A stretch of DNA of 32,456 nucleotides, from the IMG/VR virus record IMGVR_UViG_3300022888_000022, positions 1 through 32,456 of that record; one strand, given 5' to 3'. Both the position numbers and the translations under genes were made by a program. Shown here in pieces: positions 1 through 32,456 of the stretch (positions are counted from its first letter, which is position 1; every line of letters starts with the position of its first letter). The stretch comes from a virus. The notes under the pieces were generated by a model. The model ran no database searches and had not been told where the DNA came from. It saw only the letters and a list, made by a program, of their open reading frames with translations.

Positions 1-174
1 GAAAGATATCTTACCCTTGACTGTATAGAAATATCCACGGGCTTTGTATTTGTTCTTCTGAGAATCGCCACAGAACGGGCACCTGCAATTGGCAAGGGTA
101 CCAGATTTCCACTTAAAACGGTCCAGTCTAGCTGACAAAAGGTTTAGGAATTGTTTGTCAACAATAAGGCTCAT
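1..174 (-). CDS. 61: DNA primase, gp61-like, N-terminal fragment (runs off window)
   Basis: Only the first 58 codons lie in the window; the gene continues past position 1. T4-family gp61 primases make short RNA primers for lagging-strand synthesis and work with helicase gp41. Visible here are an N-terminal helix and then the start of a zinc-binding domain with CPFCGDSQKNK at residues 32-42 followed by a conserved ARGYFY, the usual opening of T4-like primases. The ATG overlaps the stop codon of the upstream gene (TAATG), indicating translational coupling. The catalytic TOPRIM part is outside the window, so activity cannot be judged. The zinc motif and the gp41-containing neighbourhood make the call good although the fragment is short. 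Confidence 0.85.
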   Translation of the reverse strand, partial: MSLIVDKQFLNLLSARLDRFKWKSGTLANCRCPFCGDSQKNKYKARGYFYTVKGKISF

Positions 175-374
175 TACATTGCGGTACTTTCTGATGTTGG
201 TTCAAGCTGGGGTGGTTGCCTGCATATCGGACAGTTCCCCTTTTCAACAATAACGGACCAATCAACATCACGGTGAGAAGAGGTCGATCCTTCTGGTGAT
301 CGATCATAACCGATTCTCCAACGTCCGCCTGATTTATATTGAGCGTGGCATCTATGACAGGTTACTAAGGTCAT
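174..374 (-). CDS. small zinc-ribbon-like protein
   Basis: A 66-residue protein with two CxxC knuckles (C6-C9 and C48-C51), spaced as in a small zinc ribbon. No catalytic motif is visible. It sits in a tightly overlapping run: its ATG overlaps the upstream stop (ATGA) and its stop overlaps the primase start (TAATG), so it is probably co-translated with primase. The function is unknown; a role in nucleic-acid or protein binding is only an inference from the cysteine pattern. Confidence 0.65.
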   Translation of the reverse strand: MTLVTCHRCHAQYKSGGRWRIGYDRSPEGSTSSHRDVDWSVIVEKGNCPICRQPPQLEPTSESTAM

Positions 375-808
375 TCATATGGTCCTAAAATTCGCGGTAC
401 GATATCAAGAGCATCGTCCAAGCTATCGGTGATCCAGTCACAGCCATGCCAGAACAACGGATGGTTGATAATCTTAGGATTATCCGAAACCAAAACGATT
501 GGTTTCTGCATCATAGCAAACCATGCAACTTCCATTGTCGTTCCATAGTTGCCGCGATCCTGAGTCAGAAAGCTGGGCATGTAGGCCAACAATAGGTCGC
601 ATGACTTACAGTCCAGCAGATTTTTGGCGAAGATTTCCTTTGAAGCTTTTGGCGTGTAAAGCGTCTCGGGCTCACATCGGGCAGGAGTGATGGTTATTAA
701 GTGGCCAGATGCTCTTCCGAGAGCCAATCTAGCGATAGTGCGCCAATCATTAATTTCGGCTTGGGTCTTATCTTCCATAGGACCAGCCAGATATACATAT
801 TTGGTCAT
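371..808 (-). CDS. nucleoside 2-deoxyribosyltransferase-like protein
   Basis: A 145-residue protein with the hallmarks of the nucleoside deoxyribosyltransferase-like (DUF4406/DUF1937-type) fold. These are YLAGPM at residues 6-11, a middle segment around D66-D71 (LDCKSCDLLLA) and GTTMEVAWF at 89-97, whose Glu93 aligns with the usual catalytic nucleophile. The family exchanges or hydrolyses bases on deoxynucleosides; in phages it is taken to serve nucleotide salvage or modified-base metabolism, but the exact substrate cannot be read here. A weak AAGAGA Shine-Dalgarno precedes the ATG. The 3' end overlaps the next gene by 4 nt. A relative that binds but does not cleave nucleosides is possible. 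Confidence 0.75.
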   Translation of the reverse strand: MTKYVYLAGPMEDKTQAEINDWRTIARLALGRASGHLITITPARCEPETLYTPKASKEIFAKNLLDCKSCDLLLAYMPSFLTQDRGNYGTTMEVAWFAMMQKPIVLVSDNPKIINHPLFWHGCDWITDSLDDALDIVPRILGPYE

Positions 809-817
809 TGGAATCTC

Positions 818-1060
818 TTAGCTGTTGCTGGTAGAGGTAGAGCGGAAGAAACCACCAACGAAGCCACATGCGGCGCCGATTTCAGTCATAGCCACCTTGG
901 GCGAACCCAGGGCAAGCATCACATTTGCAACGGTTTCTTCAAAGAATATGCCGACCATCCAGCCACAACAATATCCCATGATCGTACTGATAAGTGGAAT
1001 GATGATTACGGCGAATGAAATAACTACCGCGCCGCCGATGATTTTGATAAGGTCTTCCAT
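818..1060 (-). CDS. small membrane protein, conserved phage type
   Basis: An 80-residue, strongly hydrophobic protein with one long hydrophobic stretch at residues 5-37, which could hold one or two passes. A second glycine-rich hydrophobic segment near residues 62-72 ends in GFVGGFFRS. This short C-terminal pattern is familiar from small membrane proteins of T4-like environmental phages, but I know of no assigned function. A good AGGAG Shine-Dalgarno lies upstream of the ATG. Short gaps on both sides fit co-transcription with the nucleoside-processing gene downstream and DUF4326 upstream. Confidence 0.7.
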   Translation of the reverse strand: MEDLIKIIGGAVVISFAVIIIPLISTIMGYCCGWMVGIFFEETVANVMLALGSPKVAMTEIGAACGFVGGFFRSTSTSNS

Positions 1061-1071
1061 AATATAGTCTC

Positions 1072-1353
1072 CTAAAAGAGGGTTTGGGTATTTGCAATCT
1101 CAAACAAAACATCGCCATGACAAGCCTTTGGCCTACAATGACATACTAAGTCTTTGCCTTTCAGTTCAGCCTTTATTCGGGCTTCGAAATTTGGTGTAAT
1201 GGATTGTCTAAATTTTTCAATGACCTCAGACCGAGAGCCATGTATTCCGATGATAAATGGGTTGCCCCACGGCGTACCTCGTCCGATATATGTCGCACCT
1301 CTCGGATAGATATCATCATAATTCCAGACAGAAATGTCAATATTATCTTTCAT
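1072..1353 (-). CDS. DUF4326 domain protein
   Basis: A 93-residue protein that is essentially one DUF4326 domain: YIGRGTPWGNPF near residues 22-33 and a C-terminal LVCHCRPKACHGDVL with Cys/His residues that could bind metal. The domain is common in phages and its biochemical role is not established. The start is unusual: a near-perfect sigma70 promoter lies directly upstream with only six bases between the -10 box and the ATG, so mRNA from it would be leaderless or nearly so. No later in-frame start would keep the conserved YIGR block with a better ribosome-binding site. Confidence 0.8.
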   Translation of the reverse strand: MKDNIDISVWNYDDIYPRGATYIGRGTPWGNPFIIGIHGSRSEVIEKFRQSITPNFEARIKAELKGKDLVCHCRPKACHGDVLFEIANTQTLF

Positions 1354-1359
1354 CTTACT

Positions 1360-1388
1360 ATTATAGCAAAGAATTCGGGTATTGTCAA
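1360..1388 (-). promoter_or_regulatory. sigma70-type early promoter upstream of DUF4326 gene
   Basis: On the minus strand TTGACA (1388-1383), a 17-bp spacer ending in TTTGC, and TATAAT (1365-1360) form a perfect consensus promoter with an extended -10 TGC. The predicted start site falls on or beside the ATG at 1353. Confidence 0.85.
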
Positions 1389-1778
1389 CTATTTTTTGAC
1401 TGGTTTTTCTTTTTTCTCGCCTAGGGGTTCTTTTTTCTCATACAGGAAATCCTCGTAATATCCGATGATGCTCTTTTGCTCTCGGAGGTATCTCCTGAGT
1501 TCCTCTAGGTTTAGGGAGAGATTTTCATATCCCTTAGGCGTGACGACCATAACAACGAATTCACCCTCACGTTTTTTCATTTTTTCAATGAAGGCGGCCA
1601 CATTCTTTTCAGTCACCACAAACCATACGACATTATGAAGACTTAATGGCTTGGCTGTTTGAGCCTTGGCCACTGTTGCTGTCTTAGACGTTATCTGGAG
1701 GTCTATTATCTTCTCAGCCCATGAACAGCCAGATAGCAAAAGGACGAGGGCGATACTACTTAGGAGCTTTTGTTTCAT
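1389..1778 (-). CDS. putative outer-membrane spanin lipoprotein (o-spanin, Rz1-like)
   Basis: A 129-residue lipoprotein. A basic, hydrophobic signal peptide leads to the lipobox LLSGC with Cys18 as the lipid-modified residue. The mature part has a conserved-looking stretch (VVTPKGYENLSLNLEEL, then an LREQKSIIGYYEDF helix) and a lysine/glutamate-rich tail. It begins inside the end of the upstream coiled-coil membrane gene (23-nt overlap), behind a GGAG Shine-Dalgarno. A type II membrane coiled-coil protein followed by an overlapping small lipoprotein is the standard spanin layout, where the pair fuses inner and outer membranes in the last step of lysis of a Gram-negative host. It is longer than classical Rz1. 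Function is inferred from architecture, not from a domain match. Confidence 0.6.
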   Translation of the reverse strand: MKQKLLSSIALVLLLSGCSWAEKIIDLQITSKTATVAKAQTAKPLSLHNVVWFVVTEKNVAAFIEKMKKREGEFVVMVVTPKGYENLSLNLEELRRYLREQKSIIGYYEDFLYEKKEPLGEKKEKPVKK

Positions 1779-2130
1779 CTTCTAACTCCTTGAATATTTT
1801 CATGGTAGCTTTGTTGATTATTTTTTCAACCAGTTGTGATTTTTTTAAGGCCAGATTAGATAAATCGTGCTTCCTGAACATTTTCCGAAGGGCATCGATA
1901 TCTGCCGATGCCAAATGAATTTTTTGATTGAGTTCGCCGATCAGTTTAGCTTGTTTTACCTGATTCTCGTTTAGCGTTTTGATTTCAGCTTGGGCAAGGT
2001 CAACGGCTACCTCAGCGGTAGCCAAATTCGAACGGAGAGTACCTATGGTTGCTTGGGTATCCTTATAATAGAAATAACCTATTCCAGCCATCGTTATCAT
2101 AATGGCGCCCATGATCAACATTATTTTCAT
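1756..2130 (-). CDS. putative inner-membrane spanin (i-spanin, Rz-like)
   Basis: A 124-residue protein with one N-terminal membrane segment (about residues 3-21) followed by a long, heptad-rich, coiled-coil-forming periplasmic domain without enzymatic motifs. This is the i-spanin topology: cytoplasmic-side N terminus, transmembrane helix, periplasmic rod. Its 3' end overlaps the o-spanin candidate by 23 nt and its ATG overlaps the stop of the glycosyltransferase gene upstream. The endolysin that would act with it is the M15-type gene about 24 kb away (25667-26122). A generic coiled-coil membrane protein remains the alternative. Confidence 0.6.
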   Translation of the reverse strand: MKIMLIMGAIMITMAGIGYFYYKDTQATIGTLRSNLATAEVAVDLAQAEIKTLNENQVKQAKLIGELNQKIHLASADIDALRKMFRKHDLSNLALKKSQLVEKIINKATMKIFKELEDETKAPK

Positions 2131-2957
2131 TGGTTCTTTACCCTTTCCTTGTGTTCATCCCATCTATCTTTATATATGACTGAATTGGCACTGTGGTCCT
2201 TGATAAATTTCTCATCAACCTTATGCCCTCTCCAAGACATAGAAAGAAACGGATAGGCTGTATGCGGGTAGAAAGCCATATCCATCATACAAGCAAATAC
2301 TTGTGCCTGGATATCATCGATTTGCTCGTTGGAATTCCACATAACGGGTCGCAAATGTGCAAATTCTGGGAAATTCACATACGCATATTTCATAATCATT
2401 TCTTGGTGGACTTTCCAGCCCAGATTCACTGGCACTAACATAGCATCCGTGAATTGGCGCATTTTCTCATATGAACTGGAGAAATAAAAATCTCCTACCG
2501 CGAAGCCAAACATCGACATATCTTTTTCCAGTATTCTGGACAAATTCATATGGGTTACACAGATATACTCCAACTTAGTGGTGAATAGAATGCTTTCAAG
2601 GTCAACCGTGATGTCCGTGCGAGTTTTTACAACGATGTCTGTGGGTTCGGCATGAAGGACGTCCAGACCTATCTGGAGCGAATAGAACTGGCGGTCTTGA
2701 TTGCCTTTGCCATACGGTGTTTCGACTCGTGGCGGCATCTTAGATCGAACAACGATATACGGCTCATCCGTTTGAAATGTGACGGGCTCATCGGTCCATG
2801 TAGACAATACAACCACGTCGAAAAGGTGACCGTATTTCTCAATCATGTACTTTACATTATGATTGGTATCAAATACCACACTTTCCATATCGGGTGTTAA
2901 TTTGCCCGCTCGGCCCTCTGATATCATCGGGCCCTGAATAATCAAAAATCTTTTCAT
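2127..2957 (-). CDS. WavE-like glycosyltransferase family protein
   Basis: A 276-residue protein resembling the WavE lipopolysaccharide-synthesis family. It opens with a beta strand followed by GPM, has an aromatic and acidic middle (VVLSTWTDEP), and then the characteristic VVKTRTDITVD near residues 110-120, which gives the acidic metal/nucleotide-sugar site of this family, followed by GDFYFSSSYEKM. No signal peptide or membrane helix is seen, so it is presumably cytoplasmic. The substrate is unknown; phage copies are thought to modify host surface glycans or phage DNA/proteins. Translation is probably coupled to the HAD gene upstream (TAATG overlap). It also begins MKRF, like that neighbour. 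Confidence 0.65.
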   Translation of the reverse strand: MKRFLIIQGPMISEGRAGKLTPDMESVVFDTNHNVKYMIEKYGHLFDVVVLSTWTDEPVTFQTDEPYIVVRSKMPPRVETPYGKGNQDRQFYSLQIGLDVLHAEPTDIVVKTRTDITVDLESILFTTKLEYICVTHMNLSRILEKDMSMFGFAVGDFYFSSSYEKMRQFTDAMLVPVNLGWKVHQEMIMKYAYVNFPEFAHLRPVMWNSNEQIDDIQAQVFACMMDMAFYPHTAYPFLSMSWRGHKVDEKFIKDHSANSVIYKDRWDEHKERVKNQ

Positions 2958-3496
2958 TAAAATCCCAATTCTTTCAATCTTTTAATGGTCATCTTGGCAG
3001 ACGTATGATGAATGCCTATGCCTCCAGCAGTTTCCCATTCTCTGATATTCTTGTCGAAATCATCGATAAGGATATTCGGAATGCCATTGGCAATGGCGAA
3101 TTTAATTTTATCGGCTCTCTTAACGATATGGACTTTGCCTGAAATGCTGCCCAAATGCTTCTTGACCCATTTCGTTTTCTCTTCTGCCGCACCCGGGTAT
3201 CCGCCTGGTGCTGCCGAAAGAATGTTTATCCTGTACTTTTTGATGAATTTGTAAACTCTGATACCGTCACTCAGGACAGGAAGATTAAGCCAGAATTTGG
3301 GAGTTTTCATGATTACTCCCCAATCATCTTGGGTTATTTTGTTGTTGTCCAATCTACCACCGAATGGACGATCCATAGCTTTGGCAGCACCTTTATCGAA
3401 ATCGGCTACAACGCCGTCGAGGTCAAGGTATATCTCTGGTAGAGAGCCGCGGGATGCTGCCTCTTGGAGCATGGCATGTATTATAAATCTTTTCAT
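2957..3496 (-). CDS. HAD-superfamily 5'(3')-deoxyribonucleotidase-like phosphatase
   Basis: A 179-residue HAD-fold protein. Motif I is IYLDLDGVVADF (about residues 22-33) with the nucleophile and acid/base aspartates. Motif II is the Ser in NILSAAPGG. A motif III lysine region follows (VKRADKIKF), and motif IV is ILIDDFDKNI. The order and length match NT5C-type deoxyribonucleotidases, which dephosphorylate dNMPs, a sensible role in phage nucleotide metabolism. The first 20 residues precede the fold and contain MLQE followed by Ala, resembling a T4 prohead-protease (L/I)xE cleavage site. The ATG lies five bases after a sigma70 -10 box, so it may be translated from a leaderless mRNA. Confidence 0.75.
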   Translation of the reverse strand: MKRFIIHAMLQEAASRGSLPEIYLDLDGVVADFDKGAAKAMDRPFGGRLDNNKITQDDWGVIMKTPKFWLNLPVLSDGIRVYKFIKKYRINILSAAPGGYPGAAEEKTKWVKKHLGSISGKVHIVKRADKIKFAIANGIPNILIDDFDKNIREWETAGGIGIHHTSAKMTIKRLKELGF

Positions 3497-3501
3497 TCTT
3501 T

Positions 3502-3530
3502 ATACTAGCAAATTTTAAGGGTATTGTCAA
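3502..3530 (-). promoter_or_regulatory. sigma70-type early promoter upstream of HAD gene
   Basis: TTGACA (3530-3525), a 17-bp spacer ending in TTTGC, and TAGTAT (3507-3502) on the minus strand. Only five bases separate the -10 box from the ATG at 3496. The first ten bases and the TTTGC spacer end nearly match the promoter at 1360-1388. Confidence 0.8.
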
Positions 3531-3536
3531 GTGTTT

Positions 3537-5090
3537 TTATTGGTATATGTCTTTAAATGTGGTCTTAGGAAACTTGACTATAACAGCCATTAGCTTTCTT
3601 GCGGGCATATCCACGCGCATGATAGGGATACCACTATTTGGTCTGATATTGATCGTCGCAAGCCAGCGGTGGTGTCCATCGATAATGAAATTATCTGAGG
3701 ACGCGATAAGAGGCTTTCTTTTATCACTCAATACCGACTTATTCAACGATTTCACCATACCCGCTTTAGAGAATTCCTTTTGAACGGGCTTCAATTGTTT
3801 AGCGGCTACGGTATCACTTGTGATGGTTGCGCCGAGAGCCTCAAGATAGGCAAACAGTTCGGGGTAATGTTTTCCCTTCACCTGAGGCATTTTCGACCGA
3901 GGAATACCCAGAGACTTTGACGGATCAGGGATTTTGATTTGCAATTCATCCAATGCTTGTTCAACTGCAAACTTTTTATCGGGTGATTTGAAGTCTTTCT
4001 TCCGCATGACTGTTTTCATAGTCATATCGATCCATCCCTTAGACCTATCAAGGTCTAGAACAAAAGGTGAATTTATATCGGTATTATTGGATTTGATAAC
4101 GCCCTCGGCATCGTCGCCAAGTTGTCTGATTTTACCAGCATGTTTCTTGGCTACCTTAGCAAATAGGGATTTTAGCTCGGCTGGCGTGATTTGTTGGCCG
4201 TTTCGGGCGTCATTAACGCGATCCAAGAAATGCTTGGTAAATTCCACATCTATCTTCATCTTGGAAAATGCATCATCGGCGTATTTCTCAACGCTATCAA
4301 GATCAGCCTTTGTTAGCTTGGTATCCTCTTTAACAAATGACTTGAAACTGGTGATATTACGGCGCAGGACTTTTTTCTTCTTCCGTTTCTTGCCGACAGG
4401 TGGGTCCTCTCCCGGGTTAATGCCCGCGATGGCTCCATTACCTACCGCCATTTCTTCCTTCTGCAACTTGGCTTTGCGCTTTTCCGCATGGAGCATGAAG
4501 CTAATGTCCTGTTTGGCGCGTTCACGGGTTTTATGCTTGGAAGATATCACTTTAGATTTGCCCGATAGCAAATCATCACCAGATGGTGGTGCGGTAAACA
4601 CGGTCCAAGTTTTGTCTTCCATGTTGACAATGTAATAGCCCGCGAATTCCCAGGTAATGGCATCGATTTTCTTCATCTTGGTTACAGCTTCGGTAATTGG
4701 TTCGGCTGATTCCATCAGGGCCTGAAGAACCTCGGGCTTTGTTCTTATCTCGACAATTGATTGTGCCAACATATCGGCTGTCATATCCTCGGTAAGCATA
4801 TCACCAACTGTCGGATTTTGATGCTCACGGATCAGGAGTAATGCCGCCGCATAGGACGCCAATCGAGTCTTGCCGAAGGGCAGCTTTTCGATCAACTTCT
4901 TTAGGTTGAAAACCATCTTATCAAATACGCGATAAGAATTTTTCTCGTCTGTGGTTGTGATTTTTTTGGTGGTTCTAGCACCACGGTCGTCAATGAGGCC
5001 GTTCTTGAAAGCTTCTGTTTCGTTGAATGGTTGGACCAGGCGTTTTAGGAACTGAAATACCAGAAATGTGTCAAATATTACTCCTGCCAT
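3537..5090 (-). CDS. putative structural/prohead protein with C-terminal ParB-like domain
   Basis: A 517-residue protein of a type common in environmental T4-like phages. The N-terminal region has PFNETEAFKNGLID at about residues 21-34. Next come a domain around residues 140-200, a basic linker with a lysine run near 234-241, and an ITSFKSFVKED segment at 246-256 that resembles T4 internal head-protein leaders. A second domain includes FTKHFLDRVNDARNG at 284-298. The C terminus has NFIIDGHHRW at 467-476, the signature of the ParB/sulfiredoxin-like fold, where the DGHHR segment can bind nucleotide. Its position among late structural genes suggests a virion role; no experiment supports a specific one. 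An AAGGAAAA ribosome-binding site precedes the ATG. Confidence 0.6.
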   Translation of the reverse strand: MAGVIFDTFLVFQFLKRLVQPFNETEAFKNGLIDDRGARTTKKITTTDEKNSYRVFDKMVFNLKKLIEKLPFGKTRLASYAAALLLIREHQNPTVGDMLTEDMTADMLAQSIVEIRTKPEVLQALMESAEPITEAVTKMKKIDAITWEFAGYYIVNMEDKTWTVFTAPPSGDDLLSGKSKVISSKHKTRERAKQDISFMLHAEKRKAKLQKEEMAVGNGAIAGINPGEDPPVGKKRKKKKVLRRNITSFKSFVKEDTKLTKADLDSVEKYADDAFSKMKIDVEFTKHFLDRVNDARNGQQITPAELKSLFAKVAKKHAGKIRQLGDDAEGVIKSNNTDINSPFVLDLDRSKGWIDMTMKTVMRKKDFKSPDKKFAVEQALDELQIKIPDPSKSLGIPRSKMPQVKGKHYPELFAYLEALGATITSDTVAAKQLKPVQKEFSKAGMVKSLNKSVLSDKRKPLIASSDNFIIDGHHRWLATINIRPNSGIPIMRVDMPARKLMAVIVKFPKTTFKDIYQ

Positions 5091-5441
5091 TTAAATTTTC
5101 CTTAAAGCATCAACGATTTTCAAATCCATTGTTATGGTGTTATGTGTTTCTTCCCAATAGTTCAGGTAGAACAGAAAGGGCTTCAAAAATGACAAATATT
5201 CATCCAGTTTATGCACCAACATTACTGTGAGGGCATGATGTTCAAATACATTATACAGAACAACGAGGTGGTTGAGTATTAATCTTTCCCTCAATTCACC
5301 GTCGTTGCTGTATTTCTTGAATAGCCGCTTTATATACTTAATCCGTTTCAAGTCATCGTGGAACTCGCTTATGTCTTCACAATGTGGATTAGTATAATTA
5401 TGGGCGGCGAACATGATAAAATTATTTCCAGTTAGATTCAT
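5091..5441 (-). CDS. conserved T4-like phage protein (DUF7207-like)
   Basis: A 116-residue protein. The open frame continues upstream to 5579, but that extension overlaps the well-formed gene 5446-5766, so the internal ATG at 5441, five bases after that gene's stop, is the likely start. The sequence has NPHCEDISEFHDDLKRIKYIKRLF-type residues early (quoted only in part: HCEDISEFHDDLKRIKY) and then LRERLILNHLVVLYNVF. This pattern recurs in a conserved, uncharacterised T4-like family that I associate with DUF7207. It is mostly helical, with many aromatic residues near the end. The function is unknown; the location suggests a late or structural protein. Confidence 0.65.
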   Translation of the reverse strand: MNLTGNNFIMFAAHNYTNPHCEDISEFHDDLKRIKYIKRLFKKYSNDGELRERLILNHLVVLYNVFEHHALTVMLVHKLDEYLSFLKPFLFYLNYWEETHNTITMDLKIVDALRKI

Positions 5442-5445
5442 AATA

Positions 5446-5766
5446 TTAAAAAGATGCCAAAGTGATCCTTTTCCAAGTATTCGTTGCGGTGCAAATATAC
5501 AAGTATGTAGTATCCCATTTAAAGTCGCCCGCAACTCCAGTTGCGCCAGATGTGGCTGGAGTATTCGCGGTAGCCACATTAAACTTACTGTTGTTTACGG
5601 TAAAGGATCCACTAACAGATGTATTCGCCACAACATTCGCGAAAAAATTGTTGACGGTAATCTTTTTATTCGTGGGAGTGCCGGAGGGATCATCCACAAA
5701 ATGGATTAAGTCTTCCCCCGCTAGCACGGACCCCGCGGTCAAATCTGATATTTTTTGGTCAGCCAT
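5446..5766 (-). CDS. small structural protein, tail-fibre-like N-terminal motif
   Basis: A 106-residue protein beginning [20 protein letters not shown], a KISDLT...DL(I/F)-type opening shared by many phage tail-fibre and virion adhesin proteins. It ends with [18 protein letters not shown], another sequence common in phage fibre-associated proteins. The middle is rich in Thr, Ser, Val and Asn, as expected for a beta-structured fibre segment. An AGAGGA Shine-Dalgarno precedes the ATG. It lies between two likely virion genes. It is far shorter than a complete fibre, so it may be a small decoration or fibre-joining protein. Confidence 0.6.
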
Positions 5767-5781
5767 ATGACTATTCCTCTA

Positions 5782-6393
5782 TTATGTGTTAGAGTATAGA
5801 GTGCCGATGGTTGAGTTTGCCCCAGTGTAAGCGGCAGGCATTGTCAGATCGGAGTTGGCTGTGAATGTCAACGTATCCTTGATCGTACCACCATTCAACA
5901 CGATTTCGGCAGAACCGACTGTATATGCTGCTTGGTTGGCATCTGTGGTCAAATTGAACATCAAACGGTTCGTGGTTGAACCAGAAATATAGGTAGCATA
6001 TTGATCGGATGCCGTACCAGATACTGCATTGGCAGATGTCGCAACAACGGCCAAGGTTCTGATCTGAGGCGAACCAGTAACGGTCACGGATTCGTTGAAG
6101 GTAACCACAACATTTGCAACGCCACCAGCTGCCACTTGGAGGGCAGACCAACGAACGTCCACGATAGTAGCTTCGGCTAGTTTGCCGCCTGCCGCATCGC
6201 CAGCTAGTTGTCTAATAGCTACCAGAATCTCGTCTTTTGTGCGAGAATTGCCGTGCTGGTCGGTATAAGTCTTTCTGTGGACCCAACCCTGATTGGTTGC
6301 GATCACGTCCCGAGCGTCGATATTGGGATCAAGCGTAATAAACTTAGGCTTGGCATCATCCGACGTTGAGTCTGAATTTTTCCACAAGGGCAT
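5782..6393 (-). CDS. virion structural protein with Ig-like beta domain
   Basis: A 203-residue protein. The N-terminal 65 residues are polar, with MPLWKNSDSTSDDAKPKF and GWVHRKTYTDQHGN, a leader seen in structural proteins of marine T4-like phages. From about residue 75 onward the composition becomes that of a beta-sandwich, Ig-like repeat (alternating Val/Thr, NVVVTFNESVTVTG and a closing LTMPAAYTGANS). It is preceded by a T4-type late promoter (6430-6423) and a strong AAAGGAG Shine-Dalgarno. This points to abundant late expression, consistent with a head or tail surface decoration. The precise position in the virion cannot be inferred. Confidence 0.65.
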   Translation of the reverse strand: MPLWKNSDSTSDDAKPKFITLDPNIDARDVIATNQGWVHRKTYTDQHGNSRTKDEILVAIRQLAGDAAGGKLAEATIVDVRWSALQVAAGGVANVVVTFNESVTVTGSPQIRTLAVVATSANAVSGTASDQYATYISGSTTNRLMFNLTTDANQAAYTVGSAEIVLNGGTIKDTLTFTANSDLTMPAAYTGANSTIGTLYSNT

Positions 6394-6422
6394 ATTTTAT
6401 CTCCTTTAGATATTTCTATCTC

Positions 6423-6430
6423 TATTTATA
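6423..6430 (-). promoter_or_regulatory. T4-type late promoter
   Basis: TATAAATA on the minus strand, 29 bases upstream of the structural gene ATG at 6393. T4 late promoters need only this box, read by the phage sigma factor and the sliding clamp. A short GAAA-loop hairpin lies between it and the AAAGGAG ribosome-binding site. Confidence 0.75.
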
Positions 6431-8918
6431 ATTTCTTTGATTGCATTATATCGCGAATATTGCCTTCAAGAGAGCGGAATTTGTTTGGCTCATAAGACTC
6501 GATATACATATTTAATTCGTATTTGCCGCCGCCCATGCCGAATACCTGCATCTGGAGGGCTTTGTTCTTGACTTTCTTACCATTTTTCGTAACAGCGATA
6601 GAGAAAGAATTGGTATTACCTTCAGAAGGCTTTCTTGGACCAACCGCGACCTTGGTATGGTAATCGTCTTCATCTACCTCAAATCCACGCTCGGCGGCTT
6701 TGGCCACAGCATGTTGAACGGCCGATGAATACGAGTTATGGTAAACCACATAATCCGATTTCTTCTCAAGGACGAGGCTGCCTTCTGGTTCGGCTGATTC
6801 TTGTGTCTCTACCTTGGTGTTGCAACCACACTTGCAATCGGCGGGGCATTTACACTTACCAGTTTCATTTCCACAAGAGCATTTTTCGGTATCGCCACTA
6901 TTCTCATCTTCGGTCATGTCAATATCCTCAGCAAGTACCCAGCCTTTCTTTAGAAAAGCTTTAACCTCTTTGGACTTGACGCGCTTGACTTCTTGAGTCT
7001 TGGGATTAGCCACCAGCTCTGTGTCTGTATTAAAGAATTTGTCTTTATCTACGGACTTGCTTTTTATACCTTTGTTCTTTCTGTCATTCAATCCCTGAAA
7101 AAATGATTTGCCTTGACGCTCATCAAGACTTTCCTCATCCATTTTCGTCAACGGTTTTGGAGTATGATCATGGGATTTCTCGCCGCCAAATAAGACTTTT
7201 ACCGTCTTGTCTTTGCCATATCCCTTCCAGACTATCTCATGTGTATGACCATGGGCGCGGGTTGTCATAGGATCGAAATGATGGAAATCATGGGTATGTC
7301 CAGCGGAACTGTCGGTCGTCCATACGGCATATTCGTCGGATGTCATAGGCACAGCCGCTTGCATGGCCATATTACCTTTGTCGTCCATCTTTTTCTGAGG
7401 CACTTTAGCTTCGGCTTCAAAGAATAACTCCATCTCCTCGGCAGACATATCGTTCTCCTGAACGGCGGCTTTCAGGCCCTTATGAGATGCCCAGGCTTTA
7501 GCCATGAATTTCTCTTTCCGATCTGCGCCTTGAAGTGAATCAAACTTAGCCATTGCTTGTCTGGCGAGTGTAGGATTAACCTTCTCTTTCTTGCCATCCT
7601 TGAACGTGACGGGCTTCTGACCGCGGAGAGACACAACTTTACGGAGTTGCATGATAATATTTACAACTTTACCCTCGCCGTCATCTGCCTCTGAATCGTC
7701 ATCAACATCTGCCACGTCCTTCTTGGACAACATGCCAGTCTGGCCCATGTGGCGACGGGCATCACGTTGGGCACGGGCTGAATTGCTTCGGGCCTCGGTC
7801 AATTCTTCAGCGTGGCTGATGTCCGCCCAATTCTTAGCTTTGCGGCTTGCCATCATAATTGCCGCTTCTTTATCAGGAACATTTTTGACAGTGATTTTAC
7901 CGGTTCCGCCCTGTTTCTTTCTATAGAACACACGGAAGGTCTTTTTCGCTTCGCCAAGAATTTCGCCTCTCATTTGATCTAATACGCTCAAGGTTTCTTC
8001 TTCCATTTCAGTCTCCGTTGTCTTTAATGAATGGACATCTTGCTTACCGAGGCCCTCTTTGCGCCGTACTTTATATGCGGCTTCTTTTTCTGTGCGGGCT
8101 GTGACGGTGTGTTTACCGCGTGAACCACGAGTACCCATCATGTCCATCGAATATTCTGAGGATTCATCCATCGTCCATTTGACGCCGCCTGCAATTTTGA
8201 ATTTTGGTGCTGCGGCTTCCCTTTCAGTTTTGAAATCACCCATACGGAGTTTCTGTGTAGCTTCGTCGGTAGGACCATAACCTTTAGGTGTACGATCAGT
8301 GATTTTTGCACCCTTCTTGGACTGGTTCTTCTTGACCTTCGCCAGTATATTTTTCAGATGATCTGCCTTGGCTTTACCTTTAAGAAACTCTTTACCCTCG
8401 CCCAAACCACCAGCTCCAGCATCTGCTTCACGGTGTCTTGGCTCTGCGCGATTGACTGCTTGGGTCTGGACTGCTAGATTTTTCGGATCGTTATTCTCGG
8501 GATTGTTGTCTTTGTGATGGACGTCCATTTTGTCGCCCTTCTTGACTTTACCCAGTTTCTCCATAGCATAGCGGGCTCGTTTTCTCGCACGGTTCTTAGC
8601 CATCTGTTCTGGCTTACCGTGATAATTGGCGCGTTCTTTGGCGTAGTCCCGCTCGGCAAGAGTTTCCTCTTCCAGCTTAGGATTGACCTCAACAGGCTCC
8701 TTCTTAGCTTTCTTGCCCTTCTTACCGTCATCCGCTTCTGGATTATCCGTCTCTACGGAATTGTCGTCGTCCTTGGTCTTCTTATTACCAGCGGGCGCCG
8801 CAACACCTTGCTTCTCTGTTCTGGTATGAACTTCCACAATTTCCCAGCCCTTTGCCAACCATACGGATGGGAAAGCAACCTCTCTTACAGCACCATTTTT
8901 GGTAATCTTAGTCTTCAT
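6426..8918 (-). CDS. large Lys/Glu-rich structural or prohead protein with HNH-like, His-rich and Cys-rich segments
   Basis: An 830-residue, highly charged, low-complexity protein. The N terminus has WLAKGWEIVEV, echoed by FLKKGWVLAED at 655-664. Residues 98-160 hold a YHGKPEQMAKNRARKRAR-type stretch and DVHHKDNNPENNDPKNL (132-148), an HNH-like motif frequent in marine T4-like head proteins. There is a histidine cluster at 541-561 (HTHDFHH, HGHTHE) and seven cysteines within 680-699 in CxC spacing. Candidate (L/I)xE-Ala prohead-protease sites are LGEA (321-324) and LTEA (373-376). Its composition and position suggest a scaffold, core or internal head protein, but the exact role is unknown. 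Its first 11 bases overlap the upstream gene. Confidence 0.6.
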   Translation of the reverse strand: MKTKITKNGAVREVAFPSVWLAKGWEIVEVHTRTEKQGVAAPAGNKKTKDDDNSVETDNPEADDGKKGKKAKKEPVEVNPKLEEETLAERDYAKERANYHGKPEQMAKNRARKRARYAMEKLGKVKKGDKMDVHHKDNNPENNDPKNLAVQTQAVNRAEPRHREADAGAGGLGEGKEFLKGKAKADHLKNILAKVKKNQSKKGAKITDRTPKGYGPTDEATQKLRMGDFKTEREAAAPKFKIAGGVKWTMDESSEYSMDMMGTRGSRGKHTVTARTEKEAAYKVRRKEGLGKQDVHSLKTTETEMEEETLSVLDQMRGEILGEAKKTFRVFYRKKQGGTGKITVKNVPDKEAAIMMASRKAKNWADISHAEELTEARSNSARAQRDARRHMGQTGMLSKKDVADVDDDSEADDGEGKVVNIIMQLRKVVSLRGQKPVTFKDGKKEKVNPTLARQAMAKFDSLQGADRKEKFMAKAWASHKGLKAAVQENDMSAEEMELFFEAEAKVPQKKMDDKGNMAMQAAVPMTSDEYAVWTTDSSAGHTHDFHHFDPMTTRAHGHTHEIVWKGYGKDKTVKVLFGGEKSHDHTPKPLTKMDEESLDERQGKSFFQGLNDRKNKGIKSKSVDKDKFFNTDTELVANPKTQEVKRVKSKEVKAFLKKGWVLAEDIDMTEDENSGDTEKCSCGNETGKCKCPADCKCGCNTKVETQESAEPEGSLVLEKKSDYVVYHNSYSSAVQHAVAKAAERGFEVDEDDYHTKVAVGPRKPSEGNTNSFSIAVTKNGKKVKNKALQMQVFGMGGGKYELNMYIESYEPNKFRSLEGNIRDIMQSKKL

Positions 8919-9123
8919 TTTTCTGTCCTACTGCGGCCATTTCGGAGGCAGATGCCCCCATTTTTTCCAGCTCTCGCAAGCCGTCTAAACGTTGCGTGGT
9001 ACCAGCGACCATGTTATCACTGATCGATTGAATCTGTGCCGCGCGGGTATCAACGCTATTTCTCAATACCCCGGATACGGCTGCTACAAGCGGATCGTCT
9101 TTTTTGTGCCATGGATTGATCAT
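8908..9123 (-). CDS. small protein of unknown function in structural block
   Basis: A 71-residue soluble protein, predicted mainly helical, with no recognisable catalytic motif. It starts MINPWHKKDDPL and continues as an amphipathic helix (VSGVLRNSVDTRAAQIQSI) and an Ala/Ser-rich C terminus. A good AGGAG Shine-Dalgarno precedes the ATG. The gene overlaps the start of the 830-residue structural gene by 11 nt and follows the nucleotidyltransferase fusion by 14 nt, so it should be co-expressed late. I do not recognise the family. Confidence 0.6.
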   Translation of the reverse strand: MINPWHKKDDPLVAAVSGVLRNSVDTRAAQIQSISDNMVAGTTQRLDGLRELEKMGASASEMAAVGQKNED

Positions 9124-9137
9124 ATCAATACTCCTAA

Positions 9138-10397
9138 TTATCTATGTTTTCTAATACTATTGATAAGGTTCAATAGATTTCTGGTTTCTTTGATAGGTTC
9201 TTCACTATCGGGATACATCTTCTCGATTGAGATATGAGGACTATCCTTCAGGTATTTATCTTTGAGCTTTTTCGTACCCATTTCGCCTGCTCCACCATCT
9301 TCTGGTAGCAAATCTGCATCCTCATAAAGGGCTGAACCGCCAGTTGCGAAAGAGTTGACTCTTGCAAAGGCATACTGTGAGGGCGTTAGGTGGTCGACGT
9401 TCAGGCTTTGGTGCTCATCCAGACCGCGTTGGTAAACTTGCTCTAATACCTCCAGCGGGATATTCCATTTGTCTGCCTTGGCTTCAAGAGCCTCGTGCTG
9501 GCGTTTTTGGTTCCGCTTCGCGAGCAGGTCCTTGCGGACCAGACGTTTGGTCTTCTTGGCTTCGCGCTCAATCCGTTTCTGGATTGCCTGAGATTTATTG
9601 ATTCTGTTGCCGATACGGACCCTATCAGCTAATGATTGGTCGCCCTTGGTCTTGCCGCCAGAAAGTCTTTCTGCCGCAGATGCCCGTGCATGACGCCGTG
9701 CGATCTTCTCGGACCTTGCGGCGATATTTCTTGATGGATTACGCTCGGCTTTCTTGCGGCCGCGTTTGATTTTTGATCTGTTGACGCCCTTGAACTTGCG
9801 GCGCATTTTCAGTAGGTCACCTACTTTAAGCTGCCGTGGAGCCTCGTCTAACACTTCTTCGGTCATTACACCTAATCCTTTCCTTACGTCAGCCATAACT
9901 TTCTTTGCATCTTTGACTATTCGTCTTGGTAAACCTGAGGCAAATGATTTTAGATCACCATCTGCGGCGAACTGGCGCAATTTTGTGGCGCTAATACCTG
10001 CAGGTCCAGATGCATTGTCGTCCCGTTCTCCCGAGGACACGATTTTTATATCTTTGAAGCGTAATTTGAAATGCCCTAGGGCAGCTTTGAAGCCAGATAT
10101 TTCATCCTTACCCACGACAAAAATCAAATTATCATACTTTCCGTCCATTTCACGGAGAACATCTTTTATATTCCTATGGGAGGATTTGACTGCAATATCG
10201 CCAAAGGCCTTGGATACCCATTTTATCTTCTGTTCATATGTTAGGGGATTTTTGGCATTGCCAGTGGTGTGGGAAATATACAGGAATGGATCTGCGTTGG
10301 CTTTCCGTGCTACGCTCTTCAACGTATCTACGACAAGCTGGTGACCATTGGTCACGGGGTTCATACGTCCCCATCCTATCACCACGGTATCTTTCAT
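9138..10397 (-). CDS. cytidylyltransferase/NMNAT-like nucleotidyltransferase fused to a basic structural tail
   Basis: A 419-residue two-part protein. Residues 1-170 form a HIGH-superfamily nucleotidyltransferase domain: GWGRMNPVTNGH (8-19) with a T-N-G-H form of the HxGH site, and GISATKLR (134-141) matching the ISxTxxR signature. A VLDEA segment (182-186), a possible (L/I)xE-Ala prohead-protease site, separates it from a very basic region (about 195-300). A conserved-looking end follows with a WNIPLEVLEQVYQRG-type segment and AFARVNSFATGGSA. Similar fusions occur in marine T4-like phages; the substrate is unclear. The frame can open at a GTG at 10406, but the ATG at 10397 sits better behind GAGGA. 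A late promoter lies at 10444-10437. Confidence 0.65.
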   Translation of the reverse strand: MKDTVVIGWGRMNPVTNGHQLVVDTLKSVARKANADPFLYISHTTGNAKNPLTYEQKIKWVSKAFGDIAVKSSHRNIKDVLREMDGKYDNLIFVVGKDEISGFKAALGHFKLRFKDIKIVSSGERDDNASGPAGISATKLRQFAADGDLKSFASGLPRRIVKDAKKVMADVRKGLGVMTEEVLDEAPRQLKVGDLLKMRRKFKGVNRSKIKRGRKKAERNPSRNIAARSEKIARRHARASAAERLSGGKTKGDQSLADRVRIGNRINKSQAIQKRIEREAKKTKRLVRKDLLAKRNQKRQHEALEAKADKWNIPLEVLEQVYQRGLDEHQSLNVDHLTPSQYAFARVNSFATGGSALYEDADLLPEDGGAGEMGTKKLKDKYLKDSPHISIEKMYPDSEEPIKETRNLLNLINSIRKHR

Positions 10398-10436
10398 ATT
10401 CCTCACCGGTTTGGCGTACCCTAACAGCGTTCTATG

Positions 10437-10444
10437 TATTTATA
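10437..10444 (-). promoter_or_regulatory. T4-type late promoter
   Basis: TATAAATA on the minus strand, 39 bases upstream of the nucleotidyltransferase-fusion ATG at 10397. A TTGAGC hexamer 16 bp upstream of its TATAAA could also give weak sigma70 recognition. Confidence 0.7.
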
Positions 10445-10473
10445 AGAAATTGGTTGTTTGGCTCAAATAATAC

Positions 10474-10502
10474 TTGACAACCATGCAATACCATGTTATA
10501 AT
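10474..10502 (+). promoter_or_regulatory. perfect-consensus sigma70 promoter on the opposite strand
   Basis: On the plus strand TTGACA (10474-10479), a 17-bp spacer ending in TGT and TATAAT (10497-10502) make an ideal promoter with extended -10. It points right, against every gene in the window. The nearest downstream plus-strand ATG (10507) opens only an 8-codon frame, so the product would be an antisense or non-coding RNA across the structural genes. Confidence 0.75.
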
Positions 10503-10523
10503 AGGTATGTACCCTTATGAATG

Positions 10524-10745
10524 TTACTTATGAATATGACTAACGATACCTGACATCCAGTCAACGGTAGTATGGGTATACGCCTTAGCTGCGGCCACAT
10601 TCTGTTTACGAAATCCCATAAGAAAATCTTTAGTTGCCTGGTCATTGACATAGATGGATAGAAAGGTATCCGATACCTTTTCATATGCTTTGATGCCAGT
10701 CATTATGCCTGATTTGAGTAAAAACGAGTTCATTTCTTCATCCAT
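10524..10745 (-). CDS. small protein of unknown function after the P-loop kinase
   Basis: A 73-residue soluble protein (MDEEMNSFLLKSGIMTG...) with no recognised domain and a helical, mixed-charge composition. Its frame overlaps the end of the upstream kinase gene by 16 nt if the first ATG is used. A second ATG at 10733 overlaps the kinase stop in the classic ATGA arrangement and may be the real start by translational coupling. After it come 126 bases without a minus-strand gene, which hold the late promoter at 10437 and the opposite-facing promoter at 10474. Confidence 0.55.
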   Translation of the reverse strand: MDEEMNSFLLKSGIMTGIKAYEKVSDTFLSIYVNDQATKDFLMGFRKQNVAAAKAYTHTTVDWMSGIVSHIHK

Positions 10746-11476
10746 GTCTGTATTGCACGTTTGGTTTTTGCGATATTCTTTCGAGGATCACCACTACTTG
10801 TATCTATAAACAGTTTATTCTTGCCGAATACTGGCATCAATTTATCTCTAACCTTCTGTGTTACTAGAAGAGAAGATTTGAGAATTTTAGGATCGACTGT
10901 TCTACCACCACCCGAAAGGCGTTTGTTGCTTCTATCTTGAATCGTATCGAAAACCCTCTGGAAGTTTTCGTCTTTTGACAGATCAAGCATAGGTTGAACA
11001 CCAACCATTATTGCAAACGTTTTGTAACCTTGGTCTTCCAAAAGCTTTTTCTTGTTAGCTACCGCACCCAGATTGCCGCCGGTCTCGACAAACACCACGT
11101 TTTTTCTGGCGCTGGTAACATCGGCGTTCTTTCTTTTGGTTATTTCATTTGCTACTACCCTCGCGCGGGTGACCGTTGGCTTTGACGTTTTGAAGAAATC
11201 CATAGGATCATCAAGATCGGCCATTTTAACTGGTTTCTTAGCGTTCGCTTTCTGCTCAGCCGTCTTTGGTTTGGGAAGGGAAATGGTCATCGATAGACCG
11301 AATTTCTTCAACATTTTGTCTAGAGGCTCGTCGGTATCGATCAATTCAAAGCCCAGGCCTTTAACGATGGCCTGTTCTGCGATGGTAGATTTACCAGAGG
11401 CAGCACCTCCCAGAACCCAAACGGCGCTGGGCTTTGGCGTCTTAGCTTCCTCGATATGTGTGGTAAATGATTTCAT
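10730..11476 (-). CDS. P-loop kinase (zeta-toxin-like) with a head-targeting-like leader
   Basis: A 248-residue P-loop NTPase. The Walker A motif GGAASGKST is at residues 23-31, followed by IDTDEPLDKM (about 46-55) and a strand with VVFVETGGNLGA, an arrangement like zeta-toxin or polynucleotide-kinase-type small kinases. The substrate is unknown. The first eleven residues, MKSFTTHIEEA, closely resemble the leader of T4 internal head proteins (MKTYQEFIAEA), which targets proteins into the prohead and is cut after (L/I)xE by protease gp21. I infer, without proof, that this kinase could be packaged in the capsid. It lies within the structural block, four bases downstream of the 443-residue gene's stop. 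Confidence 0.65.
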   Translation of the reverse strand: MKSFTTHIEEAKTPKPSAVWVLGGAASGKSTIAEQAIVKGLGFELIDTDEPLDKMLKKFGLSMTISLPKPKTAEQKANAKKPVKMADLDDPMDFFKTSKPTVTRARVVANEITKRKNADVTSARKNVVFVETGGNLGAVANKKKLLEDQGYKTFAIMVGVQPMLDLSKDENFQRVFDTIQDRSNKRLSGGGRTVDPKILKSSLLVTQKVRDKLMPVFGKNKLFIDTSSGDPRKNIAKTKRAIQTWMKK

Positions 11477-11480
11477 TGGA

Positions 11481-12812
11481 TTATGCCTTCATCGTGTAGT
11501 TTATTAGTCCATGTGGTGCCTTGATTTTGTCCATTGCCGAGGCGAATGAAAAATTCAATTTGACTTTTTTGGTGGAAACAACTTTGAAATGGATATCACC
11601 ACGAAGCCATTTTGTTTTGTCTAGATTCGCTTGGAGAAAATCTTTACCTGCCAAAATTCGGTACATTTCATCCATGGAATTCTTGTCGTTTTTTAGCATA
11701 CTCATGGTTTTTTGACTTAAAAATGCACTGAATGATCCAGGAGCATGTTTGGCGATCTTTGGATTATTGTCTTTGAAAGATAGCATCTTTTGAATGGCTG
11801 CTAATGTGGCTGGAGACAATTTTTCAGGATGTTTTTCATGGGCGACGATATCGCGGAAGATATCAAGGACATTGGATTTCGTCACTTTATTTTTGAGGAT
11901 ATGCTTTTGGCCGTAATAATACAGGATTTCTCGACCACCTCTTTTATTTTCCAACATATCTATGGTAATTCCTGCCTCTTTGGCAGAAATCACGATATCA
12001 CGAAAAACTGAATTTTTCAAGGTCTTGGCATCTTTCATGCCCTTGGGTAAAATATTGGAGAAGAATGATGCCGCCGCGCCTGTACCAAACTTACTGGAGA
12101 CTAAAAGGATTGATCCATCAATCAATTCAATCGCACTATCTATCCCTGGAAAGCTGGGATCATCGGGCAACACAAATGTTCTTGGCTTCTTTTTGATGAT
12201 TTTTGGGGTTATTCCACCACGATCACCTCTGTTTTTGAATGCAAGATAGCCGATCAATAACTCGCCAATGAAAGAGCCTAATTCCGTTTTATGTGCTTTG
12301 GCTATGTCTGATCCCCAATCGATAAATGTAGGATCGGATTGCTTGAAATAATTCTCCATAACCGAAATGATTTTCTCATTAACATTCGGATTGGCTTTCA
12401 AACCTTGAAGAGTTTTATCGGCGATTTCCTTGGCGCTGGATAATACGAAACTTTGAACGGGCACACCAGCAATGGGAAAAACCTTAGCTTTTGTCCTCGC
12501 TGATTTCAATAGATTAGCCACGTCAATATTCAGCCTTTGGACTTGCCCTTTTTCACTGATGGGCTTGGAGATTTCCTTTTCCATCATAAATCCAAACATG
12601 GTCTTATTATTTTTCTTGTATTGGATTTGGTATCTCGGCTCATATGATGGCATAATAGGCACGGTAATTGGATAACCATGCTTTAATGTATCAATTTGTT
12701 TCTTTTCCGCATCAAATACCCGGGCGAAACCCGTTTTTGGAGATTGGACCAAAGTTTCCACAATTTTTTTACTGAAATACTTTTCCCACTTCTCTTTTCC
12801 TGTTGCAGCCAT
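11481..12812 (-). CDS. conserved T4-like phage protein of unknown function
   Basis: A 443-residue protein starting MAATGKEKWEKYFSKK. The open frame extends upstream to 12983, but that extension overlaps the 74-residue gene and reads like non-coding sequence. The ATG at 12812 has an AAGGAG Shine-Dalgarno and matches the MAATGKEKW start I associate with this family in environmental T4-like phages. A central segment has GELLIGYLAF, then GIDSAIELIDGSILLVSSKFGTG-like residues (shown in part: GIDSAIELIDGS), loosely recalling a nuclease core. The canonical (D/E)xK is not clear, so no activity is claimed. Its ribosome-binding site and start lie inside a hairpin overlapping a late promoter. Confidence 0.6.
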   Translation of the reverse strand: MAATGKEKWEKYFSKKIVETLVQSPKTGFARVFDAEKKQIDTLKHGYPITVPIMPSYEPRYQIQYKKNNKTMFGFMMEKEISKPISEKGQVQRLNIDVANLLKSARTKAKVFPIAGVPVQSFVLSSAKEIADKTLQGLKANPNVNEKIISVMENYFKQSDPTFIDWGSDIAKAHKTELGSFIGELLIGYLAFKNRGDRGGITPKIIKKKPRTFVLPDDPSFPGIDSAIELIDGSILLVSSKFGTGAAASFFSNILPKGMKDAKTLKNSVFRDIVISAKEAGITIDMLENKRGGREILYYYGQKHILKNKVTKSNVLDIFRDIVAHEKHPEKLSPATLAAIQKMLSFKDNNPKIAKHAPGSFSAFLSQKTMSMLKNDKNSMDEMYRILAGKDFLQANLDKTKWLRGDIHFKVVSTKKVKLNFSFASAMDKIKAPHGLINYTMKA

Positions 12813-12839
12813 ATAAATACTCCTTATGGAGTATTTATA
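12812..12839 (-). promoter_or_regulatory. hairpin sequestering the ribosome-binding site, overlapping a late promoter
   Basis: A perfect 12-bp inverted repeat (12812-12823 with 12828-12839) with a 4-base loop. In RNA from upstream, the 3' arm holds the GGAG of the Shine-Dalgarno and the first base of the ATG. The 5' arm is the late promoter TATAAATA itself, so a late transcript would start near 12826 and lack that arm. Confidence 0.75.
12832..12839 (-). promoter_or_regulatory. T4-type late promoter
   Basis: TATAAATA on the minus strand. It overlaps the stop codon of the 74-residue gene and lies 19 bases upstream of the ATG at 12812. It forms the 5' arm of the hairpin described at this site. 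Confidence 0.75.
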
Positions 12840-13059
12840 AGCCAGTGACCTGCAGATATAGTTGATTCCATTCACGGCGTGTCCATGCCGGCGCCAAATC
12901 ATCGACCCAAACCTTGAACATCTCGTTGGTAACAACGGTATAAGGCGAGATATCGATCTTGATCTCGGCACCATCCGGTCCATGGAAGGTATGCCAGATT
13001 TTTCTGGTATCTTCGTCCTCGAAAATCTCTTCGGTATAGGTGTAACCTTGGTATTCCAT
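12835..13059 (-). CDS. small acidic protein of unknown function
   Basis: A 74-residue protein rich in aromatic and acidic residues (MEYQGYTYTEEIFEDEDTRK, then IWHTFHGPDGAEIKIDISPY). It looks like a small globular alpha/beta fold, and I do not recognise the family. Its ATG overlaps the stop of the 49-residue gene upstream (TAATG), so both should be translated from the early promoter at 13236-13264. Its own stop codon is part of the late promoter box at 12839-12832, placing it at the border of early cassette and late structural block. Confidence 0.6.
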   Translation of the reverse strand: MEYQGYTYTEEIFEDEDTRKIWHTFHGPDGAEIKIDISPYTVVTNEMFKVWVDDLAPAWTRREWNQLYLQVTGL

Positions 13060-13208
13060 TACACTTCCTCCGTGGTCAATTCGACTTCGCCGTAACCGAA
13101 TTCTCTGATAGCGGCGCTATACTGGCGACGGGCATATTCCTCGGACAAATAATGCTTTGTCGTTTTCGGGGTTTTTATGGTAATCATCAACATTTTGGTA
13201 TCTCTCAT
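13059..13208 (-). CDS. 49-residue small protein
   Basis: A short frame beginning MRDTKMLMITIKTPKT and ending GYGEVELTTEEV. It contains a tyrosine-rich helix (HYLSEEYARRQYSAAI), so it reads as a real small protein. It is the first gene behind a sigma70 promoter (13236-13264) and is coupled to the next gene by a TAATG overlap. The Shine-Dalgarno is only a weak AGAGAG, and the internal ATGs at codons 6 and 8 are alternative starts. The function is unknown. Confidence 0.55.
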   Translation of the reverse strand: MRDTKMLMITIKTPKTTKHYLSEEYARRQYSAAIREFGYGEVELTTEEV

Positions 13209-13235
13209 TTCTCTCTGTTTTCTCATTCTATATAC

Positions 13236-13264
13236 ATCTTACGACATTTCCGCCGTAATGTCAA
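13236..13264 (-). promoter_or_regulatory. sigma70-type early promoter, copy A of a duplicated promoter-leader
   Basis: TTGACA (13264-13259), a 17-bp spacer and TAAGAT (13241-13236). About 53 bases from the -35 box into the leader are nearly identical to the promoter at 14094-14122 (differences in a 5-base spacer block and at one further base), so this is a recent duplication or a conserved regulatory unit. Confidence 0.8.
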
Positions 13265-13267
13265 CCA

Positions 13268-13399
13268 TTATTTTTGATGAAATGAGCGAATTATTGCGAG
13301 TTCTCTTCCAATCTCCCGCAGTGCCTCGGCACAATAGGCTATCATAAGGGCTATTACGAAGAGTATAAAGCAACCCAGGATAAGGAGAAAATATATCAT
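13268..13399 (-). CDS. 43-residue small membrane protein
   Basis: A short gene encoding one hydrophobic helix (MIYFLLILGCFILFVIALMI) followed by a charged amphipathic tail (AYCAEALREIGRELAI). An AAAGGA Shine-Dalgarno lies seven bases before the ATG. It follows the PD-(D/E)XK-like gene by 17 bases and is probably transcribed with it. A single-pass protein with its tail in the cytoplasm or periplasm is likely. The role is unknown; small membrane proteins in early phage operons often act on host envelope processes or superinfection. The longer open frame covering the same bases (13239-13457) is a shadow. Confidence 0.6.
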   Translation of the reverse strand: MIYFLLILGCFILFVIALMIAYCAEALREIGRELAIIRSFHQK

Positions 13400-13416
13400 G
13401 GTACCATCCTTTATTT

Positions 13417-14055
13417 TTATGCTGCCCTACGGTGGGCGTACCGCCGCCTTTCGGCAAGTTGTGACAACCTCAATTGTCCGTCTAGGGGCTCCCACATCTT
13501 TTTGGTCAAATTATCCAAAATGAAATCATCGGTCATATTGGGATTCTTATATCTGGTCCAAACAAAGTAAGGCCAAAGACTCTGGCCACAACGGACGCCT
13601 TTGTTTTTGCCAACACACGCTAAAATCTGTTCTCCCATGTAACTTTTACTCAGGAGAAATTCATGAATACACATCAACTGCCCGTGTGCCGTCCAAGAAG
13701 AATGGAATACAATAGGATCATCTTTGATCAGCGCCTGGGCGCCCTCAAGGGAAGTGACATTCCATACTTGGCTTCCGCTGCACTTTTTTGTGGTCGCCGC
13801 CGTGACGTTCCATCCAACCATTTCAGATTTGATTTCGACGGGGTATCCGTCCTTCATGGCGTCATGCCCATGGATGCCGCGGTTATGATCTAATTTCAAC
13901 ATATAGGCGACAACTGCTTCCTTCGTTGTGCCCGATCCCTCTTCCGACATTATGAATTCGATAGCATGTCGAATTTCCTGAGGAATTTTATCAATCTTGC
14001 CGATGGCCCAATAGGAGCAATAGCGAATAATCTTGGTATAAGGGGTCTTTTTCAT
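13417..14055 (-). CDS. putative PD-(D/E)XK-fold protein
   Basis: A 212-residue protein. Residues 46-78 resemble a PD-(D/E)XK nuclease core: Glu46 on a helix, HGHDAMKDG (62-70), then YPVEIKSE (71-78) with the E-x-K catalytic pair Glu74/Lys76 on a strand. Downstream are a Ser/Thr-rich segment, two cysteines in a hydrophobic region and a basic C terminus (AERRRYAHRRAA). The frame can begin at a GTG at 14067, but the ATG at 14055 has a GGAGAG Shine-Dalgarno six bases away. It has its own early promoter (14094-14122). Nuclease activity is an inference from a short motif and needs a structure-based comparison. Confidence 0.5.
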   Translation of the reverse strand: MKKTPYTKIIRYCSYWAIGKIDKIPQEIRHAIEFIMSEEGSGTTKEAVVAYMLKLDHNRGIHGHDAMKDGYPVEIKSEMVGWNVTAATTKKCSGSQVWNVTSLEGAQALIKDDPIVFHSSWTAHGQLMCIHEFLLSKSYMGEQILACVGKNKGVRCGQSLWPYFVWTRYKNPNMTDDFILDNLTKKMWEPLDGQLRLSQLAERRRYAHRRAA

Positions 14056-14093
14056 GATTCTCTCCACGTTCTCTGTTTTCTCATTGTATATAC

Positions 14094-14122
14094 ATCTTAC
14101 GACATTTTTAATGTAATGTCAA
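14094..14122 (-). promoter_or_regulatory. sigma70-type early promoter, copy B of a duplicated promoter-leader
   Basis: TTGACA (14122-14117), a 17-bp spacer and TAAGAT (14099-14094). It drives the PD-(D/E)XK-like gene. The stop codon of the metallopeptidase gene is embedded in the -35 box. The leader duplicates that of the promoter at 13236-13264. Confidence 0.85.
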
Positions 14123-14583
14123 GCGTTATTTTCGATTTTTAGCATTTCAGTGAACCGGATATATAAGCCGAGTTCACGCCCGTATGCTTCAATCTCCCAT
14201 GGATAGTCCCAGTAATCTATCTCGGCGAAATCAGTTTTCTTGCCTTGCCATTTGACTAAATCGGGAGCTGCCATATATTCCATCATCTCGCCCTTAGCAT
14301 ACTGTTTCACATGAACCATTTCATGGGCTAGTATTCTCAGGGTATCTGCGATTGGCATATCAGCATCTAACCGAATGGTGAAATCTCTTCCACGGTCATT
14401 CGTATCATCCCAAGTAGCTTCGCCGTTTATCCCATCATCTATATCAAGATTTTTGATGAGGTCTACATCTATCATCAGGACAGAAGAAAGCCGCGATCCC
14501 ATGAGCAACCCAGCATAGAAATGGGTCGCCATGATAATCGCGGCTTTTTTAGTCTTGTTTTTCGTGGAGACGTTGACAATCAT
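14119..14583 (-). CDS. putative zinc metallopeptidase (HExxH)
   Basis: A 154-residue protein with the zinc-peptidase motif HEMVH (residues 87-91) inside RILAHEMVHVKQYAKGE, followed by a C-terminal PWEIEAYGRE (128-137) that can supply the third, glutamate zinc ligand. The layout is that of SprT/minigluzincin-like small metallopeptidases, which are cytoplasmic. The target is unknown. There is no signal peptide. Monocistronic expression from an adjacent sigma70 promoter (14610-14638) with a GAGAAGAGAG ribosome-binding region suggests an early role, for instance cutting a host or defence protein; that last point is speculation. Confidence 0.7.
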   Translation of the reverse strand: MIVNVSTKNKTKKAAIIMATHFYAGLLMGSRLSSVLMIDVDLIKNLDIDDGINGEATWDDTNDRGRDFTIRLDADMPIADTLRILAHEMVHVKQYAKGEMMEYMAAPDLVKWQGKKTDFAEIDYWDYPWEIEAYGRELGLYIRFTEMLKIENNA

Positions 14584-14609
14584 TTTTTCTCTCTCTTCTC
14601 ACTATAATC

Positions 14610-14638
14610 ATAATAGCAAATAAGAGAGGTAATGTCAA
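14610..14638 (-). promoter_or_regulatory. sigma70-type early promoter of the metallopeptidase gene
   Basis: TTGACA (14638-14633), a 17-bp spacer ending in TTTGC and TATTAT (14615-14610), with extended -10 TGC. It sits seven bases after the stop codon of the helicase-HNH gene. Confidence 0.85.
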
Positions 14639-14644
14639 GCGTTT

Positions 14645-16471
14645 TTATGGTCCAGGGCGATATTTTTTATTGTGATAATCGCTATTGGCCACACTTTTCT
14701 CATGGTGCCTAGGCGAACAACACGTTTGGGCATTGTCAGGATTATCATTGCTGTGTTCACCATCCTTATGGTCACCATGCAAACCAGTCACATAATCTTT
14801 CTCGCTCATTCCACCGAGAGTAACATAAGTTGTGTAACATGCGGGATCGTCAGGGTGTCCAGGCAAGGACGGACAAATCTCACACCGTGCGCTGCGGTCA
14901 ATAGAAGTGCCATCTTGGACGAAAGCTGAACTGCTTCCTCGACTACGAGTTGATGTTACATTACTTAATGCTTTATCGGCTTTGCTATATTGCTCCAGTA
15001 AGAAAGCATCCCATTCAGTAGGATTCCATGTGTGGACTGAAAAGAACTGTTCAACGCCGGCGGCATTGATAGGAGAATCCACAATATGTACGTCATATTT
15101 GTAAACAGCGTCAATCCAGAAATCAATAACTTCCTCAGGAATACCCCTCTTTATCATCAAGGACCTATACTCGGCTAAATCAGTCCAGTTGTTGATGCCT
15201 TCAATCATCGGCCAGCGTAACTGCCGTCCTAATACTTGGACTACATTCTGGTGACAATCAAGCACTTTTACGATATGTCGATCCTTACAAATAACAATAC
15301 CAACACTATTGTTTATATTGACCGATTCTCCCGCATTATTGTTGGCAACCATAACGTCAATATCATTATCAGAATCATTTACAATCTGAACCATATTATA
15401 TGAAGTGAAAGCGTTCAGATTATTATATTTCGCCTCGGAACGCCCCTGAGAATAACCTGAAATCCTTTTACTTTCAGAAATATTCAGTGCCAGTCGTTCT
15501 TGATTCTCATAATCCAAAGATAAGGTTTCAAAGATGTTCATAGCAGAGATAGGATTAGGATTGTTGGGGTCGTTGTTCATGCCTTGAATGATGAAAGACA
15601 TATTGCTCTTTTTAAGATCGAAATGATCTTCAATATCTGCTATCTGGCTCTTTAATGTTTTGAACTCTTCATGTTTTTCTTGAATAACATCAAACGTCAA
15701 CTCGCCACAGTCAGTGACATACGGAGCTCCATCCAATCCGAACAGTTTTGCCCGATCCGAATATAGATAAATGTCTCTCACTGCCGCTTGATTGAATGTT
15801 AAGATATCTCGGTCGAAAAAGCTAGAAATTATCTTATATTCACTGGTATTCTGGGTAGTTTTCAGAGGCGTAGCAGTTACCAGAAAAACCGCAACAGCAT
15901 CTAGACTTGTGATAGTGTGATGCCACGTTCCTGTATAGCTGCTTCCGAAGTTGTATCCAGCATTCGTAGAAGCCTGATACCCATTGGCAGTCATGTAACC
16001 CTTGTGTCCCTCATCAGTAATCACAACAGTAGAAATCATCTGTGTTAAGCGATGGACTACATTTTGGTGACTGGAGATGCCAGTCGGATGACTAATGAGA
16101 ATAGTGTTCTTGTTGGGATCAATAGAAGGAAGGGGAGTTAATCCTGTGAAATCCGTATACATAATCACTTCACAGCTTGAATCCACACTCTTTACTACAT
16201 CCATATATACTTCATGTAAAGAAGCATGATTGGGAGAAGTATAAATCTGGAGCATAATATCAGTGTGACTGACCAAAAACGGAGCAATGGCATTACAGTA
16301 TGAGTATGTTTTACCAGCTGATGTACTCAAAGCCGCAACATATAGCAAATCAGGGGTCAAATCCAACTCAAGATTTTCGCGGATTTGTTCGATTATGGGA
16401 TAAACAATGTCTTTTTCCTGATAATCGTACAATCCCCTATCTTCAAGGAACTCTTTCAAGTCTTTCATCAT
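14645..16471 (-). CDS. SF2 helicase-like ATPase fused to a C-terminal HNH nuclease domain
   Basis: A 608-residue protein. The helicase part has a Q-motif-like LYDYQEK (14-20), Walker A STSAGKT (49-55), Walker B VITDEGH (150-156), motif III ATP (200-202) and motif VI VQVLGRQLR (411-419), a set close to the Res/type III restriction branch of SF2. The C-terminal 80 residues form a zinc HNH domain: CEIC (530-533), HGDHKDG (565-571), N580 and CCSPRHH (584-590). This predicts ATP-driven translocation linked to DNA cleavage. It is not UvsW, Dda or gp41. It has its own early promoter (16502-16530). Host DNA degradation, anti-plasmid, anti-phage or selfish-mobility roles are all possible. Confidence 0.7.
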   Translation of the reverse strand: MMKDLKEFLEDRGLYDYQEKDIVYPIIEQIRENLELDLTPDLLYVAALSTSAGKTYSYCNAIAPFLVSHTDIMLQIYTSPNHASLHEVYMDVVKSVDSSCEVIMYTDFTGLTPLPSIDPNKNTILISHPTGISSHQNVVHRLTQMISTVVITDEGHKGYMTANGYQASTNAGYNFGSSYTGTWHHTITSLDAVAVFLVTATPLKTTQNTSEYKIISSFFDRDILTFNQAAVRDIYLYSDRAKLFGLDGAPYVTDCGELTFDVIQEKHEEFKTLKSQIADIEDHFDLKKSNMSFIIQGMNNDPNNPNPISAMNIFETLSLDYENQERLALNISESKRISGYSQGRSEAKYNNLNAFTSYNMVQIVNDSDNDIDVMVANNNAGESVNINNSVGIVICKDRHIVKVLDCHQNVVQVLGRQLRWPMIEGINNWTDLAEYRSLMIKRGIPEEVIDFWIDAVYKYDVHIVDSPINAAGVEQFFSVHTWNPTEWDAFLLEQYSKADKALSNVTSTRSRGSSSAFVQDGTSIDRSARCEICPSLPGHPDDPACYTTYVTLGGMSEKDYVTGLHGDHKDGEHSNDNPDNAQTCCSPRHHEKSVANSDYHNKKYRPGP

Positions 16472-16501
16472 ATATCTTTCTGTTCTGATCTTGTATATAC
16501 C

Positions 16502-16530
16502 ATTATATCAAAGATCGTGGTATTTGTCGA
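16502..16530 (-). promoter_or_regulatory. sigma70-type early promoter of the helicase-HNH gene
   Basis: TCGACA (16530-16525, one mismatch), a 17-bp spacer ending in TTTGA, and TATAAT (16507-16502), with extended -10 TGA. The TAA stop of the 71-residue gene upstream lies within the -10 box. Confidence 0.75.
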
Positions 16531-16718
16531 GCGTTTATTTGTGCTTTTTGCAAAATAAATTTGGGTGTAAATCCACCAAATCCTCTGCCACCCTCACATT
16601 GGCGCTTGAACTTCCTTGCTTTTGATCTATCGGCGAAAGTGGCGATGATCATTCCAGAAAGGATTTCAAAGACTGTCCAGTCGCCGCCGTCTAGCATTTC
16701 AATGCGATATTTGGTCAT
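16503..16718 (-). CDS. small protein downstream of gp41
   Basis: A 71-residue protein starting MTKYRIEMLDGGDWTVFE, a short alpha/beta protein with a basic middle (DRSKARKFKRQCEGGRGFGG). The ATG at 16718 overlaps the gp41 stop codon (ATGA), so it is preferred over the upstream start of the open frame, and translation is probably coupled to the helicase. The pattern of an opening strand with WTVFE and a later ARKFKR helix suggests a small nucleic-acid- or protein-binding module, but I recognise no family. Confidence 0.6.
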   Translation of the reverse strand: MTKYRIEMLDGGDWTVFEILSGMIIATFADRSKARKFKRQCEGGRGFGGFTPKFILQKAQINARQIPRSLI

Positions 16719-18142
16719 ACGTTGAACCCCGAAAAATCTCGTTTGCCCATCTTTTTGGTTGCCCATTTCATTTGATCATCTTCCTTTGCCCTTTGTCCGT
16801 ACTGTGAGTTGTCCATAACGGGAGTATCGTCTTGATCATCGTCCGTCTGTGCGGATTGTTCGACGTTGTAAAGCCTCATTTTCGCCCTATCCACACCAAC
16901 CACAAACCGTTTGTATGTATTGACGTCCGCATACCTGTTTTTTAGCTGTTTGACCATAATCTGATTCAACGCCTCAAGCTCCTCATTGGTGACCAGAGCC
17001 ACCATCCAATCTACGGTCGCTGGAAGTCCGAAGGACTCAGATGTATCTTCCATGCCAGGGTCTGAATTAGAGAAGCCAGAGCGGGTTGTTTGTGTCGCGG
17101 AGATGATGGGCAGATTTTTTTCAACGGCAAGCCCTCTTATCTCTTCGGCTATCGATTTGATATATGTGTAGGAATTGACGTTGGCACCAAATTTCATTCT
17201 CACCGAAATACAGATGTTGAGGTAATCGATGAAGATAACCTTGGGCACAAAATTCCTTTTCAGCTTCAACTCGTTTAGGAGATGCCTGAATTGACCCACA
17301 CCAGCAGCCGCTGTGGGATACTCATGGATGATCAATTTGCCCTTTGTTCTGGCTTTTAGTCTGCCAATCTTGTCGTCAAATACACTTTTATCGGTATGTT
17401 CAATATCATCCAATCGGATATTCAGGAGATTCGCATCGATCCTTTCGGCGATTCTCTCTTCTGCCATCTCCATGGTAATGTATAGAACGTCATTGCCCGA
17501 CTCCAGATATTTCGCCGCCATGTGGCACATGACCAGAGTTTTGCCTACGCCTGTACCAGCCAAAAGCACATTCAGAGTTTTGTTGGGCAACCCGCCTTTG
17601 GTGATTTTGTTGAAATATTCCAGATCGAATGGAATACGGTCTTCCTTGAGGTGATAGAAATCGAACCTATTCTCGGCGTCTTCCAGAAAATCATGGCCGA
17701 TGTGGCTATCAAAACATACGGACAGAGCCTTTGTCATAATCTCAGGAATGGACCCAGTCGATTTGGTGGCATCATCGCTGTCGATAATAGCAATCGATTC
17801 CATAATCCCGTTATAGACGGCTTTGTCCTGACAGAATTTCTCCGTATTCTCCATGAGCCATCTATCGTCCATGGCGTCATGCTTTGCCGCAATGATATCA
17901 AGGAGGCTATTTGCAAGATCGAATGACCCTTCGGTCAGTTCGGGATCATTGTCCAGTTCAATGGCAATGGCCGATTTCGTAGGTATATTGTTGTATTTTT
18001 CAAAGAATCCTTTCAGTTTGAGGAAAAGAATTCTTTCAGTTGGGTCTTGAAAATAGGCATCATCAATAAACGGTAGTACCTTACGGTTGTATTCTTCATC
18101 AAAAAATAAACTATTGAGAATCGTCGTTTCTATTCGGCTCAT
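16715..18142 (-). CDS. 41: replicative DNA helicase gp41 (DnaB family)
   Basis: A 475-residue DnaB-type helicase. The N-terminal domain (about 1-150) is helical. The RecA-like motor has Walker A AGTGVGKT (195-202), the H1a segment with MEMAEERIAERID (224-236), Walker B VIFIDYLNI (302-310) and a later SATQTTRSGF segment. The protein unwinds duplex DNA 5' to 3' as a hexamer and works with primase gp61, whose gene lies downstream at the left edge. The start at 18142 is chosen because AGGAGAGAAG precedes the ATG. The first 32 bases overlap the preceding gene. No intein interrupts this copy, although gp41 is a known split-intein host in metagenomic phages. Confidence 0.93.
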   Translation of the reverse strand: MSRIETTILNSLFFDEEYNRKVLPFIDDAYFQDPTERILFLKLKGFFEKYNNIPTKSAIAIELDNDPELTEGSFDLANSLLDIIAAKHDAMDDRWLMENTEKFCQDKAVYNGIMESIAIIDSDDATKSTGSIPEIMTKALSVCFDSHIGHDFLEDAENRFDFYHLKEDRIPFDLEYFNKITKGGLPNKTLNVLLAGTGVGKTLVMCHMAAKYLESGNDVLYITMEMAEERIAERIDANLLNIRLDDIEHTDKSVFDDKIGRLKARTKGKLIIHEYPTAAAGVGQFRHLLNELKLKRNFVPKVIFIDYLNICISVRMKFGANVNSYTYIKSIAEEIRGLAVEKNLPIISATQTTRSGFSNSDPGMEDTSESFGLPATVDWMVALVTNEELEALNQIMVKQLKNRYADVNTYKRFVVGVDRAKMRLYNVEQSAQTDDDQDDTPVMDNSQYGQRAKEDDQMKWATKKMGKRDFSGFNV

Positions 18143-18413
18143 CTTCTCTCCTGGCAAGCTCTTTTTCAATAATATCACAGAGGATTTCGAACAAGATTGG
18201 TTCGATTTCCTCGCCGATTGTCATGTCGTTATGTTCTATTATATCATAGGAGAACCGAAAGTTCAACCCTTCATCTGTCGCTGGATCAACATTATCTGGG
18301 ATGGATACCCAATTATATCGATATACGACATTTTCAAAGGCACCCTCCCTAATAACAACAGCGTACCAGGGGTCTTCGTCGGTACCATGTTCAATCGTTT
18401 CATATTTTATCAT
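18111..18413 (-). CDS. conserved phage protein of unknown function
   Basis: A 100-residue acidic protein (MIKYETIEHGTDEDPWYAVV ... VVYRYNWVSIPDN). The combination of a W(Y/F)AV strand and an early YRY segment recurs in small uncharacterised proteins of T4-like phages. The end is an acidic helix with many Glu/Asp. Its ATG overlaps the upstream stop (ATGA) and its 3' end overlaps gp41 by 32 nt, so it belongs to the uvsX-gp41 operon. No catalytic motif is visible. Confidence 0.65.
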   Translation of the reverse strand: MIKYETIEHGTDEDPWYAVVIREGAFENVVYRYNWVSIPDNVDPATDEGLNFRFSYDIIEHNDMTIGEEIEPILFEILCDIIEKELARREDEPNRNDDSQ

Positions 18414-18757
18414 TTATGTGCCTCACATAATGTCCTGAGCCAGCTACCGTCCCTAATTTCGCCTGGCTCACCACAATCTTCGCATGTATTTTCTGATAGG
18501 TGTTCTGCGCCAGATATGATGTCCATAATTTCAATCGAGGATGCCGAGGTATAGAATCTCAAAGAGCCGAATTTCTCTTTCACTTGAAAGGCGACCACCT
18601 GGTGCCCGGTCTTATCAGATAGGGCTTGGAGTTCTCCGCAAAGATCGTCAATGATTTTATACCAACCATCGCCAGTTTCGATCTGAATGAAGAATTCGCC
18701 AGGGGGAAATATCTTCGGATACTTATTGAGTAACGCCTTTTCACGCCACGCTTTCAT
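18410..18757 (-). CDS. conserved phage protein with zinc-binding end
   Basis: A 115-residue protein of a family I know only as a conserved phage hypothetical. It contains GDGWYKIIDDLC, then VVAFQVKEKFGSLRFYT, and ends with a CxxC pair (TCEDCGEPGE) and a WLRTLCEAHK cysteine/histidine end, which together could bind zinc. The open frame extends far upstream into uvsX, but the ATG at 18757 sits behind AAGGAG and gives the compact family form; it overlaps the uvsX C-terminal frame by 17 nt. The function is unknown. It is co-transcribed with uvsX and gp41. Confidence 0.75.
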   Translation of the reverse strand: MKAWREKALLNKYPKIFPPGEFFIQIETGDGWYKIIDDLCGELQALSDKTGHQVVAFQVKEKFGSLRFYTSASSIEIMDIISGAEHLSENTCEDCGEPGEIRDGSWLRTLCEAHK

Positions 18758-19256
18758 CTTCATCTCCTTCAGTCTCTTCGGCCATAGAAGAGCCGTATAG
18801 ATACATCTTGCCCACTTGGGCATCACAAGCATCCAGAACATCTTGAGTAAAATACTTCTCAGGGTTGCGATAGATTTCTTTCTCCCATTGCTTTGAACCA
18901 TCTTGGAGTTCAATGCGCCCGGCTTTCTTCCAGATGCCAGAAGCCACAGCAACATCAGGGAGACCGTGATAACGAGACAGACCGTCAGCATAGGTGAGTT
19001 CTACACGGGCAATACTCTTCTCTTTGGTGAGCCGTGATTTCTGGAGACGGCATGAGATAATGTTACCCACAAACTCGGTACCGTCTTTCACCTGAGCCTT
19101 AGACAAGAACACGATTGTAGAGGCTGAATATTTCAAGCCACTGTTATGTGACACCACACCATTTTCTAAAACATAGTTGCCGTTATTCAATACAGTAATA
19201 TCCATTACTGATTGTTTGCCAACAGGGCGTATAGATTTGATTTTCAGATTATTCAT
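18741..19256 (-). CDS. uvsX: split intein C-fragment fused to C-terminal part of UvsX recombinase
   Basis: A 171-residue precursor. Residues 1-38 are an intein C-fragment: block F-like VMDITVLNNGNYVLENGV, then VVSHN, with the penultimate His and terminal Asn needed for Asn cyclisation. Residue 39 is Ser, the +1 nucleophile. Residues 39-171 continue UvsX/RecA from loop L2: SGLKYSASTIVFLSKAQ, then DGTEFVGNII. With the N-terminal precursor at 19976-20893 this should trans-splice into a 349-residue recombinase. The ATG overlaps the stop of the HNH gene (ATGA) and there is no close Shine-Dalgarno, so its synthesis may depend on translation of the endonuclease gene. Confidence 0.92.
   Translation of the reverse strand: MNNLKIKSIRPVGKQSVMDITVLNNGNYVLENGVVSHNSGLKYSASTIVFLSKAQVKDGTEFVGNIISCRLQKSRLTKEKSIARVELTYADGLSRYHGLPDVAVASGIWKKAGRIELQDGSKQWEKEIYRNPEKYFTQDVLDACDAQVGKMYLYGSSMAEETEGDEDESVA
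19143..19256 (-). other. IntC segment of split intein
   Basis: These 38 codons encode the C-terminal intein fragment ending VVSHN. The size is close to known natural split inteins such as gp41-1 (37 residues). Splicing would leave Ser at the extein junction. Confidence 0.9.
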
Positions 19257-19939
19257 AATATACGGATTTCCTTGATACCATTTTGTTTTAGTAAATGATT
19301 ATATTCATTTGTTAGTTTCATGCCGTATGAAACACTTTTTCCGATAACAGGACCTATAGATATTTTATTTTTCACATGGGTTTCCTTTCCGTCCAGGAAC
19401 ACTATAACACAACCGATATTTGCTTTTTCAGAAAGATATTTTTTAGTTTCCTTGCTGTGTTTTTTACCCGCAAAAGCATTAGGATTATGTTTATGGTATT
19501 CCTTATTCATCTTACTAATATGAGCCCTGGTTTCCGCTGTATGGATTTTACCATAGAAAGGATTGTTCTCACCACTCATGCTACTGTTACCATAGAAAGG
19601 ATTGTTCTCACCTCTCATAGCATCAGCCGCATTTTTTCTATGAATCTCAAACATCAAAGATGATTTACATCTGTTACCTTTACTATTTGACCTATTCATC
19701 ATAGAAAAAGCATAACCCATAGACCGTTTTGCTTTTGACTCTTTACACATTTTCAATAATAACCAATGGCAAAGAAAATGTTCTCTGGGAGTTAGTGTTG
19801 CGATATTATATTTCGCGTTAGAACCACCGAGACATTTGGGAATAATATGATGTTTTTCAACATATTGGAGTTCCCTTTTCTTTCTTCCATTAGATATTAT
19901 TTGAAAATACCATTTGGTATATTTGTTATCAATAAACAT
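19253..19939 (-). CDS. HNH homing endonuclease inside the fractured uvsX gene
   Basis: A 228-residue free-standing endonuclease. The HNH motif is VEKHHIIPKCLGGSN (27-41), N45 and PREHFLCHW (51-59). Two NUMOD3-type repeats, GENNPFYG (near residues 110 and 122), and a following THTAETRAHISK-like helix make the DNA-contacting tail, with a further GKKHSKETKKYLSEKA segment. It lies exactly between the two uvsX halves. Homing endonucleases cut intein-free or intron-free alleles and spread their locus through repair. It has its own late promoter (19964-19957) and an AAGGAG Shine-Dalgarno, while the flanking uvsX parts belong to an earlier transcription unit. Its stop overlaps the IntC start. Confidence 0.88.
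   Translation of the reverse strand: MFIDNKYTKWYFQIISNGRKKRELQYVEKHHIIPKCLGGSNAKYNIATLTPREHFLCHWLLLKMCKESKAKRSMGYAFSMMNRSNSKGNRCKSSLMFEIHRKNAADAMRGENNPFYGNSSMSGENNPFYGKIHTAETRAHISKMNKEYHKHNPNAFAGKKHSKETKKYLSEKANIGCVIVFLDGKETHVKNKISIGPVIGKSVSYGMKLTNEYNHLLKQNGIKEIRIL
19548..19612 (-). repeat. 26-bp direct repeat encoding duplicated NUMOD3 motifs
   Basis: Identical 26-bp copies at 19548-19573 and 19587-19612, 39 bases apart in register, encode the two GENNPFYG motifs of the HNH endonuclease. The identity at DNA level suggests a recent tandem duplication or gene conversion within the DNA-binding tail. Confidence 0.85.
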
Positions 19940-19956
19940 GATTTCTCCTTCATGCT

Positions 19957-19964
19957 TATTTATA
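19957..19964 (-). promoter_or_regulatory. T4-type late promoter of the HNH endonuclease gene
   Basis: TATAAATA on the minus strand in the 36-base gap between the IntN stop codon and the HNH start. The predicted start site near 19951 would leave a very short leader that begins at the AAGGAG Shine-Dalgarno. Confidence 0.7.
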
Positions 19965-19975
19965 AAAACAATATT

Positions 19976-20893
19976 TTACGTCTGTACCACCGTGAAGTTT
20001 TCAAGGTCTTTTTCAGCTATTTCTCTGGTAGTGATCCATTCGCCTTCAGATAAGAAACGGTGGTCCTCTGAACAAATGACTCTATGACCATCCTCAAACA
20101 CTATTTCATAACATGGTTTTTCATAAAAATATTTGTCTGTTACTTGTCCAAAACCATCCTTAGTTTCAACCCACGAATCTACAACTACATCTTCCATGCG
20201 CCGCAAACCATTTTGTGTTCTAATAACAGTTTCAGGAACAACACAGCCACCGCCCATTTGCTTGCCACCATACATACTCATGGAGTCGTATGTATGATTG
20301 GTGACTAGCAACGGAATACCAATCTTGCCTAGTTTCAACGTCAGCACTCTGAATGTGGCTTTTGCGATAGCCGCGCGGGTCATATCTTTCGTTTCAGAAC
20401 CCTCAAGGGTATCCTCAATCTCTTTGGTCGTTGAGAGCATACCAAAGGAATCCAACGCCATAATCATCGGGCGCTTCTCTTCCTGTTTCTCGTAGTTGTC
20501 CAAAATCTTGAGGGACTGGGTCCGAAACTCTTGGATGGTTGTAACAGGCACAATCATTACTCGGGTTGAGTCAATGCCACGGTCTTCAATCATATTCTTG
20601 GAGATAGCAGACTCAGACTCAAAGAAAATACAAACACCCTCTGGCTCATTATCCAGAAAATGCTTGATAACACCCAAGACGAAAAAGGTCTTGCCCGTGG
20701 CTTCTTCACCAGCAATAGCGGTAATCTTGTTGTTTGGAATGCCACCGAAAATGCTACCGCTCATTAGAGCATTGAACATATACGACCCGGTATCCATAAA
20801 ATCAGTAACATCACCCGCTGTGACGCCATCGGCTGCTACCGCGGCATACTCGTTATTGATGCCTTTGGTCATTGTTTTAAAAAAGTCAGTCAT
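19976..20893 (-). CDS. uvsX: N-terminal part of UvsX recombinase fused to split intein N-fragment
   Basis: A 305-residue precursor. Residues 1-216 are the RecA-family core of UvsX: Walker A GEEATGKT (62-69), FFESESA with the catalytic Glu (90-96), Walker B IMALDSFG (144-151) and [20 protein letters not shown] (197-216), which leads into DNA-binding loop L2. Residue 217 is Cys1 of an 89-residue IntN: block [11 protein letters not shown], block [14 protein letters not shown], then a stop. UvsX forms filaments on ssDNA and drives recombination-dependent replication. It is active only if joined to the C part at 18741-19256. The ATG at 20893 is preferred over the longer frame, since AGGAG precedes it and the extension runs through a palindrome. 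Confidence 0.93.
19979..20245 (-). other. IntN segment of split intein
   Basis: These 89 codons encode the N-terminal intein fragment with Cys1 (block A) and a block B SxxH (S59, H62 of the fragment), as in gp41-1-type inteins, where the N-fragment is 88 residues. The fragment ends at a stop codon after block B; no endonuclease block is present within the protein. Confidence 0.9.
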
Positions 20894-20942
20894 ATTTTCT
20901 CCTATGAATAAATTATTGTTCGTATGATGCTCAAACCCTAAA

Positions 20943-20991
20943 TGGTCTATAAACAGGCCATAAAGAGCCTTTATGGCCTGTTTATAGACCA
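20943..20991. repeat. 23-bp perfect inverted repeat upstream of uvsX
   Basis: Arms 20943-20965 and 20969-20991 are perfectly complementary, with a three-base loop. No T-run follows on either strand, so it is not a typical terminator. It lies 50 bases upstream of the uvsX ATG. Its minus-strand 5' arm contains TATAAACA, one base from a late promoter. The 180 bases between it and the gene at 21174 hold no supported gene, only a 24-codon frame (21045-20971) ending in the palindrome. Confidence 0.85.
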
Positions 20992-21173
20992 AAGAATGTC
21001 ATTATATAAATCCGAACACCAAGGACGAATGCTATCCAGAAACATGCTATAAATCTCGCTTGTTTGATTCAATTCACTGGATTTAGAAGTTCAGGGTCCA
21101 TTTGAATAAATGATACTGACCCTGTAAAAACACTATGGGTAAAAACATGAATACCAAAATCGTCGGGGTGAGT

Positions 21174-21452
21174 TTAAGGACTCTCATTTTTCATCTTCTC
21201 ATAGGCATAGGTATCCGATGAACCATATGCAGGGCATACAAAGAACCGCTCTGGCATTTGCCCTGGGTCACGCTCTTCTTGGGATGCTCCAGTAATGAAT
21301 GGTCCTGCGTTTTCCCAGTTGGCTATCTTGTTCATTTTGTTCAACATATCAGCCGCTTGTTCCAACATCACAGCCGCTTCTTTCCACTCACGGTTAGGAG
21401 CCATTCGCATCTTGGCTGCCATCACACTCATATCGGCAGTTGTGTATTTCAT
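21174..21452 (-). CDS. small protein of unknown function
   Basis: A 92-residue protein. The N-terminal two thirds form a methionine- and alanine-rich helical hairpin (KYTTADMSVMAAKMRMAP, then EAAVMLEQAADMLNKMNKI). The remainder is polar with a single cysteine in FFVCPAYG. The heptad-like helices suggest an oligomerising or protein-binding module. No family is recognised. Its ATG overlaps the stop of the small membrane gene upstream (ATGA), and both are expressed from the early promoter at 21612-21640. About 180 bases without a supported gene follow before the uvsX leader palindrome. Confidence 0.55.
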   Translation of the reverse strand: MKYTTADMSVMAAKMRMAPNREWKEAAVMLEQAADMLNKMNKIANWENAGPFITGASQEERDPGQMPERFFVCPAYGSSDTYAYEKMKNESP

Positions 21453-21589
21453 TGGGATTTCCTCGCTGCATTCCGCGCCCGTACACTACGATTATGGAGC
21501 CAATGTGCTATCGCATATAAACCAATGGCTGCGATAACAACAGTAAAAACAGCAAGTCCAATAATATCAGATATAGTCCAAATAAACAT
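21449..21589 (-). CDS. 46-residue small membrane protein
   Basis: A short gene with one long hydrophobic segment (FIWTISDIIGLAVFTVVI and onward, about residues 2-27) followed by a basic tail (HNRSVRARNAARKSQ), consistent with a single-pass inner-membrane protein with a cytoplasmic C terminus by the positive-inside rule. A GAGG Shine-Dalgarno precedes the ATG. It is the first gene after the early promoter at 21612-21640. The function is unknown. Confidence 0.6.
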   Translation of the reverse strand: MFIWTISDIIGLAVFTVVIAAIGLYAIAHWLHNRSVRARNAARKSQ

Positions 21590-21611
21590 ATCATGTTCCT
21601 CTCATTATATA

Positions 21612-21640
21612 ATAATAACATATCCGCTGGGTAATGTCAA
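21612..21640 (-). promoter_or_regulatory. sigma70-type early promoter downstream of gp43
   Basis: TTGACA (21640-21635), a 17-bp spacer ending in TATGT and TATTAT (21617-21612), with extended -10 TGT. The TGA stop of the gp43 C-terminal part is embedded in the -35 box. It drives the two small genes and possibly uvsX beyond. Confidence 0.85.
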
Positions 21641-22746
21641 CCGAAAAACGCTTCAAGGGTCGCGCTATTATCGGTCTTCCATCCAATCACATCGGCGATA
21701 TTTCTAACAGGCGTCATGAAATTCCTATCAAACTGGAGGTCATAATCGATGTATTTTTCGATCCCGAATTCCTCAGGCAGTTCTGTCGATACGCAAAGCA
21801 CAGGAGAACCGATTGGATTGGGCTCTACCAAATAGCAGGCTTTGATTTTCTCGCCCTCCCTGATCTGTTCATACTTCTTGGTCAGCTTCCGTTCGTGGAG
21901 AAGATGGTTGAAAATCAACGCGCCTTTAACATGGAATGGTGTGCCGAGAATGAAAATGCCTTTTGTGTCGGCATACTTTTTCATACCATTCACACCAGAT
22001 GGTTTCGCCACGTCCATGAAATCCATCTTACGGAACTTTTCCTCAAAGGCAGTAATATGTTCGACTAGCTCGGCGGGTGTGCCATTCAACATAATCCGTA
22101 GGCATTCCCGAATAGCTTCCCTACACTCATAAGGAGTTGAAGATCGAACAACCTCAAGTCCCATAATCTTCACTTGAGGTTCGGCATATCGGACGCCCTC
22201 ATTATCAAGGACGTTCAATGCATAGCGTTTTTTGTTGGTCCATATACCGTTAGTTGCAATGACCTCGCGCTTCATTTTCATTTTTTGCTTGGAATTAAGT
22301 GTCTTAGCAAGGTCTTGATAACATCGATCAATAAACGGTTCAATTTTAGTGCTTGCCACCTTATCCAAAAAGGAAACGATCTGTTCCTTCGGAGTATCCC
22401 CTTCCACCGGGAACACAGTATCAACAAGGCCACTAAGATTGAGATAGACCGAATCTGTATCGCTTGCAATAACATAATCTTTGCCCTCCGTCTTTAGGAG
22501 ATTATTCAGATACTTATTCAACTTGGTCTCAATGAATCTGATGGCGACTTGGCCCGAAAGTGTAATGGCCTCGGCGTTCCGCAAATCGTAAAATCTGAAA
22601 TACTGGCTGCCCATGGCGCCATATGCGGAGTTAAGAGTGACTTTCAATGCCAACTGGAGATTGCTATACCTTGAAATTTCATCATCGGTCAGAGCCAGTT
22701 CATTTTTCAGTTCCTGGTCGGATAGTTCTTCTAGTTTTAATACCAC
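21637..22746 (-). CDS. 43: DNA polymerase gp43, C-terminal part (fingers helix, palm, thumb)
   Basis: About 369 residues forming the C-terminal part of a B-family polymerase. Motif B lies in NLQLALKVTLNSAYGAMGS, motif C is VIASDTDSVYL with both catalytic Asp, and a YALNVLDNEGVRYAEPQVKIMG-type palm/thumb segment follows (quoted in part: YALNVLDNEGVRY). The chain begins just before the second fingers helix, so it complements the N-terminal part at 23584-25047. No ATG is available: a GTG at 22746, seven bases after GGGAG, is the likely start, with TTG at 22749 an alternative. No intein residues flank it, so activity probably depends on non-covalent assembly of the two chains. Confidence 0.9.
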   Translation of the reverse strand: MVLKLEELSDQELKNELALTDDEISRYSNLQLALKVTLNSAYGAMGSQYFRFYDLRNAEAITLSGQVAIRFIETKLNKYLNNLLKTEGKDYVIASDTDSVYLNLSGLVDTVFPVEGDTPKEQIVSFLDKVASTKIEPFIDRCYQDLAKTLNSKQKMKMKREVIATNGIWTNKKRYALNVLDNEGVRYAEPQVKIMGLEVVRSSTPYECREAIRECLRIMLNGTPAELVEHITAFEEKFRKMDFMDVAKPSGVNGMKKYADTKGIFILGTPFHVKGALIFNHLLHERKLTKKYEQIREGEKIKACYLVEPNPIGSPVLCVSTELPEEFGIEKYIDYDLQFDRNFMTPVRNIADVIGWKTDNSATLEAFFG

Positions 22747-22891
22747 CAAGTTGCTCCCAATATTTAACTAACTCATTCCATTGTAACACATTTCCACCCA
22801 AACCACAAGTAAAAACGTGTTCTTCTACATTTGCCCAATCATGGCAGACTGGACAACAGAATTCTATTTTCGGCTGGCTATCTGGGCACAT
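22700..22891 (-). CDS. possible small zinc-finger protein overlapping the gp43 break
   Basis: A 63-codon frame with four cysteines (MCPDSQPKIEFCCPVCHDW, then EEHVFTCG) and a W-containing helix near its end (LQWNELVKYWEQLGG), loosely like restriction-alleviation (Lar-type) zinc proteins. The ATG at 22891 has GGAGG eight bases upstream. Against it, that Shine-Dalgarno is also Gly-Gly coding sequence in the GIY-YIG gene, and the frame overlaps that gene by 28 nt and gp43-C by 47 nt. It is reported with low confidence as a possible passenger of the homing insertion. Confidence 0.35.
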   Translation of the reverse strand: MCPDSQPKIEFCCPVCHDWANVEEHVFTCGLGGNVLQWNELVKYWEQLGGIKTRRTIRPGTEK

Positions 22892-23538
22892 TTTTTTCTT
22901 CCTCCAACATCGGCGCATTTTCTACTACAGAATCTATTATTCTTACTGGGAATAATTTCAAATTCTGAGCCACATTGGACACAGCACCTTATTACTCTAT
23001 GGATCATATTTTTATCTATTAATACTTTGGGTTTCTTAATACCATGTTCATTCAGTATTTTTTTCAAATAAGAAACGCTTATTCCATAATATTCAGCAAG
23101 ATCAGATCGTTTTTTGTTTTCGTTTACATACAAATTGTATAGTTCCTCATATGAGGGATCAATTTTTCTTAGTGCCCGTTTCTTCTCTTTATATGATCTT
23201 TTTCTTGCGGTAGTCCATTCATAACTACGAGATCCTTTACCCTCAAATATGTTTTTCAGCGGTCCTCCAGTATTGAATGTTCCCAGACGACTAATTAATT
23301 TTTCCTCATACTCTAAAGCATCATTTTCCACTTCACTTTCAAAAATATGTTGAATAATAGGAATATTATTATTTTCCATCAACCTTTTGATATGACTGTA
23401 AAGATATGGATTACTGCTGGTTTTGGGGTTATTCCATATCGATTTCTGCAAGTGGTGTTTACTTCTTCTATGCTTTCCTTTACCCACATAAAATATTTGA
23501 GCGGTCATGGGGTCTGTTAGAGTATACACATAATACAT
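22864..23538 (-). CDS. GIY-YIG homing endonuclease inside the fractured gp43 gene
   Basis: A 224-residue free-standing endonuclease. The GIY-YIG core begins at residue 2 (YYVYTLTDP, then IFYVGKGKHRR with the catalytic Arg region), followed by the glutamate-containing LEYEEKLISRLG. The middle has a helix-turn-helix-like segment (RSDLAEYYGISVSYLKKIL). The C terminus is a zinc knuckle (CCVQCGSEF, then FCSRKC), so DNA is probably bound by both parts. It sits between the two gp43 parts. A late promoter (23579-23572) lies upstream, unlike the early promoter of gp43. T4-like phages carry similar Seg-type enzymes that promote their own spread. Confidence 0.85.
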   Translation of the reverse strand: MYYVYTLTDPMTAQIFYVGKGKHRRSKHHLQKSIWNNPKTSSNPYLYSHIKRLMENNNIPIIQHIFESEVENDALEYEEKLISRLGTFNTGGPLKNIFEGKGSRSYEWTTARKRSYKEKKRALRKIDPSYEELYNLYVNENKKRSDLAEYYGISVSYLKKILNEHGIKKPKVLIDKNMIHRVIRCCVQCGSEFEIIPSKNNRFCSRKCADVGGRKKCAQIASRK

Positions 23539-23571
23539 CTTTTTATCCTACTTTACTATATCCTATATTCG

Positions 23572-23579
23572 TATTTATA
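23572..23579 (-). promoter_or_regulatory. T4-type late promoter of the GIY-YIG endonuclease gene
   Basis: TATAAATA on the minus strand, in the 45-base gap between the stop of the gp43 N-terminal part and the endonuclease ATG at 23538. Confidence 0.7.
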
Positions 23580-23583
23580 CAAA

Positions 23584-25047
23584 TCAGGTTTTCAACCCGC
23601 GGGATTCAATTTCTTTTAGGATTTCTTCTTTTCGCTTTCTAGCATCCATCATCTTGTTTTTTGCTGTCACACGACCATCATACATTTCACCCATGATGGT
23701 TGATAACATACCCTCAAATTCACGGGTATACATGGCACCATTCCCGGCGACAGAGAAGGTATCATGGAGTGGTTCGGTAACTCTCTCGTAAATGATATCC
23801 TCAATATTGATATCCATCGGCTCAGGCTGAATGGTTTCTGGTCCGATATTGAACTGGCGAATAAGCATTGGATACATAGAGGCTAGATCGAACGACATAA
23901 CCCACTTATGTTCGCCAATCAACGGCTGTTTAACATATGCTCCCTCGTAGGTATCCGACTTCTGATATACCTTCTTGGGTGAAACCACAATGCCCCTATT
24001 CAACAAATGGTTGGCAGTAATTGTATCCCACATCCTCACTTGCTTCTGGACATCAGGGATATTCACCTTGGTCAGGTACGCCAATGACAGGATCAAATCG
24101 ATCAAGCCCAGCTTATCGTCAAGGCGGTCGACCAACACAACGTCCTGAATGTTGTATTCGATAAACTTTTGATAATCATTCTTATATAGGAGATGGAGGG
24201 CGCCGTGTTCGGAGTAATCCAGTTTCTGCTCACCCAATTCAATCCATGCAATGTGATTCAGTTTGTAGGATTCTTGGGAACCACCACCGAATTTCTGGTA
24301 TAGAATGATGTAATCGGCTTCGGCAACGCCTACAATCTCGTAGGCTTGAACTCGGTTGCCATACCCTTGGTTGAATGTCCGTTCATATATCTTACCCCAG
24401 GGCGATAGCTTGTTCGCTACCTTTTCGCCCATGAGATTGGTAATTCGATTCACCAGATAGGGAATATCAAAGAGCTGGATATACCATCCAGTCACAACAT
24501 CGGGATAATCGGATGCCCAGAAATCCAGAAAGTTCAAAAGCAATTCTTTCTCATTCTGGCATTTCCGATAGAACACCTTATCTGGTGTTTTGTTGTCGAA
24601 TTCCCCGCAGCCAAATACCCAGTATTTGCCACCGATACCTACCGTGATCGATACGACTTCCTCTGTGGCTGGACCTGGTTCGGGGAAACCATTTTCAGAC
24701 GCAACCTCAATATCGATATTGGCAACGCGGAGTAATGATGAATCGAAATCGATATCACCATTCCATCGCTCGTTAATGTATGCGTAATTGTATAGGTTGT
24801 TGCCATATACCGTGACGTTGGCTACGTCACTATATGACTTGTAGAAATCCCTGGCTTCGCGGATGCTTTCAAACTGCATAGGACTGACATTGGTGCCATC
24901 CATAGCTTTGAAGCCAGAGTCTGTTTCTTGGGTTGCCACGTATAGGGTGGGCTTGTACGGCACCTTCTTAGAGTAACGTTCGGTACCTCGAACGCCTCTA
25001 AGGAGGATATTATTGCCGTAAACTTGAACGTCGGTATAAAAATCCAT
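23584..25047 (-). CDS. 43: DNA polymerase gp43, N-terminal part (exonuclease and palm motif A)
   Basis: A 487-residue N-terminal part of a T4-type family B polymerase. Exonuclease motifs are Exo I ANIDIEVA (D112, E114), Exo II GWYIQLFDIPY (187-197) and Exo III EYNIQDV (297-303). Polymerase motif A is DLASMYPMLI (387-396). The chain ends after a charged helix (KEEILKEIESRG) at the tip of the fingers, so motifs B and C are missing and are supplied by 21637-22746. The Asn common in Exo II is Tyr here. Transcription starts from the promoter at 25074-25102, with an AGAGGA Shine-Dalgarno. Together the parts would give a polymerase of about 856 residues, normal for the family. Confidence 0.93.
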   Translation of the reverse strand: MDFYTDVQVYGNNILLRGVRGTERYSKKVPYKPTLYVATQETDSGFKAMDGTNVSPMQFESIREARDFYKSYSDVANVTVYGNNLYNYAYINERWNGDIDFDSSLLRVANIDIEVASENGFPEPGPATEEVVSITVGIGGKYWVFGCGEFDNKTPDKVFYRKCQNEKELLLNFLDFWASDYPDVVTGWYIQLFDIPYLVNRITNLMGEKVANKLSPWGKIYERTFNQGYGNRVQAYEIVGVAEADYIILYQKFGGGSQESYKLNHIAWIELGEQKLDYSEHGALHLLYKNDYQKFIEYNIQDVVLVDRLDDKLGLIDLILSLAYLTKVNIPDVQKQVRMWDTITANHLLNRGIVVSPKKVYQKSDTYEGAYVKQPLIGEHKWVMSFDLASMYPMLIRQFNIGPETIQPEPMDINIEDIIYERVTEPLHDTFSVAGNGAMYTREFEGMLSTIMGEMYDGRVTAKNKMMDARKRKEEILKEIESRGLKT

Positions 25048-25073
25048 GCAATCCTCTAATCATATTATATTCT

Positions 25074-25102
25074 ATCATAACATAATTTGTAGGGAATGTC
25101 AA
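25074..25102 (-). promoter_or_regulatory. sigma70-type early promoter of gp43
   Basis: TTGACA (25102-25097), a 17-bp spacer ending in TATGT and TATGAT (25079-25074), with extended -10 TGT. The stop codon of the LSm-like gene overlaps the -35 box. Confidence 0.85.
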
Positions 25103-25401
25103 GAGGGAAGGATAAGCCCCGGTCCCGCAGGTGTCAAAAGACCGCCAGTCATGGATTGATATTGGTTGAGCAATTGCGCCACCGGCTTGTACGAAAATAA
25201 AATCGCATCGTTCCGAATCCTCAATTGATCCTCATCTGAGAGCGGACAATAAATGCCCATACCAACCTGTGGCTCACCATTTTCATCCATTGCGATCTGA
25301 ATCACGATGGGCTTTTTAATGATTGTGTCACTTTCGGCGTATGCCAAGGTAGTGCCAATAATCTCTTCACCGCTCGTTAGTTTCAAAACTTTTACCGTCA
25401 T
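25099..25401 (-). CDS. LSm/Hfq-like conserved phage protein
   Basis: A 100-residue protein starting MTVKVLKLTSGEEIIG. A strand-turn of the form VxxLxxGEExI is typical of Sm-like small beta-barrels, and conserved T4-like phage proteins open this way. The next strands (IIKKPIVIQIAM, GMGIYCPLS) fit a five-stranded barrel. The C terminus is Gln/Pro/Gly-rich. The open frame continues to 25464, but that overlaps the preceding small gene further, and the ATG at 25401 matches the family start; its Shine-Dalgarno (AGAAAG) is weak. RNA binding is possible but inferred from fold likeness only. Confidence 0.6.
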   Translation of the reverse strand: MTVKVLKLTSGEEIIGTTLAYAESDTIIKKPIVIQIAMDENGEPQVGMGIYCPLSDEDQLRIRNDAILFSYKPVAQLLNQYQSMTGGLLTPAGPGLILPS

Positions 25402-25418
25402 AATAAATCTTTCTGTTG

Positions 25419-25589
25419 TTACCAGGTATAGCCATTGTGATGCATTGGATTGCACCCTGGCCATGTGTTACACCTATACTTATACTGCAAGGGATACTCG
25501 GCATGAAGGTATGCCATATATGCCTCATACTCGTTACGGGCAGCCTTCCTCGTCTTGTGGTTCTGCCACATCTTTTTGAAAATGTTCAT
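25419..25589 (-). CDS. 56-residue small protein
   Basis: A short basic, aromatic protein (MNIFKKMWQNHKTRKAARNE, then YLHAEYPLQYKY) with two cysteines near the C terminus. The ATG at 25589 gives the compact form; a GTG at 25622 behind TAGGA is an alternative. Its first 56 bases overlap the preceding 56-residue gene in another frame. The composition looks protein-like but no family is recognised. Confidence 0.5.
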   Translation of the reverse strand: MNIFKKMWQNHKTRKAARNEYEAYMAYLHAEYPLQYKYRCNTWPGCNPMHHNGYTW

Positions 25590-25704
25590 TAGTCTCTTTC
25601 TTGTATTCGTCGGGTACCACACCGTATCCTACTGTGCGATCCCACTCTCTTTGGGTGTATGTGTTTTTAGAATAATTCCATTTGAGTGTAGACTGTTTTA
25701 CCAT
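25534..25704 (-). CDS. 56-residue small acidic protein
   Basis: A short gene starting inside the end of the endolysin gene (38-nt overlap) with a GGAG Shine-Dalgarno seven bases before the ATG. The product is MVKQSTLKWNYSKNTYTQRE, then WDRTVGYGVVPDEYKK, with an acidic tail ending DEEGCP. The composition and good ribosome-binding site support coding. It also overlaps the next small gene by 56 nt, so three reading frames are nested here. The function is unknown; placement next to the endolysin allows a lysis-related role, but no membrane segment is present. Confidence 0.55.
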   Translation of the reverse strand: MVKQSTLKWNYSKNTYTQREWDRTVGYGVVPDEYKKETNEHFQKDVAEPQDEEGCP

Positions 25705-26122
25705 TTTGCTTCTCCGCTTTTAGGATTTCGCCCCGATTATCTCCCGAGGAAGAACAATGAATCCATCCGCCTGTTGGCGAGTCGATGAATTCGAAAATCA
25801 ACTGGTCGAAATCTAAATTATTGGCAATCCATTTACCTAATGCCAGGCAGTCCACGGTCTTAGCATGGAAATCGGCTGCTTCGCCTTTCGAATGCTGCGA
25901 CCGGGTTGATCCTCCAATAGCCTCATTTAAGGCAGCGGATCGATATCCCGACGTAATGATAATGGCACCAAATTCATCTCTACATGGTTGCAAAATATTT
26001 TCAACTAATCTCATAAGATTAGCAATATGGTCGTCTGTAGGCTCGTTAGAAATACCCTTCCGGGTTGCTGTCTGGCTATTAGTCAATTCTGCCAGCGAGA
26101 AATTTTCGGATAGTTGCATCAT
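25667..26122 (-). CDS. putative endolysin, M15-family peptidase
   Basis: A 151-residue Peptidase M15_3-type (D-Ala-D-Ala carboxypeptidase-like) enzyme. It opens NFSLAELTNSQTATRKGI, the usual start of these phage and prophage peptidases. Zinc and catalytic residues are in ITSGYRS, SQHSKGEAADFH (75-86, with His77 and Asp84) and GGWIHCS (118-124, His122). It should cut peptidoglycan cross-links, serving as lysin with the spanin pair at 1389-2130. There is no signal peptide, so a holin outside the recognised set would be needed. The ATG at 26122 (or 26119) follows GAGG. A late promoter and inverted repeat precede it, as in T4 gene e. Confidence 0.8.
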   Translation of the reverse strand: MMQLSENFSLAELTNSQTATRKGISNEPTDDHIANLMRLVENILQPCRDEFGAIIITSGYRSAALNEAIGGSTRSQHSKGEAADFHAKTVDCLALGKWIANNLDFDQLIFEFIDSPTGGWIHCSSSGDNRGEILKAEKQNGKTVYTQMELF

Positions 26123-26132
26123 GTGCCTCATA

Positions 26133-26170
26133 AAATACGTGGTCCAGCTTGATTGCCAGACCACGTATTT
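26133..26170 (-). promoter_or_regulatory. inverted repeat in the endolysin leader, overlapping a late promoter
   Basis: A perfect 12-bp inverted repeat (26133-26144 with 26159-26170) with a 14-base loop, ending four bases before the GAGG ribosome-binding site. Early read-through RNA could fold here and hinder initiation. Late RNA, starting near 26160, would lack most of the 5' arm. Confidence 0.7.
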
Positions 26171-26173
26171 ATA
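26166..26173 (-). promoter_or_regulatory. T4-type late promoter of the endolysin gene
   Basis: TATAAATA on the minus strand, 43 bases upstream of the endolysin ATG and just after the stop codon of the heat-shock protein gene. It overlaps the 5' arm of the inverted repeat. Confidence 0.75.
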
Positions 26174-26175
26174 AG

Positions 26176-26562
26176 TTACATGATGGTAATACCCTCAGGC
26201 TTTTTCTCCTCAGGAATATCCCTCTTCATTGCGATAGAGAGAATTCCGTTAATGAAGTCGGCGCCTGTAACACTGACATCGGGAGCAAGGCGGAATTTCT
26301 TTTCGAAACCTCTTCCCGCAATTCCTTTATGGAAATAGGTACGCTCATCTTCGCCACCTGATCCTGTGACCGTAAGGTCGTTTTCTTCCCTCTCGACGGT
26401 CAATTGGTCTTTTGTGAAACCAGCGACCGCGACTTCAATGACGAAATTCAATTCGCTCAATTCCACTATATTGAAGGGAGGGTATACGTTTTGGGATTTA
26501 CCCGAGAATCCAGGAAGCATTTCCATGGGTATGCGCCATGCGCCGTAATCGTATCTTACCAT
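26176..26562 (-). CDS. small heat-shock protein (Hsp20 / alpha-crystallin family)
   Basis: A 128-residue chaperone. After an N-terminal arm (MVRYDYGAWRIPMEMLPGFS) comes the alpha-crystallin domain: YPPFNIVELSELNFVIEVAV, AGFTKDQLTVEREENDLTV, the loop with ERTYFHKGIAGRGFEKKFRL and the conserved ADFINGILSI near residues 101-110. The C-terminal tail ends in GITIM, where an I-x-I/V-type motif mediates oligomer contacts. T4-like cyanophages also carry Hsp20 genes, thought to protect folding during infection. The ATG at 26562 follows AAAGGAG. It has its own sigma70 promoter (26614-26643). Confidence 0.88.
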   Translation of the reverse strand: MVRYDYGAWRIPMEMLPGFSGKSQNVYPPFNIVELSELNFVIEVAVAGFTKDQLTVEREENDLTVTGSGGEDERTYFHKGIAGRGFEKKFRLAPDVSVTGADFINGILSIAMKRDIPEEKKPEGITIM

Positions 26563-26613
26563 TGTGTTCTCCTTTAAAAGCAAGAATGTAGGGCCCATTA
26601 TGGCACCCTACTT

Positions 26614-26643
26614 AATATATAGTGTCTTTTTCCGAAATGTCAA
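26614..26643 (-). promoter_or_regulatory. sigma70-type early promoter of the Hsp20 gene
   Basis: TTGACA (26643-26638) with TATATT (26619-26614, 18-bp spacer) or TATATA (26621-26616, 16-bp spacer). It is weaker in spacing than the other promoters of the set. The leader contains a small GTAGGG/CCCTAC inverted repeat. Confidence 0.65.
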
Positions 26644-26661
26644 CCCCTAGGACAAAATTTA

Positions 26662-27141
26662 TTATCCCGTTGAGCCGTATCCTCCGAAGCCTCGCGCGGT
26701 GGTGCCTAAATCTTCGACAAGAATCAAGCGGACATTAGGAACCTTTTTGATGACCATCTGGGCAACGCGGTCGCCGTTTTCAATCATTTGCATATGAGAG
26801 GACGTATTATGTAAAACGATGCCAATATCACCTCGATAATCGCTATCAATAGTCCCCGGCGAATTTAATACGGTCAAACCTCGTTTGAGCGCCAACCCAG
26901 ATCGCGGTCGAACTTGGGCTTCCCAACCGGAAGGAAGAGCCATAGAAAATCCACATGAAATTAATTGCCTGTCGCCCGGACCGATGTGAGTACCCTTGCC
27001 GTAGTTAAATGATTGCGGCAAATATGCGTACAAATCTAGACCCGCAGAACCGATGGTGGCACGGGTTGGCATTTGACCGCCGGTTAGCTTAATTTGTACA
27101 GGGATTCCTTCGTGGGCTTCAATATCTTGTAGTAAGTCCAT
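26662..27141 (-). CDS. dut: dUTPase (deoxyuridine 5'-triphosphate nucleotidohydrolase)
   Basis: A 159-residue trimeric-type dUTPase with all five motifs: AGLDLYA (33-39), RPRSGLA (78-84), LNSPGTIDSDYRGDIGI (92-108, with the catalytic Asp), GDRVAQMVI (123-131) and the C-terminal RGFGGYGSTG (150-159). It hydrolyses dUTP to dUMP and pyrophosphate, limiting uracil in phage DNA and feeding thymidylate synthesis. The ATG at 27141 is preferred because GGAG lies seven bases upstream; the longer frame uses a TTG. It follows regA by 16 bases in the replication operon. Confidence 0.95.
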   Translation of the reverse strand: MDLLQDIEAHEGIPVQIKLTGGQMPTRATIGSAGLDLYAYLPQSFNYGKGTHIGPGDRQLISCGFSMALPSGWEAQVRPRSGLALKRGLTVLNSPGTIDSDYRGDIGIVLHNTSSHMQMIENGDRVAQMVIKKVPNVRLILVEDLGTTARGFGGYGSTG

Positions 27142-27157
27142 AATAAAACTCCATAAT

Positions 27158-27550
27158 TTAGTGTTTTCGACCAATATTGTATTTGGTCCTCAAGTCCCAA
27201 TTTCTCTTCTCAGAGAAGGGTAATATCTTGATCGAAGTCAAATCGGCGACAGGAGCAGAACTTTTATCTGGTTCGACCAATGATAATAGTTCCCAATCAT
27301 CTAATAGATTGGCTATTGTGTTCCGTCTAGCCTTATCTTCTTCCGAAAAGTTAGTTGTTTTGCCGTCGAGGGCGAATAGTTCTTTGAAGTGGACGATATA
27401 GTAACGTCCTTGCTTATGTAGAATATGACAAGATTGGAATAATACTTGTTCTTTTCTTGAGGCTATGCCTATTCGGGTTAGCGTTTCTTTTACTTTGAGG
27501 AAATCATCCGCCTCTTCAAGAAGGATTTCGATCATTGTGTGGATAGTCAT
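27158..27550 (-). CDS. regA: RegA translational repressor
   Basis: A 130-residue protein matching T4 RegA in length and sequence: MIEILLEEADDFLKVKETLT, the QSCHILHKQGRYYIVHFKE block, the FALDGK loop and EEDKARRNTIANLLDDW. RegA binds initiation regions of many early mRNAs and blocks ribosome access. The longest start (27550) overlaps the gp62 stop as ATGA and would be translationally coupled. The internal ATG at 27535 would give the usual MIEI start but has no clear Shine-Dalgarno. The order gp45-gp44-gp62-regA is the same as in T4. Confidence 0.93.
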   Translation of the reverse strand: MTIHTMIEILLEEADDFLKVKETLTRIGIASRKEQVLFQSCHILHKQGRYYIVHFKELFALDGKTTNFSEEDKARRNTIANLLDDWELLSLVEPDKSSAPVADLTSIKILPFSEKRNWDLRTKYNIGRKH

Positions 27551-28005
27551 TTCATGTCACCGCCCTTATGCATTTTCTTTTTGATTCTATCAATATCTTC
27601 GGCCGATAGAATGTTAAGGGCTTCTCTTGCTCTTTCATTATTGTAGCCATAATATGCTTTGACTAATTCAATGTTTTCAATCTCGTCGGCTTTGAGCCAT
27701 TTTTCGAAACGTTTACTTGGCCTGATAGTATTTATAAGGAAGGCGTATTGCATGTCGGCGGGCATCATTGGACGAAAGTTCAATTCGTTAGCTAATAGGA
27801 CAGTATCCATGTACCGCATGTATGATCGATTTGTGATATACGGATTATAGTCAGCTAGGATTTCGTCGGGATCGTCAGATTCTCCAACAATATCCCTGCC
27901 CTGATCGATGGCGTTCATGATATAGAATGGTGATTTTTTCTTGGGCTTAGAGACCTCTTCCTCGGCCTCTTCCTCAATTTCCTCACCGTATAAATTTCTT
28001 GCCAT
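27547..28005 (-). CDS. 62: clamp loader small subunit gp62
   Basis: A 152-residue protein identified by position between gp44 and regA, and by sequence: PFYIMNAIDQGRDIV, then PYITNRSYMRYMDTVLLANELN, as in T4-like gp62. It joins four gp44 subunits in the clamp loader that opens the gp45 ring. The N-terminal 25 residues are glutamate- and lysine-rich. A TATAAATA box lies within its coding region (27736-27729) and may give a late transcript for regA and dut. It is preceded by AGAGAAG at a normal spacing. Confidence 0.88.
   Translation of the reverse strand: MARNLYGEEIEEEAEEEVSKPKKKSPFYIMNAIDQGRDIVGESDDPDEILADYNPYITNRSYMRYMDTVLLANELNFRPMMPADMQYAFLINTIRPSKRFEKWLKADEIENIELVKAYYGYNNERAREALNILSAEDIDRIKKKMHKGGDMK
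27729..27736 (-). promoter_or_regulatory. possible intragenic T4-type late promoter
   Basis: TATAAATA on the minus strand inside gp62, 178 bases upstream of regA. A chance occurrence in coding sequence is quite possible. Confidence 0.35.
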
Positions 28006-28019
28006 TCACTTCTCTTTCA

Positions 28020-28184
28020 TTAAGTCAACCCATATTCACCCCGCTTCACTACATGGTATCCATTGCTCTGGAGCAAATGGACGGCACCATCAATTCGTTG
28101 CCTCTTGATTTTGGCACGACGATGCTTGGCGCGATCTTTTCGGGGGTCTGTTTCTTTTTTGGGTAGCCTCAGACGGTGGAACAT
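28020..28184 (-). CDS. 54-residue basic small protein
   Basis: A short gene between gp44 and gp62 with a strong AAAGGAG Shine-Dalgarno. The product is very basic (MFHRLRLPKKETDPRKDRAK, then a KIKRQRID-containing helix) and ends VVKRGEYGLT. It may bind nucleic acid; I know no family. Its position inside the clamp-loader operon resembles the small inserted genes seen between core genes of other T4-like phages. Confidence 0.65.
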   Translation of the reverse strand: MFHRLRLPKKETDPRKDRAKHRRAKIKRQRIDGAVHLLQSNGYHVVKRGEYGLT

Positions 28185-28220
28185 TATTCTCCTTTCATAT
28201 CACTACCCTGTATTTAGTTT

Positions 28221-29159
28221 TTAGATGAACTCCACATCTTGCATAATCTCGACCAGCATGGCCAGGGTATTAATCTCTTTGTCCGCAGCGAAGGCATCCT
28301 TATTAGAATAGTCGGCAAGTATCAAAACCAATTGCGGTACGCTGGTTTTTGCCATGTATTCGTTTGACCTATCGAAAATAATTCGGGTGAGGTGGATGAA
28401 ATCATTATCCAGATTTTTCGCTACCCACTGGCGAACCACTTTGAAGTTTTTCGTCTTCATAGCTTCCATTAATTCTTTGATTTTGATATTACCAATGTTG
28501 GCTAGAATACCAGAATCAATCGAACCGGTTGCGGCTGCATATCTTTGTACCTCGTTGATTACTCGACGGTAATCGGGAAAATGTTTTTGAATGATTTCGG
28601 CAAGGACTTGCTTGTCGTATGTCACGCCCTCGGTATCCAAAATACCCATTAGTCGCTTCATGAAATCCATTGCCATAGCAGGCTTATCGGCGGCATTCAT
28701 TCGGAAATCCACGACAGACATCCGCGAATGAAGTGGCTCAATGATCCGATTGACATAATTGCAGGTCATGATAAACCCACAATTCTTTGAAAAATCCTGA
28801 ATGAAGCCACGAAGGGCGGGCTGAGTTGATTGAGGATTAAGATAATCAGCCTCATCAAGAATGACAAATTTTCTGCCACCGGTGAGGGATACGGACGATG
28901 CATAATTGGCAATTTCATTCCGTAGGGTGTCGATATTACCAGACAACGAACCGTTGACGATATAGCTATCGGCGTCAATCTCTTTGAGCATGGCCAAAGC
29001 TACGGTAGTTTTACCACAGCCCGGACCACCACTCAATAAGAGATTGGGAATATCCCCTTTATCCACAAATGCCTGAAAAGTCTTTTTCAAAGCGGGTGGT
29101 AAAATGCAATCTTCAATTTTGGTAGGACGATATTTTTCTACCCAAAGTGTCTCTTCCAT
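28221..29159 (-). CDS. 44: clamp loader large subunit gp44 (AAA+ ATPase)
   Basis: A 312-residue RFC-like AAA+ ATPase. It begins ETLWVEKYRPTKIEDCILP, the standard clamp-loader opening. Walker A is GGPGCGKT (44-51), Walker B VILDEAD (99-105), sensor 1 is in IMTCNYVNRI, and the arginine-finger box is EPLHSRM (SRC-like). The protein forms a tetramer that, with gp62, loads the gp45 sliding clamp at primer ends using ATP. It lies four bases downstream of gp45, an arrangement shared with T4. Confidence 0.95.
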   Translation of the reverse strand: MEETLWVEKYRPTKIEDCILPPALKKTFQAFVDKGDIPNLLLSGGPGCGKTTVALAMLKEIDADSYIVNGSLSGNIDTLRNEIANYASSVSLTGGRKFVILDEADYLNPQSTQPALRGFIQDFSKNCGFIMTCNYVNRIIEPLHSRMSVVDFRMNAADKPAMAMDFMKRLMGILDTEGVTYDKQVLAEIIQKHFPDYRRVINEVQRYAAATGSIDSGILANIGNIKIKELMEAMKTKNFKVVRQWVAKNLDNDFIHLTRIIFDRSNEYMAKTSVPQLVLILADYSNKDAFAADKEINTLAMLVEIMQDVEFI

Positions 29160-29163
29160 TCAA

Positions 29164-29820
29164 TCAACCCTCGAATGTGGAACCTGACTCTACCGCAACG
29201 AAATATTCAACGTCCTTGGCCGTGAACTGGGAGACGCCCTTGGAGGTGATCCTTACCGTATAATCGCGATCAAGGAACTTCCAGTTTTCCATCTTGAAAA
29301 TCATACGGAAATTATCAGACGTTTTGCCGACTGGAATTTGGAAATTGTCTGATCCATCATTCTTCACATCAAGCGTGGTGATATGAATTGTGGTTCCGTT
29401 GCCTACGATGGCCACATTGGGCAATTGAGTGACATTAGCTGCCGACATGATTTCCGTAAGGGTGCTACTGTCCAGATCGAATTCTACCTCGGCGTCAACC
29501 ACCAAATCTTTCTTCGGCGGCGCCATGATCAGAGAAGCATCGGCAAACGTATATCGACCCTGGGCTTTACCGTTCTTGACAATGACTGCCGAGTCGGTGA
29601 ATTCGAAACTGGGATTATCGAACAGTTTGATAAATCCCAGGAAGCGACCCACATCATAAATGGCGAAATCCGCCGGGATATCGTCCGTGATTTGCGCTTT
29701 GGCCATTATCGTCTTTTGCTGGGATACCGTAGCTAGGGTATTGCCTTCCTCGAAAATGAGGGACTGATTAATGGTGGCGAAATTCTTCAAGACTTCAATG
29801 GTTTCGGGAGATAGTTGCAT
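29164..29820 (-). CDS. 45: DNA polymerase sliding clamp gp45
   Basis: A 218-residue protein with the T4 gp45 pattern: MQLSPETIEVLKNFATINQS, FAIYDVGRFLGFIKLF and the C-terminal YFVAVESGSTFEG-type end (last residues GSTFEG). It trims to a PCNA-like trimeric ring that tethers gp43. In T4 the clamp also activates late transcription as a mobile enhancer, so it is relevant to the TATAAATA promoters seen here. It is expressed from the early promoter at 29851-29879, with a GAGGA ribosome-binding site. Confidence 0.93.
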   Translation of the reverse strand: MQLSPETIEVLKNFATINQSLIFEEGNTLATVSQQKTIMAKAQITDDIPADFAIYDVGRFLGFIKLFDNPSFEFTDSAVIVKNGKAQGRYTFADASLIMAPPKKDLVVDAEVEFDLDSSTLTEIMSAANVTQLPNVAIVGNGTTIHITTLDVKNDGSDNFQIPVGKTSDNFRMIFKMENWKFLDRDYTVRITSKGVSQFTAKDVEYFVAVESGSTFEG

Positions 29821-29850
29821 AATATTCCTCTTTTCAAATTGTATAATCTA

Positions 29851-29879
29851 AGTATATCATAGGTTTTCGCGTTTGTCAA
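29851..29879 (-). promoter_or_regulatory. sigma70-type early promoter of gp45-gp44-gp62 operon
   Basis: TTGACA (29879-29874), a 17-bp spacer ending in TATGA and TATACT (29856-29851), with extended -10 TGA. The stop codon of the dNMP kinase gene lies in the extended -10. Confidence 0.85.
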
Positions 29880-30495
29880 CCAATAATTCATAACCAAATT
29901 CTAAAACATCGCTGACTCGGACACGGAGATGTTCTAGGGATTTGTCGTTGGGAATCTCATGATCCCATGAACCTGAAATCCATTCCCATTCTGATCGATG
30001 AATTTCTGGGTAATATTCTTCCATTAGATCAAAATGCTTCATCGCGGTATCCCAATATTCAGGGTCGGCACCGCGCTTCACATGCCAAATTTCACCACCA
30101 GCTTGGCGGATCATTTTCATTTCGTTGTGAAATCTTACGTCGGTAATGACCGTATCTCCTCTATATGCCATCAATTTTGTATAGAGAGACTTGACCCAAA
30201 TATCATCATGGAAGCTTTGGCGCATAACTTCGGTGCCCATAAATTGAAGGGCATATCTGGGAGTAAATGAGTGAATGCCTAAGGCTTCCGACCAATACCA
30301 ATCTACCGTTTCTCGGAAATTCCGACTTTCTTCGGTATCGCCCTCCAGGAGGCGTCTGTCCCAGTTGAATAGTATAGCGGTCATATCTTTCAATGATTTG
30401 GCGAATGATTCTTGTTTATATCCGTGGTCGCCTACCAGAATATCGCCAACTGTATTTTTACCGCTTCCAATAAGTCCTACAATTCCAACGATCAT
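29857..30495 (-). CDS. 1: deoxynucleoside monophosphate kinase (T4 gp1-like)
   Basis: A 212-residue P-loop kinase. GLIGSGKNT (residues 7-15) is the nucleotide-binding loop. ALQFMGTEVMRQ and VITDVRFHNEM are the other conserved blocks of phage dNMP kinases; the latter carries the DVR segment typical of this family. The enzyme converts dNMPs, including those from degraded host DNA, to dNDPs for phage synthesis. The ATG overlaps the stop of the glycosyltransferase gene upstream (ATGA), implying coupled translation. Confidence 0.88.
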   Translation of the reverse strand: MIVGIVGLIGSGKNTVGDILVGDHGYKQESFAKSLKDMTAILFNWDRRLLEGDTEESRNFRETVDWYWSEALGIHSFTPRYALQFMGTEVMRQSFHDDIWVKSLYTKLMAYRGDTVITDVRFHNEMKMIRQAGGEIWHVKRGADPEYWDTAMKHFDLMEEYYPEIHRSEWEWISGSWDHEIPNDKSLEHLRVRVSDVLEFGYELLVDKRENL

Positions 30496-31484
30496 TTCTT
30501 TTTGCTCTTTCTTCTCGCCGGTGGGGCAACAACGGGATCGGCAATTTTCTTCGCGGTATCCACATCAACGGTGGCACCTGCTCCAATAGCAGCAAGATCA
30601 GGTAGGGAACCACCAAAAGTGTAATTGCCTACATGGGCGAGTTTCATCCATGGACATAGCCAAACTTTGATACCGATCTTTCGAGACCATTGGCAGAACA
30701 TGTAATCCTCCGAGAGGTATCTCTTAGAGTATCCTTCTGAATCGGTATAATCGATCAGTTCTACCAGTTGCTCCGCCGTGGCACCACCACTTTCAGCCAG
30801 CACTCGGAGTTTTCGGTGAAGGTCCGTGTTCTTATCGTCAATGACACAATCAAAGAAGGCGGTGATTTCTCTGGTGCCGTTGAATGCACCCGTTCGGACA
30901 TGATCTGGCCGATATGAAAATTCTGGATATGCCGCCGCATATTTCACTAGAGCCGATCTATGGATCATCATAAATCCGGTCCCGCCCTCCAAGACTTCAA
31001 CGGGCACGTCTACGGGAATGCTGTCGGTTTGTTGGGCTGGATTGAAAACGAAATCGCCAACGTATTTGTTCAAATCAGTTGGGTCTTTATCGGCAAATCC
31101 ACGATCAACTGCCATCTTGATCTTTTCCCAGGCAATTGTCTTTTTGGGATATGGACCACAGATGATTTCTTTATCATTATCTGGATCGATCAGAGCGGCT
31201 AGTGACAAAACATCGCTGGGATCAAATCCGATATCTGAATCGATAAACATCAGGTAATCGAAACCACTTCGGAGGAATTCATCCACAAGATAATTCCGTG
31301 CCCGCGTGATTAGAGATTCGTTGAATAGGTAGAAAAACTTTATTTCCACGCCATATTTGGCAGACAATAAAGCAAGATCGGCGGTTGATTTCGTATACAT
31401 TCCAGCACACTGGCCACCGTACATAGGAGTCGCCACAAAAATTCGGCGCTTTCTTAACTCCTCCACACTAATAGATATTTCCAT
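30492..31484 (-). CDS. GT-A-type glycosyltransferase
   Basis: A 330-residue protein with features of GT-A glycosyltransferases common in T4-like cyanophages. RIFVATPMYGG (14-24) is the nucleotide-sugar strand, followed by LITRARNYLVDEFL, and YLMFIDSDIGF carries the DxD-type metal site. A later GGTGFMMIHRSAL and SEDYMFCQW give the acceptor and acidic catalytic segment. The C terminus is a lysine-rich tail. Sugar donor and target are unknown; phage DNA, virion or host glycan are all possible. A GAGG Shine-Dalgarno precedes the ATG. It lies downstream of the terminator at 31549-31597, so it needs its own promoter, which I could not identify. Confidence 0.8.
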   Translation of the reverse strand: MEISISVEELRKRRIFVATPMYGGQCAGMYTKSTADLALLSAKYGVEIKFFYLFNESLITRARNYLVDEFLRSGFDYLMFIDSDIGFDPSDVLSLAALIDPDNDKEIICGPYPKKTIAWEKIKMAVDRGFADKDPTDLNKYVGDFVFNPAQQTDSIPVDVPVEVLEGGTGFMMIHRSALVKYAAAYPEFSYRPDHVRTGAFNGTREITAFFDCVIDDKNTDLHRKLRVLAESGGATAEQLVELIDYTDSEGYSKRYLSEDYMFCQWSRKIGIKVWLCPWMKLAHVGNYTFGGSLPDLAAIGAGATVDVDTAKKIADPVVAPPARRKSKKK

Positions 31485-31548
31485 TATAACCTCAATTCAA
31501 AATAATCATTCGTAATATATAGCTGTTTTGGTACGCCCTCACAGTAGG

Positions 31549-31597
31549 CCCAAAAAATAAATACAAGCCACCAGCCGGTGAGAAGCCGGCTGGTGGC
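31549..31597 (-). terminator. rho-independent terminator after the CobS-like ATPase gene
   Basis: A 12-bp GC-rich perfect stem (31567-31578 with 31586-31597) and 7-base loop, followed on the minus strand by a T-rich run ending in six Ts. It is the only strong intrinsic terminator I found in the window. The 133-base gap (31485-31617) holds no gene. Confidence 0.88.
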
Positions 31598-31617
31598 ACC
31601 CCTCTAGGGAGAGAAAC

Positions 31618-32456
31618 CTAGAAGGGCTCGTAATCGTCCTCCGTCTTAGTCAGGATGGGGGTCATGCCGCCATCCTCGTCCTCGGTAACGGCTTCATCAT
31701 CGACGGCATTATAGAGGCGCATGAAACCTTCTTGGGTGGCTTCATCAAAACGGTTCAAGCAAAGCTTAACTGCCTCCTGGCGATTCTTGAAGATCGCATA
31801 GGTACGGGCAATATGGATCAGACGGCGGGTAGCAATGATTTCGTCAATGCCGTCGGCGTAGTAAGTCCGGCGAACTACCTCGGCCCACAGGGTAAGCTTG
31901 TCAATGAAGGTTGACATCGGGTCGAGGTCCAGATCGGCAAACACCTTGGAGAGAATTCTTTTCTCAACCGAAGGCGTCGGGTATTCTTGCTCGACGGTGA
32001 TGTTAAACCGCTCCAAAAAGGCTTCATTCAAAACATTTGTGCCGATGAAGCTACCATCAAGTGAACCTTTGCCCTTGGTATTCGCTGTCGCGATAATCGT
32101 GAAACCGGATTTCGGCTCAACCGTCTCACCAGTCTTTTTGATGAAATATGAGGAACCCTCAAGGATCGATTGCAGGCACATAATCTTAGAAGGATGACCC
32201 AGATCGATTTCATCCAGCAACAGGATGGCACCCTCTTCCATGGCTTTGATAGCGGGACCCTTGAAAAACATGGTCTGGCCATCGACAAGGCGGAAGCCGC
32301 CGATCAGATCGTCCTCGTCGGTCTCGACGGTGATGTTGGCACGGATCAGCTTTCTGCCCAACTTGGCGGCAGTTTGCTCAATCATAAAGGTCTTGCCGTT
32401 GCCAGACAAGCCCGTCACAAATACGGGGTAGAACTGGCGGGACTTTATGATTTTCT
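31618..32456 (-). CDS. CobS-like AAA+ (MoxR-type) ATPase, C-terminal part (runs off window)
   Basis: At least 279 codons are present; the frame continues past 32456 without a start. The apparent GTG at 32418 lies inside the conserved strand before Walker A (FVTGLSGNGKT), so it is not the true start. Other features are DDLIGGFRLVDG (MoxR/CobS-specific loop), Walker B AILLLDEIDL, sensor 1 IIATANT, and EAFLERFN with the arginine finger. CobS proteins are the ATPase part of cobaltochelatase. The phage copies, frequent in T4-like cyanophages, have no proven role and may act as general protein-remodelling ATPases. The C terminus is acidic. Confidence 0.85.
   Translation of the reverse strand, partial: KIIKSRQFYPVFVTGLSGNGKTFMIEQTAAKLGRKLIRANITVETDEDDLIGGFRLVDGQTMFFKGPAIKAMEEGAILLLDEIDLGHPSKIMCLQSILEGSSYFIKKTGETVEPKSGFTIIATANTKGKGSLDGSFIGTNVLNEAFLERFNITVEQEYPTPSVEKRILSKVFADLDLDPMSTFIDKLTLWAEVVRRTYYADGIDEIIATRRLIHIARTYAIFKNRQEAVKLCLNRFDEATQEGFMRLYNAVDDEAVTEDEDGGMTPILTKTEDDYEPF

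Follow-up and report, generated by a model that had tools for sequence, protein, structure and literature searches.

A gene next to gp41 in a T4-like phage appears to place an ATPase motor and an HNH nuclease in one protein chain, which raises the question of what kind of gene it is and which DNA its product would act on. The gene lies in a stretch of 32,456 nucleotides, called the window here (positions 1 to 32,456 of IMG/VR record IMGVR_UViG_3300022888_000022). Its product, P0001, is encoded by an intact open reading frame (ORF) of 608 aa on the minus strand, with an ATG at 16471, a stop codon at 14645-14647, and no internal stops; the plus strand across the same interval has many stops throughout. 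A sequence-only reading had given the coordinates correctly and omitted the strand. The motifs it had listed (Walker A, DEGH, TATP, motif VI, CEIC, HGDHKDG, and CCSPRHH) were every one found in the translation, together with a motif V-like stretch, SVNIN, that was absent from its list. SF2 motifs I, II, III, V, and VI all occur in order, as judged from the alignment with the related protein P0015 described below and from a four-protein alignment (Table 1), and the HNH motifs occupy residues 530-533 (CEIC), 565-571 (HGDHKDG), and 584-590 (CCSPRHH).

Table 1. Features of the P0001 gene, its flanks, and the empty P0015 site, in window coordinates.
Feature	Position	Strand	Remarks
Right neighbour P0007, 154 aa, metallopeptidase-like	14119..14583	-	
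Promoter-like AAACGCTTGACA-N17-TATTAT	14610..14644	-	right after the P0001 stop, ahead of the next gene
P0001, SF2 (ResIII-class) motor and C-terminal HNH, 608 aa	14645..16471	-	
Predicted HNH domain, residues 528-604	14660..14890	-	
Predicted catalytic triad H568, N580, H589	14768-14770, 14732-14734, 14705-14707	-	assigned by alignment
Motif VI QVLGRQLR, residues 412-419	15215..15238	-	same Q, G, R, R in all four aligned proteins
Motif V-like SVNIN, residues 383-387	15311..15325	-	same S, I, N in all four aligned proteins
Motif III TATP, residues 199-202	15866..15877	-	alignment with P0015
Motif II DEGH, residues 153-156	16004..16015	-	alignments
Motif I (Walker A) STSAGKT, residues 49-55	16307..16327	-	aligns with TGNGKT in P0015 and with TASGKS in UvsW-type proteins
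Promoter-like AAACGCTCGACA-N17-TATAAT	16502..16536	-	upstream of P0001, within the end of the preceding ORF
Left neighbour P0008, small ORF, 87 aa	16503..16766	-	
gp41 replicative helicase (DnaB type)	16715..18178	-	synteny anchor
Empty P0015 site, 133-bp gap between AAA ATPase and phrog_1574 genes	31485..31617	-	

By itself, P0001 stayed below all curated profile cut-offs, reaching 14.8 bits against Pfam DEAD (cut-off 26) and 17.7 bits (E 0.0055) against a PHROG HNH family; by these scores it is a highly divergent protein, and its motif reading could not be proved from P0001 alone, so that outside support was needed. No significant match was found in Pfam, PHROG, PADLOC, NCBIfam, PDB, cultured phages, or plasmids, and hits to ureidoglycolate lyase and KaiA were discarded as sub-threshold noise. 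AlphaFold2 returned a pLDDT of 31 for P0001 alone and 33 with four sequences. A tblastn search of 50,697 phage records gave no match at E 1e-5 and four records at E up to 10; the weak phage matches of P0001 led to a type I HsdR as well as small HNH proteins. Peptide-pattern scans of viral contigs gave no significant match, a silence that leaves room for divergent relatives, since these scans need near-exact matches of eight residues, and the two matches to a DNA pattern for HGDHKDG were both by chance. Because no phage matched at E 1e-5, relatives were sought through the neighbouring gp41, which fetched 41 loci whose whole records were then searched.

This route led to P0015, a 574-aa ORF (L049:4484-6208) on a T4-like sister contig (G002, IMGVR_UViG_3300024299_000060) whose gp41 is 77% identical to that of the window; a second contig carries P0015 at 100% identity. 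P0015 consists of an SF2 motor followed by a C-terminal HNH, so that the domain order of P0001 recurs in another phage, and the two proteins align co-linearly over their full length at 26% identity. Invariant between them are the SF2 residues T50, G53, K54, T55, D153, E154, H156, T201, and P202, as well as S383, I386, N387, Q412, G415, R416, and R419 further along the motor, and D567, H568, N580, and H589 in the HNH; the HNH and motif VI residues are thus kept in a homologue. P0015 itself passed Pfam ResIII (39.7 bits, cut-off 22.5, E 6e-10) and the DEAD cut-off, scored 14.5 bits against SNF2, under the cut-off of 24.9, and reached 19.5 bits against HNH_3. Through P0015, the motif reading of P0001 is confirmed at the level of sequence, and the proposal of a one-chain SF2 motor and HNH nuclease is supported by the same architecture and key residues in both proteins. 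Wider searches with the alignment of the two returned the sister gene only, and a search with P0015 gave no match in species genomes or plasmids.

The two halves can be assigned separately. The motor of P0001 is, by its motifs and its alignment with P0015, of the ResIII class of SF2. The HNH half belongs with small free-standing phage HNH endonucleases: six such proteins matched the HNH half of the P0001/P0015 pair in hhalign (E 2e-12, probability 97.7) and that of P0001 alone in a profile comparison (E 6e-8). The D570-G571 spacing as well as H568, N580, and H589 are common to P0001, P0015, and all six. These proteins, known from Vibrio phage SBP1, Microcystis phage MaeS, Salmonella phage ZCSE2, and E. 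coli phage fHy-Eco03, share about 57 homologous residues with P0001, including D-H-x-D-G, N, H, and a C-terminal NGDY-like tail, and are encoded by single ORFs between other phage genes, one of them directly behind the major capsid gene. Unlike P0001, they measure 97-124 aa, carry no ATPase motor, and keep a fourth zinc Cys (CANCH). The zinc set of P0001 and P0015 is atypical in this respect: the first CxxC is kept (C530, C533), and the second pair reads CxxR in P0001 and CxxQ in P0015, where the fourth Cys is replaced by Arg (CSPRH) and Gln (CSPQH), respectively. Two CxxC zinc knuckles are not universal among HNH proteins.

Comparison of related records disclosed that the genes of P0001 and P0015 occupy two different intergenic sites, each flanked by conserved genes and vacant in relatives. 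At locus L003 of the record that carries P0015, gp41 is followed by a 62-aa P0008 homologue that overlaps a 150-aa P0007 homologue by 7 bases, and the 1.8-kb P0001 gene is absent from between them; the site is likewise empty in L002 and in the more distant outgroup L005, where gp41, one 61-aa ORF, and a P0007-like gene are consecutive. P0015, in turn, has an AAA ATPase gene on one side and a phrog_1574 gene on the other, and these two are adjacent in the window and in the outgroups G006, G013, and G040 (gaps of about 130-161 bp between matches in the latter three). As each site is empty in relatives and the sites differ, both genes are derived insertions in sister lineages, and the P0001 gene is apparently not part of the viral core but a mobile nuclease gene that was inserted recently. 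In the 28 related records searched, no relative of P0001 was found beyond the two contigs with P0015; P0001 itself is known from one contig, and neither a cut site nor a homing event nor any in-population polymorphism was observed. The GC3 of P0001, 0.384, is the lowest of 33 compared ORFs after the two homing endonuclease ORFs.

An N6/N4 DNA methylase is encoded in the sister (L003:12083-12904) directly behind the P0007 homologue. Unrelated genes occupy that position in the window, which places the P0001 site near the edge of conserved synteny. Window-type and sister-type contigs (L078 and L081; gp43 N part 100% and 68%, respectively) were found in one metagenome, 3300005838, indicating that the two populations coexist.

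Two further nuclease insertions in the same phage, in uvsX and gp43, agree with a homing-type reading of P0001. The window uvsX (18741-20992, minus strand) is split; its N half ends with an intein N part, an intein C part (...NGVVSHN-S) opens its C half, and a homing endonuclease ORF (NUMOD3, HNH-like; 19253-19939) lies between them, an arrangement that by sequence is of the 'fractured gene' split-intein type. The gp43 DNA polymerase gene (21637-25047, minus strand) is divided into ORFs of 487 and 370 aa around a GIY-YIG-like ORF (22864-23538), and obvious intein motifs are absent. In the sister phage uvsX is uninterrupted and gp43 is intact (826 aa). Elsewhere in the window, an 830-aa ORF (6426-8918, minus strand) encodes a long, charged product with an HNH-like stretch, VHHKDNNPENNDPKNL, at residues ~100-165; this may be an HNH embedded in a structural or internal protein.

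The promoter of its own that had been proposed for P0001 was borne out as a sigma70-type consensus, with the core TCGACA-17-TATAAT and an extended -10 (16530-16502). It belongs to a family, AAACGCTTGACA-N17-TATWAT, with six matches in the window (minus strand 1394, 3536, 14128, 14644, and 16536; plus strand 10468) against 0.09 expected. No member was found in the sister loci L003 and L050, and none precedes the two other homing-type ORFs of the window. Promoter-like sequences stand in front of and directly behind both the P0001 and the P0015 gene; the idea that such direct repeats are transposition scars was rejected, since the same motif precedes other genes.

We favour the reading that P0001 is a mobile, free-standing homing-type (HEG-like) HNH nuclease gene equipped with a ResIII-class motor in a marine T4-like phage, with a probability of about 0.5. 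An HNH half from the free-standing pool and different intergenic sites in sister phages suggest this reading, and HNH is a known homing class. Free-standing homing endonuclease genes of T4 are intergenic, between conserved genes, and the HNH enzymes of the Mob group nick DNA and are over-inherited (PMC2988022). Like T4 Mob and Seg genes, P0001 is an accessory intergenic nuclease gene in the orientation of its neighbours that is missing in related phages (PMC2988022). Unlike P0001, however, T4 Mob proteins combine the HNH with a C-terminal DNA-binding region and have no ATPase. Profile searches recognised no DNA-binding domain in P0001, the rest of the chain being SF2 motor and linker; we therefore say that P0001 would work like a homing endonuclease rather than being a standard member. 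The literature searched yielded no homing endonuclease known to carry an SF2 motor.

In the proposed mechanism, the ResIII-class SF2 ATPase motor would replace or supplement the usual DNA-binding part, hydrolyse ATP on DNA, and move along or remodel it, thereby licensing or positioning the C-terminal HNH to nick or cut, by analogy with ZRANB3 and CasDinG-HNH. In both of these proteins, HNH cutting depends on the SF2 ATPase in the same chain (PMC5481773; PMC11981726). ZRANB3 likewise has an SF2 motor with a C-terminal HNH, and its D-H...N...H pattern matches D567-H568...N580...H589 (PMC5481773), but its motor is of SNF2 type, and it is a eukaryotic fork remodeller with NZF and PCNA motifs. CasDinG-HNH, from a variant type IV-A CRISPR system, also carries its HNH C-terminally to an SF2 motor and degrades dsDNA directionally in an ATP-dependent manner that requires both sites (PMC11981726); unlike P0001, it has a DinG/XPD-type motor with an Arch domain and is guided by a CRISPR complex. 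A CRISPR DinG identity was rejected, as only ResIII and DEAD matches were obtained, and no cas family appeared among the PHROG, Pfam, or PADLOC matches of the scanned ORFs. The motor-plus-cutter build of P0001 is rare.

The target is probably the DNA of related phages. A cut would be made in those lacking the gene, close to the insertion site, and repair off the carrier would copy the P0001 gene (intronless homing) or exclude the flanking markers of the rival. That P0001 cleaves DNA, needs ATP to do so, acts on this target, and homes is in each case inferred. More tentatively, P0001 might be an ATP-powered homing or phage-exclusion nuclease, in which the motor scans DNA or travels along it from a loading site and drives a distant HNH cut. 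The mobile gene could then spread, or rival phages be excluded, with no need for a site-specific DNA-binding domain of the classical kind. Such an ATP-powered class of mobile nuclease is not described in the literature searched.

A doubtful alternative, close to what the sequence-only reading had put forward, is an early effector that moves along DNA of the host, of plasmids, or of unrelated competitors and degrades it, while the phage's own DNA is protected; it could include an Odn-type anti-satellite nuclease. The strong promoter speaks for it, being drawn from the window's own family, as do the presence of motor and nuclease in one chain and an accessory distribution, as is usual for conflict genes. 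Endonuclease-specific promoters of T4 are never early (PMC2988022). The P0001 promoter, which is presumably early, is of the class found at the phage's ordinary genes, something unusual for homing genes of T4; early expression would fit takeover or exclusion better, and an early role in exclusion or against the host is conceivable. Satellites, furthermore, can become targets of nucleases whose genes are related to homing endonucleases (PMC10448857). The HNH, however, comes from the free-standing phage pool and the insertion pattern is HEG-like, leaving a general aim at host, plasmid, or competitor DNA unsupported. PADLOC returned nothing for P0001 and only weak matches for P0015. Protection by modification, also suggested from the sequence alone, found no counterpart either: the window ORFs searched contained no recognisable DNA-modification gene, and a methylase is present only in the sister.

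The family relationship of the two proteins can also be questioned. A common phage HNH cassette could have been joined twice, each time to a different SF2 motor; P0001 and P0015 would then not form one family, and fusion would have occurred repeatedly, an origin compatible with any proposed function. In shuffle tests, the HNH halves of the two proteins (z = 13.8) were much more alike than the motor halves (z = 7.2), which keeps independent fusions in play, and the score of the P0015 motor against P0001 was exceeded by its score against one UvsW-type protein (z 11.3). The C-terminal motor half taken alone gave z = 0.5, so that motifs V and VI only make the case for this part. Against two fusions stand the full-length co-linearity, the BLAST match of the N-terminal motor (E 3e-4, compared with 1e-7 for the HNH part), and two features common to both proteins, namely a long insertion ahead of HxDH (CY..YV...SE......LH) and the loss of the fourth Cys. 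We consider separate origins unlikely, and full-length common descent of P0001 and P0015 is the simplest reading of the alignment.

P0001 lies beside gp41, with uvsX and gp43 not far away, and could instead serve replication or recombination in the phage. It would then be a structure-specific endonuclease that uses ATP and clears stalled forks or joint molecules in the manner of ZRANB3, whose cutting needs ATP hydrolysis (PMC5481773). The neighbourhood varies, however, with P0015 located between the AAA ATPase and phrog_1574 genes and the gp41-side site empty in relatives, and separate UvsW-type ResIII proteins of ~490 aa without an HNH are already present in several related phages. P0001 shares with UvsW a ResIII-class SF2 motor, with motifs I, II, V, and VI aligned, but an identity with UvsW was rejected because only the motifs align and the N-terminal region of UvsW does not; UvsW-type proteins matched the P0001/P0015 profile weakly (probability 35) and P0001 alone not at all. 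The earlier view that P0001 is distinct from UvsW, gp41, and Dda is supported, and a replication role appears improbable. That P0001 is the restriction half of a type III-like restriction-modification pair, its HNH standing in for the customary PD-(D/E)XK nuclease, is very improbable despite the ResIII-class motor and the N6/N4 methylase of the sister, since that methylase is >14 kb from P0015, none adjoins P0001 or P0015 or occurs among the searched window ORFs, and P0001 is short for a Res subunit and shows no sign of PD-(D/E)XK.

Free-standing homing endonucleases shape phage genomes and settle whose genes survive co-infection. If the homing-type reading of P0001 is correct, a homing nuclease with a built-in ATPase motor would represent a new way to find and cut a target, and the few SF2-HNH proteins, ZRANB3 and CasDinG-HNH, would be joined by one with a third type of motor. 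It also bears on a question from the T4 field, that is, how an HNH nick turns into a recombinogenic break. The reciprocal insertions, together with the presence of both sister phages in metagenome 3300005838, make the claim of mobility testable.

What the first reader, a model, noticed from the sequence alone, without database searches (positions are those of the whole stretch)
18741..20893. UvsX recombinase encoded as a fractured gene joined by a split intein, with an HNH endonuclease between the halves
Seen: UvsX stops after MGGG, the next residue is Cys1 of an 89-residue IntN with blocks A and B, and then the frame ends. After an intact HNH gene, a new frame starts with a 38-residue IntC ending VVSHN, followed by SGLKYSAS, the exact continuation of loop L2. 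Known: fractured genes of this form were found in phage-like metagenomic sequences for gp41, NrdJ and IMPDH. Inference: this is the same arrangement in a RecA-type recombinase, with the insertion in the DNA-binding loop, so no functional UvsX exists before splicing. The fragment sizes match fast gp41-1-like inteins, making it a candidate efficient trans-splicing pair.
Basis: partly seen in the sequence, partly recalled or inferred. Interest (0 to 1): 0.93.

Follow-up and report, generated by a model that had tools for sequence, protein, structure and literature searches.

The report
Phage recombinase gene split by mobile intein
A virus of bacteria carries its DNA-repair recombinase gene in two pieces that are predicted to join as proteins through a split intein with a DNA-cutting gene between them; this arrangement turns out to be widespread at the same spot in many T4-like phages, moves between phage genera, and has lost its cutting gene repeatedly, once apparently fusing back into one piece.

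Summary
On the minus strand, UvsX residues 1-216 end in MGGG and run straight into an 89-aa IntN (Cys1, block-B His). A 228-aa HNH/NUMOD3 gene follows, then a 38-aa IntC (ending VVSHN) and SGLKY..., the exact continuation of UvsX. The joined exteins align without a gap to solved UvsX, and a near-identical second contig repeats the layout.

It is not a singleton. The same site holds a split intein in about 19 named T4-like phages, and 165 IMG/VR contigs hold relatives (80 read). Unrelated endonucleases sit in the middle: HNH, GIY-YIG and Vsr-like. In EnC07, CF-SP2 and Lion_ER11 the cassette is 99-100% identical while flanking uvsX is 81-84%, so it moved recently as a unit. EnA02/EnC07 give an exact empty/filled site. 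Some relatives are split with no endonuclease, some are contiguous mini-inteins. One contiguous copy matches its split sister except for a 726-nt gap starting at the IntN stop codon, and keeps the old ribosome site and ATG, which points to re-fusion.

Verdict: a real split intein, very likely trans-splicing; new member of the known "fractured gene" kind. Splicing and cleavage are untested. Whether Dassa 2009 listed UvsX could not be checked.

The parts
20246..20893 (-). UvsX N-extein, 216 aa (MTDFF...MGGG), with Walker [10 protein letters not shown]
19976..20245 (-). IntN, 89 aa, Cys1 and block B SEDH, then stop TAA (19976-19978)
   Evidence: (TIGR01445 E 3.5e-4, just under its cut-off)
19957..19964 (-). 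TATAAATA, T4-late-type promoter element upstream of the HNH gene
   Evidence: in relatives 26 of 45 loci have it within 120 nt of the IntN stop against 0.93 expected
19253..19939 (-). free-standing HNH + NUMOD3 homing endonuclease gene, 228 aa; its stop overlaps the IntC start (ATGA)
   Evidence: phrog_655 homing endonuclease 3.3e-41 on the identical protein in L002
19143..19256 (-). IntC, 38 aa (MNNLK...ENGVVSHN)
   Evidence: (TIGR01443 19.8 bits, above cut-off 15.6)
18741..19142 (-). UvsX C-extein, 133 aa, +1 residue Ser (SGLKYSAS...), plus stop

Best explanation
A mobile split-intein cassette (IntN, HNH endonuclease gene, IntC) sits in uvsX at the codon junction for the C-terminal end of DNA-binding loop L2. 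The two uvsX halves are made as separate proteins. IntN and IntC fold together into a class-1 Hint domain that ligates Gly216 to Ser217 and gives a 349-aa UvsX (inferred from residues, fold and conservation). The HNH protein is predicted to cut intein-free uvsX, and repair of the cut from the intein-bearing copy spreads the cassette (inferred for this copy; cassette movement is shown for relatives). The endonuclease brings its own late-type promoter, and its stop codon overlaps the start of the IntC-UvsX half, so translation of the downstream half is probably coupled to it (sequence shown, coupling inferred). In T4, homing depends on UvsX or RecA (PMC2988022), so the element probably needs the product of the gene it interrupts.
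For: Layout and residues; gapless joined exteins; intein profiles and structures; 13-member alignment with invariant C1, block-B H62, H126 and N127; a second near-identical contig; the same site and architecture in phages and contigs; exact empty/filled junction EnA02 vs EnC07, insert exactly Cys1..Asn, 1157 nt, no duplication; cassette 99-100% identical against 81-84% flanks between phages of Enterobacter, Salmonella and Klebsiella; rough dN/dS 0.06-0.13 for IntN and 0.02-0.13 for IntC in the pairs where it could be computed; late-type element in 26 of 45 loci against 0.93 expected; ATGA overlap repeated in about 25 of 60 split loci with a middle ORF, near-duplicates included; UvsX/RecA needed for T4 homing (PMC2988022).
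Against: No splicing or cleavage assay. The window's own intein is among the most divergent of the set (long branch) and its profile scores are weak taken half by half. Pfam HNH scores are below the curated cut-offs; NUMOD3 and PHROG carry the call. No relative with an identical cassette but different flanks was found for this particular HNH version, so its own mobility is inferred.
Confidence: 0.9

Rival explanations
1. The two UvsX pieces assemble without covalent joining, the intein being a dead remnant, as in T4-like enzymes split by endonucleases without inteins.
For: Split NrdA of phage Aeh1 and split gp43 of phage 25 work as separate chains (PMC2988022); the PolB of this same window is split by a GIY-YIG gene with no intein seen.
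Against: Catalytic residues are intact and invariant across 13 diverse members; both intein halves are under strong purifying selection in relatives; several relatives have lost the endonuclease but kept a complete intein, split or contiguous. A break in L2 with about 127 extra residues is a poor place for non-covalent repair (inference).
Confidence: 0.06
2. Assembly or frameshift artefact of a contiguous intein with an internal HNH domain.
For: Single metagenomic contig; contiguous mini-inteins do exist at this site.
Against: Near-identical second contig with the same breaks; an independent start codon, ribosome site and promoter element precede the HNH gene; same layout in about 19 named phages.
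Confidence: 0.01
3. RNA-level solution: a group I intron or RNA trans-splicing joins the halves before translation.
For: HNH/NUMOD3 and GIY-YIG endonucleases often ride in group I introns.
Against: No Rfam match in the window; the insert reads in frame as intein on both sides, and the boundaries are Cys1 and Asn codons.
Confidence: 0.01

Closest known systems
Fractured genes with split inteins and free-standing endonucleases (Dassa et al. 2009, NAR 37:2560; abstract known from memory, paper not held)
   Same: Conserved DNA-metabolism gene broken in two, IntN/IntC at the break, free-standing endonuclease gene between, phage origin.
   Different: Host protein here is UvsX. Whether UvsX is one of the eight enzyme types listed there could not be checked.
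gp41-1 split intein (PDB 6qaz)
   Same: Among the closest inteins by sequence (2.3e-8, after Npu DnaE and related DnaE constructs), closest intein fold to a homologous contiguous intein (TM 0.88 normalised to the target, rmsd 1.9), similar fragment sizes (88+37 from memory against 89+38).
   Different: Different host gene; low sequence identity; splicing rate unknown.
Split uvsX of Enterobacter phage EnC07, Salmonella CF-SP2, Yersinia TG1, Shewanella Thanatos-1, Escherichia HY03 and others
   Same: Same gene, same residue junction, split intein with an endonuclease gene between.
   Different: GIY-YIG-type rather than HNH in the ones examined; exteins about 30% identical to the window; annotated as two recombination proteins, a hypothetical or even a portal protein.
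Mycobacterium tuberculosis RecA intein
   Same: Intein in a RecA-family recombinase.
   Different: Contiguous, with its own endonuclease domain, at another position (residue 251, from memory).
SegA of phage T4 (PMC2988022)
   Same: Homing endonuclease that targets uvsX.
   Different: Free-standing beside the gene; does not interrupt it and has no intein.

Membership tests
Fractured gene / split intein with free-standing endonuclease | Conserved enzyme coding region broken in two, exteins contiguous | tested here: met
Fractured gene / split intein with free-standing endonuclease | IntN ends the first ORF and IntC begins the second, catalytic residues intact | tested here: met
Fractured gene / split intein with free-standing endonuclease | Free-standing endonuclease gene between the halves | tested here: met
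Fractured gene / split intein with free-standing endonuclease | Halves ligate by protein trans-splicing | not testable with these tools
   needs co-expression or phage proteomics
Class 1 intein (Hint domain) | Cys1, block B His, C-terminal His-Asn, +1 Ser/Thr/Cys | tested here: met
Class 1 intein (Hint domain) | Hint fold | tested here: inconclusive
   Met on a homologous contiguous intein (L076), not modelled for the window itself: intein segment pLDDT about 60-88, gp41-1 best intein match, overall model poor; window halves by sequence only
UvsX recombinase | RecA core with Walker A, full-length match to the UvsX family | tested here: met
HNH homing endonuclease | HNH motif with homing DNA-binding repeats | tested here: met
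   VEKHHIIPK..N..H by eye; Pfam HNH 15.9 bits is below its cut-off, NUMOD3 47.6 is above; phrog_655 3.3e-41
HNH homing endonuclease | Cuts the intein-free allele | not testable with these tools
   indirect: exact empty/filled sites and cassette transfer in relatives with GIY-type endonucleases
Group I intron | Rfam group I core RNA at the interruption | tested here: not met
   no gathering-threshold match in the window

The most novel reading that the evidence does not exclude
The uvsX L2 site is a natural series in which one intein family passes back and forth between contiguous, split-without-endonuclease and split-with-endonuclease states, with unrelated endonucleases swapped in, so that the split state of an intein is reversible. 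The clearest case is L118, a contiguous intein that differs from its 98-99.9% identical split sister L112 by an exact 726-nt gap starting at the IntN stop codon and still contains the IntC ribosome site and ATG as codons EEIMK. In the occupied state, the endonuclease's late-type promoter and overlapping stop codon would make supply of half of the recombinase, which homing itself needs, depend on the endonuclease gene.
Probability: 0.5. Interest if true: 0.8.

Novelty: new member of a known kind. Interest (0 to 1): 0.62.

Why it matters
uvsX becomes a well-populated host for split inteins at a single site, in cultured T4-like phages whose halves are annotated as separate genes. It gives matched pairs (empty vs filled, with vs without endonuclease, split vs contiguous) in which how inteins become split, lose their endonuclease and fuse again can be tested directly. 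It also gives many candidate gp41-1-like trans-splicing pairs, and a case where a selfish element interrupts the recombinase that homing depends on.

Tried and rejected
Group I intron: no Rfam hit. Assembly artefact: second contig and many phages. Bacterial RecA or plasmid origin: no plasmid match; the one genome scan gave one weak hit in a MAG over 23 residues, which was not followed. Structure prediction of a homologous contiguous UvsX gave a poor overall model (pLDDT 58.6); only the intein segment was usable. Dassa 2009 and Carvajal-Vallejos 2012 are not held. Searches of the open-licence library found no paper reporting a uvsX intein; this is not proof that none exists. The intein tree is poorly resolved (127 columns), so directions of most architecture changes are not claimed.

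Full report
What is there. The window is a whole 32,456-base IMG/VR virus record with T4-like replication genes (PolB, sliding clamp, clamp loader, UvsX, DnaB-type helicase). On the minus strand UvsX is encoded in two ORFs. The first (20893..19976) is 216 residues of UvsX ending MGGG followed immediately by an 89-residue intein N-fragment. The second (19256..18741) is a 38-residue intein C-fragment ending VVSHN followed by SGLKYSAS and the rest of UvsX. Between them lies a 228-aa ORF with HNH and NUMOD3 motifs.

It is a real UvsX and a real intein. The joined 349-aa protein aligns over 96% with UvsX/RecA-like proteins of Pelagibacter, Methylophilales and Synechococcus phages at 58-60% and with PDB 9gbg UvsX without a gap at the junction. 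The PHROG UvsX profile is matched at positions 20-239 by the first ORF and 239-329 by the second. The intein halves score weakly one at a time but together hit Npu DnaE and gp41-1 intein structures (4.8e-10, 2.3e-8), and they align with 12 other inteins, all split, in which Cys1, the block-B His and the terminal His-Asn are invariant. The insertion point corresponds to TTGG|NALKF of E. coli RecA, the C-terminal end of loop L2 (loop limits from memory). A second contig, 99.845% identical over 7,099 nt, repeats the layout with identical proteins.

Expression signals. A TATAAATA element lies about 17 nt upstream of the HNH start codon. TATAAATA is enriched in the window (8 against 1.8 expected), and in related loci it falls within 120 nt after the IntN stop in 26 of 45 cases against 0.93 expected. 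That matches a T4-type late promoter carried by the endonuclease gene (motif identity from general knowledge). The HNH stop codon overlaps the IntC start as ATGA; the same 4-nt overlap recurs in about 25 of 60 split loci with a middle ORF, near-duplicates included. Translational coupling is an inference. G+C is 0.46-0.475 in the exteins but 0.385, 0.328 and 0.333 in IntN, HNH and IntC, as expected of an insert.

It is not unique. Tblastn of the inteins found uvsX genes broken at the same residue in cultured phages: PspYZU05, TG1, EniLVp02, EnC07, Thanatos-1, SEA1, Lion_ER11 and VmeM-32, then CF-SP2, pSe_SNUABM_01, HY03, SYGD1, ELT1, Pm5461, PM2 and others, about 19 distinct phages (regions of CF-SP2, pSe_SNUABM_01, HY03, SYGD1 and Pm5461 read; the rest by match only). 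Their halves are annotated as two recombination proteins, hypothetical proteins or even a portal protein, and PHROGs seems to hold the halves as separate families phrog_8337 and phrog_18112. A scan of IMG/VR found 165 relatives, of which 80 were read. Plasmids gave nothing and one genome scan gave a single weak hit, so on this evidence the family is confined to phages.

One site, many states. Of 79 loci with a complete intein at this site (near-duplicates included), I labelled by simple motifs 24 with GIY-type, 20 with HNH, 5 with Vsr-like and 10 with other middle ORFs, 14 split with no intact endonuclease, and 6 contiguous mini-inteins of 127-140 aa. On the intein tree the architectures are interleaved: at least 5 changes between contiguous and split and at least 14 between endonuclease present and absent (the tree is short and weakly resolved). 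A second site about 11-12 residues upstream is used in L021 (split, no endonuclease) and L074, whose UvsX carries both a split intein there and a contiguous intein at the main site.

Mobility. EnA02 (empty) and EnC07 (filled) align up to the last base before Cys1 and resume at the first base after Asn: the insert is exactly 1157 nt with no duplication; S16 and CF-SP2 show the same boundaries. Between EnC07, CF-SP2 and Lion_ER11 the cassette is 99-100% identical while uvsX on either side is 81-84%. L108, L112 and L122 share a nearly identical intein (98.7-100%) inside uvsX genes that differ by over 20%. So whole cassettes, endonuclease included in the first set, have moved recently. None of these carries the window's own HNH version, whose mobility is therefore inferred.

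Reversal of the split. L118 and L112 are 98-99.9% identical over 3.2 kb, but L118 lacks 726 nt that begin at the IntN stop codon, so IntN runs in frame into IntC. The IntC ribosome site and start codon of the split form (GAGGAAATTATGAAA) survive in L118 as codons EEIMK. The simplest reading is loss of the endonuclease with re-fusion of a split intein. The opposite direction is not strictly excluded, and the source reads were not seen. L122 shows endonuclease loss with the split kept (a 52-nt remnant holding the end of the endonuclease gene), and L098 a third deletion, 99.4% identical to its HNH-bearing sister L097.

Function. Rough Nei-Gojobori dN/dS between relatives is low for IntN and IntC and somewhat higher for most endonucleases, as expected if splicing is needed and the endonuclease is more dispensable. 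A model of a homologous contiguous UvsX is poor overall, but its intein segment matches gp41-1 (TM 0.88 normalised to the target) better than any other solved intein by E-value. Trans-splicing of the window's halves, cutting by its HNH protein and coupling of translation are not shown here. In T4, homing depends on UvsX or host RecA (PMC2988022), so this element probably relies on the recombinase it interrupts.

Novelty. The arrangement belongs to the fractured-gene kind of Dassa et al. 2009, which was not available to read; that abstract, from memory, speaks of eight enzyme types and I cannot say whether UvsX is one. No paper in the searched library reports a uvsX intein. The window itself is a new member of a known kind. 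The series at the uvsX site, and the split-to-contiguous case in particular, is the part I would follow.

Noticed in passing
window 21637-25047 (-): PolB is also in two ORFs, separated by a GIY-YIG gene (22864-23538) preceded by TATAAATA (23572-23579); no intein motifs. Relatives L004, L006, L007 and L010 have it contiguous; L005 is split with a 409-nt gap.
   Followed up: partly
L074:1800-4510 and L021:379-2008: A second intein site in uvsX about 11-12 residues upstream (TNHxY...VG|C, HN|S...); L074 has a split intein there and a contiguous intein at the main site, with an 11-residue extein between them.
   Followed up: partly
window 20943-20991: Perfect 23-bp inverted repeat with a 3-nt loop just upstream of uvsX, possibly a terminator or regulatory hairpin.
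   Followed up: no
window, whole: TATAAATA occurs 8 times against 1.8 expected, 7 of them on the minus strand, which carries the genes: likely late-type promoters upstream of several genes.
   Followed up: no
L028:1503-5114: A long open frame of a probable DNA polymerase I that appears to hold two inteins, one after GTATGRL and one after VFVSNDL, each ending in HN followed by S.
   Followed up: no
L043:3001-3648 (phage SYGD1): IntC-UvsX half annotated as a portal protein; in other phages this half is a hypothetical protein.
   Followed up: no
L113:3273-3959, L111:2553-4001: Middle ORFs that fit none of the motif classes cleanly: L113 has no clear family; L111 (483 aa) has an IEFNGLYYH motif and was grouped with the Vsr-like set by eye.
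   Followed up: no
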